Below are positions 1-64,000 of a DNA stretch of 64,000 bases, in pieces. The notes under the pieces are model-generated. The model saw only the letters and a program-made list of their open reading frames with translations. It was not told where the DNA came from and did no database searches. This DNA is from Telmatobacter sp. DSM 110680 (GTDB lineage: Bacteria > Acidobacteriota > Terriglobia > Terriglobales > Acidobacteriaceae): positions 3,968,001 through 4,032,000 of the forward strand of contig NZ_CP121196.1 of the NCBI RefSeq assembly GCF_039994875.1, read 5' to 3'. How positions within the stretch are numbered: position 1 is the first letter of the stretch; every line of letters starts with the position of its first letter. Both the position numbers and the translations under genes were made by a program.

Positions 1-2718
1 CTGCGACGCGTTGGGACCGATCTGGTTGTTGGCGGTATCGCCAAAGTTGAAGCCTTCACCGTAGAGATAGATCTTCGAACCGTCGACGCCGTCTTTCTCC
101 GGCGTCAGAGCCTGCAGAGCATTCTGAATATTCTGCATGTTATAGGTGAACTCAAAGCTCATGATGTCGAAGCGGAAGCCGTCGATCTTGTACTCCTTGG
201 CATTGAGCACAAGTGTATCGATCATCAGCTTCTCCATCATCTTGTGTTCGGCAGCGGTATCGGCGCAGCAGGAGCCGGTTTCAAGGCTGCCATTAGCGTC
301 GAGGCGGTGATAGTAGTTCGGCACCACTTCATCGAGGTTTGAATTAGGACTCTCGCCCGCAGCGTTGGTGTGGTTGAAGACGACGTCCTCGACGACGCGC
401 AGACCTGCTTTATGCAGCCCTTCCACCATCGTCCGATACTCGCTGACGCGATTGTCGGGGTTGATCGCATAGCTACCTTCCGGCGCCATGAAGTGCACCG
501 GATCGTACCCCCAGTTGTAGGCGGGATTCGTCTGGCTGGCAGTGACGGCAGCCTGCTGCTGCGTGCCGTCTGGTGGATACTGCGCCAGGCCACTGGGAAT
601 GATCCACGTGGTTTTGTCTTCGTTGACACTGGCGAAGTGGAAAGAAGGAAGAATGTGGACCGCCTTCAGTCCGCTCTGTGCGAGCGAACGAAGATGTTTC
701 ATGCCATTAGAATTCTGATCGTTGAATGCGTCATACATGCCGCGATGGGATGCCGGCACGGTGAGGTCATTCACGCTGAAGTCGCGTACATGAAGCTCAT
801 AGAGACTCAGATCACTGAGGCTGTTTAGCCTTGGTGAATTCGAATCGTCCCAGCCGTTGGGTTTCGTCTGATCCGACTCCAAGTTGGTGATGCGGCTTTT
901 GGTTCCGTTCAGTGCCAGGTCGATTGAGTAGGGATCGCTCGTGATGTTGGTATCCACAGCACCATCAGCCGAGACCCAGACCTTCACGCTGTAGAGGTAG
1001 TACTTGCCCTGCCAGTTAATGTCGCCGCCTGCGGCCCATACACCGTTGTGATAAATCATCGGCACTGTGGCGGACGGAGTTGTGTCGGTGGCGTGGTCGA
1101 AAATGAGAAGCGACACGCTCTGCGCCGTGGGCGCCCACAGCTTCAGTTTGACGGCATAGTTTTCGAGATCGGGCCAGTCGCTCCATGTCTGCTCGTTGCC
1201 TGCATGGAAGACGACGCCGAGTTTGCCGGGATAGTAGTAAAGGTCGTCGAGCACGCCGGCGAACTGTAGGCCGGTTGCATACTGGAGCATTCCACTCTGA
1301 CCGACCACCGAAAGCGCAAGCTGGCCTTGAAGCGCAGTCTGCAGGGTGGAGAGTGGCGTGTCAGGTGGGAGTTGCAAGACGGTGTAGCTGCCCAACTGCG
1401 GATAACGCGCGAACTCATCGGCGGTGAGGCTGCCACCCGCAGTAAGAGGGATCGTGATGCCGCCAGTGATGCCGGTCGTGGTAACCGACAAGCCACCGTT
1501 CAGACTCGAGTTAAGAGCATAGGTTGCGCCGCTGGTAGCGAATTGAGCCGGAAGAGCAACGCGCTGCCGATCGATCCAGTAGGCCTGCTCGATATTCAGC
1601 AGGCTATTCAAGATCTGTGTTGCGGTTGGCGTCGTCGTGAAGACCATGGCATTGCCGGAAATGGCCCATGCCTCGGTATTCGTAGCGACGTCGAGATACA
1701 TGTTCGGACCTGGATCCTTGGCGCCGGTCGAAATGTTGTGGATGATGAATCCGAGGTTCTGCGGATTGGGTTTCAAGCTGATGTCAAAGTACGCGCCGTA
1801 AGAATCAAAGGCAGTCACGCCGGTGAGCCCGTCGTTGTAATCGCCGGTATACTCCGCGGTGTCATTGAACGCGTAGCAGGTCCAGTTGGAATAGTTCCCG
1901 TCTGGACGGTAGTAGTGAATGCGCGCATAACCGGGCAGCAGTGCGTTGGGAGTAGTGAGGTTCACGGCACTCTTATAGAGTTTGCCGATACCCGTAAACG
2001 CCCAGTATTCAAAGCCCTCGGTAGCGGGGTCGACGAACTCATTGGGACCAGTGTCTTTTGCGCCCGTGTAGATGCTGTGAATAATGAGACCAACATTCTG
2101 CGCGCTGACAGGCACGGCAACATCGAAGTATGCGCCATATGCGTCGTAGTTCGTCACCGGAACAAGGCCGCTGTTGTAGTCGCCTCCGTATTCGGTGGTG
2201 TCGTAGAAGGCATACATGGTCCATCCGCCGTAGTTGCCGTCAGTGCGGTGATAGTGAACGCGCACGTATCCCGGCAATAAAGCTGTGGGATTGGCGAGGT
2301 TGGGAGCCGACGTATAGAGCTTTGCGATGCCGGAGTAGGCCCAATACTCAACGCCCTGCGTTGCAGGATCGACAAAGAGGTTATTGGGCGTGTCTTTCTG
2401 GTCGCCGCCGGAGGCCGTGGGATTGTGAATGATTATGCCCACTTCTTGCGCGCCGGTGGTGACTCCTACGTCGAAGAAGGCACCGAAGCTGTCACTGCCT
2501 GCTACCTGGACAGGACCGCCACTGTAGTTGCCGGTGTTTTCCGTGGTGTTGTCGAAAGCGTAGATAGTCCAGCCGGAGTAGTTGCCATCGGGGCGGTGGT
2601 AGTGAACGCGAATGTGACCGGCGGGAATTTGTGCGGCGATGGATGGCAGCAGGCCTAACAGCAGGAGTGCGAACGCGACGATAGACAGACGCTTCGCTAC
2701 AGGGGGGCGGAATTTCAT
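1..2718 (-). CDS. pulA: Pullulanase-type alpha-1,6-glucosidase with three CBM41-like repeats (C-terminus beyond window)
   Basis: Secreted starch/glycogen debranching enzyme (GH13 pullulanase type) that cleaves alpha-1,6 links. The reading frame is open from an ATG at 2718 to the window edge, so 906 residues are visible and the C-terminus is missing. Residues 1-30 form a signal peptide ending near SIAAQ. Three tandem repeats of about 110 residues (roughly 31-140, 140-255, 255-355), each containing an IRVHYHR/RPDGNY-W-YAF pattern, resemble CBM41 starch-binding domains. A CBM48-like stretch (KLKLWAPTAQ) lies near residue 510-530. The catalytic domain shows YNWGYDPVHF, region I VVEDVVFNHT (about 780), region II GFRFDIMS (about 847, nucleophile Asp) and region III YGEGF (about 887, acid Glu). 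No partner gene is adjacent. The family call is firm; pullulanase rather than another debranching activity is inferred. Confidence 0.93.
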   Translation of the reverse strand, partial: MKFRPPVAKRLSIVAFALLLLGLLPSIAAQIPAGHIRVHYHRPDGNYSGWTIYAFDNTTENTGNYSGGPVQVAGSDSFGAFFDVGVTTGAQEVGIIIHNPTASGGDQKDTPNNLFVDPATQGVEYWAYSGIAKLYTSAPNLANPTALLPGYVRVHYHRTDGNYGGWTMYAFYDTTEYGGDYNSGLVPVTNYDAYGAYFDVAVPVSAQNVGLIIHSIYTGAKDTGPNEFVDPATEGFEYWAFTGIGKLYKSAVNLTTPNALLPGYARIHYYRPDGNYSNWTCYAFNDTAEYTGDYNDGLTGVTAFDSYGAYFDISLKPNPQNLGFIIHNISTGAKDPGPNMYLDVATNTEAWAISGNAMVFTTTPTATQILNSLLNIEQAYWIDRQRVALPAQFATSGATYALNSSLNGGLSVTTTGITGGITIPLTAGGSLTADEFARYPQLGSYTVLQLPPDTPLSTLQTALQGQLALSVVGQSGMLQYATGLQFAGVLDDLYYYPGKLGVVFHAGNEQTWSDWPDLENYAVKLKLWAPTAQSVSLLIFDHATDTTPSATVPMIYHNGVWAAGGDINWQGKYYLYSVKVWVSADGAVDTNITSDPYSIDLALNGTKSRITNLESDQTKPNGWDDSNSPRLNSLSDLSLYELHVRDFSVNDLTVPASHRGMYDAFNDQNSNGMKHLRSLAQSGLKAVHILPSFHFASVNEDKTTWIIPSGLAQYPPDGTQQQAAVTASQTNPAYNWGYDPVHFMAPEGSYAINPDNRVSEYRTMVEGLHKAGLRVVEDVVFNHTNAAGESPNSNLDEVVPNYYHRLDANGSLETGSCCADTAAEHKMMEKLMIDTLVLNAKEYKIDGFRFDIMSFEFTYNMQNIQNALQALTPEKDGVDGSKIYLYGEGFNFGDTANNQIGPNASQ

Positions 2719-2868
2719 GGGGCGGCTCTCCCAAAAATTGTGTCCGGATATTCGAACTTGTTTTCTTCCGGCGACGGGAGGATATACCCGCGTCTGGTCC
2801 GCTCGCAATCGTCTTCTAAAGTTCATCAGATTGCGAGGTTGGCGGGATGCTCGAAAAGTGAGCTACGG

Positions 2869-3501
2869 CTACGGCTTTTGGGTTGGAGCTGGCGGACTGG
2901 CGGGTTGCGGTGGATAGTCGTGATCTACAGCATCCCTGAGGAAGCGCAGAAGCACGACTTCCGGCGCGTCGAGACCATCTTTCATTTCACGCGACCACAG
3001 CGGGCCGCTCAGTTTTCCCTGTGGGGTCAGCGAGAAAACGCGTAGCGTATCGTCGGCGGGGCCAGCTTCACCTCTGGCTCCTATGGCATCGACATTATCC
3101 GAGCGGTCCGGGTTACCCCCGGGATTGGGGTTGCCGGGTCCGGCAGGATTTCGGCCGGGATAGGAAGCGCCGATTCCTGTCGGCGTTCCAGCGCCTACCC
3201 CTCCATGCAGTTGGGCAGCAGCGAGTCGTCCTCGGCGCACGATGATGATGAGATCGGCATCGTTCCGGTGCATTGTCAGCGAATAGCGGTTCCAGTCTTT
3301 CAACGCGTCCTGAACATTTGCGATAGCATCGCGATCTTCTGGAAAAAGGCCGGGCTTCAGAGTGTCGCCATCTTCGGCCTGGACGTACACAAAGCGGGCG
3401 CTGGAGAAGACGGCCGGAAGGATATCTTTCTTTTTGTTTTTGGCCAAGGCTAGAGGCGCGACAAGCGTGAGTAAAATAGCGATCGATTTTGCGAACTTCA
3501 T
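2869..3501 (-). CDS. Exported protein of unknown function
   Basis: A 210-residue protein. I choose the ATG at 3501 over an ATG at 3525 because GGAGG lies 7 bases upstream of it and the signal peptide (MKFAKSIAILLTLVAPLALA) begins there. After the signal comes a basic KNKKKD stretch, then a globular part with FVYVQAEDGD, a DALKDWNRYSL segment and DADLIIIVRRGR. A Gly/Pro/Asn-rich low-complexity linker follows at about residues 110-145, and then a C-terminal part. I do not recognise a named domain. The style (short exported protein with DLIIIVRRGR) resembles hypothetical proteins of Acidobacteriota. It lies between the pullulanase and the CoA-transferase genes on the same strand, but with gaps that do not demand one operon. 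Confidence 0.75.
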   Translation of the reverse strand: MKFAKSIAILLTLVAPLALAKNKKKDILPAVFSSARFVYVQAEDGDTLKPGLFPEDRDAIANVQDALKDWNRYSLTMHRNDADLIIIVRRGRLAAAQLHGGVGAGTPTGIGASYPGRNPAGPGNPNPGGNPDRSDNVDAIGARGEAGPADDTLRVFSLTPQGKLSGPLWSREMKDGLDAPEVVLLRFLRDAVDHDYPPQPASPPAPTQKP

Positions 3502-3557
3502 GAGGACGCCTCCGCTGCGAAACAAGCATACTCCGCACGATGTTCCATCGCCACTTC

Positions 3558-4895
3558 TCAGAACGAGACGCCGCGTGGAATGAGCCGGTTTTCATAGGCC
3601 TCGCGCTCCAGTTCTTCCCGGAAATCAGGATGAGCGACGGAGATGACCGCCAGCGCGCGCTCAGCGACGGACTTCCCTTTCAGGTTGACCATGCCGTATT
3701 CGGTCACGACATACATGATGTCGGAGCGAGGAGTGGTGACGATATTGCCGGGAGTCATGTTGAGGACGATCCTGCTGCGCCGTTCTCCATGCTTCTCGTA
3801 TGTCGACGCCAGGCAGATGAATGATTTGCCGCCTTTCGAGGCATACGCGCCTCGCACAAATTGCAGTTGCCCACCGGTGCCGCTGAGATGGCGGTGGCCA
3901 TCAGACTCCGATGCGGCTTGGCCCTGAAGATCGATCTGCGTGGTGTTGTTGATCGAAACCATGCGGTGGTTCTGCATGATGATGTTGGGCGTGTTGGTGT
4001 ATTCAACAGGGTGGCAGCAGAAGTCTTCGTTGCGGTTCAAAGTTTCATAAAGATAGTTCGACCCGAGCGCAAAAGTGTAAGCGATTCTGCCGGCGTCGAG
4101 GATCTTTTTCGAACCGGTGATCCGTCCGCTTTTGTAGAGATCCGCGATGCCATCGGTCAGCATCTCGGTATGGACGCCAAGATCGCGCACTCCGCTTTCA
4201 AGCAGCAAGCTGCAGACTGCATTTGGCATGCCGCCGATTCCGATCTGCAAGCATGAACCATCTTCAATCTCAGCTGCTATCCGCCGGGCAACGGCACGAT
4301 CGACTTCGGTGGGGTCGGGATTGGGCAGCTCCGGCGGCAGTTGGTCATCGCCATCGATGACGTAATCGACCTCGGTAAGGTGGACGCCGTTCTGTTCGCC
4401 GTTGGCGACGGGAAGGTGACGATTTACTTCTACGATAACGATGCGTGCCGATTCAACAACCGCGCGGTGCCAGATATTGGAAGCGCTGAAATTGAAGTAG
4501 CCTCTGTCATCCATCGGGCATGTCTTCAAAATCGCTATGTCTACCGGCGCAAGAAAACGCCGGTAGTAGTCAGGTACTTCACCGAGATTTACCGGCATGT
4601 AGTTGCAGCGCCCTGCATCATGTTTTTTGCGGTCGTAGCCCGAGAAGTGCCAGCTGAAAAGGAAGAAACAGTTCGATTCTCCGTTGCACTCCGCGACTGC
4701 CCGCGGCCGCATGGACAGGCAGGATCGGATCTTCACATTGTGCAGCTCATCGCGGCGAAATCCTAGCGCCGCGTCGAACACATCAGGCTGAGCGAGCGCC
4801 ACACCGTAGTCCAGCCACATACCCGACCGGACCAAACACGCGGCCTGCTCTGCTGTGATCTTTTGTGCTGGAACGGACGCTATTCTCCTGGACAC
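3558..4895 (-). CDS. Acetyl-CoA hydrolase/transferase family CoA-transferase (4-hydroxybutyrate or butyryl-CoA:acetate type)
   Basis: Class I CoA-transferase of the acetyl-CoA hydrolase/transferase family, about 445 residues, which matches the usual 430-450. The family moves CoA between acyl-CoA and acetate or a related acid through a glutamyl-CoA thioester. The motif LGVHTEML near residue 244 holds the likely catalytic Glu. The later segment HLSGTGGQLQFVRGA fits the conserved SGxGGQxxFxRGA loop, and TEYGMVNLKGKS is the usual C-terminal signature. The frame opens at a GTG at 4904, but the GTG at 4895 sits 8 bases behind GGAAGG and is preferred. The gene is divergent from the NTF2-like gene at 5043. 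The exact acyl substrate cannot be read from the sequence: succinate-, butyrate- and 4-hydroxybutyrate-CoA transferases share these motifs. Confidence 0.88.
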   Translation of the reverse strand: MSRRIASVPAQKITAEQAACLVRSGMWLDYGVALAQPDVFDAALGFRRDELHNVKIRSCLSMRPRAVAECNGESNCFFLFSWHFSGYDRKKHDAGRCNYMPVNLGEVPDYYRRFLAPVDIAILKTCPMDDRGYFNFSASNIWHRAVVESARIVIVEVNRHLPVANGEQNGVHLTEVDYVIDGDDQLPPELPNPDPTEVDRAVARRIAAEIEDGSCLQIGIGGMPNAVCSLLLESGVRDLGVHTEMLTDGIADLYKSGRITGSKKILDAGRIAYTFALGSNYLYETLNRNEDFCCHPVEYTNTPNIIMQNHRMVSINNTTQIDLQGQAASESDGHRHLSGTGGQLQFVRGAYASKGGKSFICLASTYEKHGERRSRIVLNMTPGNIVTTPRSDIMYVVTEYGMVNLKGKSVAERALAVISVAHPDFREELEREAYENRLIPRGVSF

Positions 4896-5042
4896 GACGA
4901 TCACCTTCCATTCGAGCGATCAGTTTGGGAGTTCCGGAGCCATGAAATGCAGAGTAATCCTCTCATGGCCAGCAGAGATCGTGAAGATTCAAATTTGGGA
5001 AAGGCTTTTTGGTGAGGAACCGCCGGGCGATAGTATCGGGGG

Positions 5043-5549
5043 ATGAAAGCTCTGGCTCTGGCAATCTTTCTCGGTATCTCGTCGATCTTCGGCATCGCCC
5101 AGGACAGTCCCGATCAGGATGCAATCAAGGCATTGCGAGTGGCATCGAACAAGGCAATCGCGGCAGGAGATATTGTAGGTTTCTCCGTGAGCCTCGATCA
5201 TGATTTTGTGGTGGTTACCGGGAACGGGTCGTTTCTTTCACGCGATGCCTATATTGCGGCATTTCGAAAAGACTTCGAAGATCCGCGCTCCGTGCGGTTT
5301 GAACGCATGATTGATTCAATCGAGATTTCTGGTTCGGTTCCACTGGCTGCGGAACACGGACACTGGGTAGGGCGTTTGCCCGGCGGCGCCGTTATCTTCA
5401 GTGGAACGTACCTTGCTATGTGGCGCAACAGCGCCAGCCACTGGAAACTTCGTTCAGAACTGTTTGTCTCCCTTGCATGCATGGATGTTGCCGAGTGCGA
5501 GAGCTATCGCAAACGGTATGGTGGAACGACAACTCCGCCGGGAAACTGA
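5043..5549 (+). CDS. Exported NTF2-like (DUF4440/SnoaL-type) protein
   Basis: A 168-residue protein with a signal peptide (MKALALAIFLGISSIFG, cleavage near IAQ). The mature part looks like a DUF4440/SnoaL fold: an N-terminal helix with a DQDAIKALRVASNKAIAAGD pattern, then FSVSLDHDFVVVTGNGSFLSRDAYIAAF, and a strand region ending in GTYLAMWRNSASHWKLRSE. Such domains are small alpha+beta cups that bind ligands or act as lyases or isomerases. No catalytic role can be assigned here. Two cysteines near the C-terminus (CMDVAEC) could form a disulfide outside the cytoplasm. The ATG at 5043 follows a G-rich stretch. The kinase gene begins about 20 bases after its stop, so co-transcription is possible. 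Confidence 0.8.
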   Translation: MKALALAIFLGISSIFGIAQDSPDQDAIKALRVASNKAIAAGDIVGFSVSLDHDFVVVTGNGSFLSRDAYIAAFRKDFEDPRSVRFERMIDSIEISGSVPLAAEHGHWVGRLPGGAVIFSGTYLAMWRNSASHWKLRSELFVSLACMDVAECESYRKRYGGTTTPPGN

Positions 5550-5570
5550 ATTAGAGACCGATCTGCCCAA

Positions 5571-7079
5571 TTGACTTGTGAATTAGAAAGCCGAAGCAAT
5601 CATGCAATCTGGTACTTTGTTGAAGAACAAGCGACACTTCCCTTGAAAGACGCGACAAACACGGCATCAGGCGATCTGATTGATCGGTTGGCAGAACATA
5701 AGACGCTTGGCTCAGCGCCGCGGGAGGAGCTTGCCTGGCTGGCGAAACATGGGTCGCTGCGCAGGCTTGCTGCCGGAGAAGTTTTGTCGCACAAAGGCAT
5801 GCAAGTTGAGGGCCTGTACGTGGTGCTGTCGGGTCACGTGTCCCTGTCGGCCGACAGAGGCGCCGGGCTCCAGAAGATGATCGAATGGCGCGCGGGCGAT
5901 GTCTCCGGAGTCTTGCCGTACTCACGACTGGTGACTCCACCGGGAGATGCGATCGCGCAGGAGCCGACAGAGATTCTATCTCTCGACCGTGAACACATCC
6001 GCGCGCTGACTCACGAATGCTTCGAGATTACATCGATCCTGGTGCGCACTATGCTTGACCGGGCGCGGCTTTTCACATCGAGCGAATTGCACAACGAAAA
6101 GATGATCTCCCTGGGAAAGTTGTCGGCGGGCCTGGCGCACGAGTTAAATAATCCAGCATCGGCTATTGAACGCAGTGCCTCGCTGCTTGAAGACCGGCTC
6201 GTGGATTCCGAGAAAGCTACGCGTGCGTTGGGCGCGGCCAGACTCAGTGATTCGCAACTTGCGGCCGTGGATGCGGTTCTTGCCTCATGCCTCGCCGGAC
6301 AACGGCAAGTGGGCCTATCCTGTCTCGAGCAGTCGGACCGCGAAGAGGCTATTTGGAATTGGTTATCTGCACACAAATTGGATCCCGCTAACGCAGCGAT
6401 GCTGGCCGACACTGAAGTGACATTCGATGCACTCGAGCAACTTGCGGTAGTGGTGTCGGGGCCAGCATTGGACGCAGTGCTGCGCTGGGCGGCAGCGAAT
6501 TGTGCGGCTCGTCGCCTGGCGGCCAGTATTCAGGGCGCAGCAATGCGCATATCCGGTTTGGTCATGGCAATCAAGGGATTCACAAATATGGACCAGGTGA
6601 TGGTGGCCGAGCCTGTAGATCTAGGACCGAGCCTGCGCAACACGTTGTCGGTCTTGCAATCGCGAGCGCGTGAGAAATCGGCCGAGGTATCGGTGGAACT
6701 CGAATCGGGCTTGCCCGCGGTACTAGGCTACGCCGGCGAACTGAATCAGATATGGGGAAACCTGATCGACAACGCATTAGATGCCGTACCCGTCGGTGGA
6801 CGAGTGGACGTGTCTGCAAGTTGCGAAGAGCAACGGGTGGTCGTCCGCATCGTCGACAATGGCCCAGGCATTCCGACGCAGAACCTGGCGCGTGTCTTTG
6901 ATCCCTTCTTTACGACCAAGCCGCTGGGTCAGGGAACAGGGCTGGGGTTGGATATCGTACGGAGGCTTGTACGCCACAACGACGGAGCCATTCACGTGGA
7001 GTCGAAGCAGGGCCGCACGGAGTTTCGAGTCACGCTGCCTATTGCGAAGGCTGGGCCAGAAGCTATGGCAGAATGCTGA
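5571..7079 (+). CDS. Sensor histidine kinase with N-terminal cyclic-nucleotide-binding-like domain
   Basis: Orphan, apparently soluble histidine kinase. Residues about 40-165 match a cNMP-binding/Crp-type cup (LRRLAAGEVLSHKG, GLYVVLSGHVSLSA, then a GDVSG turn). The dimerisation box SAGLAHELNNPASAIE places the phosphorylated His at about residue 190. The ATPase domain (about 385-495) has an N box (NLIDNALDAV), G1 (DNGPGIP), the FDPFFTTKP F box and GQGTGLGLDIV. No membrane segment and no receiver domain are visible, and no response regulator gene is adjacent. The only in-frame start before the domain is TTG at 5571 (another TTG lies at 5643), so the N-terminus is uncertain. It converges with flgL. 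A role in motility is possible from location only. Confidence 0.87.
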   Translation: MTCELESRSNHAIWYFVEEQATLPLKDATNTASGDLIDRLAEHKTLGSAPREELAWLAKHGSLRRLAAGEVLSHKGMQVEGLYVVLSGHVSLSADRGAGLQKMIEWRAGDVSGVLPYSRLVTPPGDAIAQEPTEILSLDREHIRALTHECFEITSILVRTMLDRARLFTSSELHNEKMISLGKLSAGLAHELNNPASAIERSASLLEDRLVDSEKATRALGAARLSDSQLAAVDAVLASCLAGQRQVGLSCLEQSDREEAIWNWLSAHKLDPANAAMLADTEVTFDALEQLAVVVSGPALDAVLRWAAANCAARRLAASIQGAAMRISGLVMAIKGFTNMDQVMVAEPVDLGPSLRNTLSVLQSRAREKSAEVSVELESGLPAVLGYAGELNQIWGNLIDNALDAVPVGGRVDVSASCEEQRVVVRIVDNGPGIPTQNLARVFDPFFTTKPLGQGTGLGLDIVRRLVRHNDGAIHVESKQGRTEFRVTLPIAKAGPEAMAEC

Positions 7080-7136
7080 TCGCCGGGGATGATGTGCGGG
7101 GCTTCTCAGAGCTCATGCTGCGATTCCAAACTACCG

Positions 7137-8033
7137 TTAGAGCTTGTCAAACAGACTTCCCGCGCCAAGTTGTGAAATCACCGATTCTAGCGCCGTCTCC
7201 TGCGTCTTCGAGAGCGATAGCTGCGTGGCGACCGTGGCCAGGTCAGCTTGCATCAGATCTGTCTGCGCAGCGGAGAGTTGGGTTTTCTCGGTTGTGATTG
7301 CGCCTGAAGCTGCGGTTAGTTGCGTCATGGAATTGTCGATGGTCACGCGCTGCTGTGAGACCGTATTGAGCGCAGAAGTCAAGGCCTGGGTGTCTTGCGT
7401 TGCCTGAGCCGTATTCACCGTGCCGCTCGCGTAATCGGCCACAAGACTATTGAGCACCCCAAATACGCTGGTTGATCCAAGGAATATCTGATCGCCTGGA
7501 ACGTTGAGTTGGATCTTTTGTCCGTTGGGTGTATGCAGATAGTTCACGTCGTTGTCGCCGTTATAGGTCGTAACCGCTGGCGAAGTTGTTGCTAAAGTTG
7601 TGAACGGCGTAGTGGTCGTCTGACCACCTGCAAAGATATATTGCCCCTGGTAGCTACTGTTGGCCAGCGATTCGACCTCGCTGAGGATGCCTGAAATTTG
7701 AGATCCAATGGACTGCACGTCACTCGCGTTCATGGTGCCGTTATTCGCGCTGGTAGCCAGCGAGATGGCCTGTGTCAGCTGCGTTACAACACTGCCCAGC
7801 GCTGAATCAGCCACCTGCAGTTGCCCCGTCACCAGACTTGAACTTTGTGTGAAGGAATCGTCTTTTTGAATCTGGTTCAAGAGCAGGACGTTGCGCCCGG
7901 CGGACACAGGATCGTCTCCGATGGAACTAAAACGAATGCCGCTGGAGAGTTGGTTTGTCAGTGCCTGCTCCGTGCCCTGCGTCCGATCGAGCGCGCTGAC
8001 AAGGTTGGTTACGTAGAAAGGATCAACTCGCAT
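7137..8033 (-). CDS. flgL: Flagellar hook-filament junction protein FlgL (HAP3)
   Basis: The 298-residue hook-associated protein 3 joins hook to filament outside the cell and is exported by the flagellar type III system. The N-terminus (MRVDPFYVTNLVSALDRTQ) and the C-terminus rich in Thr/Gln/Ser/Leu heptads (LATVATQLSLSKTQETALESVISQLGAG) are the flagellin-like coiled-coil ends that polymerise. The central part (about 100-200) is variable with QGQYIFAGGQTTTTPF, which is typical of FlgL. The length is near the usual 300-320. It is the last gene of the flagellar cluster, about 65 bases after flgK. It is probably transcribed from the sigma-28 promoter upstream of flgM. Confidence 0.93.
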   Translation of the reverse strand: MRVDPFYVTNLVSALDRTQGTEQALTNQLSSGIRFSSIGDDPVSAGRNVLLLNQIQKDDSFTQSSSLVTGQLQVADSALGSVVTQLTQAISLATSANNGTMNASDVQSIGSQISGILSEVESLANSSYQGQYIFAGGQTTTTPFTTLATTSPAVTTYNGDNDVNYLHTPNGQKIQLNVPGDQIFLGSTSVFGVLNSLVADYASGTVNTAQATQDTQALTSALNTVSQQRVTIDNSMTQLTAASGAITTEKTQLSAAQTDLMQADLATVATQLSLSKTQETALESVISQLGAGSLFDKL

Positions 8034-8098
8034 TCTGAACTCCGGTTGTACGTGCGCAGGATATTAAGGAGCAAAGTCGCGCATTTGAAATGACGAAA

Positions 8099-9520
8099 TC
8101 AGGAAACAGCTGTCTGGACACCAAGATTCAAAGCTGAGTTCATCACCGTGTTGAGGATGGCAAAGACCTGCGAGGCCGCCTGGTAGCTGCGCTCAAATTC
8201 CTGCATCGTTGAAGCCTCATCGTTCAGGTTTACGCTCGATAGCGAATCCCGCGCGGTTTGCAACTGCGTAACGGAGGCATTTTGCGCCGTATTCTCGATC
8301 TGAACACCCGAAACGGTGGAACCCAATGCTGTCACAAAGTTGGAGTAGAAGTCAGATGGGGTAAGGCCGTTGGCGATGGCTTGGGTTGCCAATGCAGCCA
8401 ATGCAGCGCAGTTGCCGCTGTCTCCGCTTCCCTGTCCAGCTGCCGCCGCGGCAATCTGCGCAGGATCGCTCATGACAATACTCATGTTCATCGCACTGCC
8501 GGCAACCGCAGCGGGTTGGCGGAAAATATTAAGAGGATTGGCAGCGGTTCCGGTATTCCCAGCGAGGTCGGAGCCTGCATTATTCAGTGCGTTGACCTGG
8601 ATGGAAATGCCGTATGCAAGCTGATCGAGCGCCGCGATGACCTGCGGAATATCTTGATCGCGCGCAGTAAGAAAGCCGCCAAGTTGACCGCCGCCGTTTG
8701 TGAGGGACGAAGTGATGTCGCTGGTACCGACAAAGAAGTGTGTCTCTCCGTTGATCGTGCCGGTAGTAAGTGGATAGGCCGTGCCTTCGGAGACCAGCAT
8801 ATCGCCGGAGGATGTCGTCAGGGATATGCCGTTGTTTTCGGTCGTGATTTGGTTGTTGCCAATCAGCAGCGACAGCTTGCTCAGGTCCTGTTGGCGCTGG
8901 TCTTCAAGAGTGCCGGCGTCAGCGTGGGGTGAAGTAGACTGGATCTGGACGTTCAGCCCAGCGATCGCCGACGTAAGTGAGTCTACTTGGCTGGTGACAC
9001 TGCTAGCCTCCTGATCGAGCGAAGTTCGTTGGGCTGTCAGGCTCGCCGCGGCATTCGAAATATCTCCCGCCAAAGTCCGCGCGGTCGAGAGCACCTGTTC
9101 CCGTAATGAATTGTCGGTTGGATTCGCCTCAAGCGAAGCAAAAGATGCGAAAAATCCCGTAACGTCGCTGCCGATGTCTCCGGCAGTCGCACTCGAAGAA
9201 CCGGAATCAGGCGGAAAGAGAGCTTGCACCGATTCGAGCGCGGCAAGACGAGTGCCCGAGGCGGAAGCAGCCTGTTGTTGTTGCTGGAGGCGCTCCTCAA
9301 GCACGCGATCTCGCAAAGACGTACCTCCGGTCTTCGAAACTCCCGTGCCATAGCTGACGCCGTTGATCTGAACAGGAGTGTTCTCCTGCGAGTTAGCCAC
9401 TTGCTGCGTGTAACCCGGCGTGTTTGCGTTGGCTACATTGTTGGCAACGATATTCAAAGCCGACTGGTCTGCTTGCAGCGCTCCCGAGATCAAATTGAAC
9501 GCGGCACTAATGGTCGCCAT
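8099..9520 (-). CDS. flgK: Flagellar hook-associated protein FlgK (HAP1)
   Basis: HAP1 forms the first junction zone between hook and filament. The protein has about 473 residues from the ATG at 9520, which has GGGAG five bases upstream. An in-frame ATG at 9532 would add four residues. The N-terminus holds the axial-protein signature QSALNIVANNVANANTPGYTQQ, followed by LRDRVLEERL. The C-terminus (NLNDEASTMQEFERSYQAASQVFAILNTVMN) is the conserved helix shared by rod, hook and HAP proteins. Its start lies inside the 3' end of the flgN-like gene (14-base overlap), so the chaperone and its client are probably translationally coupled. Confidence 0.95.
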   Translation of the reverse strand: MATISAAFNLISGALQADQSALNIVANNVANANTPGYTQQVANSQENTPVQINGVSYGTGVSKTGGTSLRDRVLEERLQQQQQAASASGTRLAALESVQALFPPDSGSSSATAGDIGSDVTGFFASFASLEANPTDNSLREQVLSTARTLAGDISNAAASLTAQRTSLDQEASSVTSQVDSLTSAIAGLNVQIQSTSPHADAGTLEDQRQQDLSKLSLLIGNNQITTENNGISLTTSSGDMLVSEGTAYPLTTGTINGETHFFVGTSDITSSLTNGGGQLGGFLTARDQDIPQVIAALDQLAYGISIQVNALNNAGSDLAGNTGTAANPLNIFRQPAAVAGSAMNMSIVMSDPAQIAAAAAGQGSGDSGNCAALAALATQAIANGLTPSDFYSNFVTALGSTVSGVQIENTAQNASVTQLQTARDSLSSVNLNDEASTMQEFERSYQAASQVFAILNTVMNSALNLGVQTAVS

Positions 9521-9869
9521 GATCGCTCCCATCGGACGTAATGTTCAACCCTGCGCTCGAACCATACTCCAACCGCGCCACGTGCATCTCCCGCAGCCGG
9601 CGCATGACGTTCAGATTGGCCCTTGTCGCCTCAAGGACACGCATGAATATCGCCATCTCCTTCCGCGCCGTACCGTATTCGGGGTCCACGAGCAGTGACA
9701 GATCGTCGCTCGCACCTTCGTCCTGAATCAATGCCGCGCAATAGGCCGCCATCTCTTCCAGTTTGTCCCCATCGATATGCGCCAGCGCCTGCGAGGCATC
9801 AGTAAGAATGCTTCTCAAACCGGGCTGTCTCTCGCTCGCGCTCATGATAGTTGGGTCCAAGGAACTCAT
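9507..9869 (-). CDS. flgN: FlgN-like flagellar export chaperone
   Basis: A 120-residue, mostly helical protein with the helix pattern DGDKLEEMAAYCAALIQDE and a C-terminal MRRLREMHVARLEYG segment. It is called FlgN-like mainly by position: between the flgM-like gene and flgK, with its end overlapping flgK. In characterised systems FlgN binds the C-terminal helices of FlgK and FlgL before export. Primary sequence similarity is weak, which is normal for this family. The ATG at 9869 is used. A later in-frame ATG at 9845 would remove eight residues. Confidence 0.7.
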   Translation of the reverse strand: MSSLDPTIMSASERQPGLRSILTDASQALAHIDGDKLEEMAAYCAALIQDEGASDDLSLLVDPEYGTARKEMAIFMRVLEATRANLNVMRRLREMHVARLEYGSSAGLNITSDGSDHGDH

Positions 9870-9930
9870 CCCCTATTCGCATTCCGTCGCAGAATCGTCA
9901 TCCATTGCAGATCGTCTGGCAGATGACCGG

Positions 9931-10242
9931 TTATCTGCCGAGGCCAGGCGCGCCCCCTAGCATGGAGTCGATCACCTTATCCGCAACTGCTGACGCCGGA
10001 ACGTTGTAGGTGCCTGCCGCCAACGCCTGTTGGATTGTCATTACCCTGTCGGCACGCACTCCCTCTAAGGCCGCAGACTGCGAAACTTCAGTGCCGGCTT
10101 GGCTTAGAGTTGCTTGATCGCCCGCAAACCCGGCTTGGACAGTATTGCTTTCATTGCTGCGGACCTGCTGTGCCTGTGCAGAGGCGGGTGAAGACACACC
10201 CAGAAAAGCTTTCAGTGCTTCAGCATTATTTCGGATCTCCAT
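9931..10242 (-). CDS. flgM: Anti-sigma-28 factor FlgM
   Basis: Small protein (about 103 residues) that holds FliA inactive until it is exported after hook completion. The C-terminal part RADRVMTIQQALAAGTYNVPASAVADKVIDSML matches the FlgM sigma-binding region (RxxxIxxxIxxGxYxxxxxxIAxxxL). The N-terminus is disordered, rich in Ala/Gln/Ser. The ATG at 10242 is chosen because AAGGAGGA sits 7 bases upstream; the ATG at 10248 abuts that site. A GCCGATAA -10 element lies just upstream in the flgJ tail, so FlgM is probably itself made from a FliA promoter. Confidence 0.88.
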   Translation of the reverse strand: MEIRNNAEALKAFLGVSSPASAQAQQVRSNESNTVQAGFAGDQATLSQAGTEVSQSAALEGVRADRVMTIQQALAAGTYNVPASAVADKVIDSMLGGAPGLGR

Positions 10243-10263
10243 ACACATTCCTCCTTAGCAGGC

Positions 10264-10290
10264 TTATCGGCTGTTCTCGAATTCACTTGA
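10264..10290 (-). promoter_or_regulatory. Candidate sigma-28 (FliA) promoter for flgM-flgN-flgK-flgL
   Basis: Reading the minus strand, TCAAGTGA (10290-10283) is followed by an 11-base spacer and GCCGATAA (10271-10264). The -10 element equals the enterobacterial FliA consensus exactly, the spacer length is the consensus 11, and the -35 element matches TAAAGT in 5 of 6 positions. It overlaps the end of flgJ and ends about 20 bases before the flgM start. fliA is in the same cluster. Confidence 0.75.
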
Positions 10291-10629
10291 GAGCCGCAGC
10301 GAAGTTCTTTGAAGATCGGAGATTTCTCTTCCCGCATTAGGAGAATGCGGCGAATCCGTCTCGTTCTGGGAGAGGCTTCGAAGGACACGGGCGGCAATCC
10401 CTAACCCTCCCTGTCGACTGAGAGATTGCCCCAGAGCTTCGGTGGCAAAGTCAGCCATGACTCCTCCGGGGCCAGAAGCGGAATCGTCCCCGTCCGTACT
10501 TTCCCTGTCTGTCATCGGCTTAAGCAACTCCTTCATCAGCTGCGCTTCAAACTCATGCGCAGCCTGAACAAGCCGTGGCTGCGGCGTCGCTGGCGCATGT
10601 GCCGGCGCGGTGATTGCAATGGTGTTCAT
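10264..10629 (-). CDS. flgJ: Rod-binding protein, FlgJ N-terminal type without muramidase domain
   Basis: A 121-residue periplasmic rod cap/scaffold protein. The conserved part is AAHEFEAQLMKELLKPM at about residues 25-41, followed by GPGGVMADFATEALGQSLSRQGGLGIAARVL, both typical of the FlgJ rod-binding domain. The peptidoglycan-hydrolase half found in enterobacterial FlgJ (about 313 residues) is absent, as in many non-enteric bacteria where a separate enzyme opens the wall. The ATG lies directly behind the flgI stop. The 3' end carries the sigma-28 promoter used for flgM. Confidence 0.85.
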   Translation of the reverse strand: MNTIAITAPAHAPATPQPRLVQAAHEFEAQLMKELLKPMTDRESTDGDDSASGPGGVMADFATEALGQSLSRQGGLGIAARVLRSLSQNETDSPHSPNAGREISDLQRTSLRLSSEFENSR

Positions 10630-11868
10630 CTATAGCACCTCCAGATCGGCCTCAAGGGCGCCAGCCTCTTTCATGGCCTGCAGGATCGAAATAACATCGC
10701 GGGCACCAGCTCCGATGCGTTGCAGTTCCTGAACCAGATTCTCGACGGTTGCACCCTCTTTGAGATCGATGCGGTTCACGGGCTTGTCCATGGCCTGGAT
10801 CGATGTCTGCTGCACGACTTGAGTAATTCCGCCCGATAGCGGCCCCGGCTGCGAGATCTCGGCCTGCGCGATCACGTTTACCGAAAGACCTCCATGCAGG
10901 ATGGAAACCGGCTGGAGGCGGACCGTGCCACCGATAACTACAGTTCCGGTGCGCTCATTCACCACAACACGGGCGCGCGGAAAAACTTCGATCTCAACGG
11001 CTTCAACCTTATCCAGCAGCGCAGGGATATCTTCGTTTGGCTGGGGAGTCAATTCGACGCGTCTGCTGTCAACCGCGTGGGCACGGATAGATCCGAGAGA
11101 ATGATTGAGAGCCAGCGCCATGCGCTCAGCGGTATGAAAATCTGCATCATTGAGAATCACGCTGACAGTCTGCATCTGCTTGAGTTCGAATGGAACGGGC
11201 CGCTCCACCAGAGCGCCACCCGGAATTCTGGCGGTCGTTGGATGATTGAGCTGCCGCGTATTCCCGGCCGCGGTACTCATATATCCACCGAGAACCAGCG
11301 CTCCCTGGGCCTGCGCGTAGATCTGGCCGTCGGGCCCGTATAGAGGTGTCATCAGTAGAATTCCACCTTCGAGCGATCGTGCATCACCCGCAGAAGATGC
11401 GGTAATGTCGACACGATAACCGGGACGGCTGAAGGGTGGCAGGGTCGCGACCACAAAGACCGCCGCCATGTTCTTGACCTGCATATTGCTGGCACTGTTG
11501 GAACCAGTCTGCGGTACCGTAACACCCATACGCTCGAGAGCGGAAATCAAGGTTTGCGCAGGAAAAACGGTCTGCGAACTGTCGCCCGTTCCGCGCAGTC
11601 CAACGACCAGGCCGTAGCCCACCAGCTGGTTATCGCGAATTCCTTCGATGGTGGCAACATCCTTTACGCGCGCAAGCTGGCCCGGCGTCTCGCTGCGAGC
11701 TAGCCCAGCAGAAATGGCAATCGCAGCTGCGAGAAGAGTCCATGCAACAAACATTGCCCACTGCACACTCTCCTGCGGTCTGTAGCGGATTCTCGATAAT
11801 AGGTGGAGATGGTGAAGTGTTGGCTCGGTGATCTCCATTTTTCCAGCCGGATTCATGGCGTCGTTCAT
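10630..11868 (-). CDS. flgI: Flagellar P-ring protein FlgI
   Basis: FlgI forms the bushing around the rod in the peptidoglycan layer. Signature stretches are RVKDVATIEGIRDNQLVGYGLVVGLRGTGD, the MGV segment before the QTGSNSASNMQVKNMAAVFVVATLPPF block, and the C-terminus AGARDVISILQAMKEAGAL. The frame from the ATG at 11868 gives 412 residues. A hydrophobic signal sequence (MFVAWTLLAAAIAISAGLA) begins only near residue 39, so the native start may be the GTG at 11766 (close behind AGGAG) or the ATG at 11754; 374 residues would be the usual length. I keep 11868 because the gap to flgH is then only 29 bases, like the rest of this operon. Confidence 0.93.
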   Translation of the reverse strand: MNDAMNPAGKMEITEPTLHHLHLLSRIRYRPQESVQWAMFVAWTLLAAAIAISAGLARSETPGQLARVKDVATIEGIRDNQLVGYGLVVGLRGTGDSSQTVFPAQTLISALERMGVTVPQTGSNSASNMQVKNMAAVFVVATLPPFSRPGYRVDITASSAGDARSLEGGILLMTPLYGPDGQIYAQAQGALVLGGYMSTAAGNTRQLNHPTTARIPGGALVERPVPFELKQMQTVSVILNDADFHTAERMALALNHSLGSIRAHAVDSRRVELTPQPNEDIPALLDKVEAVEIEVFPRARVVVNERTGTVVIGGTVRLQPVSILHGGLSVNVIAQAEISQPGPLSGGITQVVQQTSIQAMDKPVNRIDLKEGATVENLVQELQRIGAGARDVISILQAMKEAGALEADLEVL

Positions 11869-11897
11869 CGTTCTCGCTTTCCTGAAAGCTCCGCGTT

Positions 11898-12617
11898 CTA
11901 GAACACCAGCAATTTCTCCAGCCAGCGCACCAGCGGATTCTGGCGGTAGGTAGAGTCACTCACGATTCCCTTTCCCGTCACTTCAAGTTCGAGGTCAGTC
12001 ATGGAAGTGGAGAGAACCTGGTTCTGTGCGCTCACATCTTCCGGACGCACCAGACCTCGCAATTTGATGAGTTGTGTCTGCTGCGAGAACGTCAGTTGGC
12101 GCGTGGCCTGCACTACCAGCATGCCGTTGGGCAGCACATCCACCACCTCGCCGCCGAACGTTGTCGCAAGGCTGGAATTGGTCGTGCTCTGGCCTTGCGC
12201 GGTCAGGCCGGATGAGGAGTTTTGCCCCACGAGATTCTGCAGGCTGTTCGAGGCTTTGAGCGCGCCAAAGAGCGAAGTAACGCTGGAACTGGCATTAGAA
12301 GCGCGCACATTCTTCACCTGGCCGTCGGTAGAGGCTGCAAGACTCTCAATCACGACAATAGAAACAACGTCGTGGATGCGCGCGGCTTTCGCATCGGTAC
12401 CGAGACGCACCAAGCGGCCATCGGGACTCCATATGGATCCTTCCGTGCTGGTCTGTGCCGCATGCTGCGCGCGGACGCGGTCGATATAGGAGTGCAGTGC
12501 AACTTCGGGCGGCGTCTTGGTCGGCTCCGACGCCTTTTGCTTTTTTGTGGCATGGACTGGGACAGATGCGAATGCCGCGACAATTAACAGACTGATGATG
12601 ACAGGTAGGCGCATCAT
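11898..12617 (-). CDS. flgH: Flagellar L-ring protein FlgH, lacking a lipobox cysteine
   Basis: FlgH forms the outer-membrane ring around the rod. About 239 residues are encoded from tandem ATGs at 12617/12614. The signal peptide MMRLPVIISLLIVAAFASVPVHA is followed directly by TKKQK. The family signatures SIWSPDG near residue 62, ARIHDVVSIVVIES, and the C-terminal VLPNGMLVVQATRQL ... VRPEDVSAQNQVLSTSMTDLEL are all present. In most bacteria FlgH is a lipoprotein with a Cys after the signal; no cysteine occurs here near the processing site. The start overlaps the flgA stop (ATGA). A longer open frame runs back to 12956 but lies inside flgA and is rejected. Confidence 0.92.
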   Translation of the reverse strand: MMRLPVIISLLIVAAFASVPVHATKKQKASEPTKTPPEVALHSYIDRVRAQHAAQTSTEGSIWSPDGRLVRLGTDAKAARIHDVVSIVVIESLAASTDGQVKNVRASNASSSVTSLFGALKASNSLQNLVGQNSSSGLTAQGQSTTNSSLATTFGGEVVDVLPNGMLVVQATRQLTFSQQTQLIKLRGLVRPEDVSAQNQVLSTSMTDLELEVTGKGIVSDSTYRQNPLVRWLEKLLVF

Positions 12618-13153
12618 GGCCGAATCTCGCTTGCTTCGACGCCTCGTGTGGCATGTCCGCGCGTAGCGGCGATCGCACGAACGGTTCGACCACCGAACTT
12701 GATGCGCACGCGGAGTGAATCTCCTGCCGCACCCGTATCGAGCGCCGTGGCTTCCAGTTCTGCATCGGAGTTGATTCCATGTTCGGAAAGAATGATTTGA
12801 TCGCCTGCATGGATGACGGGCAGCGAGCTCAACTGTCCTCGGAGCGGTGTGACGTTCATTTCCTTCGCAGCGAAGAACGCGCACTCGGAATGTCGCGACT
12901 CTCGCACGAACAAGGCGGGTCCGGTCGCGCGGTCCATATCTCGAACCAGCAGCCAACGTTGGTGGGTACCGGGATCTTCAAGCTCCCTGAGAGCGTGATA
13001 GCGGGATCTCGAATCCGAGCGAACATAAGGATCGTCAGGACAATTCGATCGCAAAGTGGCCGCGTCGACTCTCTGCGGCGTGTACAACAACCCAAAGATC
13101 GGTGCAAGAACGAATCCAATCAGAAGGATACGGAATAGAGGAGCCGAGTTCAT
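12614..13153 (-). CDS. flgA: Flagella basal body P-ring formation protein FlgA
   Basis: Periplasmic chaperone for assembly of the FlgI ring, 179 residues. The N-terminal hydrophobic stretch (FRILLIGFVLAPIFGLLY) is a signal peptide or anchor. The C-terminal half carries the SAF-type beta-clip: LSSLPVIHAGDQIILSEHG, then a region ending in GDSLRVRIKFGGRTVRAIA. This fits FlgA's GxxVxVxxxxGxxxxGxA end, although the final residues diverge. Position between flgG and flgH is the common arrangement. Sequence conservation of FlgA is low, so the context counts. Four-base overlap with flgH suggests coupling. Confidence 0.82.
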   Translation of the reverse strand: MNSAPLFRILLIGFVLAPIFGLLYTPQRVDAATLRSNCPDDPYVRSDSRSRYHALRELEDPGTHQRWLLVRDMDRATGPALFVRESRHSECAFFAAKEMNVTPLRGQLSSLPVIHAGDQIILSEHGINSDAELEATALDTGAAGDSLRVRIKFGGRTVRAIAATRGHATRGVEASEIRP

Positions 13154-13167
13154 CTTTTTGTTAACCT

Positions 13168-13956
13168 CTAGCGGGTCATGTTATTGATTTGCGAATACAT
13201 ATCATCCGCCGCCTTAATGACCTTGGAATTCGATTCGTAGGCGCGCTGGGCCAGCACCATCTGGACAAATTCAGTGACCACATCCACGTTCGAGTTTTCG
13301 AGGTACCCCTGCTGCAAAGTGCCAAGGCCTTCGGCTCCGCCAGGATTACCGAGTACCGGATCGCCGGAACTCAATGTGGCCTGCATGAGATTCGAGCCAA
13401 GACTTTCAAGTCCACCGGGGTTCGGAAATGTCGCTAGCTGAAGTTGACCGAGTTGGGAAGGATTCTGCTGCCCGGAAAGCGTGGCATTGACCATGCCGTA
13501 CTGCGTGATCGTCACGGCGGTTGCATTGGATGGAATGGTGACGTTCGGCAACACCGGATCGCCGTCGGTGGTGACAATCGTTCCCTGATTGTTGAGGTGA
13601 AACTGACCGGCGCGCGTGTAGGCGATGGTGCCATCGGGACGTTGCACCTGAAAAAAGCCGGGACCCTCAATGGCGACGTCAAGTGGATTCGAGGTCTGAT
13701 TCAACGCTCCCTGCGTCATGATCACTTCAGTAGCCGCAGATTTAGTGCCGAGCCCAATCTGTAGCCCCGCCGAGACGGTTGACTGGCTCTGAGCTGCGCC
13801 GGGAGTGATCAGGTTTTGATAAATCATGTCTTGAAACTGAAGCCGCAACTGACGAAAGCCAGTCGTCGAGGAGTTCGCCAGATTGTTGGCGATAGTGTCC
13901 AAATTCATCTGCTGAGCGGTCATGCCGCTGGCTGCGGTGTACAGTGCTCGAATCAT
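13168..13956 (-). CDS. flgG: Flagellar distal rod protein FlgG
   Basis: A 262-residue distal rod subunit, exported through the flagellar secretion apparatus. The N-terminus MIRALYTAASGMTAQQMNLDTIANNLANSS is the textbook FlgG start, and the C-terminus (QGYLENSNVDVVTEFVQMVLAQRAYESNSKVIKAADDM) is the shared axial-protein helix. The central part includes GPGFFQVQRPDGTIAYTRAGQFHLN, the FlgE/F/G hallmark. The ATG at 13956 lies behind AAGGGGAGA; a GTG directly before it is an alternative. FlgF lies 26 bases upstream and flgA 14 bases downstream. Confidence 0.96.
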   Translation of the reverse strand: MIRALYTAASGMTAQQMNLDTIANNLANSSTTGFRQLRLQFQDMIYQNLITPGAAQSQSTVSAGLQIGLGTKSAATEVIMTQGALNQTSNPLDVAIEGPGFFQVQRPDGTIAYTRAGQFHLNNQGTIVTTDGDPVLPNVTIPSNATAVTITQYGMVNATLSGQQNPSQLGQLQLATFPNPGGLESLGSNLMQATLSSGDPVLGNPGGAEGLGTLQQGYLENSNVDVVTEFVQMVLAQRAYESNSKVIKAADDMYSQINNMTR

Positions 13957-13982
13957 CACATCTCCCCTTCTTAAATCTCTCC

Positions 13983-14720
13983 CTACACTCTGGGCAGATC
14001 CTCGGTAGCGGTCTTGTTGAATTCGGTATGGAAGATGGTGAGCGCTTTCTGCATCATCTCGGCCTGACGCTGCATCATGATAAGATCAAGAGCTCCCTGC
14101 ACAACATCCTGGTTTGCTCCTTCGAGCGCTCCCTGCTGAATGACCGCATCCCCTGATTGAGTTGGCGTGATGCCGTCTGCTGCGGCGTAGAGATTTGCGC
14201 CCTCCGGCTTGAGCTGCACACCGTCCCTGAAACAAAACACACCAACCGTGGCAACCGCGCCGCCGCTGACTGAGATCACTCCGCCGGATCCGATGGCCAC
14301 CTCCCCCGGAGGAATCGAAATCGCCTTGCCCGTTGATGAAAGTACCGGCTCATTGGCGGCGGTTACAACGACACCGCTTTGCGAGCGATGAAAGCTTCCG
14401 TCGCGCGTGTAGCGGATGTCGTTCGCCGTTTGCACTGCGAAAAATCCATTGCCCTGAATAGCCAGATCGAGCGGGTTGCCCGTCTGCTGCATCGGACCCT
14501 GCGCCATACTCAACCGATCTCCGCCGAGCAAACCATAGCGATTGACGGCCTGTCCAAGTTGCGATTCTTCGCCATCGGGTCCCAGCAGAGTCGAACGAAA
14601 ATACTCCCGCTCAGCGCGATATCCCGGCGTCTGCGCATTGGCAAGGTTGGCTGCTGCCGTATCCAACGCCTGGGTGCGAGCCATCAGGCCAGTCATCGCA
14701 GCGTAATAGCCACTGTCCAT
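13983..14720 (-). CDS. flgF: Flagellar proximal rod protein FlgF
   Basis: Rod protein of about 245 residues from the ATG at 14720, which has GAGAGGA seven bases upstream. The open frame extends to 14810, but that part has no ribosome site and no family similarity. The N-terminus MDSGYYAAMTGLMARTQALD is followed by ANLANAQTPGYRAEREYF. The middle has GNGFFAVQTANDIRYTRDGSFHRS, and the C-terminus has GALEGANQDVVQGALDLIMMQRQAEMMQKAL. These mark a FlgF/FlgG-type rod protein, and the order flgF-flgG supports FlgF. It is the first gene of the rod/ring segment of the cluster after cheX. Confidence 0.93.
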   Translation of the reverse strand: MDSGYYAAMTGLMARTQALDTAAANLANAQTPGYRAEREYFRSTLLGPDGEESQLGQAVNRYGLLGGDRLSMAQGPMQQTGNPLDLAIQGNGFFAVQTANDIRYTRDGSFHRSQSGVVVTAANEPVLSSTGKAISIPPGEVAIGSGGVISVSGGAVATVGVFCFRDGVQLKPEGANLYAAADGITPTQSGDAVIQQGALEGANQDVVQGALDLIMMQRQAEMMQKALTIFHTEFNKTATEDLPRV

Positions 14721-14871
14721 GAGGCGATCCTCTCGTGCGTTCAACGTGCAGAAGAAGGACCATTGCGGAGAGGAATGTATTAGAAGATATTCAGAATGAC
14801 GAAATAACAAGGAGGCAGGGCGTCAGCCGGAGGTCAAAGCGGATTTTGCGGAACCTGCGTATTGAGTTCCA

Positions 14872-15363
14872 CTATTGCAATGCGTCGCAAACAATAATCA
14901 TCTCGAACGACGTATCGTCGAACGCATAGCTCTGGCAGATTCTGAACTCGGGAGACTGCACGTGCAAGTTGTAGTCGCTTCCTGTGATTACCGCTGGCAC
15001 TGAAAGCCCGCAGTTGGCGGCGAGGTCGGGAACTTTGCTCTTCCATGTTCCCGCCAGCATGTTGCAGATTTCTCCGATTGCGTCTTTCACGATGTCGTCA
15101 ACAGTTTCGAATTCCATGCCGGCCATGCGAGCCGCAATGGTGCAGGCCGCCAGAGCATCACAGCGAATGACGCAGGCGCCGCTCAGTATTCCGCCGAACC
15201 CTACAACTGCCGTCACCGACACTGCATCCTTGACGCCCGGGATGGATTTGACACCCTCCTCCAGACGGCATTGCACGCCCAGCATCGTCTCGAATACCTC
15301 GCGGACGCTGTGGTGCATATTCTCCGGGTCCGCAACCAGGTGCATCGAATCCTTCAACGTCAT
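14872..15363 (-). CDS. cheX: CheX/CheC-family CheY-phosphate phosphatase
   Basis: A 163-residue protein of the CheC/FliY/CheX fold. These proteins hydrolyse CheY phosphate to reset motor switching. One copy of the catalytic pattern is seen: DAIGEICNMLAGTWK, giving the E-x2-N pair, as in CheX. Flanking strands (VSVTAVVGFGGILSGACVIRC) match the family's first beta sheet. The ATG at 15363 is chosen because GGGGAG lies six bases upstream. An earlier ATG at 15450 would add 29 residues with no family similarity. It lies directly downstream of the cheY gene, its likely substrate. Confidence 0.85.
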   Translation of the reverse strand: MTLKDSMHLVADPENMHHSVREVFETMLGVQCRLEEGVKSIPGVKDAVSVTAVVGFGGILSGACVIRCDALAACTIAARMAGMEFETVDDIVKDAIGEICNMLAGTWKSKVPDLAANCGLSVPAVITGSDYNLHVQSPEFRICQSYAFDDTSFEMIIVCDALQ

Positions 15364-15454
15364 GTTCTTCTCCCCGCCACCTGAGGCCTGAATGCTGCGA
15401 TAGCCATGTACAGATCTTCTGACGCCATTCAGCATCATTGCCAACTCCATTCGC

Positions 15455-15838
15455 TCATGCTGGCGAAAGCAGCGACAGCACGCGTTGTTTCACCTGATCG
15501 GCAGTGAAGGGCTTGCGAATATACCCTCTGGCGCCGGCCTGAATGGCTTGTTTGACGTGTTCTTCACTGGATTCGGTCGTTATCATTACCACCGGAACTC
15601 CCGGAGCAAGCTGCTGGGAGTGGAGTTGGCGAACAAATTCCAACCCATCCATCGATGGCATGTTGATGTCGGAAAGGATAAGGTCGACCTTTTTCGATCT
15701 GAGAACTTCGAGTCCTTCTAATCCTGAGGCAGCCTCAAAGACTATGAGAGACTCCAGGCCCGCCTGCCGCAAAGATCTCTCAATGATCTTGCGCATTACC
15801 GAAGAATCGTCAACGATCAAGGCTCGGACTTCGCTCAT
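15455..15838 (-). CDS. cheY: CheY-like single-domain response regulator
   Basis: A 127-residue lone receiver domain. The acidic pair is in ALIVDDSS, the phospho-accepting Asp in LILSDINMPSMDGLEF (about residue 55), the conserved Thr in VVMITTESS, and the Lys in YIRKPFTADQ. There is no output domain, so it probably acts by binding a target such as FliM. The ATG at 15838 follows AGAGGAAG by six bases; a longer frame to 15907 runs into the upstream gene. No cheA or cheW is in this window. The downstream CheX-type phosphatase and the upstream fliM/fliN support a chemotaxis/motor role. Confidence 0.9.
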   Translation of the reverse strand: MSEVRALIVDDSSVMRKIIERSLRQAGLESLIVFEAASGLEGLEVLRSKKVDLILSDINMPSMDGLEFVRQLHSQQLAPGVPVVMITTESSEEHVKQAIQAGARGYIRKPFTADQVKQRVLSLLSPA

Positions 15839-15896
15839 GCGTTCTTCCTCTGACCACAAGATCGGCATAAATTCCCAACCCTTGAGAAGTTGGTGC

Positions 15897-16832
15897 TCAA
15901 GAAGCACTCACGGAGCAGATCACATCAGAGATTGCAGAAATATGCGAAATCGATTGAGATGTAGGGCCGAGCCACATTCGCAGCCAGACACAGTCGCGCA
16001 CCCGAACCAGGCGCGAATCCACCGGATGGAGCCTCTCGATGGAACGCGCCAGCAGATGGGCAGCAGCCGACACTGAAACTGCTTCCGCCAGCTGTACCGG
16101 CGGAAACTTCTTCTGGAGCATTCCGCTGAGGGCAGGACGAAATGCCGTGGATGGAACGATTCCGCTCTCCACGCGCATTCCTGTCATTCTGCTGACCGCG
16201 AAGGCCAGAACGGGGTCGAGAGTTTGCTCGAATCCGAGATAGATCAGCTTCCCTCCTGCCACGCGTAGCGGCAAAGCGCCAAACGCGTCCAGAAAGAGAC
16301 GTGGCATTGCAGAAGTCAGAACGGCTGCGTCCTGCGAGTCTGGAGAAAGAACGGGACAACTCCACTGCAGAGCCAATGCACGCGTGACGACGGATTCATC
16401 CGTAGCGCGCTGCGCGATCAGCCATTCGCCCAGCCTGCCAGAGCCAGCCGCTGTTTGCGCCTTGAGAGCCTCGCGCAATTGCACGCGCGTGATCCATCCC
16501 TTTTCGAGCATCAGCAACCCCAGGGGGATGCGGTGGCGATAGTTCTCGCAGGGGGCTGCGCGTCCGTCTAGTTCGCGGCGCAACGCGGACAACAGGCAAG
16601 CTTCCGTGCATTCCAGCGAACATGTCCATCCACTTTCGAACATCGGTGTCGAACGATGACGAAACAAATGCATCCAGCTGGAATGGCAACCAGGATTCGC
16701 ACAGCTCCTAAGCAGACCCGGACGAAAGCTGCGATTCCACGCAGTTTCCAAATCAAAATCGATTGAGGAAATTGGTTCTGCGACCTGCGAGGGGAGCGAT
16801 GACGGATCTGCGCGTCGCTTCAGAAGAGACAT
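15897..16832 (-). CDS. MshEN (GspE N-terminal) domain protein with cysteine-rich N-terminus, flagellar-cluster member
   Basis: A 311-residue protein of unknown function. Residues 44-79 hold C44-x4-C49 and C71-x3-C75-x3-C79 with nearby His, a possible zinc site. Residues 103-126 (LGLLMLEKGWITRVQLREAL) and 133-156 (RLGEWLIAQRATDESVVTRA) are two tandem 24-residue MshEN motifs, separated by six residues. They match the published c-di-GMP-binding pattern RLGxxLLxxGLLxxxxLxxxLxxQ, with Pro for the first Arg and Arg for one Gly. The second half resembles the rest of a T2SSE N-terminal domain, but no Walker ATPase follows. It starts inside the end of fliN (13-base overlap) and precedes cheY, so it is co-expressed with the motor switch. 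Binding of c-di-GMP is an inference from the motif. Confidence 0.8.
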   Translation of the reverse strand: MSLLKRRADPSSLPSQVAEPISSIDFDLETAWNRSFRPGLLRSCANPGCHSSWMHLFRHRSTPMFESGWTCSLECTEACLLSALRRELDGRAAPCENYRHRIPLGLLMLEKGWITRVQLREALKAQTAAGSGRLGEWLIAQRATDESVVTRALALQWSCPVLSPDSQDAAVLTSAMPRLFLDAFGALPLRVAGGKLIYLGFEQTLDPVLAFAVSRMTGMRVESGIVPSTAFRPALSGMLQKKFPPVQLAEAVSVSAAAHLLARSIERLHPVDSRLVRVRDCVWLRMWLGPTSQSISHISAISDVICSVSAS

Positions 16833-17587
16833 CGTATGCTCTCCAGCCGTTTCTGCGGTGTTGCAACTTCGGTGACACGCAATCCGAAATTCCCGTTTAC
16901 AAGAACGACTTCGCCGCGCGCAACAATCTTGTCGCCCACAATCAGGTCGACCGGATCAGTCACATGGCGATCCAGTTCCACCACATCGCCGGGGCCGAGT
17001 TCCAGAATCTCTCCCAGGGGCAATTCGCGGCAGCCAAATCGCAGGGCTGCCTCAAGCTCAACATCGAGGAGCAACTCAACGCCCGAACTCGCTTCTGGCT
17101 GCAGGTCCCCCGCATCCTCAGCAGGCGATGGATGCAATCGTGGTGCCGGGAATTGTTTTTCATCGCGTGCATTCCGGTATTGCAATGCATCGAGAACCCA
17201 GATCATCCATGAGCCGCCCGGCGAAACCAACCGGAAGCCTCGTGTACATACGTCCAAAGGGTCAGCAGGATGAATCGCTTCAATTCGGCAGGATTTACCC
17301 GAGGTTGAGAGGAAGTCGCCCGCCGCGGACTCCGCAATCTCACGCAAAAACTCGACCCAGGCACCTGTCTGATCCGCGCCTTCTCCGAGAAGCGGGGACT
17401 TGACGATCTCGCGATCAAGCATGACTGTGAAATTTCCAGTGACATCGCCGGAGATTTCTGCAACCAGAGCCTGCCCCGGAACGACGGCCGGAGGCAATTC
17501 ACACTCGGCCAAGTGGGGCTCGCCCGCCAGGGCCTGCGAAAAGAGGGTGGTCGCGGCCGATATCCAGCAATCCATGTAGGTCTTCAT
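16820..17587 (-). CDS. fliN: Flagellar motor switch protein FliN/FliY-like (long form)
   Basis: A 255-residue switch-complex protein. The C-terminal SpoA domain is clear: VELLLDVELEAALRFGCRELPLGEILELGPGDVVELDRHVTDPVDLIVGDKIVARGEVVLVNGNFGLRVTEV. The N-terminal 140 residues (with ISGDVTGNFTVMLDREIVKSPLL and an EFLREIAESAAGDFL helix) look like a degenerate CheC/CheX-type domain, as in FliY, but I see no E-x2-N catalytic pair, so phosphatase activity is doubtful. The ATG at 17587 overlaps the fliM stop (ATGA) with AGGAAGAG upstream. A second, short SpoA protein is encoded at 24947-25288. Confidence 0.88.
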   Translation of the reverse strand: MKTYMDCWISAATTLFSQALAGEPHLAECELPPAVVPGQALVAEISGDVTGNFTVMLDREIVKSPLLGEGADQTGAWVEFLREIAESAAGDFLSTSGKSCRIEAIHPADPLDVCTRGFRLVSPGGSWMIWVLDALQYRNARDEKQFPAPRLHPSPAEDAGDLQPEASSGVELLLDVELEAALRFGCRELPLGEILELGPGDVVELDRHVTDPVDLIVGDKIVARGEVVLVNGNFGLRVTEVATPQKRLESIRCLF

Positions 17588-18549
17588 GTGCGCGGCTCTT
17601 CCTGAGGCGCTTGTATTCGCGCGGCCCGGTGCGCTCCATGCCGGACGGGTTCTGCTGGAGCAAGATACTGTCCGCCCACCCTCCATTCAGCCGGTACTGC
17701 GGCCGAAAGATTCAGCCGCAACACGCTTCCGGGCGAAAGGTTTTGAATTTCGCACGCGGGCAGACGGACCGGAGGCAGTTGCAGACATCCGCCAAAACTA
17801 ATCTTCCGGGCCGCCGTCTCCAGGCTGGCTCGCGTTTCCGGTGCGTGGCGGCGATGTCGCCCCCAGTCCGAGGTCAGGCGGCGAAGGATTGTATTGGCTA
17901 CCACAGCCGGAAAAGCAAGATTGAGCAGCCCGGAACCCTGCGGCATGCGCACTTCGAAACTCAGGCAAAGCGTCTTCTCGGTGACGGACATGATGCGCGC
18001 AACCTGCGTCTGCATCTGTCGACGTTCAAAATTGAAGCTGAGACCAACGGACTGCCAGGCCGCTGTCAATTCGCGACAAATGATCTCAACCACGCTGCCC
18101 AGAATGGCCTCTTCGATATCCGTGAGTTCGCGAAGTGGCCCCTCCCGTCCCTCTCCTCCCAGCAGGAGATCGATGATGGGCGGCGCGAGCGCAAGGTCGA
18201 GTTGCAGAACCGACAAGGCGCCAAGTGGTTCAAGGCGAACCGAAGAGACATAACTGATCTCGGGGATGCGCATTAGGAATTCATTGAACGGAATCTGCTC
18301 GGCCGAAACCAGGTTGACCTGAAACTTGCACCGCAACCAAGCCGCAAGATTGTGGGTGAGGTTACGCGCAAACAAATCATTCAGCATACTGATGGCGCGG
18401 AGTTGCTCATTGGAAATCTGGCCCGCACGGTTGAAGTTGTAAGGAACCACGCTGGTGGATCTATCCAAATCCTCGACCGCGGCCGGCGTGGTGGTCCGGG
18501 CAGCTTGAAACAGAGCGTCGATCTCGTCTTGCTTGAGCATCTTCTCCAT
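17584..18549 (-). CDS. fliM: Flagellar motor switch protein FliM
   Basis: FliM links CheY-P to the rotor C ring. The 321-residue protein starts with MEKMLKQDEIDALFQAA, the CheY-P-binding segment. The middle domain includes YNFNRAGQISNEQLRAISMLNDLFARNLTHNLAAWLRCKFQVN, then LLLGGEGREGPLRELTDIEEAILGSVVEIICRELTAAWQSV. The C-terminal SpoA-like part (about 240-321) is more diverged, with only LPACEIQNLSPGSVLRLNL easily recognised. The gene follows fliA by about 55 bases and overlaps fliN. Confidence 0.94.
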   Translation of the reverse strand: MEKMLKQDEIDALFQAARTTTPAAVEDLDRSTSVVPYNFNRAGQISNEQLRAISMLNDLFARNLTHNLAAWLRCKFQVNLVSAEQIPFNEFLMRIPEISYVSSVRLEPLGALSVLQLDLALAPPIIDLLLGGEGREGPLRELTDIEEAILGSVVEIICRELTAAWQSVGLSFNFERRQMQTQVARIMSVTEKTLCLSFEVRMPQGSGLLNLAFPAVVANTILRRLTSDWGRHRRHAPETRASLETAARKISFGGCLQLPPVRLPACEIQNLSPGSVLRLNLSAAVPAEWRVGGQYLAPAEPVRHGAHRAARIQAPQEEPRT

Positions 18550-18603
18550 TCGGACAGACTCCTTACTCTTCCCAACACGTCAGGTATAGACCGGGAGATC
18601 GAT

Positions 18604-19437
18604 TCAGATTGTTGCGCTTCGACGCGTAACTCGTCCGATACGCCCCCGACCCGCAAGATCCTGCATCGCCACCCGCAAGTGCACTACCGCCGAAGCGTGA
18701 ATCTGCGATACGCGGGATTCCACCACCCCAAGCGCCAGACCAATCTCGCGCATTGTCAATTCCTCGAAGTAGTAGAGCGTCATTACCAGCCGCTCGCGTT
18801 CAGGAAGTCGCTCAATCGCTTCCCGAAGCTTGTCTTGGAGTTCGCCTCGCAAGCAGCAGAACAGAGGGTCTTCTTCCGGACGTCCCGGAACATAGGCTAG
18901 TTCTTCTTCGCCCGAGTCCTCATTGCGCTCCACGTGCAGGGTGCCGATTTCGAGCCCCTTGAGGTCCCCCAGCAGCGACTGATATTCCTCAAGGCTTACT
19001 TTCATTTCAGCGGCGATCTCAGCTTCGCCGGGAGATCGACCCAAACGACCCGTCAGCGCTCGAATTGCTTCTTCAGCCTCCCTGCCCTTGCGGCGCAGCT
19101 CGCGCGGGCTCCAGTCCAGACTTCGCAGACTGTCTAGAATCGCGCCCCGGATACGGAACTGTGCATAGCTGCGGAACTGCACTTTTTTCTGTGGATCGAA
19201 CTTCGCGAAGGCGTCCATGAGGCCTACCACTCCCGCCGATACGAGGTCTTCAATATCCACGTGCTGCGGCAGTCGCTCATGAATGCGACGGGCCAGATAT
19301 CGAACGATGGGCAGATGCTCAAGCAATAATCGCTCCTGCTCGCCATTCAACGACTCGGCCGGAATCGCCGGCGGATAGCCTCCCTGAGAGGCCGCTCTCC
19401 GCCGTGTTTCCGGAATTGCTACGGTATCAATGCCCAT
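18604..19437 (-). CDS. fliA: RNA polymerase sigma-28 factor FliA
   Basis: Flagellar sigma factor of about 277 residues. Region 2 is LPIVRYLARRIHERLP ... EDLVSAGVVGLMDAFAKFDPQKKVQFRSYAQFRIRGAILDSLRSLDW, with the FliA/WhiG-type SPRELRRKGRE just after. Region 4 is LPERERLVMTLYYFEELTMREIGLALGVVESRVSQIHASAVVHLR. The ATG at 19437 (AGGGA upstream) is chosen over a TTG at 19458. It lies between flhA and fliM. A matching GCCGATAA promoter is found before flgM, whose product should inhibit this protein. Confidence 0.95.
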   Translation of the reverse strand: MGIDTVAIPETRRRAASQGGYPPAIPAESLNGEQERLLLEHLPIVRYLARRIHERLPQHVDIEDLVSAGVVGLMDAFAKFDPQKKVQFRSYAQFRIRGAILDSLRSLDWSPRELRRKGREAEEAIRALTGRLGRSPGEAEIAAEMKVSLEEYQSLLGDLKGLEIGTLHVERNEDSGEEELAYVPGRPEEDPLFCCLRGELQDKLREAIERLPERERLVMTLYYFEELTMREIGLALGVVESRVSQIHASAVVHLRVAMQDLAGRGRIGRVTRRSATI

Positions 19438-19492
19438 GCCATTCCCTCGCCTTCGCAATACTCTTGTCGCCTCTACCCGATGCCGCTCGCGT

Positions 19493-21595
19493 TTACCGGA
19501 TAGTCCCCGCCGGTTTCAGGCGAATTTCCGCAGGTATCTCTGCAGCCGCCACCACTGCAAGTCTTGGCATGACCGGATCCAGCCACCGCTTGACGTGGTA
19601 ACGAGCCGGACTTGGACAAAGGAGCACGGGAAGGGCCGAGGAGTTGGAGGCACCGATTAGATGCTTCAAAGAATCGGCAAGCCGGCGCACCAGCGGAATG
19701 GTAGGCACCGAGTTTGTGGGCAGAAATCGCTGACTGCCTTCTGGCGCAAAAGACGCGAGGATATCCTCTTCGATTGCTGGATCCAGCAACAGGACCGGCA
19801 ATTGCCCATCCTGATCGAGCAGCGGAGCAATCAGCCTGCGGCCAAGTGCCTGGCGCGCGGCCTCGACCAAAGCGACGAGGCCCTTGTTCACGGCAGCCAC
19901 TTCGAGCAAGGCCTCGAGAATTGCTCCAAGATCACGAATCGATACGCGTTCGCGCAAGAGCTGCTCAAGGACGCGCTCCACCTCTCCGAGCGTCAGCAGC
20001 TTCGGGACCAGTTCCTCCAGCAGCTTTGGGTGGCTGTCATTCAAAGTGTCCATTAGTCGCTTGGATTCGGCGCGCCCCAGAAGTTCGTGTGCATGCCTGC
20101 GAATCAACTCACCGAGATGAGTCGTAATCACGGTGACGCTATCGACGACCGAATATCCTGCGGCGATAGCCTGTTCCTCAATGGCAGAAGCTATCCAGAC
20201 GGCCGGGACGCCAAACGCCGGTTCACGAGTTTCCTTGCCGGGGAGCGGCCGGCGCTGCGGATCGCCGGACACCGCCAGCATCTGCGTACCTTCCAGCTGC
20301 CAACGGGCGATCTCGATGCCGCGCAGGGACACAAGATACTCACGCGGGCGGAGACGGAGATTGTCGGAGATGTGCACCGGGGGAACAAGAAAACCCATCT
20401 CGGCGGAGAGATGACGGCGAAGTGCACGAACGCGATTCAAAAGCATGCCGCCCTGCTTCTCATCCACAAGCGGGATAAGCTGGAAGCCAATCTCGAGCGA
20501 AAGCTCTTCAAGGCGAAGCAGACCGGCCAGATCAGCCGATGGAGCCTGGTCCTGTTTCTTCTTCTCATTGGAGCTAATCTCAGAGATCAAGGCCGGTTCC
20601 GGAGATGCTGCAATCCTGCGTCCGAGCAAAAAGAGGACAGCAGCGACCAGCAGAAATGTAAATCCCGGCAGCCCCGGGATCAGGCACATGGCAGCGCAAA
20701 CCGCGCTCGCAATATAAAGAGTCGCAGGTCGCGCGAAAAGCTGCTGGCGAATCTCGGTCCCTAGCATTCCGGCTGAATTAGCCCGCGTCAACGTGATGCC
20801 GCCAGCTACTGAAACCAGCAGCGAAGGCACCAGCGTTACCAGTCCGTCTCCTACGGTCAGGACGGTATAAGTTCGGGCAGCTTCGCCGAGTTCGACTCCC
20901 TGCTGCAATGTGCCAATCAGCAGACCCGCGATGATATTGATGGCGGTGATAAGAATGGTCGCCATCGAATCGCGCTGGTTGAAGCGCGCTGCGCCATCCA
21001 TCGCGCCATAGAATTCAGCCTCCCGCGCTATGCTTTGGCGGCGCCGCCGCGCTTCGGCCTCATCAATCAGGCCGGCATTCATATCTGCATCGATGGCCAT
21101 CTGCTTGCCCGGCAGCGCATCGAGCGTGAAGCGCGCAGTCACCTCGGCCGTGCGAACAGCTCCGTGGGAGACGACCAGAAACTGAATCGCAACAAGAGCG
21201 AGAAACAGGACGAATCCCACGATGTAATTGCCGCCCACCACAAACTGGCCGAAGGCTTCAATCACCTTTCGGGCGGCACCCGTTCCTTCGGACCCGTGCA
21301 GCAGGATTCGACGGCTGGAAGCAATATTCAGCGCAAGTCGGAACAACGTCAGCAACAGGAGCAGCGTGGGAAAGACGGAAAGCTCGACGGCGCGGCGGAT
21401 TTGAATGGACGAAAGAAACACGATAATCGAAGCGGCCATCGAGAGGGTAAGAAGAAGGTCAAGCGCCATGGCCGGAAGCGGAATCAGCATGACGAAGATG
21501 ACACTGATGGCGCCGATGGGCAGAACGTAGTCACGCAGCCGGTGGAGGATACCGGCAGGCGCGAGTGGCGCGGGGTTCAGGATAGCGGTACTCAT
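19493..21595 (-). CDS. flhA: Flagellar type III export protein FlhA
   Basis: A 700-residue export-gate protein. The N-terminal half has about eight membrane helices (YVLPIGAISVIFVMLIPLP, ALDLLLTLSMAASIIVFL and so on) and the FHIPEP-type loop LPGKQMAIDADMNAGLIDEAEARRRRQ. The C-terminal cytoplasmic half includes GSWMEGVQ-like segments such as VVDSVTVITTHLGELIRRHAHELLGR. The start overlaps the flhB stop (ATGA). The gene is followed directly by fliA; flhF and flhG, often found here, are absent. Length matches the family's usual 690-700. Confidence 0.96.
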   Translation of the reverse strand: MSTAILNPAPLAPAGILHRLRDYVLPIGAISVIFVMLIPLPAMALDLLLTLSMAASIIVFLSSIQIRRAVELSVFPTLLLLLTLFRLALNIASSRRILLHGSEGTGAARKVIEAFGQFVVGGNYIVGFVLFLALVAIQFLVVSHGAVRTAEVTARFTLDALPGKQMAIDADMNAGLIDEAEARRRRQSIAREAEFYGAMDGAARFNQRDSMATILITAINIIAGLLIGTLQQGVELGEAARTYTVLTVGDGLVTLVPSLLVSVAGGITLTRANSAGMLGTEIRQQLFARPATLYIASAVCAAMCLIPGLPGFTFLLVAAVLFLLGRRIAASPEPALISEISSNEKKKQDQAPSADLAGLLRLEELSLEIGFQLIPLVDEKQGGMLLNRVRALRRHLSAEMGFLVPPVHISDNLRLRPREYLVSLRGIEIARWQLEGTQMLAVSGDPQRRPLPGKETREPAFGVPAVWIASAIEEQAIAAGYSVVDSVTVITTHLGELIRRHAHELLGRAESKRLMDTLNDSHPKLLEELVPKLLTLGEVERVLEQLLRERVSIRDLGAILEALLEVAAVNKGLVALVEAARQALGRRLIAPLLDQDGQLPVLLLDPAIEEDILASFAPEGSQRFLPTNSVPTIPLVRRLADSLKHLIGASNSSALPVLLCPSPARYHVKRWLDPVMPRLAVVAAAEIPAEIRLKPAGTIR

Positions 21596-22794
21596 CGTGG
21601 GCCTCGATCGAATGGAAGATCAGAATCAACGAATGTTTTCCTGGAGGTTGACGCTCCGGGGGGTGCTCCGGCATTACGCTGCTGCGGAACTGGAGTTCGA
21701 GCAGCGGATTGCGCTGCAGCCTGCCGTGCGCGGCGCTCCCGCATTTCGGTCTCAACGCGCTGACGATAGAGGTAGGCGAGAATCGCAGCGACTGCGGCAT
21801 ACAGTTCTGTCGGAATGGTGTGTCCTACTTCCACGGTGCGATAGAGGGAGCGGGCCAAAGGCGGGTTTTCAACAATCGGCACGCCTGCCCAGCGCGCTTC
21901 AACTTTGATCTCATCGGCAAGAAGATTGCGGCCCTTGGCCAGAACTCTGGGTGCATCCATCGCGATGAAGTCAAAACCCAATGCAACGGCGTAGTGCGTG
22001 GGATTGGTCAGGATCACTGCGGCTTTCGAGACATCCGTCTTGACCTTCCGGCGGCGCATCTGGCGCTGCAGACTGCGAATGCGACCACGGGTTTGAGGAC
22101 TGCCTTCAGTCTCCTTGAACTCCTGCTTCATCTCCTCGCGGCTCATCATGAGTCGCGATTCGCGGCTCCGCCATTCGACCATGTAGTCCACTACCGCCCA
22201 TGCAAGCAGCAGCCATGCGGATGCAACGAGAAGGCCGTAAATATCGGCCGAAAGCGAATCGAGCCGTGACGTCGAAAAGGGAGGGATGGTTAGTTCGCGT
22301 GCGATTCGTTGAACAGCAAACACAGCCAGCAGACTGGCTGGGAGAAGAGATTTTCCAAGACGGGCCGCGGCTCGCAGAGAGAAAAGGTTTTGTATGTTTG
22401 AAGCCGGGTTAACGCGGTCGAGCCGGAAACCGACAGCGCCCATGTTGATTTGCAGACCGCCAGTTTGAAGGACCCCGGCCAAGGCAGCCGCAACAGCGAT
22501 GGATCCCATAATCACGCCGACCGGAAGCAACGCGCTCATCACGAGACGACGGATCGCGAAAAGGGTCGGCTGAAGCGTGGAGGGTTCCCATGCATCTGCA
22601 ACGCACAGATTGAGTGCAGCGGAGAAAGAGGAGCGGAAGGTGTCCAGAACGTTTTGGCCTAAAAACCCCAGCGAAAGAACTCCGGCGAGCGTCGCCACAG
22701 CCGAGGAAAGTTCCCGGCTATGCAGGATATCGCCATCTTTGCGCGCTTTCTCACGCCGATGGGGAGAAGCCTGCTCGTTGCGATCTCCAGGCAT
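21592..22794 (-). CDS. flhB: Flagellar type III export switch protein FlhB
   Basis: FlhB sets export specificity by self-cleavage. The 400-residue protein starts with DRNEQASPHRREKARKDGDILHSRE, the usual hydrophilic N-terminus, followed by four membrane segments. The NPTH autocleavage site is at 264-267 (ILTNPTHYAVAL). The cytoplasmic tail after about 355 is extended, rich in Ala/Arg/Pro, and of variable type. Spacing to fliR is three bases and it overlaps flhA, so the three genes are tightly coupled. Confidence 0.96.
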   Translation of the reverse strand: MPGDRNEQASPHRREKARKDGDILHSRELSSAVATLAGVLSLGFLGQNVLDTFRSSFSAALNLCVADAWEPSTLQPTLFAIRRLVMSALLPVGVIMGSIAVAAALAGVLQTGGLQINMGAVGFRLDRVNPASNIQNLFSLRAAARLGKSLLPASLLAVFAVQRIARELTIPPFSTSRLDSLSADIYGLLVASAWLLLAWAVVDYMVEWRSRESRLMMSREEMKQEFKETEGSPQTRGRIRSLQRQMRRRKVKTDVSKAAVILTNPTHYAVALGFDFIAMDAPRVLAKGRNLLADEIKVEARWAGVPIVENPPLARSLYRTVEVGHTIPTELYAAVAAILAYLYRQRVETEMRERRARQAAAQSAARTPVPQQRNAGAPPGASTSRKTFVDSDLPFDRGPR

Positions 22795-22797
22795 TGG

Positions 22798-23586
22798 CTA
22801 CCCTCCCAGTCCAAAGCCTGGCGATCTTGCAGGTCCTTGCAACAGCTTTTCCGCCATGTCGAGAAGTCCCGCAAAGCGCGCTTCGATAAAACGAGGCCAC
22901 AAGGCCAGAGAGCCGATAAGGACGGCAAATCCGACAAGGGTTTTGAGGGGCACAGTCAGCGACATAACCGGCAACTGCGGACTGAGTTTACTGAGCAGCG
23001 CAACCGCAACCTCAATCAGCATGGTGGCCGCAAGGATGGGCGCCGCCAATTCCACCGCGGCGAGGAAAATGCCACCCGCCGCCTGAACGATCGCATGCGC
23101 GGTGAGCGGTGCGAGGGTGTACGCACCCAGAGGCACAGCACGAAAGCTGCGCACTAACGATGCCAGCAGAATGCGATCAAGGCCCGCTGCGATTAGAACC
23201 AGCGTTCCCATCAGTTGAAAGAGGTCACCCATCAGCGGTGTCTGGATATTGGAAGTGGGGTCAAGAAGATTGACCATCGAGAAACTGAATTGCACTCCGG
23301 CAATCTGCCCGGCGAACAAAAGCATCTCGTTCATAAGCGAAAGCACCAGGCCGTAGACAAGTCCGACAGCGATCTCGCTCAGCAGAGCAGTGAAGGAGAT
23401 TTCGGTGTGTCCAGCAGGCAACGAGGCGACCAGCGGAGCAAGCAAAAGCGCAACCGCGCCGACGAAAACAGCTTTGGTCCGGGCTGGAAGAGCGGAGGAA
23501 GAGAAAAAGGGCGCAAAGACAACAATCCCGCTGATGCGTATCAAAGTTAGAACCATCGCACTCAAAAAGCTCGCCCAAGTGGCCAT
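22798..23586 (-). CDS. fliR: Flagellar biosynthetic protein FliR
   Basis: Integral membrane subunit of the export gate, 262 residues with about six membrane helices. Recognised stretches are MVLTLIRISGIVVFAPFFSS near the N-terminus, EIAVGLVYGLVLSLMNEMLLFAGQIAGVQFSFSMVNLLDP, and PLKTLVGFAVLIGSLALWP at the end. The ATG at 23586 is used; a TTG codon directly in front is also in frame. It lies between fliQ and flhB in the standard fliOPQR-flhB order. Confidence 0.94.
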   Translation of the reverse strand: MATWASFLSAMVLTLIRISGIVVFAPFFSSSALPARTKAVFVGAVALLLAPLVASLPAGHTEISFTALLSEIAVGLVYGLVLSLMNEMLLFAGQIAGVQFSFSMVNLLDPTSNIQTPLMGDLFQLMGTLVLIAAGLDRILLASLVRSFRAVPLGAYTLAPLTAHAIVQAAGGIFLAAVELAAPILAATMLIEVAVALLSKLSPQLPVMSLTVPLKTLVGFAVLIGSLALWPRFIEARFAGLLDMAEKLLQGPARSPGFGLGG

Positions 23587-23626
23587 CAAAATCGCAACTC
23601 CGATCAGGTCCAGATCACCCGGTCCC

Positions 23627-23896
23627 TTAGCCCAGATAGCGGTGAAGGTCCGACATCAGCAGAAGGGTGTAAGCAGCCAGCCGCCCGAGAAACCACGGCA
23701 TGCCCACCAGCAGGATGAGCGCCACGACCGCGAGACGCGGCACAGCAGTCAGCGACTGTTCCTGAAGACTGGTGAGGGTTTGGACAAGCGTGAGAATGAA
23801 GCCAAGTAAAACTGCTGCGACCAGCACCGGCGCACTCAGGATCATGGCCTCCTTCATTAACTGGCGAAGTAGCTCGGCAACAAGATCAGGAGTCAT
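23627..23896 (-). CDS. fliQ: Flagellar biosynthetic protein FliQ
   Basis: An 89-residue export-gate protein with two membrane helices (ILSAPVLVAAVLLGFILTLVQ and LAVVALILLVGMPWFLGRLAAYTLLL). The connecting segment TSLQEQSLTAVPR is the conserved FliQ loop (T-x-xQEQTLxxxPK). Length equals the family's usual 85-90. The gene begins ten bases after fliP. Confidence 0.94.
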   Translation of the reverse strand: MTPDLVAELLRQLMKEAMILSAPVLVAAVLLGFILTLVQTLTSLQEQSLTAVPRLAVVALILLVGMPWFLGRLAAYTLLLMSDLHRYLG

Positions 23897-23906
23897 GCAG
23901 TCTTCC

Positions 23907-24614
23907 TTAGAAGCTTTTAAGCAGCGAGTGAGCCAGCAAATTCCAGCCGTCGACCATCACGAACAGCAGAATCTTGAGTGGCGTGGAGATGACCACAGGC
24001 GGCAACTGGAACATGCCTATCGAGGTTGTGATCGCGGCCGTCACCATATCAACCAGCAGAAATGGCAGAAACAGCACAGCGCCAATCGCAAACCCTGCTT
24101 TCAACTCAGAAAGGATGTAAGCCGGAACGACGACGCGCATAGGAAGATCGTCGGGTGCGTTGGGGCGCGGAATCTGACCCGCCGCCGTGAACAGCGCGAG
24201 GTCCTTCTCGCGGGAGTAGTGCAACAGAAAATGCTTGATCGGCTGCGATCCGCGATCGATCGCGTCCCAGCCCGTAATCTGTCCCGCGCGATACGGCTGT
24301 ACAGCCTGCTGATCCACCTGGCCGAGTACTGGGGTCATCAGGAACCAGGTCATCATCAGGCCTAGACCGAGTAGCGTGGGGTTAGAGGGGGCAGTCTGCG
24401 TGCCGAGCGCCTGCCGCAAGAAGTGGAATACCACCATCAGCCGGACCAGGGGCGTCATGCACATCAGGATTGCCGGAAGAAGCGTGATCAGGGTGAGTGC
24501 GAAGAGAATCGTCCACGGCGTCGAGTCGGAAGGATGCAAACGTGCGTTGAGATCGGGCAGAAGTTGCGAGGTTGCGGGAACAGCTACGCGTGCTGCCACA
24601 AGGAGCGTCATCAT
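23907..24614 (-). CDS. fliP: Flagellar biosynthetic protein FliP
   Basis: Export-gate core protein, 235 residues. Conserved stretches are TPWTILFALTLITLLPAILMCMTPLVRLMVVFHFLRQALGTQTAPSNPTLLGLGLMMTWFLM and, after a loop, VVVPAYILSELKAGFAIGAVLFLPFLLVDMVTAAITTSIGMFQLPP. A cleavable signal segment is present at the N-terminus (LLVAARVAVPA). The ATGA overlap with fliO shows coupling. Family assignment is very secure. Confidence 0.96.
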   Translation of the reverse strand: MMTLLVAARVAVPATSQLLPDLNARLHPSDSTPWTILFALTLITLLPAILMCMTPLVRLMVVFHFLRQALGTQTAPSNPTLLGLGLMMTWFLMTPVLGQVDQQAVQPYRAGQITGWDAIDRGSQPIKHFLLHYSREKDLALFTAAGQIPRPNAPDDLPMRVVVPAYILSELKAGFAIGAVLFLPFLLVDMVTAAITTSIGMFQLPPVVISTPLKILLFVMVDGWNLLAHSLLKSF

Positions 24615-24937
24615 GGACGCGCCTTTTCCGCGGCATTCTTCAGAGATTGCGCTGTCCGGCGGTTGTTGGGTGTGGGCAGGAGAGAAAAGAATGCAGGCGT
24701 ACCCTCGGGAGAAGTCGCCACCAGCACGCGTTGCCCATCGGCTTCAATCAGAGCAACCGTCTGACGGGGAGCGAGCACGATTCGCTGCACGAGGGCGAGG
24801 CGAGGCTGCTGGAATTCACGATGGTGGAACCGGCTCAGAAACCACGCCACTAACCGAAAGCGCTGCAGAGATAGCACACGCGCAGCAGGCGGCCGGTGTC
24901 CTACAGCGAAGCTCAATGCATTTGCAAAGACTCCCAA
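24611..24937 (-). CDS. fliO: FliO-like flagellar assembly protein
   Basis: Short protein (108 residues) assigned to FliO by position directly before fliP and by the C-terminal segment LVQRIVLAPRQTVALIEADGQRVLVATSPEG, which fits the FliO beta-rich domain (LxVVExxxLgpgxxLxLVxVgdxxxLlG). The N-terminal half lacks the clear membrane helix usual in FliO; only VLSLQRFRLVAWFLSRF is mildly hydrophobic. The start is a TTG at 24937 with AAGGAG six bases upstream, inside the fliN stop region. Confidence 0.8.
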   Translation of the reverse strand: MGVFANALSFAVGHRPPAARVLSLQRFRLVAWFLSRFHHREFQQPRLALVQRIVLAPRQTVALIEADGQRVLVATSPEGTPAFFSLLPTPNNRRTAQSLKNAAEKARP

Positions 24938-24946
24938 GCTCTCTCC

Positions 24947-25288
24947 TTAAAGCAGACGGGTGATGCGAACTGCCAAAAGCTGATCGATCACTTCAAACTC
25001 TGCCCACGCCAACTGCGCACCGTGGGTTCCAAGGGGCATGTCGTCTCCGTTCATCCACTTCGAAGCGATCACCGTACCTGCGCTGAGATTCAGAAGATTG
25101 CGAACCCGAAAACCCCTGACGGGGACGGCGACATCGATCTCGACAGGAAGGCGAGCAACCAGCGGATTGATGCTGAGAACCCCTTCCACCGGCGGAGCCG
25201 GAGACGGCTGAGCCAGAACGGCTTCAGTCTTCATCTCCGCCAGACCGTTGGCAGTGGAGATCGTGGAAAGCTGGGATTGCGTCGCCAT
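24947..25288 (-). CDS. fliN: Flagellar motor switch protein FliN (short form, SpoA domain)
   Basis: A 113-residue SpoA-domain protein. The C-terminal 75 residues (SINPLVARLPVEIDVAVPVRGFRVRNLLNLSAGTVIASKWMNGDDMPLGTHGAQLAWAEFEVIDQLLAVRITRL) fit FliN's fold and its pattern of sheet and loops, followed by fliO as in fliN-O-P-Q-R operons. The ATG at 25288 is chosen; the frame continues to 25402 in a Leu/Arg-rich stretch without family similarity. It is the first gene of the visible cluster and is divergent from pdxS. It is the second FliN-type protein here, the other being the 255-residue form behind fliM. Confidence 0.8.
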   Translation of the reverse strand: MATQSQLSTISTANGLAEMKTEAVLAQPSPAPPVEGVLSINPLVARLPVEIDVAVPVRGFRVRNLLNLSAGTVIASKWMNGDDMPLGTHGAQLAWAEFEVIDQLLAVRITRLL

Positions 25289-25478
25289 ATGGCGGAGACT
25301 GGAGCAAGCAAGAACCCGCAAATGGAGCAGCTTCCTTAGAAGGGACTCATAATTGCGCGGGAATCGCCCCCAGCCCCAGCGTAAGCATCCGCAATTGGGC
25401 ATTCACTTCGCTGCTACACTAGAAGCAGAGATTGCCTGAGACATTTGTGAGCGACGGCTGAGATTTGAGGTCAAAGAT

Positions 25479-26432
25479 ATGCCCCAACAAAATGAAAATA
25501 AGAGTTTTTCTGGAACTGGTCTGCGCCTAAAGATCGGTCTCGCCGAGATGCTGAAGGGCGGGGTGATCATGGACGTGATGAACGTCGAACAGGCCCGTAT
25601 AGCTGAAGAAGCCGGAGCCGTCTCCGTGATGGCATTGGAACGCGTACCGGCGATGATTCGCGCTGAAGGTGGTGTGGCGCGTATGGCCAAACCCAGCCTG
25701 ATCAAGCAGATCATCCAGGCGGTATCGATTCCGGTGATGGCAAAAGCTCGTATCGGCCATTTTGCCGAAGCGCAGATTCTGCAGCAGCTTGGCGTGGACT
25801 TCATCGACGAGAGCGAAGTTCTTACGCCGGCTGACGAGGCCCACCATATTGATAAGCACGCCTTTACAACTCCTTTCGTTTGCGGGGCACGCAATCTGGG
25901 CGAGGCTCTTCGCCGGATCGCCGAGGGTGCAGCCATGATTCGCACCAAGGGCGAGGCGGGAACCGGCGACGTGGTGCATGCCGTGCAGCATATGCGTCAG
26001 ATTGTGAAAGAGATGAAGGCGCTTACGGTGTTGAGTGAGCAGGAACTCTACGCTGCCGCCAAGGAGCACCAGGCACCTTACGAATTGATTCGTATGGTTG
26101 CGCAGACTGGCAAATTGCCCGTGCCGAACTTCTCCGCAGGCGGAATCGCGACGCCGGCCGATGCCGCGTTGATGATGCAACTCGGCGCCGAAGCCATCTT
26201 TGTGGGTTCAGGAATCTTCATGAAGGAGCGGGCGACGCCGCTCGACGTGGAGAACGATCCAAAGGAGCGCGAAGAGGCGGTTTCCCGTGCCAAGGCCATC
26301 GTGATCGCGACCACGCATTACAACGACCCCAAAATCCTGGCCGAGGCTAGCGAACAGGTAACCGGCACCATGAAGGGTCTGGCGGCCGCAGCGATCGAAG
26401 AGTCACAGTTGTTGCAAACGCGTGGCTGGTAG
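25479..26432 (+). CDS. pdxS: Pyridoxal 5'-phosphate synthase lyase subunit PdxS
   Basis: PdxS condenses ribose 5-phosphate, glyceraldehyde 3-phosphate and ammonia from PdxT to make pyridoxal phosphate. The 317-residue beta/alpha-barrel is very well conserved: [31 protein letters not shown], and the Schiff-base Lys at about residue 89 in [14 protein letters not shown]. The second Lys lies in [11 protein letters not shown], followed by [35 protein letters not shown]. The ATG has GAGGT eight bases upstream. pdxT follows. The promoter region is shared with the divergent flagellar genes. Confidence 0.97.
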
Positions 26433-26516
26433 ACAGGCAGATAAAAATTCGAGCCGGAAGTGCCTGCCGCTTCCGGCTTCCGTTTCGAAAGTGGGACACA
26501 GCACGGGAGAACGAGA

Positions 26517-27113
26517 TTGAACGCGGAAGTAAAGCGGCCGCGCATCGGTGTATTGGCTATCCAGGGTGACTATGCTGCCCACGCTGAGGCATTGACCGAA
26601 TGTGGCGCGACGCCTGTCGAGGTGCGGAAGCGCGAGGAACTGGACGGGCTGGATGGCCTGATTCTGCCGGGTGGCGAATCAACTACCATCCTGAAGTTCC
26701 TGGAGCGGGGCCATCTCTTCGATGAATTGAAACAATTCTGTTCCACCCGACCGGTGTTCGGCACATGTGCGGGCGCAATTCTCCTGGCGCGCGAGGTGCG
26801 AAATCCAGCCCAGAGAAGCCTGGGGGTGCTGGACGCGGTGGTAGAACGCAACGCCTACGGACGTCAGATCGATTCTTCGATCCTCTTTTCCGATACGAAA
26901 CTGCACGGCGAAAAGCTGGAAATGGTATTTATCCGTGCACCGCGGATCGTTCAGACAGGTCCTCAAGTGGAGATACTGGCGCAGCGCGATGGCATGGCAA
27001 CACTCGTGCGGCAGGGCAAGCTGATGGCGGCCACTTTCCATCCGGAGTTGACCTCCGACCGGCGCGTCCACAAAGCATTTGTTGATCTGGTCCAAGCCAA
27101 TCTTCAGTCGTAA
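26517..27113 (+). CDS. pdxT: Pyridoxal 5'-phosphate synthase glutaminase subunit PdxT
   Basis: Class I glutamine amidotransferase of about 198 residues that feeds ammonia to PdxS. Catalytic Cys84 lies in FGTCAGAI, and the His-Glu pair in FHPELT near the C-terminus. The oxyanion motif LPGGES is also present. The open frame starts at a GTG at 26460, but family similarity begins at KRPRIGVLAIQGD. A TTG at 26517 with GGGAG seven bases upstream gives the standard length, so I choose it. The gap from pdxS is 84 bases. Confidence 0.94.
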   Translation: MNAEVKRPRIGVLAIQGDYAAHAEALTECGATPVEVRKREELDGLDGLILPGGESTTILKFLERGHLFDELKQFCSTRPVFGTCAGAILLAREVRNPAQRSLGVLDAVVERNAYGRQIDSSILFSDTKLHGEKLEMVFIRAPRIVQTGPQVEILAQRDGMATLVRQGKLMAATFHPELTSDRRVHKAFVDLVQANLQS

Positions 27114-27341
27114 CAACTCGCTGTACAGCGGTGTTATTGAATTCAATAAAAAAGGCCATCCCGTTCGGGGGTGTCTGCGTCCAAAGACTTAGAGCGGTTC
27201 CGCGGTGAATCTTCGTTTCCGGTTCTTGAATGCGCTTGGCTCCAGTCCCGGGTAAAAGGCCAATCGAACACAATACCCTCGAAACGCAAAGGCTGCGGAA
27301 ATGCTTTTGTGGTGTACTCTGATTTGCACAGAGGCTTCTGA

Positions 27342-28106
27342 ATGCCCGCGACCTTTACGCATTCCCCTGCGGAAACGGAACGGAAAGAGCCAGGAATTGG
27401 CGGCAAACCTCCGGTTGACCGACGGCCTACGGGCGGCGGCGGGGGGGGCGGCGACGATGACCGGCAGCATGAGCGTAGAGGTCCGCGCGAATTGCTGCAT
27501 AAGATTCGCTTTTCTGTTTTCTCGATTCTCGCGGCTGACATGATGTTCTTTGCCATCCTTGTGGCACTCTTCTTCGCCCGCCAGGCCGGCACTCACATGG
27601 ATCCCCGCACCCATGAGCAGATCGGAGACTGGCATCCGGTTCTGCTGCCTCCAATTCTCTACCTCAATACTGCCCTCTTACTGCTCAGCAGCCTCACGAT
27701 GGAGATTGCGCGCCAGAGCATCTTTCGCGAAATCGACGTATTGGAGGAATGGCTGGGCCTTGGCCATCCAGCACTGCAGCGCACTCTACCCTGGATGGGT
27801 GCCACCCTGGGCCTCGGACTCCTCTTCTTGACCGGACAATGGGTGGCGTGGCGTCAACTCACGGCGCAGGGATTCGCATTCGATCACTGGTCGACGCCCG
27901 CCAGCTACTTTTTCTACATCATCACTGGTCTCCATGCTGCTCACCTGATTGTGGGCGTCGTTGCGCTGGCGGTAACCCTGGGAGTCATTCGCAGGTTGAA
28001 GCGAGTAGAACTGCGCCAAGTCGCAGTGGATGCAACTGCGTGGTACTGGCACGCGATGGGGCTTGCCTGGATGGTGCTGTTTGCCGTCCTGGTGATCGGA
28101 CAGTAA
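27342..28106 (+). CDS. Cytochrome c oxidase subunit III-like membrane protein (orphan)
   Basis: A 254-residue haem-copper oxidase subunit III family protein. After a soluble, Pro/Gly/Arg-rich N-terminus of about 50 residues with a run of seven glycines come five membrane helices: FSILAADMMFFAILVALFFAR, ILYLNTALLLLSSLTMEIA, LGLGLLFLTGQWVAWRQL, YFFYIITGLHAAHLIVGVVALAVTL and AWYWHAMGLAWMVLFAVLVI. The GLHAAHLIVGV and WYWHxMxxxW motifs are the subunit III hallmarks. No subunit I, II or IV gene is next to it, so it stands apart from an oxidase operon. The ATG at 27342 has no clear Shine-Dalgarno site. The G8 run at 27441-27448 encodes part of the glycine stretch. Confidence 0.88.
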   Translation: MPATFTHSPAETERKEPGIGGKPPVDRRPTGGGGGGGDDDRQHERRGPRELLHKIRFSVFSILAADMMFFAILVALFFARQAGTHMDPRTHEQIGDWHPVLLPPILYLNTALLLLSSLTMEIARQSIFREIDVLEEWLGLGHPALQRTLPWMGATLGLGLLFLTGQWVAWRQLTAQGFAFDHWSTPASYFFYIITGLHAAHLIVGVVALAVTLGVIRRLKRVELRQVAVDATAWYWHAMGLAWMVLFAVLVIGQ

Positions 28107-28163
28107 AAATCGACTCGCTGGGCTCAGAGAATCAATGCCGCGTCCTTGGCGATGCGGCATTCT

Positions 28164-29195
28164 TCATGGAATGAACTTGCCAGTCTTGTTTGGTTCCGCA
28201 ACCAAGGTGAATTCGTCTTTCTTCTCCACCGAAAGGCTGGCAGCATCCGGGTCCTTCACCTTCCACATCACTGCGTGAAGTTTCCTGTCGCGATAATCCA
28301 GGGTGAGGTAGTGGTACACGGGGAATGCCGTGTCCTGATACAGGTCCTCCGACCCGCGAAAGAGCAGTGGATAAGGCTCTGCGCCACCACCGCCTGATGT
28401 CACATATTCAACGCCGTTGCGCTCGAATCGCTCGTAGTTATGGATGTGCCCGTTGAAGACGATCACTTTGGCGTGCATCTTGTGGAGATGAATCTCAAGG
28501 AGATGCCGCAGCGTGAGCGCTTCCTTCGAAGGTAAGTTGGTAAAGAGCTTGGACTGTTCATCAACTACCCACGGGGTGTGATAAAGGATGAAGAGAAAAT
28601 CCACTTGCGCTGGCAGGTGATCGAGTTGAGCCGCGAACCAGGTTGCTTGCGGGCTGGTGCCGCCCGACGCCGAGGTCATGTCGAGCGAGATGACTTCCAC
28701 GCTGCCCATGAGAACCGAGTAGTAGCGGTGGTTCTGGATGCCGGGAAAGTTTTTCAGGTAGTTGGCGATCCCTTTGTGGATGTCGGTGCGCACTTCGTGA
28801 TTCCCCATCGTGGGAAGCTGCAGGATCTGGTTCTTACGCCAGAGAGCCGTCTCGTCGCGAAATACCTGCCAATCGGCATCGCTGGAGCCTATATAAGGCA
28901 TATCGCCGGTGAGCAGCAAGACCTCGGGACTCTCCTCGGCAACACGCTCCGCAAGGTACTTTCTGATGCGAGGATTGGTGCCTATCTTTACCGCCGGATC
29001 AGTGAAGCGCATGTCGCCATAGCCCACCATATGGATGGGTGACAAGGCAGAGTATTTTGTAATGGTGAAAGTGGGATTTACATCGATCTTTTCTGGGGGT
29101 TCGGCAACTGCGGAAATAACAAATGCGCACGCGAAAACGAAGATGATGATTACTCGCGCCCGCCGCCTCAGGATTTCATGAAGTGGTAGCTGCAC
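28164..29195 (-). CDS. Exported calcineurin-like metallophosphoesterase
   Basis: A 343-residue two-metal phosphoesterase. The hydrophobic stretch at residues 14-31 (VIIIFVFACAFVISAVAE) is a signal peptide or anchor. Metal-binding motifs occur in order: GYGDMR, LLLTGDMPY, PTMGNHE, LYHTPW and FNGHIHNYERFE. The last, with YER, resembles purple acid phosphatase-like enzymes. The beta strands after it (VEYVTSGGGGAEPY) agree. The start is a GTG at 29195 without a good ribosome site. The natural substrate cannot be told. It converges with the oxidase subunit gene. Confidence 0.87.
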   Translation of the reverse strand: MQLPLHEILRRRARVIIIFVFACAFVISAVAEPPEKIDVNPTFTITKYSALSPIHMVGYGDMRFTDPAVKIGTNPRIRKYLAERVAEESPEVLLLTGDMPYIGSSDADWQVFRDETALWRKNQILQLPTMGNHEVRTDIHKGIANYLKNFPGIQNHRYYSVLMGSVEVISLDMTSASGGTSPQATWFAAQLDHLPAQVDFLFILYHTPWVVDEQSKLFTNLPSKEALTLRHLLEIHLHKMHAKVIVFNGHIHNYERFERNGVEYVTSGGGGAEPYPLLFRGSEDLYQDTAFPVYHYLTLDYRDRKLHAVMWKVKDPDAASLSVEKKDEFTLVAEPNKTGKFIP

Positions 29196-29261
29196 AGGTT
29201 CAGGCTAACATTGCGGCCTTGCTCGGCCAAAATGCCGATAGGCGAGAAGAAGCGACGAGGT

Positions 29262-29564
29262 CTAGCGCAAAGCGAGGTGGAAAAATCCGCGCACTCTTTC
29301 GGTAAAGGTCGGTTGCAACGGGCATGCGTAATAAATTTCGCGATTGAGCGCCATCAAGAGCTGGATTGCCTGCACGTTTGGGTCGTGAGCCGAAATCTCT
29401 TCGGCCTCCTGCAGATATTCGTCCGTCAGGTACTCGATCGCGTGACCAAGTATTTCAAGGGCGCGTCCCGCCTGAGGACTAATGTGACGGCAACGATTGG
29501 CATGGACCAGCGAGTCAGTAACGCTGCGGTTCAATCCGCCTAAGGGTAGACCTGTAACAGCCAT
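29262..29564 (-). CDS. Small protein of unknown function
   Basis: A 100-residue, Leu/Ala-rich, mostly helical cytoplasmic protein. It contains CRHISPQAGRALEILGHAIEYLTDEYL and ends with NREIYYACPLQPTFTERVRGFFHLAL. No signal or membrane segment is seen and I cannot name a domain. The length, ATG start and regular helix pattern argue for a real gene. It lies upstream of the phosphoesterase on the same strand (66-base gap), with a long non-coding stretch on its other side. Confidence 0.6.
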   Translation of the reverse strand: MAVTGLPLGGLNRSVTDSLVHANRCRHISPQAGRALEILGHAIEYLTDEYLQEAEEISAHDPNVQAIQLLMALNREIYYACPLQPTFTERVRGFFHLALR

Positions 29565-29982
29565 AAAATTCCAACTCTCGAGAGCCGACTTGATGTTGCC
29601 TCTGTAATCGGCCTCTTCAGCAAGATTCTTTAGCGAGCATTTTCTTAATGCCCAGTTTGGGCTGAGCGATTATGGGTTTCCCGTTCTCGAATTCATGTGA
29701 CACGCCTCACAGATGGGTAATTTCTTCGAAGGGTATACAGACCTCAGCGTCAAAAAGTGTCAAGGCTCACGAAGTGGGGCTGAAGTGCGGTTCCGTGAAG
29801 GGGAATTGAGCGGCTCCTCTGTGACGGAATCAAAATCGATGCGACAAATCAGGATGCGTCTGATCGCCTTGACGGGATGAGGTTTGGAACCTAAGCTCAA
29901 ACCAGCGGCCTGTCGCAATGGGAGCAGTCTGGCCCGGCGACAAATTCGAACATTTTACAGATCTTTTGAGAACAGGGTGCAG
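29565..29982. other. Intergenic region upstream of the nuo operon
   Basis: A 418-base stretch without a convincing gene on either strand. It separates the divergent small unknown gene from nuoA and should hold the promoters of both. The only element I can support is the possible sigma-70 promoter at 29869-29897. The open frame on the plus strand from 29884 is an upstream extension of nuoA. Confidence 0.6.
29869..29897 (+). promoter_or_regulatory. Possible sigma-70 promoter of the nuo operon
   Basis: TTGACG (29869-29874), a 17-base spacer and TAAGCT (29892-29897) lie about 85 bases before the nuoA start. The -35 element is near consensus and the spacer ideal, but the -10 element matches only partly (T-A-x-x-x-T). 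Confidence 0.35.
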
Positions 29983-30384
29983 ATGATTCCCTACCACTGG
30001 CAGTATCTTCCACTTCTAATGCAAGTGCTTTTTGCTATTGGACTTGCTGCGATGATGGTGCTGGCATCCTGGTTCATCGGCCGGCATCGCAATCTTCCCG
30101 TCAAGCTGGCGACATATGAATGCGGAATCGTGTCGGTTGGCGACGCTCGGGCCCGATTCAGCGTGCGTTTTTACATGGTCGCGATGCTCTTTATCCTCTT
30201 CGACGTTGAAGCGGTTTTCATGATGCCCTGGGCGGTGATCTACCGCCAGCTCCCGCATATTACCGGACAGCGATTATTCGGGTTCTGGGAGATGGTTGTT
30301 TACCTGGGTTTTGTCGCGGTTGGTCTGTACTACATCGTGCGTAAGGGCATTCTGAACTGGAGCATGGACAAGGCGGATCTCTAA
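29983..30384 (+). CDS. nuoA: NADH-quinone oxidoreductase subunit A (NuoA)
   Basis: A 133-residue complex I membrane subunit with three helices. The signature loop is KLATYECGIVSVGDARARFSVRFYMVAMLFILFDVEAVFMMPWA. The ATG at 29983 (AGGG six bases upstream) begins MIPYHWQYLPLLMQ; the frame extends back to 29884 without similarity. nuoC follows two bases after the stop, with no nuoB between them. Confidence 0.96.
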   Translation: MIPYHWQYLPLLMQVLFAIGLAAMMVLASWFIGRHRNLPVKLATYECGIVSVGDARARFSVRFYMVAMLFILFDVEAVFMMPWAVIYRQLPHITGQRLFGFWEMVVYLGFVAVGLYYIVRKGILNWSMDKADL

Positions 30385-30386
30385 GA

Positions 30387-30893
30387 ATGGCAGAAGCTCC
30401 AAAGGAAACTCTCGCCGGCAAGCAAGCTGTGCTCGAAGGATTGCCGGATCACCCGGCAGTCAAGGCGCTTCTCGCGTGGAATGCCGATGCATTTACAGAT
30501 GCACTCTTTGACAGGGGCGAATTGACACTGACTGTCACTCCGGAGAAGATCTGCGAAGCAGTGACTGCCGTGAAGAATGCCGGCTACAACGCGTTCGAAG
30601 ATATGACGGCGGTGGATTGGCTTCCTTCCGAACCCCGCTTCCAGCTGAGCTACCACATTCTGTCGCATCAATATAAAGAGCGGATCCGTCTGAAAACCTG
30701 GCTAAACAGCGGCGATCCGGCGATTGAATCGATCACCTCAGTCTGGTCGGGTGCCAATTACTACGAGCGCGAAGTCTTCGACCTGTTTGGGATTCGTTTT
30801 GAAGGACATCCGAATCTGCGCCGCATCCTGATGCCTGATGATTGGGTGGGACATCCCTTGCGCAAGGACTACCCGGTGGAGGGCTATCGCTGA
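30387..30893 (+). CDS. nuoC: NADH-quinone oxidoreductase subunit C (NuoC)
   Basis: A 168-residue 30-kDa-type peripheral subunit. Conserved parts are FEDMTAVDWL, then FQLSYHILSH, the IESITSVWSGANYYEREVFDLFGIRFEGHPNLRRILMPDDWVGHPLRKDYPV block, which is nearly the PROSITE signature for the 30 kDa subunit. It is a separate gene rather than a NuoCD fusion. The stop overlaps the nuoD start by one base (TGATG). Confidence 0.96.
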   Translation: MAEAPKETLAGKQAVLEGLPDHPAVKALLAWNADAFTDALFDRGELTLTVTPEKICEAVTAVKNAGYNAFEDMTAVDWLPSEPRFQLSYHILSHQYKERIRLKTWLNSGDPAIESITSVWSGANYYEREVFDLFGIRFEGHPNLRRILMPDDWVGHPLRKDYPVEGYR

Positions 30894-32110
30894 TGGTGGA
30901 TGTAGGCACTCCGATCCTTTCTGCCCCGCCCGCCGAGGGCGCGCGCGACCAGCACATGGTCCTGAACATGGGACCGCAGCATCCGTCAACGCACGGCGTG
31001 TTGCGCCTGGTGCTGGAAATTGACGGTGAAATAGTTGTCCGCCTGTACCCGGAAATCGGCTACCTGCATACCGGCATTGAAAAGACCTGCGAGGCAAAGT
31101 TTTATCAGCAAGTCGTTCCGCTGACGGATCGCGTGGACTACCTGGGCCCCATGGCCAACAATCTCTGCTACTGCCTTGCAGTCGAAAAGCTGCTGCAGTT
31201 GGAGGTTCCCGAGCGGGCAGTATGGATTCGCGTGCTGCTAACGGAGCTGACACGCCTGAACTCGCACCTGATCTGGCTGGGCACGCACGCCATGGACATC
31301 GGCGCGCTTACAGTATTCCTTTACACATTCAGAGAGCGAGAAGACATTCTGCGCATCTTCGAGGCTGTTGCCGGCCAGCGCATGATGACCAGCTATTTCC
31401 GCATCGGCGGACTGTCGATGGAGCCGCCTCTGGACTTGTTCGATCGCATCCAGTCCTTCATCAAGACGTTTCCGGAGAAAATCGACGAATACTCGAATCT
31501 GCTCACTGGAAATCCAATCTTCCGGAACAGGCTGATGGGCATTGGACATCTCTCGCCTGAGGACGCAATTGCACTTGCCGTCACTGGTCCGACGATGCGC
31601 GCTTCAGGCATTGATTTCGATCTGCGGCGCGACATGCCGTACTCCAGCTACGAGAAATTTCAGTTCAAAGTTCCGGTTTCAAACCGCTGCGATTGCTGGG
31701 GACGGTACGAGGTACGTTTGCTGGAGATGCGCGAAAGCATCGGCATCATTCAACAGGCCTTGGATGGAATGCCGGGCGGCCCGATCAAGGCTGATGCGCC
31801 AAAGATCGTTCTGCCGGATCGCGAGAAGATGAAAACGCAGATGGAAGCGTTGATCCATCACTTCAAGATCGTGACGGAAGGCTTCAACGTTCCGGCGGGC
31901 GAAGTGTATCAAGGAATTGAATCGGGCCACGGGCAGATGGGCTATTACGTAGTATCAGATGGAACCGCAAAACCATATCGCGTGCATATGCGGTATCCAG
32001 GATTTGCGACTTTGCAGGCGCTGGAAACGATGTGTCAGGGACGCATGCTTGCGGACGTTGTAGCTGTAATCGGGTCGATTGATATTGTGCTTGGGGAGAT
32101 CGATCGCTGA
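30893..32110 (+). CDS. nuoD: NADH-quinone oxidoreductase subunit D (NuoD)
   Basis: A 405-residue 49-kDa-type subunit forming the quinone site together with NuoB. Signatures are MVLNMGPQHPSTHGVLRLVLEIDGE, the LYPEIGYLHTGIEK loop with His and Tyr near the quinone pocket, and the C-terminal RMLADVVAVIGSIDIVLGEIDR. The ATG at 30893 follows GGAGGG by nine bases. The frame extends upstream to 30842 inside nuoC and is not used. The small unknown gene follows with TGATG overlap. Confidence 0.97.
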   Translation: MVDVGTPILSAPPAEGARDQHMVLNMGPQHPSTHGVLRLVLEIDGEIVVRLYPEIGYLHTGIEKTCEAKFYQQVVPLTDRVDYLGPMANNLCYCLAVEKLLQLEVPERAVWIRVLLTELTRLNSHLIWLGTHAMDIGALTVFLYTFREREDILRIFEAVAGQRMMTSYFRIGGLSMEPPLDLFDRIQSFIKTFPEKIDEYSNLLTGNPIFRNRLMGIGHLSPEDAIALAVTGPTMRASGIDFDLRRDMPYSSYEKFQFKVPVSNRCDCWGRYEVRLLEMRESIGIIQQALDGMPGGPIKADAPKIVLPDREKMKTQMEALIHHFKIVTEGFNVPAGEVYQGIESGHGQMGYYVVSDGTAKPYRVHMRYPGFATLQALETMCQGRMLADVVAVIGSIDIVLGEIDR

Positions 32111-32421
32111 TGCCGGAAACGGCGCAGTTGTACATGGAACTTTGGGTATCGCTTGCTTCCCTGCTTCGCAGTTATACCGCGGTGCACGGGTTGAATGGGA
32201 ATCGGCAGGCAACGGTCGAGTTGGGGGAAGAACAGATTACGGTGCGTCATGCGGAAGCGTGGCTCGATCTGAATCGGAACGGCGCGCACGTGATGTGGAA
32301 GCGCGACGACGGACGGAGCGGAATGCTGGAACTGACAGAAAATGGCCGGTTGCGCAGTTCGGCTGGCGAAGAAGAGATGGATATGGCGGCTGAATCGTGG
32401 GCTCGGGAGCTGATGCGATGA
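32110..32421 (+). CDS. Small unknown protein embedded in the nuo operon
   Basis: A 103-residue, probably cytoplasmic protein. It starts at the TGATG overlap with the nuoD stop and ends in an ATGA overlap with the nuoE start, so it is translated as part of the operon. Visible features are a Leu-rich N-terminal helix (MELWVSLASLLRSYTAVHG), a middle of beta character (QATVELGEEQITVRHAEAWLDL, then HVMWKRDDGRSGMLEL), and an acidic C-terminal helix (EEEMDMAAESWARELM). No cysteine, no Fe-S motif and no membrane helix are present, so it does not replace NuoB or NuoI. I do not recognise its family. A role in complex I assembly or expression is conceivable from location only. Confidence 0.75.
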   Translation: MPETAQLYMELWVSLASLLRSYTAVHGLNGNRQATVELGEEQITVRHAEAWLDLNRNGAHVMWKRDDGRSGMLELTENGRLRSSAGEEEMDMAAESWARELMR

Positions 32422-32948
32422 GTGCCGTCAATACGAGTCCCGAGTCCATGAGCATCTTTTCGCCCCAAGTGGCGGCACGTTTTGATGCGCTGGTGGAAAA
32501 GTATCCCCTGAGGCGCTCGGCGCTCGTCCCGATGCTGCTCTATGCGCAGGACGAAATCGGTTACCTGTCGGACTCCGTGATCGCGGAAGTAGCACAGAGG
32601 ATCGGGATTACCGAACTCGATGTTCGCAACGTGGCCACCTACTACTCCATGCTGCGTTTCAAGCCTGCGGGCAAATTCAATGTACAAGTTTGCACGAATA
32701 TCAGTTGCATGCTGCGCGGTGCCTACGACGTGTATGAGAAATTTCAGGAAGAACTTGGCATTGGGCACAAGGGCGTAACTGCGGACGGCCTGTTTTCACT
32801 CGAAGAAGTGGAATGCATCGGCGCTTGCTGCTGGGCTCCAGCGATCCAGGTGAACTATGCATTTCACGATGAGCTGACGCCATCCGGCGTACCCGAAATT
32901 CTGGACCGGTATCGGCAGCAAGTCCAAGACAAGGAAAAAAATGCCTAG
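32418..32948 (+). CDS. nuoE: NADH-quinone oxidoreductase subunit E (NuoE)
   Basis: A 176-residue 24-kDa-type subunit with the N1a [2Fe-2S] cluster. Ligands are Cys92 and Cys97 (VCTNISCM, x4 spacing) and Cys133 and Cys137 (ECIGACCW, x3 spacing). The helical N-terminus (RSALVPMLLYAQDEIGYLSD) and RNVATYYSMLRFKP are typical. The ATG at 32418 overlaps the previous stop. The end overlaps nuoF by eight bases. Confidence 0.96.
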   Translation: MSAVNTSPESMSIFSPQVAARFDALVEKYPLRRSALVPMLLYAQDEIGYLSDSVIAEVAQRIGITELDVRNVATYYSMLRFKPAGKFNVQVCTNISCMLRGAYDVYEKFQEELGIGHKGVTADGLFSLEEVECIGACCWAPAIQVNYAFHDELTPSGVPEILDRYRQQVQDKEKNA

Positions 32949-34251
32949 GCTGGTTTCGCATCCCGATGAAGTAAAGATCGTCTCGAAGCGCTTCGGTCAG
33001 GGCGCCGCGAATATCGATAAGTACATCGAGCTTGGCGGATACGAGGCTGCTCGCAAATGCGTGGCGCAGGGCCCCGATTGGATTATCGAGGAGATGAAAG
33101 CCTCGAACTTGCGTGGGCGTGGCGGTGCGGGATTTCCTACAGGCATGAAATGGTCGTTCGTTCCGAAACAGTCGGCGAAACCAAAGTATGTACTCATCAA
33201 CGGCGACGAAAGTGAGCCCGGAACCTGCAAGGACCACCTGATTTTCCTGCACGATCCTCACGCTGTTATTGAGGGCACCATCATCGCCGGTCTAGCGATC
33301 GGTTCGAAGATGGGATTTATCTATCTGCGGGGCGAGTATCGATACCTTCTGGAGATCATGGAGAAAGCCGTAGCCGATGCCTATGCGAAAGGATTTCTAG
33401 GCAAAAATATCTTCGGATCGGATAACGAATTCCAAATCATCACGCAGAGCGGCGCCGGTGCATACGAAGTCGGCGAAGAGTCGGCGCTTATGGAATCACT
33501 CGAGGGCAAGCGCGGCGTTCCTCGAATCAAGCCTCCGTTCCCCGCTGTCGTCGGCCTTTATGGCGGACCTACGGTCATCAACAACGCCGAGACGATTGCG
33601 ACTGTGCCTCATGTCATCACCATGGGCGGTGCGGCCTTTGCGGCTGTTGGATCCGCGCGCAATGGTGGCACACGGCTCTTCGGCTTGAGTGGCCACGTGG
33701 AACGGCCCGGCGTGTACGAATTGCCGATGGGTTACAACCTGAAGAAAATGATCTACGAAGTCGGGGGCGGGGTCCGTGGCGGTCGCAAATTGAAGGCAGT
33801 CGTTCCCGGTGGATCGTCAACCCCCGTTCTGCTGCCCGAAGAAATCGAAAATCTAGGCATGGATTTCGACCAGGTCGGCAAGGCCGGCTCGATGCTGGGT
33901 TCCGGCGGTGTAGTGGTGATCGACGACCAGACCTGCATTGTGGAATTCGCGCTGCGAACCATCAGCTTTTATCAGCACGAGAGTTGCGGCTGGTGTATTC
34001 CCTGCCGCGAAGGAACAGACTGGCTGAAGAAATCATTGACGCGCTTTCACGCCGGGTTCGGAACTGCAAAGGACATCGACAACATTCGCTACCTCGCCGA
34101 GAACATGATGGGCCGAACCTTCTGCCCGCTTGGCGACGCTGCGGCGATGCCGACACTTGGGTTTGTGAAGAAGTTCCGCAAAGAATTTGAGGATCATCTG
34201 GACGGGAAGCCGTGCCCGTTTGCCAAACATACCGAAATGGCTGTGGTTTGA
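32941..34251 (+). CDS. nuoF: NADH-quinone oxidoreductase subunit F (NuoF)
   Basis: A 436-residue NADH-binding 51-kDa subunit with FMN and the N3 [4Fe-4S] cluster. The FMN/NADH region has SNLRGRGGAGFPTGMKWSFVP and INGDESEPGTCKD. Cluster ligands are Cys349, Cys352 and Cys355 (SCGWCIPCREGTDW) and Cys395 (TFCPLGDAA). The SLBB-type segment GLSGHVERPGVYELPMG lies between them. It is the NAD-accepting end of the enzyme, so this cluster is of the full NADH-oxidising kind. Confidence 0.97.
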   Translation: MPRLVSHPDEVKIVSKRFGQGAANIDKYIELGGYEAARKCVAQGPDWIIEEMKASNLRGRGGAGFPTGMKWSFVPKQSAKPKYVLINGDESEPGTCKDHLIFLHDPHAVIEGTIIAGLAIGSKMGFIYLRGEYRYLLEIMEKAVADAYAKGFLGKNIFGSDNEFQIITQSGAGAYEVGEESALMESLEGKRGVPRIKPPFPAVVGLYGGPTVINNAETIATVPHVITMGGAAFAAVGSARNGGTRLFGLSGHVERPGVYELPMGYNLKKMIYEVGGGVRGGRKLKAVVPGGSSTPVLLPEEIENLGMDFDQVGKAGSMLGSGGVVVIDDQTCIVEFALRTISFYQHESCGWCIPCREGTDWLKKSLTRFHAGFGTAKDIDNIRYLAENMMGRTFCPLGDAAAMPTLGFVKKFRKEFEDHLDGKPCPFAKHTEMAVV

Positions 34252-34285
34252 GCTGCGCGAAACGTAAAGGGAGTTCTGGAGAAGA

Positions 34286-36622
34286 ATGGCAGACGTAACA
34301 TTCACGGTCGATGGAAACAAGCTGACGGCTCCCGCGGGGACGCTGCTGATTGAAGCGTGCCGCAAGGCGGGCATCGAGATTCCTGCGTTCTGCTACTACC
34401 CTGGACTGAGCCTGCAGGCTGCATGCCGCATGTGCGTCGTCAGGCAGGAGAAGGTGCCGAAGTTGCAGACGGCCTGCACCACAACCGTCGCCGAGGGTCA
34501 GGTATTCACAACCGATTCACCGGAGATCGCACAGGCACGCAAGGCAACCATCGAATTGCTTCTCGGAAACCACCCACTCGACTGCCCTGTTTGCGATGCG
34601 GGCGGCGAGTGTGAACTTCAGGATATGACCTTCAAATACGGCGCCGGCGAGAGCTTGATGGTTGACGCCAAGCGCCACCGGGACGAGCAGCAGTGGTCTC
34701 CGGCAGTCTTCTACGACAGGCCGCGTTGCATTCTCTGCTATCGCTGCACCCGTATGTGCGGCGAAGGCATGGACGTGTGGGCGCTCGGCATCCAGAATCG
34801 CGGTGTCGTCTCGGTGATCGCACCAAACGAAGGCGAGCGCCTCGACTGCGAGCAATGCGGTATGTGTATCGATGTGTGCCCCGTAGGTGCTCTTACGAGC
34901 GGCAGCTACCGTTATAAAACCCGTCCGTGGGAAATGAATCACGTTTCCACCGTTTGCACGCATTGCGGCGATGGATGCAAGGTCACACTCGGCGTGCGCC
35001 AGGCAAACGACGGTTCAGAAATTGTTCGCGCCGACAATCGCGACAAGAGCGGCATCAATGGAGATTTTCTCTGCGCCAAGGGGCGCTTTGGCTTTGACTT
35101 CGTTGACAGCTCGGAGCGCTTGACGACTCCGCTGGCACGCAATGCACAGGGCAAACTCGAGGCGGTTACCTGGGAACATGCATTTCGTCTGGTGGGTGCC
35201 AAGCTTAAAGAAATTCGCGACACCAAGGGTGGCGAAGCGATCGGGGTGATCGGCTCGAACCACACCACCAACGAAGAGAACTACCTGCTGCAGAAGTTTG
35301 CGCGCACCGTGCTCCAGACGAACAATATCGACCATGAACGCACCACGGATTACGTCGCGTTTGCCCGTGCCGTTGCTGGACACGACGGACGAGCTGCAAG
35401 CCTTCGCGAAATCGCCTCTGCACCGGCGATTCTGCTGATCGGCGGCGATCCGACCAATGAGCATCCGCTGCTGGCATGGACTTTGCGCACCAACGTGCGG
35501 TTGAATAAAGCCCGCCTTTACGTGGCAAATGAAAAACGAATCAAACTGGAGAGGCAAGCCAAAGCAGCGCTGCAGCTGCCGGCGGGCGGATATGCAGCGT
35601 TCAGTGCTTACCTCGGCGGCAGCGACAACTCCATCAAGGACTCAACCTTCCGCGCAGCAGTTCTCGGCGAAGAAAAACTGCTGATCATCTTTGGTCAGGA
35701 ATATCGCGATTCAGCAGTTGCTGACCTGGTGCAGTGGGGTTTGGGACGCCCCAATGTCCGCTTTGCCTACCTCGGCGACTACGCCAATTCGCGCGGTGCT
35801 GCCGATATGGGTCTGCTGCCCGATTTACTGCCGGGATATGTTCCGATCAACGCATCTGGAACATTCGCGCAGGAATACGTGGGAATGCCGACCACGCCCG
35901 GCAAAACGCAACCGGAGATGTTCGTCGCTGCGGCTAAAGGCGAACTAGGCGCGCTGCTTGTTGTGGGCGCGAATCCCCTTAGTAATGGCAGCATTGATCT
36001 GAGTACGCTGAAGAACACGTTTGTTGTGGTGCAGGATATCTTCCTGACGGAGACGGCAGCAATCGCCGACGTTGTCTTCCCTGCCGCCAGCCTTTACGAG
36101 AAGACCGGCACGGTGACAAATACGTTCGGCGATTTACAGCTGGCGCGGAAAGCTGCGGATCGTGCTGGCGTAAAGTCAGACTTCGAGATTCTTGTTCGAC
36201 TCGCAGGCAGCATGGGCGCGGATGTGAAGGCGCTGGTGCCCTTCGGCAAGGTTGGCGTAACAGCTGATCTCGGGCAGTCTCGCGGTGCGCAGTCGGGTGA
36301 GGCTGACAGACATGCTGTGTGGCTTTCCGCGAATGGACTAGAGCCAAAACTGAGCCCGTTCGATCCGCTGGCATTGTTAGACGAAATTGAGCGGCTTGTT
36401 CCGGCTTACAAGCTGGATCGGCTGAATCTCTTTGGTGGAAACGACATAAAAATCGAGCTTGGTTTCGTCCCGGTTTCCGCCCTTGGTTCAGCGCATCCCG
36501 AACTGGTGAAACCTGCGCACAACGGATTGTTTACCTCGGGAACACTCGGGCACTACAGCAACGGACTGAAAGATTTGGAGCGGCATCAGGCAGCAGAAGT
36601 GGCAGCCTCGGCTGCAGATTGA
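34286..36622 (+). CDS. nuoG: NADH-quinone oxidoreductase subunit G (NuoG)
   Basis: A 778-residue 75-kDa-type subunit. The N-terminal ferredoxin domain carries Cys36, Cys47, Cys50 and Cys64 for N1b. The next motif HPLDCPVCDAGGECELQD gives the His/Cys ligands of N5, then CILCYRCTRMCGEG and CEQCGMCIDVCPVGAL bind N4-type clusters. A fourth set, VCTHCGDGCKVTLG, fits the molybdopterin-oxidoreductase-like C-terminal half (about 220-690), where the extra N7 site may lie. The gap from nuoF is 34 bases. Confidence 0.95.
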   Translation: MADVTFTVDGNKLTAPAGTLLIEACRKAGIEIPAFCYYPGLSLQAACRMCVVRQEKVPKLQTACTTTVAEGQVFTTDSPEIAQARKATIELLLGNHPLDCPVCDAGGECELQDMTFKYGAGESLMVDAKRHRDEQQWSPAVFYDRPRCILCYRCTRMCGEGMDVWALGIQNRGVVSVIAPNEGERLDCEQCGMCIDVCPVGALTSGSYRYKTRPWEMNHVSTVCTHCGDGCKVTLGVRQANDGSEIVRADNRDKSGINGDFLCAKGRFGFDFVDSSERLTTPLARNAQGKLEAVTWEHAFRLVGAKLKEIRDTKGGEAIGVIGSNHTTNEENYLLQKFARTVLQTNNIDHERTTDYVAFARAVAGHDGRAASLREIASAPAILLIGGDPTNEHPLLAWTLRTNVRLNKARLYVANEKRIKLERQAKAALQLPAGGYAAFSAYLGGSDNSIKDSTFRAAVLGEEKLLIIFGQEYRDSAVADLVQWGLGRPNVRFAYLGDYANSRGAADMGLLPDLLPGYVPINASGTFAQEYVGMPTTPGKTQPEMFVAAAKGELGALLVVGANPLSNGSIDLSTLKNTFVVVQDIFLTETAAIADVVFPAASLYEKTGTVTNTFGDLQLARKAADRAGVKSDFEILVRLAGSMGADVKALVPFGKVGVTADLGQSRGAQSGEADRHAVWLSANGLEPKLSPFDPLALLDEIERLVPAYKLDRLNLFGGNDIKIELGFVPVSALGSAHPELVKPAHNGLFTSGTLGHYSNGLKDLERHQAAEVAASAAD

Positions 36623-36648
36623 AAGATTGACGAGAGAGGCAAAGGCAC

Positions 36649-37698
36649 GTGACGATTTGGCAGTTTTTGTTTTGGAGCTTGCTTAAGGTCGTGGTGGTGA
36701 CGGTAGTGCTGTTGATGGGCGTCGCCTACACGGTGCTGCTTGAACGCAAGCTCGTCGGTCGCATCCAGAATCGTTGGGGGCCAAACCGTGTGGGACCGTT
36801 CGGGTTGTTGCAGCCGCTAGTCGATGGGGCAAAGTCATTTCTCAAAGAAGACATCATCCCGACGGGCGTGTATAGGCCTCTCTATCTGCTGGCACCGATC
36901 ATCGCCCTCAGCTGCGCACTCATCTCCATTGGAGTAGTGCCGTTCGGAGATCCCGGAGTCGTGGGATCCGGCAACTTCCACTTCTTTCAGATTGCCGATG
37001 TGAATATAGGCCTGCTCGTCATCCTTGGTATCACATCGATCGGCGTGTATGGCATCGCGCTGGCAGGATGGTCATCGAACAACAAATATTCCTTACTCGG
37101 AGCATTGCGCGCGTCGGCGCAATTGGTGAGCTACGAGCTGGCTCTGGGGCTATCGCTGGTCGGCGTGGTGATGCGTGCCGGTTCGCTTAATCTCGATGTC
37201 ATCGTTCGTAGCCAGTCGAACCACGGCATGCTGAGTTGGAATCTTTTCGGCGGGTTGCAGTTTGTCGCGTTCTTCATCTACCTGATGGCGGCTTACGCTG
37301 AGACGAATCGCTCGCCATTCGATTTGCCTGAGGCAGAAAGCGAGCTCGTCGCCGGATATCACACCGAATATAGTTCCATGAAGTTCGCCATGTTCTTTAT
37401 GGCCGAATACGGCAACATGATCATGGTGGGTTGCGTGGCCACGCTGTTGTTTCTGGGCGGATGGACTAGCCCCTTCGGCAATCTGCTTCCCGCGCCAAGT
37501 TCCTTTATCCTGCGCGCCTTCATTCCGATTTTCTGGTTTGTTCTGAAAGTTTTCAGTTTTCTGTTTCTCTACGTATGGGTGCGCGGCACGCTGCCTCGTT
37601 TCCGCTATGACCAGTTAATGAATTACGGGTGGCGCTGGCTCATGCCGTTGGCCATCCTCAACATTGTGGGAACGAGTTTATGGCTTGCATATCGCTGA
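36649..37698 (+). CDS. nuoH: NADH-quinone oxidoreductase subunit H (NuoH)
   Basis: A 349-residue membrane subunit at the junction of arms, contributing to the quinone tunnel. Signatures are LLERKLVGRIQNRWGPNRVGPFGLLQPLVDGAKSFLKEDIIP and, later, ETNRSPFDLPEAESELVAGYHTEYSSMKFAMFFMAEYGN. Around eight hydrophobic helices are present. The start is a GTG at 36649. A 294-base non-coding gap follows before nuoJ. Confidence 0.97.
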   Translation: MTIWQFLFWSLLKVVVVTVVLLMGVAYTVLLERKLVGRIQNRWGPNRVGPFGLLQPLVDGAKSFLKEDIIPTGVYRPLYLLAPIIALSCALISIGVVPFGDPGVVGSGNFHFFQIADVNIGLLVILGITSIGVYGIALAGWSSNNKYSLLGALRASAQLVSYELALGLSLVGVVMRAGSLNLDVIVRSQSNHGMLSWNLFGGLQFVAFFIYLMAAYAETNRSPFDLPEAESELVAGYHTEYSSMKFAMFFMAEYGNMIMVGCVATLLFLGGWTSPFGNLLPAPSSFILRAFIPIFWFVLKVFSFLFLYVWVRGTLPRFRYDQLMNYGWRWLMPLAILNIVGTSLWLAYR

Positions 37699-37992
37699 GC
37701 GAAGCCGGACCGACTTAAATCGCTGTTCTTCGATAGCGGTTTGAGATCACGGTTTAGCCGGATGCGCTCAGTTAGAATCGGAAGGGATTTCAAGCAACGG
37801 GAGTGCCCCGTTCGCACAGTTCCTCCCCTCAACCTGCCGAAGAAGTCAATCGGCACTCGCCCGTATAGCGGTTCTCCAGGAGATGTAGGGGCGAAGCGAT
37901 TCTGCCAAGTGGATTCTTCCGCACGAAGAATCCGCCTTAAACAGAACCGGAAACGATTCACAAAATGGAGAGCCGCTCTAAGTGACGGAACG
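37699..37992 (+). other. Non-coding gap in the nuo operon where nuoI is normally found
   Basis: 294 bases between nuoH and nuoJ. The forward open frame starting at 37741 is only the upstream extension of nuoJ. It has no CxxCxxCxxxCP motif and no similarity to NuoI, so there is no visible nuoI remnant. The stretch contains a perfect hairpin at 37911-37933. Confidence 0.7.
37911..37933. repeat. Perfect 9-bp inverted repeat between nuoH and nuoJ
   Basis: GGATTCTTC (37911-37919) and GAAGAATCC (37925-37933) form a 9-bp stem with a 5-base loop (CGCAC). There is no T-run afterwards on either strand, so it is not a standard intrinsic terminator. It may mark a processing or stability site in the nuo message. 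Confidence 0.7.
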
Positions 37993-38505
37993 ATGCACCT
38001 GATTCTCTTTATCGTGTTTGCTGCACTCTGCCTGACAGGAGCAATCAATCTCCTGCTGCAGAAGCACCCCATCAACAGCGCGCTCTCGCTGATTGTGGTG
38101 ATGACGTCATTGGCGGTGCTCTACCTGCTGCTCGGAGCAGAGTTCCTGGCGGCGGCACAAGTCATCGTCTACGCAGGCGCGATCATGGTCCTCTTCACGT
38201 TTGTGGTGATGCTGCTGAATGCGGGCCGCGAAGAGCGCACCCTGGGCAGTCGAGCCGCGCGTACCGTAGGCTTTCCGGCAGTGGTAGCAATCCTTGCCGT
38301 GATTGCAACAACAATTCTTCGCTCCCAGGGTATCGGTAACGCAGCCATCGAAGACCAGATCACCAGCACTGCAGATCTCAGCGCCGTTCTATTCACTAAA
38401 CTTCTCCTGCCGTTTGAAGTCACGTCGGTACTAATTCTCGTCGCCATTCTTGGATCCGTTGCGCTGGCCCGCCAGGGAGATGGGGAAAAGGTGGACACCA
38501 AGTGA
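37993..38505 (+). CDS. nuoJ: NADH-quinone oxidoreductase subunit J (NuoJ)
   Basis: A 170-residue membrane subunit with five helices. Characteristic stretches are [58 protein letters not shown], which includes the pi-bulge helix. The ATG at 37993 begins [14 protein letters not shown]; the frame extends back to 37741 through non-family sequence. The stop overlaps the nuoK GTG start (GTGA). Confidence 0.95.
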
Positions 38506-38831
38506 ACTCACTACACCTCGTTCAACACGAAGTTCCTCTCACGTGGTATCTGCTGTTGAGCGCCGTCCTGTTTTGCCTGGGTGTCGTCGGATTCCTGATC
38601 AAGCGCAACCTGATCACCATGTTCATGTCGATTGAACTGATGTTGAACGCGGTGAATCTCTCGTTTGTGACCTTCGCACACCAGTGGCATCAGGTAAGAG
38701 GACAGATCTTCGTATTTTTCGTGATGATGGTGGCCGCCGCTGAGGCTGCCGTTGGACTCGCCATCATTATTGCTGTATTCCGCACACGCGCAACGCTTGC
38801 GGTCGATCGCATCGACCTTATGAAACTATGA
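38502..38831 (+). CDS. nuoK: NADH-quinone oxidoreductase subunit K (NuoK)
   Basis: A 109-residue membrane subunit with three helices. [25 protein letters not shown] and [23 protein letters not shown] contain the two conserved membrane glutamates used in proton transfer. A GTG start at 38502 overlaps nuoJ, and its stop overlaps the nuoL ATG (ATGA). Confidence 0.96.
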
Positions 38832-40762
38832 ACGAGAATCTCCATCTCTGGTTGATCCCGCTTCTGCCGTTCGCAGGCTTTCTGCTGAATGGCTTGCTCG
38901 GCCGTCGGATGCCCAAAGCACTCGTGACATCAATTGCGCTCCTCGCGCCGCTGGCTTCACTGCTGCTTGTGCTGAGCGCGTCCCGACTTGCATTCCAATC
39001 CGGCTCCCTGCCCCACGTAGAAACATTTGGCAATTGGATCAACGTCGCTACGCTCCATATCGACTTCAGCTTTGTTCTCGATCAGCTTTCCCTGGTAATG
39101 CTGCTCGTCATCACCGGCGTTGGATTCCTGATTCACATCTATTCTGTCGGCTACATGCACGAGGAAGAAGGCTACTGGCGCTACTTCGCCTACCTGAATC
39201 TGTTCCTCTTCTTCATGACTGTGCTTGTGCTCGCCGGCAATGCGCTATTGATGTTTGTCGGATGGGAAGGCGTCGGTCTCGCTTCGTACCTGCTGATCGG
39301 TTTCTGGTTTCAGAAAACGTCTGCGGCAGATGCAGGCAAGAAAGCGTTCATCGTCAACCGCATTGGCGACTTCGGATTTCTGATCGGACTCTTTTTCCTG
39401 CTGGCGAACTTTGGCACACTCACCTTCAGTGAACTGGGAGAAAAGATTGCCGCCAATCCAGCAATGACTGGGGGCGTCCTTACCACAATCGCCATTTGCT
39501 TGCTGATCGGTGCAACAGGCAAAAGCGCGCAGCTTCCACTGTATGTATGGCTGCCAGACGCGATGGAGGGCCCGACCCCCGTCTCCGCGCTGATCCATGC
39601 GGCCACCATGGTCACGGCCGGCGTCTACATGATCGCCCGCAACCACTTCATCTTCGATCGTTCCCCATTCGCTCTTACTGTTGTCGCAGTCGTCGGCGCG
39701 GCAACGGCGATCTTCGCAGCCACCATCGCCCTCGTGCAGACCGATATTAAGCGCGTCCTCGCCTACTCCACCGTCTCGCAGCTCGGATATATGTTCCTCG
39801 GCTGCGGCGTCGCAGCATATTCCGCGGCGATCTTTCACTTGATGACGCACGCATTCTTCAAGGCCCTGCTCTTCCTTGCAGCTGGATCGGTAATTCACGC
39901 GCTCGGAGGCGAACAGGATCTGCGTAAGATGGGCGGTTTACGCAAGAAGATTCCGATCACCTTCTGGACCATGGGCGCCGCAGTCTTTGCGATCGCCGGA
40001 TTTCCTCCGCTTGCGGCCTTCTTCTCAAAGGATGCGATCCTCTACGAGGCGTTCCAGCATGGTGCTTCCGGCCGGATTTTCTGGTTCGTTGGCCTGCTGA
40101 CAGCTCTGCTCACCAGTTTCTACATGTTCCGGCTGTGGTACCTCACCTTCTTCGGTGAAGCTCGCGATCCTCACACGCATCCGCACGAAAGCCCGTGGTC
40201 GATGCTCGGTCCGCTCGTCATTCTCGCCCTGCTCTCCGTTGGTGGCGGATGGATCGGCATGGATCACTTCGGCGCGTTCTTGGCTCCCGTTCTTGGGCCA
40301 ACGACGGATCCTTCCACTGCGGCGGGAGGAAAGCAACTCGACCTTCTGCTGAGCGTCCTGGCGGTTGCTGCAGCCTTGATCGGCTTGCTCATCGCCGATC
40401 GCATGTATCGCCGCAAGTCCGCACTTCCGCCGCAGGATGCGGCGTTGATGCCGGCAGGCTACAAGCTATTGGCGAATAAGTATTACGTTGACGAAATCTA
40501 CGGCGCGGCCATTGTGAAACCCATCATTGCGCTTTCGAAATACGGGTTGGAATGGATCGTCGATGTTGCAATCCTGGGTGGTGCGGCATGGCTGCTTGGC
40601 GGTATTGCCACATTTGGCGGCGCCATTTTGCAACGTTGGCAATCCGGTAATTTGCGATCGTACGCCGCGTGGCTGACGCTCGGGGCGGCTGTCCTGCTTG
40701 CATTTGTTCTGGCGCCGTATGTATTCAGTTCGGGAACCGGCATGTTCTGGGCGGGGCACTAG
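38828..40762 (+). CDS. nuoL: NADH-quinone oxidoreductase subunit L (NuoL)
   Basis: A 644-residue antiporter-like proton-pumping subunit. Signatures include [21 protein letters not shown] (with the conserved Glu), the [33 protein letters not shown] block, the [22 protein letters not shown] segment and [32 protein letters not shown]. The long C-terminal lateral helix region is also present. It is coupled to nuoK and followed three bases later by nuoM. Confidence 0.97.
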
Positions 40763-40765
40763 GAG

Positions 40766-42304
40766 ATGACAACGATGGATAGTTCGATACTCACGTTGAT
40801 TCTCCTCGCGCCGCTGGCTGGAGCAATTCTGGTTGCACTCTTGCCTGATCGCGGGAAGCTCTCCGCGTGGGTAACGCTGCTGACCACTCTCGTCAGCTTT
40901 GGTCTGACGCTGCACCTTCCCGCACACTTCAACCTCCAACAGTCTGGGTTCCAGTTTGTTGTGAATAAGCCGTGGATCGAGAGTCCGGCAATCTTTTATC
41001 ACGTCGGCGTCGATGGTCTAAGCCTGTGGCTGACTGTCCTCGTCGGGCTTCTCGGGCCCGTTGGCGTACTCGCAAGCTGGAATTCAATCACCCGGCGGCA
41101 GAAGGTTTTCTACTCGCTGTTCCTCCTGCAGCAGACAGCGATGTACGGCGTCTTTATCTCGCTGGACCTGATGGTCTACTACGGCTTCTGGGAGCTCTCG
41201 CTGGTTCCAATGGCAATTCTCATTGCCATGTACGGGCGCAAGGAAGGATCGAAGGCTGCCACCAAGTTCTTCCTCTTCACATTCATTCCTTCGGCGCCGC
41301 TTCTGGTTGCGATCCTGTGGCTCTATGCACGAACCGGAACGTTCAACTTCAGCGAACTTCGAATATTGATTGGCGCAGGTGCATTGCCGGCTGGAGCGCT
41401 GTTCTGGGTAGCGCTGGCGTTTCTGTTCGCGTTCGCCGTCAAAGTTCCGGTCTTCCCGCTTCATGGATGGCTCGCTGACACATTTGGTGAAGCTCCCGTG
41501 GCGATGGCGATGGTAGTTGCAGGCAAGCTGGGCATCTACTCCATGCTGCGCTTTCATGTGGGTCTGTTCCCTATCCAGTCGAAAGCCATAGCGCCCTTGC
41601 TGATCACGCTTGCCGTCATTGGCATTCTTTACGGAGCGTGCCTGGCGTTGGTGCAGCGCGACTTCTGGCGCTTCCTGGCTTTCGCAGCATTGAGTCACCT
41701 GAGCCTGATCACGCTTGGTGTTTACGGCTTCACATTCGTGGGTTGGAGCGGCGCAACCTATCAGATACTCAACAACGAACTCATCGATGCCGCCTTGTTT
41801 GTTCTGCTGGGAGCACTCGAGATTCGCTACGCCACAAGTCAGATTGCTGCCTACGGTGGACTCGCAAATCGTGTACCGCGACTGGCAACCATCTTCGTGA
41901 TCGTTTCGCTGGCCATGATCGGCCTTCCCATGCTGAATGGATTCGTCGGCGAATTCCTGATTCTCTCCAGCACGTTCGCAGGTGTCAGTCATCGATGGGC
42001 TGCCGTGGCAACGCTCGGAGTAATTCTCAGTGCCGCGTACATGCTGTGGCTTGTACAGCGCGTCTTCTACGGTCAGGAGAGCAAGATAACCTCTGCAGGC
42101 GCATTGGATTTGCGTCTCGGTGAGCAACTCGTGCTATGGCCTCTGGCTGTCCTGATGCTTGTCATGGGAGTCTCACCAAACTTCTGGCTTCATGCCATCG
42201 AAGTGGCGCCAAGACCCATCATGCTTCAACAGACACCTTCGATCGATATGCTTGGACAGCCCGACGTCATTCCGGGAACCAGCGGTGGAGAGGTGCAGCG
42301 ATGA
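40766..42304 (+). CDS. nuoM: NADH-quinone oxidoreductase subunit M (NuoM)
   Basis: A 512-residue antiporter-like subunit with about 14 helices. Key stretches are MVYYGFWELSLVPMAILIAMYG (conserved Glu), AFLFAFAVKVPVFPLHGWLADTFGEAPVAMAMVVAGKLGIYSMLRF, RDFWRFLAFAALSHLSLITLGVYGF and PMLNGFVGEFLILSSTF. It overlaps nuoN (ATGA). Confidence 0.97.
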   Translation: MTTMDSSILTLILLAPLAGAILVALLPDRGKLSAWVTLLTTLVSFGLTLHLPAHFNLQQSGFQFVVNKPWIESPAIFYHVGVDGLSLWLTVLVGLLGPVGVLASWNSITRRQKVFYSLFLLQQTAMYGVFISLDLMVYYGFWELSLVPMAILIAMYGRKEGSKAATKFFLFTFIPSAPLLVAILWLYARTGTFNFSELRILIGAGALPAGALFWVALAFLFAFAVKVPVFPLHGWLADTFGEAPVAMAMVVAGKLGIYSMLRFHVGLFPIQSKAIAPLLITLAVIGILYGACLALVQRDFWRFLAFAALSHLSLITLGVYGFTFVGWSGATYQILNNELIDAALFVLLGALEIRYATSQIAAYGGLANRVPRLATIFVIVSLAMIGLPMLNGFVGEFLILSSTFAGVSHRWAAVATLGVILSAAYMLWLVQRVFYGQESKITSAGALDLRLGEQLVLWPLAVLMLVMGVSPNFWLHAIEVAPRPIMLQQTPSIDMLGQPDVIPGTSGGEVQR

Positions 42305-43812
42305 ACGCAGTGCCGGACATCTATCGCATCCTTCCCGAAGTAGTTCTCACAATCACCGGCGTCCTCGTTATGCTAACGGATGCCTCAATGGCACCGGGAC
42401 GATCGCGCCGCGGCCTGGGATGGGTCGCCGCATTTGGTACCACTCTGGCACTGCTCGTCAGTGAGTGGCAGCTCTCTCTGCCGACGGGCTCCGGATTCTC
42501 CGATACTGTCGAAACCAGCCCATTCACCGTTTTCTTCCACATGCTGATCTGTGGCATTGTGCTGGTTACCTTGCTGATTTCGCTCGACACGTTGCCCGAA
42601 AACAGCCACCACCAGGGCGAGTACTATGCGCTGATAACATTCGGTGCCGTCGGCATGTGTCTGCTCACCAGCGCCGTCGAGTTGCTGATGGTCTTCATCG
42701 CGCTTGAGATCTCTTCGATCTCGACGTATGTTCTTGCCTGCTATCGAAAGCAAACCGGCCGCGGGCCCGAGTCTGCAATCAAATATTTTCTTCTCGGCTC
42801 ATTCGCTACCGCCTTTCTGCTCTACGGAATTGCAATGGTGTTTGGAGCAACCGGCACCACCTCGGTTTACGAAATCGCACGCGCTGCATCCACAGCGCAA
42901 AACCAGGGTCTGATCCATGCCGCCCTCGCGCTGATGCTGGTCGGCATCTTGTTTAAAGTCTCCGCTGCACCGTTTCACGTCTGGACTCCCGATGTTTATG
43001 AAGGTGCGCCTTCGCCGGTTGTGGCGCTGATGTCCACTGCGCCCAAAGCCGCCGCCTTTGCATTTCTCCTGCGCGTCGTCTACGAGATGTTCCCCACCTT
43101 GCGGTCGGTGTGGTCACCCGCACTGTGGGTGGTTGCAGTTCTCTCAATGACAGTCGGCAACCTTGCAGCGTTGCGCCAGCAGAACGTGAAGCGCATGCTT
43201 GCCTACTCTTCCATCGCGCATGCAGGTTACCTGCTTGCTGCGTTCGCCGGGTTTGGCGCCAGCGGTATTGCCGCAGCCAGCTTCTACACTGCGGCATATG
43301 CTGCGATGAACGTCGGAATTTTTGCGGTGGTCACGCTGGTGGGTGGATACGACGACGAAAGACCGCTGATCCCGGACTACAAAGGACTCTTGCATCGCTC
43401 ACCACTACTTGGCAGCCTGCTGATCTTCTTTCTGGTATCGCTTGTCGGAATTCCATTTACCGGTGGCTTCTTCGGCAAGTTTTACTCTTTCTCTGCCGCA
43501 GTGGGTGGAGGGGCGGTGCTTCTGGCCGTTATCGGATTGCTGAACTCGGGAGTAGCAGCGGCATACTATTTGCGACTAGCCTTTACGGCGGCGCAGCGTC
43601 CCGATGACGAGACGAACGAAGCTCGCTTGCCGATAGTGCCCATGGGAATTGCGGTGGGAGCTGGGCTTCTATTCGCAATAGGCGCAACGCTGGTTTTGGG
43701 GATCGCGCCGGGAACAGTTCTTCACATCACAGAATCCGGAGCACACACGCTGCAAGCTCCTCCAGCCATGTCGATTGCTCCCGAGGTTACGGCAAGACGG
43801 GCAAACCAGTAG
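42301..43812 (+). CDS. nuoN: NADH-quinone oxidoreductase subunit N (NuoN)
   Basis: A 503-residue antiporter-like subunit, last gene of the operon. Signatures are ELLMVFIALEISSISTYVLACY, FKVSAAPFHVWTPDVYEGAPSPVVALMSTAPKAAAFAFLLRV and LRQQNVKRMLAYSSIAHAGYLLAAFA. The ATG at 42301 overlaps the nuoM stop; the frame extends back into nuoM but that is not used. The last 26 bases overlap the end of the convergent glycosyltransferase gene. Confidence 0.96.
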   Translation: MNAVPDIYRILPEVVLTITGVLVMLTDASMAPGRSRRGLGWVAAFGTTLALLVSEWQLSLPTGSGFSDTVETSPFTVFFHMLICGIVLVTLLISLDTLPENSHHQGEYYALITFGAVGMCLLTSAVELLMVFIALEISSISTYVLACYRKQTGRGPESAIKYFLLGSFATAFLLYGIAMVFGATGTTSVYEIARAASTAQNQGLIHAALALMLVGILFKVSAAPFHVWTPDVYEGAPSPVVALMSTAPKAAAFAFLLRVVYEMFPTLRSVWSPALWVVAVLSMTVGNLAALRQQNVKRMLAYSSIAHAGYLLAAFAGFGASGIAAASFYTAAYAAMNVGIFAVVTLVGGYDDERPLIPDYKGLLHRSPLLGSLLIFFLVSLVGIPFTGGFFGKFYSFSAAVGGGAVLLAVIGLLNSGVAAAYYLRLAFTAAQRPDDETNEARLPIVPMGIAVGAGLLFAIGATLVLGIAPGTVLHITESGAHTLQAPPAMSIAPEVTARRANQ

Positions 43813-45043
43813 TTCTCCGCCCTGATTTCTCGGGTGCCTCGAGTTGCGCATCGTCCGTCCGCTCGATCATCCCCTGGTAGAAGTCGACCGCCAAGCCCAA
43901 GACTCGCTTACTTTCGTAGTTTTCGAGCACCCACGCACGGGCCGCCTTGCCCATTGCAAGACGGCGATCCCGATCGCGAAGCAATCGCAGGACTGCCTCG
44001 CTGATGGCCTCGGGATTCCCAGGTGGAACGAGCATCCCTGTCACTTCCGGCACGATCGCGTCGCGCGAGCCGGTGCACAATGTTCCGATCACAGGTATTC
44101 CGGTTGCGGCAGCCTCAAGAACTACATTGGGAAAGCCTTCCCGCAAGGTAGGAAGCACCAGCAAGTCCATCGCCCGGTAATAGGGCGCAGTGTCTGCGAT
44201 GAACCCAGTACATACGATGTTGGGATGGCCCTCAATTCGTGCTCTCAACCCAACGCCCAATGCATCCTCAGCCGCGTCGAACCATCCTACGAGAAGAAGG
44301 AGGGTGCTTGGCTCTTCGCGGAGAATTACAGTAAAGGCTTCAAGCAATTCAGCAAGGCCTTTATAATGGGTCAATCGACCGGCAAACCCAATCACGGAAG
44401 CATCTGTGCTGATTCCAAGATGCCGACGAACGAACGAGGCGCCAGGACAGAACCGCTCCAGGTCGACACCGTTGCTGCTTCCCTTACCGAGCAGAACAAG
44501 CTTCGAAGCGGGAGCAACGTGAAGCGCCAAAGCTTTTTTGCGTAGACTCCAGCTATTGCAGATCACGACGTTGGCGCAGGCTGAAGCCAGGCGTTCGGTC
44601 ATCAGCAGCAGAATTCGTTTCAGGCCAAAGGCTGTCTCTAGCCTGAGCCCACGCAGGAAGTAAACTCGTGCCGGGATACGACAGAGTCGAGCTGCGAGGC
44701 TCCCAAGGAGACCTGCCTTCGGGGTGCTGAACTCAACAATGTCGGGTCGAAGACTGCGCAGCAGACGCCAGATGCGAAACATGGCGATGATGTCTGCAAC
44801 GGGCGAGATGCCGCGTTCCATAGGTACAGCGTAAGCAGCAATCTGTTCATTTTGAGCTGTGTCATAAAGCAGTTGGCCCGGAGCAGAGAGGAGAGAGACG
44901 CGGAAGCCAGACTCGCGCAAAGCGCGGAGCCTTACTTGCAGGACGAGGCAGGTCTGATGGCTGGTAACGCCGATAAGAATATGCGGCCGTCGAAGGCTGC
45001 CTGTATCCTGTGCACCGGGCGTTGCGCCTTCAGATTTAGTCAT
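43787..45043 (-). CDS. Family 4 glycosyltransferase
   Basis: A GT-B-fold sugar transferase of about 418 residues. The N-terminal domain begins at HILIGVTSHQTCLVLQVRLRALRESGF. The C-terminal donor-binding domain has VIGFAGRLTHYKGLAELLEAF, then DLLVLPTLREGFPNVVLEAAATGIPVIGTLCTGSRDAI, the E-x7-E motif of GT4 enzymes. The ATG at 45043 gives a normal N-terminus; the frame extends to 45145 with no similarity. The first domain resembles capsule/lipopolysaccharide glycosyltransferases of the WbnK type, but the sugar cannot be inferred. Its 3' end overlaps nuoN by 26 bases in convergent orientation. Confidence 0.87.
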   Translation of the reverse strand: MTKSEGATPGAQDTGSLRRPHILIGVTSHQTCLVLQVRLRALRESGFRVSLLSAPGQLLYDTAQNEQIAAYAVPMERGISPVADIIAMFRIWRLLRSLRPDIVEFSTPKAGLLGSLAARLCRIPARVYFLRGLRLETAFGLKRILLLMTERLASACANVVICNSWSLRKKALALHVAPASKLVLLGKGSSNGVDLERFCPGASFVRRHLGISTDASVIGFAGRLTHYKGLAELLEAFTVILREEPSTLLLLVGWFDAAEDALGVGLRARIEGHPNIVCTGFIADTAPYYRAMDLLVLPTLREGFPNVVLEAAATGIPVIGTLCTGSRDAIVPEVTGMLVPPGNPEAISEAVLRLLRDRDRRLAMGKAARAWVLENYESKRVLGLAVDFYQGMIERTDDAQLEAPEKSGRRTTGLPVLP

Positions 45044-45210
45044 ATCTAGAGACTTGCAATTGATAGCCTGGCAGTGACGGCTGGTGTGCGCGGCGCGGTT
45101 TGCTACTTTCCCAGGATTCAACGAAACTCTAGCATTCTGCTCCACCGGACGTTGTGCGGCACATCACGACTTCGACAAGCCGTAATCCGATAATCTGCTG
45201 CCGGGTTGCT

Positions 45211-46344
45211 ATGGGTCCGCCAACACCTGCGAAGGTCCTTCTCCTGATTCCGCACCTCGGCGGCGGAGGAGCCGAACATGTTACCGCTACGCTCGCCCGG
45301 CATCTAAGCCGCCTTAAATATGAAGTACATCTCGGACTTGTAACACAAAGTTCAAGTGAAGCAGCAACAGCCCGGGAGGAGTTTCCGCTCGCAGTTCATA
45401 TCCACGCTCTTGGTGCGCGAAGGGTCCGGGCAAGTGCATGGCAAACTCTGAAGCTGGCGTGGCAGCTCAGGCCAGCCCTGATCCTCTCTGGGATGGCTCA
45501 CCTTAATCTGCTCGTTCTTTTACTGCGGCCCTTATTGCCACGCCGCATCCGCATCCTTGTTCGACAGAATGGAACGCTTGCAGCAACCATTGAGGCGGGA
45601 AATCATCCGCGACTTTCGAAGTTCCTCTTCCGCGTGGCCTACCGGCGAGCAAGTCGAATTATTTGCCAGACAGAGTCGATGGCTGACGAGCTACAAAGCG
45701 AGCTTGGTATTCCGCAGGAAAGACTGATTGTCTTGCCCAACCCCGTGGATATTCCAGGCATACGAACATCGGCCATTCGACAGATTCAGTCCGCATCTTT
45801 GCCCGTTACCCGCCTTTTGTCCGTTGCGAGGCTGGCACCAGAGAAAGGCATTGACCTGCTTCTCGACGCTTTTGCGCGCATCAAGGAAAGATTTCCGGCC
45901 GCCGGACTTCAGGTGGCTGGAATTGGCTCGTGTGAATTCGCGCTGAAAAGCCAATGCAGGCTGCTGGGAATGGATAAATATGTGGAGTTTTTAGGACACA
46001 TTGATTCCCCTGCACAACAGTTTCCCGGCGCTACGATTTTTGTCCTCTCCTCACTGCACGAAGGATTGCCCAACGCCCTGCTTGAAGCTGCGGCAGCGGG
46101 TCTTCCGATTGTGGCAACCCCAGCGTCACCCGGCATCACCGACCTTCTTCGCGACAAACCAGGTGTCTGGCTGGCTAGAGACGTATCAGCGCAAGCCCTG
46201 GCGGACACGCTTTCTGATGCGCTCACTTGCGTCCACCCAGGTCAGCGATTTCAGCATACGTGGATCGACGACTTTGATCAGAAGGTGGCGATCAAGGCAT
46301 ACGAAAACGAAATCGACCGGTCTCTGCTGGAGATGCGAGCGTGA
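45211..46344 (+). CDS. Family 4 glycosyltransferase
   Basis: GT-B sugar transferase of about 377 residues. The N-terminus KVLLLIPHLGGGGAEHVTATLARHLSR is a typical acceptor-domain start with a Gly-rich loop. The donor domain has LLSVARLAPEKGIDLLLDAFARIKERFP, then FVLSSLHEGLPNALLEAAAAGLPIVATPASPGITDLL. The ATG at 45211 is chosen; a GTG at 45154 would add 19 residues. It is divergent from the glycosyltransferase at 43787 and its stop overlaps the next gene's GTG, so the two plus-strand transferases are co-translated. Confidence 0.88.
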   Translation: MGPPTPAKVLLLIPHLGGGGAEHVTATLARHLSRLKYEVHLGLVTQSSSEAATAREEFPLAVHIHALGARRVRASAWQTLKLAWQLRPALILSGMAHLNLLVLLLRPLLPRRIRILVRQNGTLAATIEAGNHPRLSKFLFRVAYRRASRIICQTESMADELQSELGIPQERLIVLPNPVDIPGIRTSAIRQIQSASLPVTRLLSVARLAPEKGIDLLLDAFARIKERFPAAGLQVAGIGSCEFALKSQCRLLGMDKYVEFLGHIDSPAQQFPGATIFVLSSLHEGLPNALLEAAAAGLPIVATPASPGITDLLRDKPGVWLARDVSAQALADTLSDALTCVHPGQRFQHTWIDDFDQKVAIKAYENEIDRSLLEMRA

Positions 46345-47510
46345 GACACGTGGCGTTTCTCATACCGACCATCGACCGCATCGGCGGCGCAGAGCAGCAG
46401 GTGATTTCTTTGGCCGTGGGACTTTCGCATCGAGGCTCGAAGGTCAATGTGATCGCTCTGTCGGGAGCCGGTGGCGATGCAGCGGATCATCTGCGTTGCG
46501 CAAATATCGATTTCCTGAGTCTTGGGATGCGCAAGGGCCTCGTCGATCCGCGAGGGTGGGTGCGTCTTTGCCGCTGGGTCAGGACAAACAGGCCTGAAGT
46601 CGTTCATGCCCACTTACCCCACGCTGCGCTCTTGGCACGATGGTCGCGGATTGTCTCGCCGGTACGCGCTCTGGTTGACACGATTCACTCGCCCTCAACT
46701 GGTGGGAAAGCGCGCAAACTGGGCTATCGAATTAGCTCTGCATTGCCAGATGTCGTAACAGCAGTCAGCTGCGCCGCCGCTGGACCATGGCTGGCTTCTC
46801 GGTCGCTGATCGAAGAAAATCTGGCGATCATTTCAAACGGCGTAGATATCGATCGATTCAGACCCGATGAAGAAGTCCGCACTGCCATGCGCAACGAACT
46901 TGAGTTGAGCGATGAATTCCTGTGGATCGCAGTCGGCAGGCTTGATCCGGTGAAGGATCACGCTACATTGCTGCACGCATTCCGTACGTTGCCACCGAAT
47001 GCGCGATTGATCATTGCCGGAGATGGCCCGTTTCGGAACGGACTTAACACTCTTGCGCACCGACTCGAATTGCACGACCGCGTTCGTCTCGTTGGTTTTG
47101 ATCCCGACGTCCGGAGATTACTGCGAGCAGCGGATGGATTCGTGCTCTGCTCCCGCTGGGAAGGGATGCCCATTGCACTGCTTGAGGCTAGCGCGTGCGA
47201 ATTGCCTTCCGTTGTAACGGACATTGAAGCGGCTCGTGAAGTCCTTCAAGATTTGACCGCAAATTTCTCAGTTCGTGTCGGGGATTCCGTCGCGCTCGCC
47301 TCCTCGATGCGGAACATGATGAGTCTCTCGACTTCCAAGCGAAGCGAAATAGGACGGTCCGCACGAGACTCCGTGATCAGCAGATTTTCTCTCGATGCCG
47401 CGCTGGATCAGTGGGAAGCTCTCTATGACGATGTGCTGGCAACGAACCTTCATCCGCGAAGGTTCGGCAGGGCTTCGCCGTCACAAGGGAGAACCTTCCA
47501 ACTCCAGTAG
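46341..47510 (+). CDS. Family 4 glycosyltransferase
   Basis: A 389-residue GT-B transferase. The N-terminus MRHVAFLIPTIDRIGGAEQQVISLAVGLSHRG is the acceptor domain. The donor domain shows WIAVGRLDPVKDHATLLHAF, LIIAGDGPFR and LCSRWEGMPIALLEASACELPSVVTDIEAAREVL. The GTG start at 46341 overlaps the previous stop (GTGA). Its last 61 bases overlap the 3' end of the opposite-strand flippase gene, an unusually long antisense overlap. Confidence 0.88.
   Translation: MRHVAFLIPTIDRIGGAEQQVISLAVGLSHRGSKVNVIALSGAGGDAADHLRCANIDFLSLGMRKGLVDPRGWVRLCRWVRTNRPEVVHAHLPHAALLARWSRIVSPVRALVDTIHSPSTGGKARKLGYRISSALPDVVTAVSCAAAGPWLASRSLIEENLAIISNGVDIDRFRPDEEVRTAMRNELELSDEFLWIAVGRLDPVKDHATLLHAFRTLPPNARLIIAGDGPFRNGLNTLAHRLELHDRVRLVGFDPDVRRLLRAADGFVLCSRWEGMPIALLEASACELPSVVTDIEAAREVLQDLTANFSVRVGDSVALASSMRNMMSLSTSKRSEIGRSARDSVISRFSLDAALDQWEALYDDVLATNLHPRRFGRASPSQGRTFQLQ
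47443..47466. repeat. 9-bp inverted repeat at the convergent end of a glycosyltransferase and the flippase gene
   Basis: CGAACCTTC (47443-47451) pairs with GAAGGTTCG (47458-47466) around a six-base loop. It spans the stop codon of the flippase gene (minus strand) and lies inside the glycosyltransferase coding region. No T-run follows on either strand. It could act as a transcript 3'-end hairpin. Confidence 0.6.
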
Positions 47511-48814
47511 CAGAGAAACACAAATGTGCTCACCGTCCAAAGCGAAGTAGCCAATGCAATTCCCGCGACCCCCATCGAACGCATCAGCAACAGGTTCAGG
47601 GCGACATCCAGTACCAGATTCAGCAATCCACAATAGAAGACCAGATCAGCGCGACGCATTGCTAGAAGAAAGCGGTAGAAGACGCGGCTCGATACAAAGA
47701 ATGGAATCTGCAAAGCGTACATAATCAGTACCCGCGAAACCGCTGAAGTGTCTTGCGCGCCGAATGCTCCGTGCTGAAGAGTCAGACGCACAAGCAGATG
47801 TGCAGCAAGAATCAGCGCACCGGCAACCAGACTCGTCACCACTGCCGATGCCGTGGCCCATATGCGGAGGGATCTTCGGCAACCACTCCAGTCATTGCGG
47901 ACCACCATTTCAGAGAAGAGCGGCGCGGCCGCTGAAGATGCGGCACCGCCAAGCAGCGTAAGGGCTACGCCAACGAATCGGCCTGCGTATACCAACGCGG
48001 ATACACTGCCAGCAGGCAACATTGCCGCCATGGATTGATCGACTAAAAGACCTCCCGAAGCAACCAGCCCGCTAAGCAGGACGACGCCATACTGGGCCGC
48101 CACTTCCCGCGCGGATTTCGTCATGCCATACCAGCGTGGCACTGCACGATAACCGTTAGCCTTCAGCATACTTCCCATCCACACCACGCTGATGAACGAC
48201 CCGATCACGGTGGCGTACACAATTGCCCAGACCCCGGCCTCGCCCGAAAAGAGTGGGATCGCAACCATGATTGCGAGCGGAGTGGCGATGGGTGCGAGTG
48301 CGGGCATTGCGAATCGTCCTTCCGTGTTTAAGACAACGGCGAAGTTCGATGCGATACCCGAGAAGACTATGGCGGGAAGTAATCCGTAGAACAGGCGAAC
48401 AGCGAGGTTCAGTTTAGGCGTGGAAAAATGTGAAGCAATTAGAGGAATGAAATAGCGCGCTGAAATCGCCATCACAAGCGATGATGCGACCAAAATCACG
48501 ATGTTGCAGAGCATTGAGGCTGAGAACAGTTGCTGTGCGCTCTCTCGGCCTTCGCGCTCTTTCACACGCATAAGCGAAGGTACGAGCGCCTGGTTCATGG
48601 ATTCTGAAATCAAGTTGATCAGCAGTCCAGGGATAAGCGCGGCTGCGAGAAACGACTCCAGAGCATCGGAACGACCAAAGGCTTCAGCTACCGTGAACTC
48701 CTTGGCGGTAGCCGCCAGTTTGACGACAAGTGCCGCTGCCGTGACTGCCGTAGCGGCATCGAGAATGCGGTGATCCCAACTGCCTTTTCGAACAGGAGCG
48801 GCCGAGGAAGTCAT
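47450..48814 (-). CDS. MurJ/MviN-family lipid-linked oligosaccharide flippase
   Basis: A 454-residue polytopic protein of the MOP superfamily (about 13-14 helices). Characteristic stretches are AATAVTAAALVVKLAATAKEFTVAEAFGRSDALESFLAA and LISESMNQALVPSL, close to the MurJ pattern of FGxSxxxDAFxxAxxIPNxLRRLxxEGAxxxAFVP, then GGLLVDQSMAAMLPAGSVSALVYAGRFVGVALTL. In this locus it probably flips the repeat unit of the exopolysaccharide rather than lipid II, although a cell-wall role is not excluded. The start overlaps the ligase/polymerase stop (ATGA). Confidence 0.85.
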   Translation of the reverse strand: MTSSAAPVRKGSWDHRILDAATAVTAAALVVKLAATAKEFTVAEAFGRSDALESFLAAALIPGLLINLISESMNQALVPSLMRVKEREGRESAQQLFSASMLCNIVILVASSLVMAISARYFIPLIASHFSTPKLNLAVRLFYGLLPAIVFSGIASNFAVVLNTEGRFAMPALAPIATPLAIMVAIPLFSGEAGVWAIVYATVIGSFISVVWMGSMLKANGYRAVPRWYGMTKSAREVAAQYGVVLLSGLVASGGLLVDQSMAAMLPAGSVSALVYAGRFVGVALTLLGGAASSAAAPLFSEMVVRNDWSGCRRSLRIWATASAVVTSLVAGALILAAHLLVRLTLQHGAFGAQDTSAVSRVLIMYALQIPFFVSSRVFYRFLLAMRRADLVFYCGLLNLVLDVALNLLLMRSMGVAGIALATSLWTVSTFVFLCYWSWKVLPCDGEALPNLRG

Positions 48815-50025
48815 GACACCCGCTCAGCCAATAAGAGCTCCACGGAGCCTTCGATTGAGAACACTCGTTCTAATTGCCCCGGCTGCTCCTTGGCGAGACG
48901 ATGAGTGACCGCGATGATTGCCAGCAGCAACCATGTGGTGCGGCTTTCACCCACCGTGCCAATCAACGAAGAAACGAACCATGCCGCCATCATGGTCATC
49001 AACGCAATTCGAATCGCGCCTTTTGTCGCCAGAATAAACCGCACGGAAACTGCAACGAGGGCAGCCGCGAGAGCAAGTGAGAATAACCCGCCTTCCACGA
49101 GAATCGACAGAACGGTATTGTGTGCCGTATCGATTGGCGCGAGCCGTGCTGCGATCACAAACGAGCCAGCTCCGTGTCCCCAAAGCGGCGCTTCGAGAAA
49201 TGCACGCCAACCAGCGGTCCAGATGTCGACGCGCTGGTTGAGATCGCCGTTTCGCAACTGCTCGATGATCGATCCGATGCGCTCGAACGTTGCGCGCGGT
49301 GCTATAAGCCACGTGCAAATGGCGATCGCCGACAACCCAAGCGCTCCTGCCAGAGTGCCTTTAGGCTTCTCCCGAAAAAGCAGTAGCGCGCAGCCGAAGA
49401 GAGCCACAACAGCGGCCACGAAACCTCCTCGCGAGGCTGTTAAAAGAACGCATGCAAATCCCAGCGGAAGATAACCGATGGCAAGCAATCTGCCCGGCCA
49501 TTTCTCCTTCCCGTCCAGCAGCAATGCGGCGATTGGGAAGCCTAAATCAAGAAACCGCGCCACATCGTTCGGGTCCTGTCCGAATGCCGCAAAACGGATC
49601 TGCTCGCTCGTCCCCGGATAAAGGATCGCGAAATCTGCGATAGTCAGGATCGCCAACACCCACGAACCACCAAGCCATGCTCGCATGAGTGACCGCAGAT
49701 CCTGTGGACTTTGGGCAAACTCCCAGACCAGCCAGACAATCATCATCTCCTGCAGACAGCCACGCAGCTTTACCACCGTCAAATCTGGCACCGCACTCCA
49801 GAAGAAGGTGAGACACAACCATAGATAGAGAGCCAGCGTAGTCCACTGCACCAGCCCCGGCCGACGAATCTCCCCAGAACCTAAAACTGCCGGAACTGCA
49901 ACCAGCAAGAGAATAATGCCGCTGATGCGTGCAATATTGCCGAAAGGCGATTCGAGATCGAGTGAATATTCCCAGGGAATTGTAAAGACGAATAGAAGAA
50001 GCAGTGCCCAGGCGAAGCGCCGCAT
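48811..50025 (-). CDS. O-antigen ligase/polymerase-like membrane protein
   Basis: A 404-residue protein with about ten membrane helices and a large periplasmic loop. The Wzy_C/O-antigen ligase signature is seen in LLTASRGGFVAAVVALFGCALLL and, in the loop, QRVDIWTAGWRAFLEAPLWGHGAGSFVIAA followed by DTAHNTVLSILVEGGLFSLALAAALV, which contains the typical H-N pair. Such enzymes join or polymerise undecaprenyl-linked units in the periplasm. The ATG at 50025 has AGAGGT nine bases upstream, overlapping the export gene's end. In this cluster a polymerase (Wzy) role is more likely than LPS ligase. Confidence 0.85.
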   Translation of the reverse strand: MRRFAWALLLLFVFTIPWEYSLDLESPFGNIARISGIILLLVAVPAVLGSGEIRRPGLVQWTTLALYLWLCLTFFWSAVPDLTVVKLRGCLQEMMIVWLVWEFAQSPQDLRSLMRAWLGGSWVLAILTIADFAILYPGTSEQIRFAAFGQDPNDVARFLDLGFPIAALLLDGKEKWPGRLLAIGYLPLGFACVLLTASRGGFVAAVVALFGCALLLFREKPKGTLAGALGLSAIAICTWLIAPRATFERIGSIIEQLRNGDLNQRVDIWTAGWRAFLEAPLWGHGAGSFVIAARLAPIDTAHNTVLSILVEGGLFSLALAAALVAVSVRFILATKGAIRIALMTMMAAWFVSSLIGTVGESRTTWLLLAIIAVTHRLAKEQPGQLERVFSIEGSVELLLAERVS

Positions 50026-50029
50026 ACAG

Positions 50030-52549
50030 CTAGAACCTCTGCGAGTAAACCATGCCCGCATAGATGCTGACGCCCACCGCAGATTGAATTGCCGACTCGA
50101 TCGTCCGATTGAGGAGATTCTTCGCCATCGAGTCCGGAACGAACAGGATGTCGCGGTCCCGTATAGGAATGTCGGGATCGAGGCCGCGCAACATTCTTTT
50201 CAGATTGAGTGTCGTTATGGTGCGGCTTCCCTGCTGCTCGCGAATAAGCATACCCTTCGTCAATGCTGCGTTTTGCGCTGGTCCCCACGCCAGTGACAGC
50301 GCCTGCACTACCGTCGTAGTCTGCACCGGATCAACAGGAAAACCTCCCGGACGCACGACATCGCCGACGACATAGACAAGTCCAGCCCTGCTCACCTGGA
50401 CAGTGTCCCCGGGCAGCAACTCCGGATTGTGATTCGTACTGGTATCACCGCCTGTCGGATCCAGCACCACCGGAAGAAAAGTCTTTGGTTCGTTCCGATG
50501 AGCGATCGTTACGAGACGTCCTGCGTTCGCAGTAAGCCCGGACGCCATTGAAATCAGATCGAGCAGGCAATGATGGACCGTGTAGGTGTAAATTCCGGGG
50601 CGCGCGACTTCGCCTAGAATCGAAACGTCCTGACCGGCGTAGGCCCTGACGAGAACCGTAACCTGCGGATGAAGCAGCATGCCACGATCGATCAGGGCTC
50701 GCTCAATCGCATGCGCGGCAGTCGTCTCTCCCATCCCGCCGACCTCGACATCACCGGCCAGAGTCAATGTCACCGTGCCAGTCTCTGAAACTCGCACTGA
50801 GCCGCGCATATCTGGAGAGTGAGCTTCAGAAACTTCAAGTAGATCGCCAGGTGCGATCAGCGCAGCCATCGGCACCGTGGATGGAGCGTTTGCACCCGGA
50901 AGCACTCCAGCCAGCGTGGTCCCCTGTGGAGATTCCCACACGCTGGGCGCATCCTTTGCATTTGGCTGGCTCCTCGTTTCAGTTGATTGCGGAATTCGCG
51001 CGACGCCTGTCGGCAAGCCTGAGGTGCTGGGGGTAGGCGCCTGTGCACGACTCATGCCGACAGTGATGGCTACAAGCAGGATCAGCACTGCGGCTTGCGC
51101 AATTCTCAAGCTAAGCGATTCGCTGAGAAGCACTACGGCGAGTGCCATCCAAAGCGATACAAACAAAGTGATCGCCATATCCACCAGCAGATCGGGGGAA
51201 TAAGCCTCCACTGGTTGACGCGCATAATCGATTATCGAAATCTCGGAACCCTGGCTGCCCGCTGCCAGCCCCGCTTCCTCCATCTGCTGCGAGACCCGCA
51301 CATACATATCGTGATTTGCATTTGCCTCTTGCCGCATCACCGCATACTTCAGTGCTGCCTCGTTCATTTTCAACCCGGTGTCCGTGGCGTCCCTCAGGCT
51401 TTTGCGAACCAGTTGCTCACGATCTGAAGCGGTTCTCCATGAGCTGCGGAAACGTTCTAACAGCTTTGCGTCCTCTGCTTTGATTTGCGAATCCAGATCT
51501 TCTATCTGACTGCGAATCTCGACCACACGGGGAAAATTCGGCCCATGTTCAATACGAAGCTGCGCCTGCTCCTGCTCCAGATCGCTACGCCGCGTACGAA
51601 GTTGTACCAAAAGTGCGGACATGAAATTGCCAGTCGCCTGCAGCCTGGGATTCGAGGCCAATACCAGTTCTGGATCGCCTGCGACAGCCGATCGATATTC
51701 GGCTTCCGACACGATCCGATCCGTCGTCGCCGTCACTAGCTCCCTGCTTAGTACGTCAATTTCGCCCAACTGTGCAGCATGTTCTACATCCGTCCGCTGA
51801 CCGTTTGCAAGCGTTTCCGGGATGTTAAGCATGCCGTGTTGTCTTTGAAAATCCGTCAGCTTGCGATCATCGTCATCGGTCCGCGTCTTCAGCGCTACAA
51901 GCTGGGTAGTAAGCCAGGTTGTAGCATCCTGCGTGGCCTGTTTTCGCGCATTTTCATCCTGGCGGCAGAACGCCTCAATGAGTGCGTTCACAACTGCTGC
52001 GGACAGGGCTGCATCCTGCGACCGAAATCGGATTTGCAGCACAAGAGTTCGAGGAATAGTTTGCACCGTAAGTTTGCGCTGGAATTCATCCAGCAGAAAG
52101 GCTCGAGCTTCTGGATCGGGCTGGGTTGCATTAAAGGATGGGTATTTTCTTTTGAATGAATTATTGAATTCCGGGACCGCATAAAGCTTGAGGCGAGATA
52201 TGACGTCCCATCCAAGCTGGTCGCTACGAAAGACACTGGCAAGCGTTTCGAGCTGAACCTGACCAGACGCAAACGAACCAGAAGTTGCCGGTTCATGGGT
52301 CAGTACTGACAGAGTGGAACCGCGCAATGCGACGCGGGCGGTAGCTTCATAAACATTGGAAGCCACCATGCAATAGATCAGGCAAGCAACAAGAGACGAG
52401 CCTACAATCAGCGCAAACATCTTGCGATGGCGGCGAATCGTCAGCCAGAGCTCATGTATCGATGTAGAGGAAGGTTGCCTCGATGCGCGGCTTTGTGACA
52501 AACCGCGGCTCTCCGTTCGCTCTTCTTGGACCGCGCTAGTCTCCGGCAA
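50030..52549 (-). CDS. Fused Wzz-type chain-length regulator and Wza-type polysaccharide export protein
   Basis: One open frame of 839 residues. Part 1 (1-480) is a polysaccharide co-polymerase: inner-membrane helix at about 44-64, a long periplasmic region with coiled coils (about 190-420), and a second helix at about 454-475. No C-terminal tyrosine kinase is attached. Residues 481-504 look like a signal peptide (RIAQAAVLILLVAITVGMSR, possible cleavage near SRA). Part 2 is an outer-membrane export protein: polysaccharide export domain (about 570-650, APGDLLEV ... RVSETGTVTLTLAGDV) and two SLBB-like segments (ILGEVARPGIYTY and YVVGDVVRPGGFPV). The start is a TTG at 52549. An internal TTG at 51109 could start part 2 alone, but it has no ribosome site. 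The topology allows a natural polyprotein. Confidence 0.85.
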   Translation of the reverse strand: MPETSAVQEERTESRGLSQSRASRQPSSTSIHELWLTIRRHRKMFALIVGSSLVACLIYCMVASNVYEATARVALRGSTLSVLTHEPATSGSFASGQVQLETLASVFRSDQLGWDVISRLKLYAVPEFNNSFKRKYPSFNATQPDPEARAFLLDEFQRKLTVQTIPRTLVLQIRFRSQDAALSAAVVNALIEAFCRQDENARKQATQDATTWLTTQLVALKTRTDDDDRKLTDFQRQHGMLNIPETLANGQRTDVEHAAQLGEIDVLSRELVTATTDRIVSEAEYRSAVAGDPELVLASNPRLQATGNFMSALLVQLRTRRSDLEQEQAQLRIEHGPNFPRVVEIRSQIEDLDSQIKAEDAKLLERFRSSWRTASDREQLVRKSLRDATDTGLKMNEAALKYAVMRQEANANHDMYVRVSQQMEEAGLAAGSQGSEISIIDYARQPVEAYSPDLLVDMAITLFVSLWMALAVVLLSESLSLRIAQAAVLILLVAITVGMSRAQAPTPSTSGLPTGVARIPQSTETRSQPNAKDAPSVWESPQGTTLAGVLPGANAPSTVPMAALIAPGDLLEVSEAHSPDMRGSVRVSETGTVTLTLAGDVEVGGMGETTAAHAIERALIDRGMLLHPQVTVLVRAYAGQDVSILGEVARPGIYTYTVHHCLLDLISMASGLTANAGRLVTIAHRNEPKTFLPVVLDPTGGDTSTNHNPELLPGDTVQVSRAGLVYVVGDVVRPGGFPVDPVQTTTVVQALSLAWGPAQNAALTKGMLIREQQGSRTITTLNLKRMLRGLDPDIPIRDRDILFVPDSMAKNLLNRTIESAIQSAVGVSIYAGMVYSQRF

Positions 52550-52725
52550 AGATCGGCATCCTCAGTTCCGTTGGTTTCCGCAAAGTGATCGCCGAATACA
52601 GCACGAAAAACCGCAGCGGATAGAACTGTCAACAGTGTGCCTATCCCACGCTTACTTGTTAGTGAGGGGCGTCACATATGAGAGACGGCAGAAACCTTCC
52701 GGAATCTTTAACCTGAGAAACGCTA

Positions 52726-53664
52726 CTAGGATCCAGACCGATACCAATCCACAGTTCGACGCAGGCCCTCTTTGAAGTTTACGATCGGTTTGTAGCCAAG
52801 CAGTTCCCCAGCCAACGCAATGTCCGCAAGCGAATCGCGGATGTCGCCGGAACGCGGCTGACCAAATGCTGCGTCTCCGTCGTATGCGGTCAAATCACGA
52901 AGAACGCTAAATGTCTCATTGAGCGTGATGCGGGAGCCCGTTGCAACGTTCATCATCTGGCCGGAGACCTTTTCTGCCGGAGCGTTAGCGGCCAGCAAAT
53001 TGGCATGAACCACATTGTCGATGTAGGTGAAATCGCGGCTTTGCTCGCCGTCTCCGTAGATCGTTGGCTGCTCGCCCGCCAGCATCCGCCTGCAAAAGAT
53101 CGCTAACACGCCGGAGTAATGCGATGTCGGGTCCTGAAAGGGGCCGAATACATTGAAATACCGCAGCACCACGGTTTCCAGGCCGTATACACGTGCGAAA
53201 GCCCGCATATACTGCTCTCCGGCAAGTTTGGCAACCGCATACGGTGAAATCGGATTCGGCAACATATCCTCGCGCTTTGGCAGCGTAGGCGTGTCTCCAT
53301 ACGCAGACGAGGAACCCGCATAGATAACCCGGCGAACGCCTGCGTCCCGGGCGGCAACCAGCAGGTTGAGAGTGGCAGTCACGCAATGCAGATTCGTGCC
53401 TGCGGGGTCGGCAACCGAACGCGGCACGGACGCCAGGGCAGCCTCGTGAAACACGATCTCAACGCCCTCGCAGGCGTCCGCACACTGTCTCGGATCGGTT
53501 AGGTCACCTTCTATAAATTCCATACTTTCGAGGCCGACAAGGTTACTGCGCTTACCAGTAATCAGGTTGTCGATACCGCGAACGGATTCTCCGCGCTTTA
53601 ATAAAGCCGCAGCAATTGACCGTCCAATGAATCCTGCCGCTCCTGTCACAAGATACTTTGCCAA
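52726..53664 (-). CDS. NAD-dependent UDP-hexose/UDP-HexNAc 4-epimerase (GalE/WbpP-like)
   Basis: A 312-residue short-chain (extended) dehydrogenase-type epimerase. The Rossmann motif is VTGAAGFIG at 7-15. The catalytic Ser/Thr region is AGSSSAYGD (about 116-124) and the Y142-x3-K146 pair is in SPYAVAKLAGEQY. ALASVPRSVADPAGTN and RYFNVFGPFQDPTSHYSGVLAIF resemble WbpP, the UDP-GlcNAc 4-epimerase. Start is a TTG at 53664 with GGAGG about six bases upstream. The divergent neighbour is a UDP-HexNAc dehydrogenase, so the pair probably makes a HexNAcA sugar nucleotide for the polysaccharide. The exact substrate is inferred. Confidence 0.87.
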   Translation of the reverse strand: MAKYLVTGAAGFIGRSIAAALLKRGESVRGIDNLITGKRSNLVGLESMEFIEGDLTDPRQCADACEGVEIVFHEAALASVPRSVADPAGTNLHCVTATLNLLVAARDAGVRRVIYAGSSSAYGDTPTLPKREDMLPNPISPYAVAKLAGEQYMRAFARVYGLETVVLRYFNVFGPFQDPTSHYSGVLAIFCRRMLAGEQPTIYGDGEQSRDFTYIDNVVHANLLAANAPAEKVSGQMMNVATGSRITLNETFSVLRDLTAYDGDAAFGQPRSGDIRDSLADIALAGELLGYKPIVNFKEGLRRTVDWYRSGS

Positions 53665-53764
53665 TCAGGCCTCCAGCCCGGCATGGTGTTAACGCCGAAG
53701 ACAAGATTACTATCGGCCACCTGCTTGTGTGGATCGCCGTCCCATCCCCTTTACAATTAAACGC

Positions 53765-55111
53765 ATGACCGCAAAAGCAACGATATCTCTGACAGAACTC
53801 AAGAAGAAGGTAGAGAGCAGGCAGGCCCGGATCGGAATCGTCGGGATGGGTTATGTCGGGCTACCCCTGGCGTTGCTTTTCAGCGAAGAGCGGTTTGCCG
53901 TCACCGGATTTGATATTGAGGAGCGAAAGGTCAGTACGCTGAACGCAGGCGGCTCCTACATCGTGCGCATTCTTCCGGCTGCCATTCAAAAAGCAAAGAA
54001 GTCCGGTTTCCACGCCACGACCAATTACGCTGACATCGCGAAGATGGACGCGATCATCATCTGCGTTCCCACCCCTCTGAACGAGTACCATGAGCCAGAT
54101 CTGAGTTACGTTACAGGCACGGTTGAATCGATCGCTCCGCACTTGCACGAGGGACAACTCGTGATCCTGGAGAGCACGACTTACCCCGGCACAACCGAAG
54201 AGATTGTCGTTCCACTTATCGAAAATGGAAATCATCACAATCTGAAGGTCGCTCGCACACTCGATGACCTCGGAGTCCACGTCGCATTCTCGCCCGAACG
54301 CGAAGATCCAGGTAACGAAACCGTCGCGCGTCACGACATCCCCAAGGTCGTAGGCGGTTGTGGCCCAGCCGCGTCGGAGCTTGCAGCTGCGTTCTACGGC
54401 ACCATTTTTCGGCGCGTAGTTCCAGTCAGCAGCCCGTCCGCCGCCGAGATGACCAAACTGCTCGAGAACATCTATCGCTGCGTGAACATCGCGTTGGTAA
54501 ACGAGCTAAAACAACTTTGCATGCGCATGGGCATCGATATTCACGAAGTGATCGACGCCGCAAAGACCAAGCCTTTTGGCTTTCAGGCGTTCTATCCCGG
54601 ACCCGGCCTGGGTGGCCACTGCATTCCGATCGACCCCTTCTATCTTTCGTGGAAGGCAAAGCAATTCGACTTCCGCACCCGGTTTATCGAACTGGCCGGC
54701 GAAGTCAACATCAACATGCCCTACTTTGTCATCGACCAGCTTGCTGATGGGCTCAATCGTAATCGAAAGTCAATTAACGGATCGAAGATCCTCGTGCTCG
54801 GCCTGGCTTACAAACGCGACATCGACGATCTGCGCGAGTCCCCTTCTCTGACGATTATTGAGTTGCTTCGCGACAAAGGCGCTGAAGTGTCATACAACGA
54901 TCCTTTCTTTCCGAAGGTCGGCCACGGACGTCACTATGCGCTGAACATGACCAACACGCCTCTCGAAAATCTCGGGCAGTACGATGCCGTGATGATCGTT
55001 ACCGATCACACTTCGTACGACTACCGTGCGATCGTGGAGCAGTCACAACTGGTTATCGATACACGAAACGCCACCAAGGGTATCGAGTCGCCTAAAATTG
55101 TGCACTGCTAG
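53765..55111 (+). CDS. UDP-N-acetyl-D-glucosamine/galactosamine 6-dehydrogenase (WbpA/TviB-like)
   Basis: A 448-residue nucleotide-sugar dehydrogenase. The NAD fold is IGIVGMGYVGLPLALLFSE. The central domain has AEMTKLLENIYRCVNIALVNE. The catalytic Cys286 is in FYPGPGLGGHCIPIDPFYL, and the C-terminal domain has LVLGLAYKRDIDDLRESPSLTIIELL. FSPEREDPGN is typical of the UDP-HexNAc branch rather than UDP-glucose dehydrogenase. The ATG at 53765 is used; a TACAAT element lies just eight bases before it. It is divergent from the 4-epimerase, a TviB/TviC-type pair. Confidence 0.92.
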   Translation: MTAKATISLTELKKKVESRQARIGIVGMGYVGLPLALLFSEERFAVTGFDIEERKVSTLNAGGSYIVRILPAAIQKAKKSGFHATTNYADIAKMDAIIICVPTPLNEYHEPDLSYVTGTVESIAPHLHEGQLVILESTTYPGTTEEIVVPLIENGNHHNLKVARTLDDLGVHVAFSPEREDPGNETVARHDIPKVVGGCGPAASELAAAFYGTIFRRVVPVSSPSAAEMTKLLENIYRCVNIALVNELKQLCMRMGIDIHEVIDAAKTKPFGFQAFYPGPGLGGHCIPIDPFYLSWKAKQFDFRTRFIELAGEVNINMPYFVIDQLADGLNRNRKSINGSKILVLGLAYKRDIDDLRESPSLTIIELLRDKGAEVSYNDPFFPKVGHGRHYALNMTNTPLENLGQYDAVMIVTDHTSYDYRAIVEQSQLVIDTRNATKGIESPKIVHC

Positions 55112-55223
55112 AGCCGCTGGACACTCAGCTTTGGCACTCTTGTTCCGAATTCTCTGTCCAGCCACACTTCTGATCCGCTAAACTCGGCTCTCAAGTCACT
55201 ATTTTCTCTTGAGGTCAAGCCGC

Positions 55224-55553
55224 GTGAACGAATGGAAGCTTGTACAGAAAGACTCCTCCGAGGCGCTCGCCCGTCTACATTTCTTCTCGGTCACAAAGAA
55301 ACACGCGAAAGGTGAGATCGAAGCGCGTATCACTGTTAAGGAATTTGCTAGCTCGAAGACCAGTGACATGCAGTTCTATGCCACGGCCGACCTGGAACTG
55401 AACCAAAAGACCCTGCGTTTCCAACCCTGCGGTTGGAGTGAGACGCTTGTAGGCGCACTCGGCGAATGTATGCGCAACCTGCGCAAGTTCGACTACGAAT
55501 CGGCCGACGACCCCTCTGCGCTACCATCAGATTGCGGTCCGGTGATCACCTAA
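55224..55553 (+). CDS. Small protein of unknown function
   Basis: A protein of about 109 residues without signal or membrane segments, starting at a GTG at 55224 with GAGGT about nine bases upstream (a TTG at 55209 is the alternative). A beta-rich body (EARITVKEFASSKTSDMQFYATADLELNQKTLRFQP) is followed by a helix with LVGALGECMRNLRKFDYE. The KEFAS and PCGWSETLVGAL stretches look conserved, but I cannot name a family. It lies just before trmO on the same strand (34-base gap). Confidence 0.6.
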   Translation: MNEWKLVQKDSSEALARLHFFSVTKKHAKGEIEARITVKEFASSKTSDMQFYATADLELNQKTLRFQPCGWSETLVGALGECMRNLRKFDYESADDPSALPSDCGPVIT

Positions 55554-55587
55554 ACCGCGCATCCTTGCAACGCGGAGCGCTGATCCC

Positions 55588-56037
55588 GTGTTTACGCCTA
55601 AAGCTATCGGTTTTGTTCGCAGCCCCTATACCGACACCAAATCCATTCCAAAAGGGCTGGGCGCCCGGCACGTCGCAGATGGAGTGCTCGAGATCCTACC
55701 CGAGTTTGAGCCCGGGCTAATGGACATTGAAGGCTTTTCGCACCTCTTCGTCATCTGGACCTTCGACCGTTCTGAGGGATTCGACCTGATTGGCAGTCCG
55801 CCGTTCGAGGAACGGCCACATGGCGTATTTTCCACGCGCTCTCCGCGGCGGCCCAACCCCATCGCGCTCACAGTAGTCGAATTGAAAAACCGCGAGGGAA
55901 ATTTGCTCAATGTGCATGGCGTAGACATGCTGGATGGCACGCCGATTCTCGATATCAAGCCCTATCTCTCAAGCATTCCTGCGGAAAAACTGCGTCGCGG
56001 GTGGATCGCCGAGGCAGAGGCGCGAAAGCAAGGCTGA
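55588..56037 (+). CDS. trmO: tRNA (N6-threonylcarbamoyladenosine(37)-N6)-methyltransferase TrmO
   Basis: A 149-residue TsaA/YaeB-family SAM-dependent methyltransferase that adds a methyl to t6A37 of tRNA. The family signature is FSTRSPRRPNPIALTVVELKNREGNLLNVHGVDMLDGTPILDIKPYL, with FVIWTFDRSEGF before it. It starts with GFVRSPYTDTKSIPKGLGARHVADGVLEI, also typical. The start is a GTG at 55588 with GGAG ten bases upstream. The short length (E. coli TrmO has 235) indicates only the catalytic domain, as in archaeal and many bacterial versions. Confidence 0.92.
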   Translation: MFTPKAIGFVRSPYTDTKSIPKGLGARHVADGVLEILPEFEPGLMDIEGFSHLFVIWTFDRSEGFDLIGSPPFEERPHGVFSTRSPRRPNPIALTVVELKNREGNLLNVHGVDMLDGTPILDIKPYLSSIPAEKLRRGWIAEAEARKQG

Positions 56038-56189
56038 CAGCAGTCGGGAATATCCACAGACATTTATTCAGATGCTCTTCGATGTACCGCATTCAGGCAC
56101 GCAAATAATCCACACCGACAACTCAATCCCGCCGCCCTGCCTCTAAGTTTCCAACGGAAGAGAAATCTTCCAGAAGGAGAGAGTCGTCT

Positions 56190-56306
56190 ATGGCCTTCAA
56201 GAGAATCGGCAACGAAACTCACGAACGGCAACAAGAAAACTCGTGCATCAAGGGTTGTACAGGCAAAGGGAGGGAAACTCGGGCTGAGCTCGAACGAACT
56301 ACCTAA
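56190..56306 (+). CDS. Possible small protein (38 residues)
   Basis: An ATG at 56190 with AAGGAGAG eight bases upstream opens 38 codons ending in TAA at 56304. The product starts MAFKRIGNETHERQQENS and contains a C-x4-C pair; it is polar, basic and has no signal. The strong ribosome site and the terminator 60 bases downstream support a short transcription unit. Otherwise there is no evidence, and I cannot name it. Confidence 0.3.
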   Translation: MAFKRIGNETHERQQENSCIKGCTGKGRETRAELERTT

Positions 56307-56368
56307 TCTGTAACACCCGAGTTGTGATCCAGTTACCGAAATGGATCTTCGAAAATTCGGAAGCACTG

Positions 56369-56400
56369 GGGCGAGATCTCGCGAGGGATCCCGCCCTTTT
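56369..56400 (+). terminator. Probable intrinsic terminator
   Basis: GGGCG (56369-56373) pairs with CGCCC (56392-56396). The stem continues with GATC/GATC and a C-G pair, interrupted by one mismatch and a T-G pair, around a GCGA tetraloop (56381-56384). TTTT follows at 56397-56400. It would end transcripts coming from trmO or the small frame at 56190. Confidence 0.55.
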
Positions 56401-56541
56401 GCTGTAGTGGCACCATGGCGCTTCCAATAAAATGCACCTGACCTCGAACCAGTATTCGCACACAAAGCCGTGCACTCCCTTGCGAGCTTCCGCCGAACTG
56501 CCGACCAAGGGTCTAATCGTGTATTGTGAGTGGGTTCGCCT

Positions 56542-58458
56542 ATGAACCTCCTCTCTTCCACGCTGGCGGAACCGCAAAGCTTCTCACCGTGGGAAAAGCT
56601 GCTCCTTCTGGCATTTATCATCGTCTCCGCCACCCTTTTCTGGCGCCGCTTCAGCCCCATTCTCAGGCGGATCCTCGACTCCAAAAAAGACCCCAATTTT
56701 AAACTCTCCCCCGTCGCCAGGCGGGTATGGGACTTCTTTTGGGAAGTTATTTGCCAGGCAAAAGTCATCCGCGAGCGCCCTCTCCCCGGAATTGCACATG
56801 CCTTTGTTTTCTGGGGTTTCTGCGCCTTTGCAATAGTTACCTTGAACCATGTCGCAGTCGGATTTGGGGTTGGATTCCTGAATCCGCGAGGCTTGGTAGG
56901 CGAATTCTACTTCTACCTTGCGGCAATATTTGCAGTTGCCTGCGCAGTGGGAATCTTCGGCCTGTTCGTCCGCAGGTTTCTGGTGCGCCCCCGCTGGCTA
57001 GGCGCCAAAGTTTCATATGAATCCGGGTTTATCGCCTTCTTGATATTCATGCTGATGGTGACGTACCTGGCAAGTTTTGCCGTCAACGATTCCAGCCCCG
57101 CCGCACGCATCCTCTGGTGGACCCATACGCTGTCGCTTCTAATTTTCCTGCCGATCATTCCGCACACCAAACATCTTCACCTGATCCTCAGTCCAGCAAC
57201 GATTTTCTTATCTCGTGGAGGTTTCAGCAACATCCCCCCGCTGGTCGGCGATGAAGATTTTGGCTTGGTGGCCGGGACGGATCTGACGCAGCTTGCGAGT
57301 TTGCAGGCCTACTCCTGCGTGGAGTGCGGTCGATGCACCGAACATTGCCCAGCGAACAACACCGGCAAGGAACTCAACCCGAAAGAAATCATTCTCGGCA
57401 TTCGCGGCTACCTCAATGAATTCGGCCCCGCCTCAACCGAAAACATCATCGGCAAATACAACTCGATAACGGCTGATTTCCAGTGCACCACCTGCGGCGC
57501 GTGCGAATATCAATGCCCTGTCGGTATCGAGCATCTCCCGATCATCATCGGGCTCCGCCGCGGCGCGGTGAACACCGGCGCATGGGAAGACGAGCACGGC
57601 GCAAAGCTGTTTCTCACCCTCGAGCGCGGATCGAATGCGCTCGGCATGAGCGCTCTGGAACGGGACAAATTCATTCAGAAGCAGGAACTGCCTATCTTCG
57701 ACGGCACCCAGGAATACTGCCTGTGGCTCGGCTGCATGGGAGGTTACGATCCCAAAGGTCGCGAAATCGTCGCCGACTTCGCACGCGTCATGAACTATCT
57801 CGGCACAAGCTATGGTGTATTGCGCAAGGAGAAGTGCACCGGCGATCCCGTCCGCCGCCTCGGCAACGACCTCCTCTTCCAACAACTCGCCGAAGCCAAT
57901 CTTGAAGCCTTGGCGCAGAACAAGGTAAAGAAGATCGTCTCCATCTGCCCACATTGCGTGCGCACCATCCAGGAAGACTGGAAAGAGTTCGGCACGCCAC
58001 CCGAGATCGAACACCACAGCGAATTCCTCGCCCGCTTTGGCGACAAACTGCCGAAACAAAATACGCCGGAAGGTAAAGCCCAGGAAAAGATCGCCTATCA
58101 CGATCCCTGCTACCTCGGCCGCTATCGCAATGTCTACGAGGAGCCGCGCGCCGTCGCGGGCCTTGCCGGAGAAGTTGTCGAAGCGCCCCGCTCGCATGAG
58201 CGCAGCTTCTGTTGCGGAGCGGGCGGCGGCCTTGTCTTTCTAGGCGAAGAAACTGGAGATCGCGTAAGTCACACGCGCGCTAAAGAGCTTGTTGCCACCG
58301 GCGCCACCACCATCGGCACTGCCTGCCCGTTCTGCAACACGATGTTCCGCGACGCCCTTGCGGCAACAGGCGAGGCTGCTCCGCAATTACTCGACATTGC
58401 CCAGTTGACGGCGCGCGGCCTTCCGCAAAGCAATCCCATCAAAACTGAACAACCGTAA
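56542..58458 (+). CDS. Membrane-bound Fe-S ETF:(mena)quinone oxidoreductase (EMO/HdrD-like)
   Basis: A 638-residue protein. The N-terminal 220 residues hold five or six membrane helices of a NarI-like cytochrome b domain. Two [4Fe-4S] ferredoxin motifs follow (CVECGRCTEHCP and CTTCGACEYQCP), then two CCG (DUF224) domains: LWLGCMGGYD with ICPHCV, and YHDPCYLGRYRN with RSFCCGAGGG and ACPFCNTMF. This order is that of the membrane ETF:menaquinone oxidoreductase and of mycobacterial FadF-type proteins, which carry electrons from beta-oxidation via ETF to quinone. etfB and etfA directly follow. The ATG at 56542 is used; a GTG at 56530 is possible. Confidence 0.88.
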   Translation: MNLLSSTLAEPQSFSPWEKLLLLAFIIVSATLFWRRFSPILRRILDSKKDPNFKLSPVARRVWDFFWEVICQAKVIRERPLPGIAHAFVFWGFCAFAIVTLNHVAVGFGVGFLNPRGLVGEFYFYLAAIFAVACAVGIFGLFVRRFLVRPRWLGAKVSYESGFIAFLIFMLMVTYLASFAVNDSSPAARILWWTHTLSLLIFLPIIPHTKHLHLILSPATIFLSRGGFSNIPPLVGDEDFGLVAGTDLTQLASLQAYSCVECGRCTEHCPANNTGKELNPKEIILGIRGYLNEFGPASTENIIGKYNSITADFQCTTCGACEYQCPVGIEHLPIIIGLRRGAVNTGAWEDEHGAKLFLTLERGSNALGMSALERDKFIQKQELPIFDGTQEYCLWLGCMGGYDPKGREIVADFARVMNYLGTSYGVLRKEKCTGDPVRRLGNDLLFQQLAEANLEALAQNKVKKIVSICPHCVRTIQEDWKEFGTPPEIEHHSEFLARFGDKLPKQNTPEGKAQEKIAYHDPCYLGRYRNVYEEPRAVAGLAGEVVEAPRSHERSFCCGAGGGLVFLGEETGDRVSHTRAKELVATGATTIGTACPFCNTMFRDALAATGEAAPQLLDIAQLTARGLPQSNPIKTEQP

Positions 58459-58475
58459 TTCCGGAGTCATCCCGC

Positions 58476-59246
58476 ATGAAAATCATTGTTGCCATCAAAC
58501 AAGTCCCCGAGCGCGATGCGCAAGTACGCATCGACGGCTCTGGCAAATGGATTCAGGAAGCAGACATTCAATTCGCCATGAACGAGTCCGACGCCTACGC
58601 GCTCGAAGAAGCATTACAACTGAAAGAGAAACACGGCGGTGAAGTCGTGGTTCTCAGCGCAGGCCCTGAGCGGGCTGGGACCACTATTCGCGAAGCCTTG
58701 GCCAAGGGCGCGGACCGAGCGATACAAGTCGAGGTTGACGACCTCAACCAACGCGACGCTCTCGGAGCCGCTCAGCTCCTGGCTGCAGCAGTGAAGCAGG
58801 AGAGCCCGGACCTGATCCTCACGGGGCTTCAATCCGATGATCTCGGGTACGGACAAACCGGCGTAATCATGGCGGAGTTGCTTGGCCTGCCCCACGCATC
58901 TCTCATCCTGCACGTCGAAAAAACCGACACCGGCCTCACCGTAAAACGTGAGCTCGAAGAAGGATGGTTTCAAAACATCGACCTGCCGCTTCCCGCAGTT
59001 TTGATGATCCAGTCCGGCGGCAACAAACTCCGGTATGCAACGCTGATGGGCATCAAGAAGGCCAAGACAAAAGAATTGCGCAAGGTAGCAGCTGCAGACC
59101 TCGGCCACGCCAACGCTCCGGCGGCAGTTCTCGAAAAAATAACTCTCCCGCAAAAGCAAAAGTCCACGCAGATCATTCCCGGTTCCGCCAAAGAAGCCGC
59201 GGCAACTCTGGTTGAAAAACTGAAATTCGAGGTGCGAGTCATATGA
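58476..59246 (+). CDS. etfB: Electron transfer flavoprotein beta subunit EtfB
   Basis: A 256-residue ETF small subunit. MKIIVAIKQVPERDAQVRID opens the protein and MNESDAYALEEALQLKEKHGGEVVVLSAGPE follows. The ETF beta signature is near LTVKRELEEGWFQNIDLPLPAVLMIQSGGNKLRYATLMGIKKAK. The protein accepts electrons from acyl-CoA dehydrogenases together with EtfA. It begins 17 bases after the oxidoreductase and overlaps etfA (ATGA). Confidence 0.95.
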   Translation: MKIIVAIKQVPERDAQVRIDGSGKWIQEADIQFAMNESDAYALEEALQLKEKHGGEVVVLSAGPERAGTTIREALAKGADRAIQVEVDDLNQRDALGAAQLLAAAVKQESPDLILTGLQSDDLGYGQTGVIMAELLGLPHASLILHVEKTDTGLTVKRELEEGWFQNIDLPLPAVLMIQSGGNKLRYATLMGIKKAKTKELRKVAAADLGHANAPAAVLEKITLPQKQKSTQIIPGSAKEAAATLVEKLKFEVRVI

Positions 59247-60220
59247 GCGGCATCTACGTAGTTCTTGAAGATCGCAGCGGCCGCATTGGCCGCATCAGTT
59301 GGGAAGCGCTTGCCGCGGCAAACATCCTGGCCGCGCAGCCAGGCACGAAGCCGAACACAATCGTCATCGGTGCACAGACTGAAGCCTTGGCGAAGGAAGC
59401 TGCAGCCAAAGGAGTCGCAAAGGTTATTCGCATCGAGCATCCGCTTCTGGCTCAATATACTTCCGACGGATTCACGGGGGCCCTCGATCAATTCATCCGC
59501 GCCGAATCGCCGGACTTCATCGTCTTCCCTCACTCCTATCAGGTTCGCGATTATGTTCCCGCCCTTGCTGCTCGCTTGGGTCGCGTGCTCGTCGGAGACG
59601 TAACTGCAATCAGCGACGGCCCCGTCTTCACGCGCTCGTTGATGCAGGGTCGCCTCAGCGGTAATTACAAATCCGCCGGCTCTGGTCCGACCTTCATCTC
59701 CGTTCAATCTGGCGCCTTCCGTGCCGATGCCGACGAGAGCAGCGTCGGCGCTGCCCAAATCATCACGTTTACTCCCACAATCGATGCCGCACAGATTCGC
59801 ACCAAGCCTAGCGAACCTTTCCGGGGTGCAGCCCAGACTGTCGACCTCGGCTCGGCGCAATTGATCGTTGCCGTCGGTCGGGGTATCAAGGAAGCCGACA
59901 ACCTTCCTCTCGTTCAAGATCTTGCCACCGCCCTCGGCGCAGAGATTGCCGCATCTCGTCCCATCTGCGATAACGGTTGGCTCCCTATCGAACGCCAGGT
60001 CGGCAGCTCTGGCCAAACCGTCGCGCCTAAACTCTACCTCGCAGTCGGAATCTCTGGAGCCATTCAGCATCTTGTAGGAATGAAGGGCGCCCAGTGCATC
60101 GTCGCGATCAACAAAGACGCCGAAGCACCCATCTTTGAAGTAGCTGACTATGGCATCGTCGGCGACCTCTTCGAAGTAGTTCCGGCACTGACTGAAGCAG
60201 TGAAAGCAGCACGCCAGTAG
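59243..60220 (+). CDS. etfA: Electron transfer flavoprotein alpha subunit EtfA
   Basis: A 325-residue ETF large subunit carrying FAD. The C-terminal FAD domain shows LIVAVGRGIKEADNLPLVQDLATALGAEIAASRPICDNGWLPIERQVGSSGQTVAPKLYLAVGISGAIQHLVGMKGAQCIVAINKDAEAPIFEVADYGIVGDLFEVVPAL, the standard ETF alpha signature. The N-terminal domain is shorter in similarity. Overlap with etfB shows coupled expression with the quinone oxidoreductase. Confidence 0.96.
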   Translation: MSGIYVVLEDRSGRIGRISWEALAAANILAAQPGTKPNTIVIGAQTEALAKEAAAKGVAKVIRIEHPLLAQYTSDGFTGALDQFIRAESPDFIVFPHSYQVRDYVPALAARLGRVLVGDVTAISDGPVFTRSLMQGRLSGNYKSAGSGPTFISVQSGAFRADADESSVGAAQIITFTPTIDAAQIRTKPSEPFRGAAQTVDLGSAQLIVAVGRGIKEADNLPLVQDLATALGAEIAASRPICDNGWLPIERQVGSSGQTVAPKLYLAVGISGAIQHLVGMKGAQCIVAINKDAEAPIFEVADYGIVGDLFEVVPALTEAVKAARQ

Positions 60221-60241
60221 TTTCAAGATCCACGACACCTG

Positions 60242-60268
60242 GTCCGGGCGCTGCAGGACTGCCCGGAC
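60242..60268. repeat. 8-bp inverted repeat downstream of etfA
   Basis: GTCCGGGC (60242-60249) and GCCCGGAC (60261-60268) form a GC-rich stem with an 11-base loop, 21 bases after the etfA stop. No T-run follows, so a Rho-independent terminator is not clear. It may still end or protect the etf message. Confidence 0.5.
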
Positions 60269-60317
60269 GCCCCTCGCCGTTACAACGAAAACACACCAAC
60301 AATCAGGTAAACCTCCG

Positions 60318-60992
60318 ATGTCCGAAACCGTAAAGCTCAAATCCGCCGATGGCCATGAACTCGACGCATACGTAGCGCGCCCAGATGAAGAACCCATCGC
60401 CGGACTGATAGTCATTCAGGAAATATTCGGCGTCAACCGGCATATCCGTTCCGTCACAGACAGTTACGCACGGGATGGATTCCTCGCCCTTGCACCTGCC
60501 CTGTTCGATCGCGTCGAGCGCGGCGTTGAACTCTCTTACGAAGGACCCGACGCACAAAAAGGCGTGGCCCTCCTTCAGAAGCTCGACACCAGCAAATCGC
60601 TTGAAGACGTTGACGCCGCACTTCAATATGTCCGGCAGCAGACCGGTAAACAATCAGGAGTAATCGGCTACTGTTACGGCGGTCTTCTCGCGTGGCTCAG
60701 CGCCACCCGCCTCCATCCCAACGCGGCAGTCGGATACTATGCCGGTCGGATCGGCAACTTCGCGGAAGAAAATCCGACTGCGCCAGTTCAACTTCATTTC
60801 GGCAGGCTCGACACGCACATCCCCGCCGAGCAAGTCGACAACGTCCTCGCCGCCCATCCTGAAGTGGAGATCAACTGGTACGAAAACGCCGGCCACGGAT
60901 TCAATTGCGATATGCGTGCCAGCTACAACGCCGAAGCCTCAGCTCTTGCCCGCAGTCGAGCGCTAGCATTCCTTAAAAAGCACTTAACGTAA
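60318..60992 (+). CDS. Dienelactone hydrolase family protein
   Basis: A 224-residue alpha/beta hydrolase of the DLH type. The catalytic triad is visible: Cys119 in IGYCYGGLLAW, Asp165 in FGRLDTHIP and His193 in YENAGHGFNCD. The Cys nucleophile and the conserved Glu in VIQEIFGVN are typical of carboxymethylenebutenolidase. Whether it acts on dienelactones or another ester cannot be read from the sequence. The neighbouring genes (etf, FAH-family, hutH) suggest a catabolic setting. Confidence 0.9.
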   Translation: MSETVKLKSADGHELDAYVARPDEEPIAGLIVIQEIFGVNRHIRSVTDSYARDGFLALAPALFDRVERGVELSYEGPDAQKGVALLQKLDTSKSLEDVDAALQYVRQQTGKQSGVIGYCYGGLLAWLSATRLHPNAAVGYYAGRIGNFAEENPTAPVQLHFGRLDTHIPAEQVDNVLAAHPEVEINWYENAGHGFNCDMRASYNAEASALARSRALAFLKKHLT

Positions 60993-61016
60993 ATCAGATC
61001 CGTCGAAAAAGCTAGA

Positions 61017-61844
61017 TCATGCAACTTCATTTTCGAGCACGCCGATAGGCTCGATCGTGATGCGTATCCGATCCCCGCTCGCCAGCGTAAACGTGCTCGG
61101 GGGAACGATTCCGGTTCCAGTCATTAGAAAAGCCCCGTGCGGGAAACTATTATCGCGCATCAGATATTCGACGAGTGTCTTCGGTTCGCGCTTCAACTCC
61201 GTGAGCTCTACTGAGCCGGAAAACTCCACGCGACCATGGCGCAATATCTCTATCGCAATCTCTGTCGAATGCGCCAAGGGGCTGGATGTCACGAGAATCC
61301 CGGGTCCAAGCGCGCAGCTTCCGTTGTAGACCTTGGCCTGCGGCAGATACAGCGGATTCTCACCCTCGATATCGCGCGAGCTCATATCATTCCCGATTGT
61401 GTATCCAACGATGCGTCCCACTGGACTCACCAGCAGTGTCAACTCCGGCTCCGGGACTGACCACTGTGCATCGCCGCGAATTCTAACCTTGCCGCCGCAA
61501 CCCACAGTGCGGCTAGCCGTCGACTTGAAAAAAAGCTCAGGCCGTTCCGCAGAATACACGCGATCGTAAAAGTTTCCGCCGCCTGCGTCCTTCGACTCTT
61601 CCATGCGCGCGCCGCGGCTGCGATAGTACGTTACCCCCGCTGCCCAGACTTCCTGCTTGCTGATCGGCGCCAGCAACTCTGCATTATGAAAATCATTCGA
61701 AGGCTGTCCACGCGTCACAAACTCCGTCAGAAATTCCGGCAGATCCTCTCGTGCAAGCAATGAATCCCAAGTGTGACCTGAAACAGCAAAATGCTGACCG
61801 TCGTCTTCAATAAAAATCCCATTTGCCGTGCGATAGAGTTTCAC
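61017..61844 (-). CDS. Fumarylacetoacetate hydrolase (FAH) family protein
   Basis: An enzyme of about 275 residues with the FAH C-terminal fold. Metal ligands and signatures are [54 protein letters not shown], with the E-x-E pair and the Asp of [30 protein letters not shown] near residue 70 resembles the 2-keto-3-deoxy-sugar-acid dehydratase-like branch, so sugar acid dehydratase is as likely as a ring-fission hydrolase. The GTG at 61844, with AGGAGG just upstream, is preferred over an ATG at 61868. It lies downstream of hutH on the same strand. Confidence 0.88.
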
Positions 61845-61923
61845 GCCGCCTCCTGCCGCTCGCTTCATCCTACACGCCGCGATGCCTCAGCCTAGGAGCG
61901 CAATCGCCATCAAGCTCAATCAG

Positions 61924-63450
61924 CTATGCGCGCCATGCATCCAGTTTGCCGTCCCTGATTGCACCCGCCATCGCGTCGATATCGTGAGACAGCACGCGAT
62001 CCCGCTCTAGCCGCGGAACGACCTTGCGAACTGCCTCATGTGCCTGCTCAATCTTCGCGCTGGATTTCAAAGGCCGCCGAAACTCAAGGGCCTGTGCAGC
62101 GCACATCAGCTCAATCCCCAGGATTCGCTCAGCGTGTTCGACAATTTGCCGCAATTTAATTGCACCCGTCATGCCCATCGACACGTGGTCCTCCTTACCG
62201 CCATCCGTGGGAATGCTTCCAGTCGACGATGGATGCGAAAGTACCTGGCACTCGTTGATCAGCGCAGCTGCAACGATCTGCGCGATCATAAACCCTGACG
62301 ACAGCCCCGGATTCGTAGACAAAAATGCCGGAAGTCCCTCGTTGATATCGGGATTCAACAGCCGGTCCACGCGCCGTTCTGTGATGCCAGCCAGATCGGT
62401 CATCGCCAGTGCCGCATAATCGAACGCGTACGACAGTGGAGCTCCGTGAAAGTTACCACCCGAAATCACCGCACCGTCGGCATCCATCTCTCCCGGAAAC
62501 ACTAACGGATTGTCAGTAGCGGAACCGGTCTCTGTCTCCAGTACACCGGCAACGTGAGCAAGTACGCCGCGCACGGCGCCATGCACCTGAGGCATACAAC
62601 GAAGGCAATAGGCGTCCTGCACTCTCGTATCATGTTCGCGATGCGATTCACGAATCTCCGATCCCTCCAGGAGCCTTAACAGATTTACAGCTGAAGCAAT
62701 TTGGCCTTCGTGCGGTCTAGCCAGATGAATGCGCTTGTCGAATGCCGCTGGAGTTCCTTTGAGCGCCTCGAGTGACATGGCGCCGGATAAATCGCAAAGT
62801 TCAACCACGCGCTGTGCACGCGCGGTAGCTAACCCTCCAACGGCCGTCATCGCCTGCGTCCCATTCAACAACGCGAGCCCTTCCTTCGCGGTAAGCTGCA
62901 ACGGAGTCAGCCCTGCCCAACGCAGCGCCTCGCCGCCTGCCATCCGCTCTCCCCTGTAGAACGTCTCGCCCTCGCCAACAACCACCAGCGCAAGATGCGC
63001 AAGTGGTGCCAGGTCACCGCTCGCTCCGACTGATCCCTTCTCCGGAATCACAGGGTGCACCCCAGCATTCAGCAACCCAATCAACAACTCCAGAAGTTGG
63101 GGCCGCACGCCACTGAATCCCTTTGCCAGCACATTCGCGCGCAGCAGTAGCATCGCCCGCGCTTCCCCCTCCGCCAGGGGATCGCCGACTCCCCCCGCGT
63201 GGCTGCGCACCAGATTGATCTGCAACTCTGAAAGCTTGTCTCCTGGTATTCGCACGTCCGCAAGCTTGCCGAAACCCGTGTTTACCCCATACACGGTGTC
63301 GCCTGCCCCGAGGATTCGTTCGATAAGTCCGCGGCTCTCGGCCACTCTCCTCAGCGCGTCAGGCGAAACCTCAACCTTAGACCCTCTAAGGGCGACATCT
63401 TCTACTTCACTCAGCTTCAGGGCTTGTCCGTCCAAAATCAGCTTGTCCAT
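61924..63450 (-). CDS. hutH: Histidine ammonia-lyase HutH
   Basis: A 508-residue enzyme that converts L-histidine to urocanate and ammonia, the first step of histidine breakdown. The MIO cofactor forms from Ala143-Ser144-Gly145 in GSVGASGDLAPLAHLALV. Other active-site stretches are YGVNTGFGKLADVRI and SATDNPLVFP, plus the QEDHVSMG-like KEDHVSMGMTGAIKL. Length equals the usual 500-510. hutU, hutI or hutG are not in this window. The Lrp/AsnC-type gene is divergent at 63545 and is a candidate regulator. Confidence 0.94.
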   Translation of the reverse strand: MDKLILDGQALKLSEVEDVALRGSKVEVSPDALRRVAESRGLIERILGAGDTVYGVNTGFGKLADVRIPGDKLSELQINLVRSHAGGVGDPLAEGEARAMLLLRANVLAKGFSGVRPQLLELLIGLLNAGVHPVIPEKGSVGASGDLAPLAHLALVVVGEGETFYRGERMAGGEALRWAGLTPLQLTAKEGLALLNGTQAMTAVGGLATARAQRVVELCDLSGAMSLEALKGTPAAFDKRIHLARPHEGQIASAVNLLRLLEGSEIRESHREHDTRVQDAYCLRCMPQVHGAVRGVLAHVAGVLETETGSATDNPLVFPGEMDADGAVISGGNFHGAPLSYAFDYAALAMTDLAGITERRVDRLLNPDINEGLPAFLSTNPGLSSGFMIAQIVAAALINECQVLSHPSSTGSIPTDGGKEDHVSMGMTGAIKLRQIVEHAERILGIELMCAAQALEFRRPLKSSAKIEQAHEAVRKVVPRLERDRVLSHDIDAMAGAIRDGKLDAWRA

Positions 63451-63544
63451 GGATGCGATGGTAGGCTTTGAGCGGGGTCTGACAAAGAGTCAATCAACCA
63501 TATATGTCCCGATCTGCTGGTGAAATCGCTTATCATTGCGTACT

Positions 63545-64000
63545 ATGACCATGGATTCCACGGTATTACTCGATTCTCACGGGCGAAAACTATTGCATGA
63601 ATTGCAAGCCAATGCACGCCTCAGTCTCGCCGAGCTTGGCCGCCGCGTCGACCTCTCGCCCACAGCAACGGGCGAACGCCTGAAACAGATGGAAGAGACT
63701 GGAATACTTCGCGGCTATACGCTCGAAATTGATCGCGAGGCCTTGGGCCTAGAGGTCCTCGCCTTCATCCGCATGAGTTGCGGTGGCCAGAATTATTACC
63801 GGCTACTCGAATACATCCAGACGCTCGAAGAGGTTCGCGAATGCCATCACCTCACTGGCGGAGATGATTTTCTGCTGAAGGTGACCACCACCAATCTCGC
63901 TGATCTGGAGGCGCTGATTGAAGCTCTGTTGCCATACGGCAATCCCGTCACCAGCCTCGTTCTCTCATCTCCCGTCGAACATCGCAAGTATGCCGTCATG
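63545..64000 (+). CDS. Lrp/AsnC-family transcriptional regulator (C-terminus beyond window)
   Basis: 152 residues are visible and the frame is open to the window edge, so the last few residues are missing. The N-terminal winged-helix domain is seen in LDSHGRKLLHELQANARLSLAELGRRVDLSPTATGERLKQMEETGILRGYTLEIDREALG. The C-terminal RAM domain follows (EEVRECHHLTGGDDFLLKVTTTNLADLEALIEALLPYGNPVTS). These feast/famine regulators sense amino acids and form octamers. It is divergent from hutH with a 94-base gap, so control of hutH is plausible but not shown. The ATG at 63545 is chosen; another ATG is six bases later. Confidence 0.92.
   Translation, partial: MTMDSTVLLDSHGRKLLHELQANARLSLAELGRRVDLSPTATGERLKQMEETGILRGYTLEIDREALGLEVLAFIRMSCGGQNYYRLLEYIQTLEEVRECHHLTGGDDFLLKVTTTNLADLEALIEALLPYGNPVTSLVLSSPVEHRKYAVM

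Follow-up and report, generated by a model that had tools for sequence, protein, structure and literature searches.

The action of c-di-GMP on the flagellar motor has been worked out mainly through YcgR-type PilZ proteins. To our knowledge, motility has hardly been studied in the Acidobacteriota, which are abundant in soil. The brakes YcgR, FlgZ and MotI have the PilZ fold and act on the motor as c-di-GMP effectors (PMC13432727). The MshEN domain (T2SSE_N) of V. cholerae MshE (5htl) has tandem 24-residue motifs, a four-helix bundle and an alpha/beta subdomain. In the canonical domain the motifs are separated by 5 residues, and the MshE contacts are R9, L10, G11, L25, L29 and Q32 in the first motif and R38, L39, G40, L54, L58 and Q61 in the second, with Arg9 stacking on guanine (PMC5013675). 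Two domains of a pilus ATPase, T. thermophilus PilF, show that these contacts can vary: GSPII-B (8pdk) lacks both arginines and binds c-di-GMP at 6 nM, and GSPII-C (6ejf), in which a proline (P335) opens the motif, has an affinity about that of MshEN (PMC11731258). XpsE and PilF GSPII-A have the MshEN fold and are reported as non-binders of c-di-GMP (PMC5013675, PMC11731258). MshEN domains also occur outside secretion ATPases, in NfrB, PA3740 and FrgA, where they are joined to other partner domains; none of these is described in a flagellar operon in the available parts of PMC5013675.

Here we describe an MshEN protein encoded in a flagellar operon of Telmatobacter sp. DSM 110680, within a 64,000-nucleotide stretch of DNA that was analysed as a whole (the window). 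The MshEN domain and its occurrence outside ATPases are already known, and what appears to be new is the architecture in a flagellar operon, with a cysteine domain in front of the MshEN domain and an additional C-terminal domain behind it. Neither this architecture nor an MshEN protein in flagellar operons was found in the titles and abstracts among the literature matches listed, which agrees with an earlier note on this DNA, whose author knew of no described flagellar regulator of this kind.

Results

The gene for the MshEN protein (15897-16832, minus strand; 311 aa, stop codon included) lies within a long series of flagellar genes on the same strand. The order of transcription is fliN, fliO, fliP, fliQ, fliR, flhB, flhA, fliA, fliM and a second FliN-family gene, followed by the MshEN gene, cheY, cheX, flgF, flgG, flgA, flgH, flgI, flgJ, flgM, flgN, flgK and flgL. 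FliM, both FliN-family proteins, CheY, CheX, FlgM, FlgJ, FlgA and FliO were checked against profiles, and the other names were given by eye; the matches of FlgJ (rod-binding; Pfam) and FlgA were under the cut-off, and flgN had no Pfam match. Directly upstream, a FliN-family switch protein with a long N-terminal extension (16820-17587, minus strand; FliMN_C 78.9 bits) overlaps the MshEN gene by 13 bases (16820-16832), and it is preceded by FliM (17584-18549, minus strand; PF02154 127.9 bits; TIGR01397 178.6 bits, under the cut-off of 219.6). Downstream lie a CheY-like response regulator (15455-15838, minus strand; Response_reg 110.4 bits), for which the closest model is CheY at a score far under the cut-off of that model, and a CheX-like CheY-P phosphatase (14872-15369, minus strand; PF13690 69.3 bits); both start codons were chosen by eye. 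The earlier note had given the same reading frame, length and fliN overlap and had placed the gene between fliN and cheY. The frame and overlap are confirmed, the profiles bear out a FliN-family gene upstream and cheY downstream, and the strand (minus), which the note did not give, is added here. The single flagellar gene set contains two FliN-family proteins (16820-17587 and 24947-25402), and the N-terminal extension of the one beside fliM had no Pfam match and appeared CheC/FliY-like by eye.

Two 24-residue motifs, at residues 103-126 (motif I; 16455-16526, minus strand) and 133-156 (motif II; 16365-16436, minus strand), had been recognized as MshEN-like from the letters alone. This assignment holds with three deviations, since NCBIfam NF053729 (MshE-related c-di-GMP-binding domain) matched residues 103-156 with 39.5 bits (cut-off 38), and the same model matched 24/24 members of the family alignment A1 at E<=0.01; both motifs are also supported by conservation. 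Pfam MshEN (PF05157) scored 18.8 bits, below its cut-off of 23.1, and covered residues 162-238 only; among the relatives, its score was under the cut-off for locus L167 (20.5 bits) and over it for L161 (29.3 bits). Using phmmer, the window protein matched PilF (6f8l, E=8.9e-12) and MshE (5htl, E=2.5e-4), and hhalign of the MshEN region of the family against 13 PilB sequences gave E=9.9e-26. The NfrB profile matched residues 100-229.

The counterparts of the MshE contact residues are P103, L104, G105, L119, L123 and Q126 in motif I and R133, L134, G135, V149, L153 and Q156 in motif II. The three deviations at contact or turn positions are P103 (R9 in MshE), R142 (G47) and V149 (L54); P103 is the single marked contact change, and motif II retains its arginine (R133). 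With P103, and with 6 residues between the motifs, the window protein has neither an arginine at the start of both motifs nor the 5-residue spacer. An arginine at the motif start is no strict criterion, because natural binders without it exist (GSPII-B and GSPII-C), and P335 of GSPII-C was aligned with P103 in the phmmer alignment. R101 accompanies P103 in 111/111 sequences, and it is also found in 7/10 sequences that have another residue at 103 (both positions filled); this pattern is suggestive of R101 compensating for P103, and the sequences are too few for a claim.

The structure prediction proposed in the earlier note, in which an unlike fold would have counted against its reading, favoured that reading. 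Using alignment A1, AlphaFold2 returned the full MshEN fold (pLDDT 83.7, pTM 0.80), in which the four-helix bundle is followed by the alpha/beta subdomain (MshEN_C, residues 158-241; 16110-16361, minus strand), delimited here by the sub-threshold PF05157 match (162-238) and by structural alignment of residues 100-241. At E<=0.001, 19/19 Foldseek matches were MshEN/GSPII N-domains, and the top match was c-di-GMP-bound PilF-GSPIIB. Solved MshE and PilF domains were likewise the best matches with VIA, where the six best were c-di-GMP-bound PilF-GSPIIB/MshE chains (Z 15.6-16.0, 134-137 residues, rmsd 3.0-3.3). GSPII-B (8pdk) was the best structural match (Z about 16) and MshE (5htl) had Z 15.7 over 135 residues with an rmsd of 3.0; lower values were obtained for X. 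citri PilB (Z 13.7), XpsE (Z 12.7), GSPII-C (6ejf_G, Z 12.4) and GSPII-A (Z 10.6). The glycines, glutamines and leucine-type contacts are common to MshE and the window protein, and the proline at the first motif position is common to GSPII-C and the window protein. Unlike MshE, the window protein has no ATPase, has a proline for Arg9 and a 6-residue spacer, and carries a cysteine domain in front and an extra domain behind; PilF GSPII-B and GSPII-C also differ from it in being part of an ATPase. The prediction together with homology indicates that the protein almost certainly adopts the MshEN fold. The non-binders XpsE and GSPII-A have the same fold, so the fold alone is no proof of binding.

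Conservation of the contact residues was examined in an HMM-based alignment of 124 sequences (123 loci and the window protein), using 11 contact-position tests in which I, V and M were accepted for L, and K for R. All 11 tests, including those of both glutamines and both glycines, were passed by 118/124 sequences; below this, two sequences passed 10, L172 and L166 passed 9, L043 passed 7, and L045, which is cut by a contig end, passed 5. L043 and L045 are degenerate copies in second flagellar gene sets of genomes G007 and G013, where a main-type copy is also present, and from their residues they are possible natural non-binders. For the entropy analysis, and for this analysis only, duplicate sequences were thinned to 60 under 70% identity. 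The mean entropy of the 12 contact positions was 0.62 bits, compared to 1.90 bits for the other residues of 100-157 and about 2.2-2.3 bits elsewhere in the protein, and random 12-position sets as low as the contact positions occurred in 0/100000 draws; the contact residues are partly helix-bundle core, so that their conservation cannot be read as a ligand signal alone, and the entropy contrast is inflated. Judging from the conserved contact residues, the domain would be expected, with good confidence, to bind c-di-GMP. The 311-aa protein has no ATPase domain after MshEN, its only Pfam match being the sub-threshold MshEN, and no PilZ or YcgR N-terminal domain was matched by Pfam. The lack of the usual ATPase, which had been noticed before, is borne out, and the view of a stand-alone MshEN domain gains support from it and from contact residues kept as for a receptor.

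In front of the MshEN domain, residues 1-36 are predicted to be disordered (AlphaFold2), and cysteines are found at positions 44, 49, 71, 75 and 79. All five had been listed in the earlier note and are present; conservation holds for the first four, as C44, C49, C71 and C75 (residues 44-75; 16608-16703, minus strand) are kept in 119/119 of the sequences covering those columns (of 124) and may form a zinc site, and it does not hold for C79, which is not conserved in the family. Compared to the PDB, the cysteine region gave a weak match to a Yng1 chain (E 0.46; treble-clef-like zinc-finger comparison). Behind the MshEN domain, residues about 244-311 (15900-16103, minus strand) form a C-terminal domain that the note had overlooked; predicted alone by AlphaFold2, it has a beta-alpha-beta-beta-beta arrangement (pLDDT 90.2). 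Foldseek found nothing for this domain at E<=0.001 (best E 0.09). The VIA matches to BsmI (Z 5.9) and a glyoxalase-family protein (Z 5.8) are in the chance range, and no fold was assigned. Its sequence looked similar to the N2 domain of PilB by eye, but a derivation from N2 is not supported, since hhalign against 13 PilB sequences gave E 0.23 and the match was to a different part of PilB.

The survey of flagellar clusters that the earlier note had suggested was made with two sets of relatives, of 25 and 80 loci; some genomes are in both sets (e.g. L021/L077, L022/L084), so the two counts are not additive. A FliN-family gene lies directly upstream of the MshEN gene in 24/25 loci, the exception being L045, with a contig end beside flgF, and in 78/80 loci, the remaining two of which begin at a contig edge. 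Immediately downstream, cheY follows in 15/25 and 58/80 loci; in the larger set flgF takes this place in 6/80, and none of the gene types of the window does so in 16/80, one of which runs out of sequence there. The linkage to cheY is mostly inside the genus of the window. The records listed for the 80 loci are all from Acidobacteriota, including Terracidiphilus gabretensis, Acidipila rosea, Edaphobacter lichenicola and Granulicella. The expected conserved flagellar neighbourhood was found, with a constant fliN side and a variable cheY side.

More distant members have one or two genes between fliN and the MshEN gene. At this place, L167 (9080-9496) and the other loci of L162-L170 encode a small membrane/coiled-coil protein, whose L167 copy matches DUF2802 at no better than E 0.15; L162 and L165 carry an HD/HDOD-like protein (by eye) as well. 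In L156-L159, fliA adjoins the FliN-family gene with no FliM between, and the pair of fliN and the MshEN gene is kept; the genomes of these loci have a FliM match elsewhere, 78.7 kb away in G265. In L160, the MshEN gene is beside flgF at a contig edge. A divergent member at L161 (9449-10270) has near-canonical motifs and all four cysteines, and its neighbours (tatD, secF and secD) are not flagellar.

Across 297 Acidobacteriota genomes with a completeness of 90 or more, FliM was over the cut-off in 80. Carriers of a full-length MshEN protein were defined by a match that begins no later than model position 60, among the matches listed (to about E 3e-17); there are at least 41 such genomes, and 41/41 are among the 80 with FliM (Fisher p 2.6e-28, with common descent ignored). 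In 35/41 carriers the MshEN gene shares the strand of FliM and lies no more than 5 kb downstream of it, and 40/41 copies are among flagellar genes. Among the matches listed, 39/80 FliM-bearing genomes have no MshEN protein, and therefore not every flagellum requires it. Taken together, the conserved neighbourhood and the co-occurrence make it very probable that the protein works in the flagellar system.

The genome of the window has 19 GGDEF matches and 4-5 PilZ matches, all of the latter outside the window, and neither of the YcgR N-terminal domains (PF12945, PF07317) was found in it. At least two further MshEN-like frames are present in this genome, at 2628843 (499 aa, contig C1; a c-di-GMP-motif match) and at 3066946 (585 aa). 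Among the 297 genomes, PilZ as such is found in 273, PF12945 in 9 (5 of these with the MshEN protein) and PF07317 in 1, without the MshEN protein. Neither YcgR N-domain is present in 36/41 carriers, and the other 5 hold a YcgR N-domain together with the MshEN protein, so that a strict replacement of YcgR by the MshEN protein is unsupported as a rule. In three genomes (G025, G030 and G060), the MshEN protein is present and there is no PilZ match.

Discussion

We propose that this protein may be a motor-level c-di-GMP effector, YcgR-like by role and of unrelated fold. As a soluble receptor, it would bind one c-di-GMP between the two motifs of its MshEN domain (100-241), and the N-terminal four-cysteine domain, together with the small domain at the C-terminus, would dock it on the switch, most likely on FliN. 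Rising c-di-GMP would then alter how the protein docks; as a result the rotor would slow, stop or shift its switching bias, which would help the cell to settle. We regard this explanation as a whole, a flagellar c-di-GMP receptor docked on the switch and altering rotation, as about evenly balanced. Its parts differ in strength. Among the neighbours, FliN alone is retained in operons that lack cheY or fliM, which makes FliN and the C-ring a likelier target than CheY; taken by itself, this target could equally well prove right or wrong, as gene order is no proof of contact. Braking as the output, suggested by likeness to YcgR, is more tentative. The PilZ proteins encoded elsewhere in the genome count against the reading as a motor effector, as they could serve that role; unlike the MshEN gene, the genes of YcgR/FlgZ/MotI-type proteins are not fixed beside fliN here.

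FliN is also the docking place of the export ATPase complex (FliN-FliH). A protein beside it could be a c-di-GMP-gated factor that controls flagellar export or C-ring assembly and not rotation, by analogy to the secretion and pilus machine ATPases that are the best-known MshEN hosts (PMC5013675). The MshEN gene is among structural and export genes in all closely read loci and remains next to fliN in loci without cheY; however, in the window it has no FliH/FliI gene as a neighbour, and the 39 FliM-bearing genomes without the protein among the matches listed also speak against this role, which we consider unlikely. A loss of c-di-GMP binding, with the MshEN fold serving as the scaffold of a structural flagellar accessory, is rather improbable. 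P103 in place of Arg9, the precedent of XpsE and GSPII-A (PMC5013675, PMC11731258) and the degenerate second-system copies (L043 with 7/11 tests, L045, cut by the contig end, with 5/11) would fit a scaffold, but all 11 contact residues are kept in 118/124 sequences, which would be needless for a mere scaffold, and GSPII-C binds c-di-GMP despite its proline at the first motif position (PMC11731258).

Very unlikely, in our view, is a tuning of chemotactic signalling through CheY or CheX. The genes cheY and cheX are next in the window, and cheY is next in most loci of both sets (58/80 and 15/25), but flgF or no window-type gene follows in others (6/80 and 16/80), and the cheY linkage is largely confined to one genus. 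Compared to the FliN-family gene upstream (78/80 and 24/25), this lower constancy weakens that part of the earlier note which had the protein act on CheY.

If the reading as a FliN-docked motor effector is true, the flagellar operon would contain a receptor of unrelated fold as a fixed neighbour of its switch genes, and another machine would have taken up the MshEN domain of pilus and secretion ATPases. Such proteins might form a second, PilZ-independent class of effector, through which c-di-GMP brakes or uncouples the rotor in a large part of the Acidobacteriota, G025, G030 and G060 among them; we hold this to be slightly short of an even chance. The action of c-di-GMP at the rotor would then become testable in the Acidobacteriota through a single gene.
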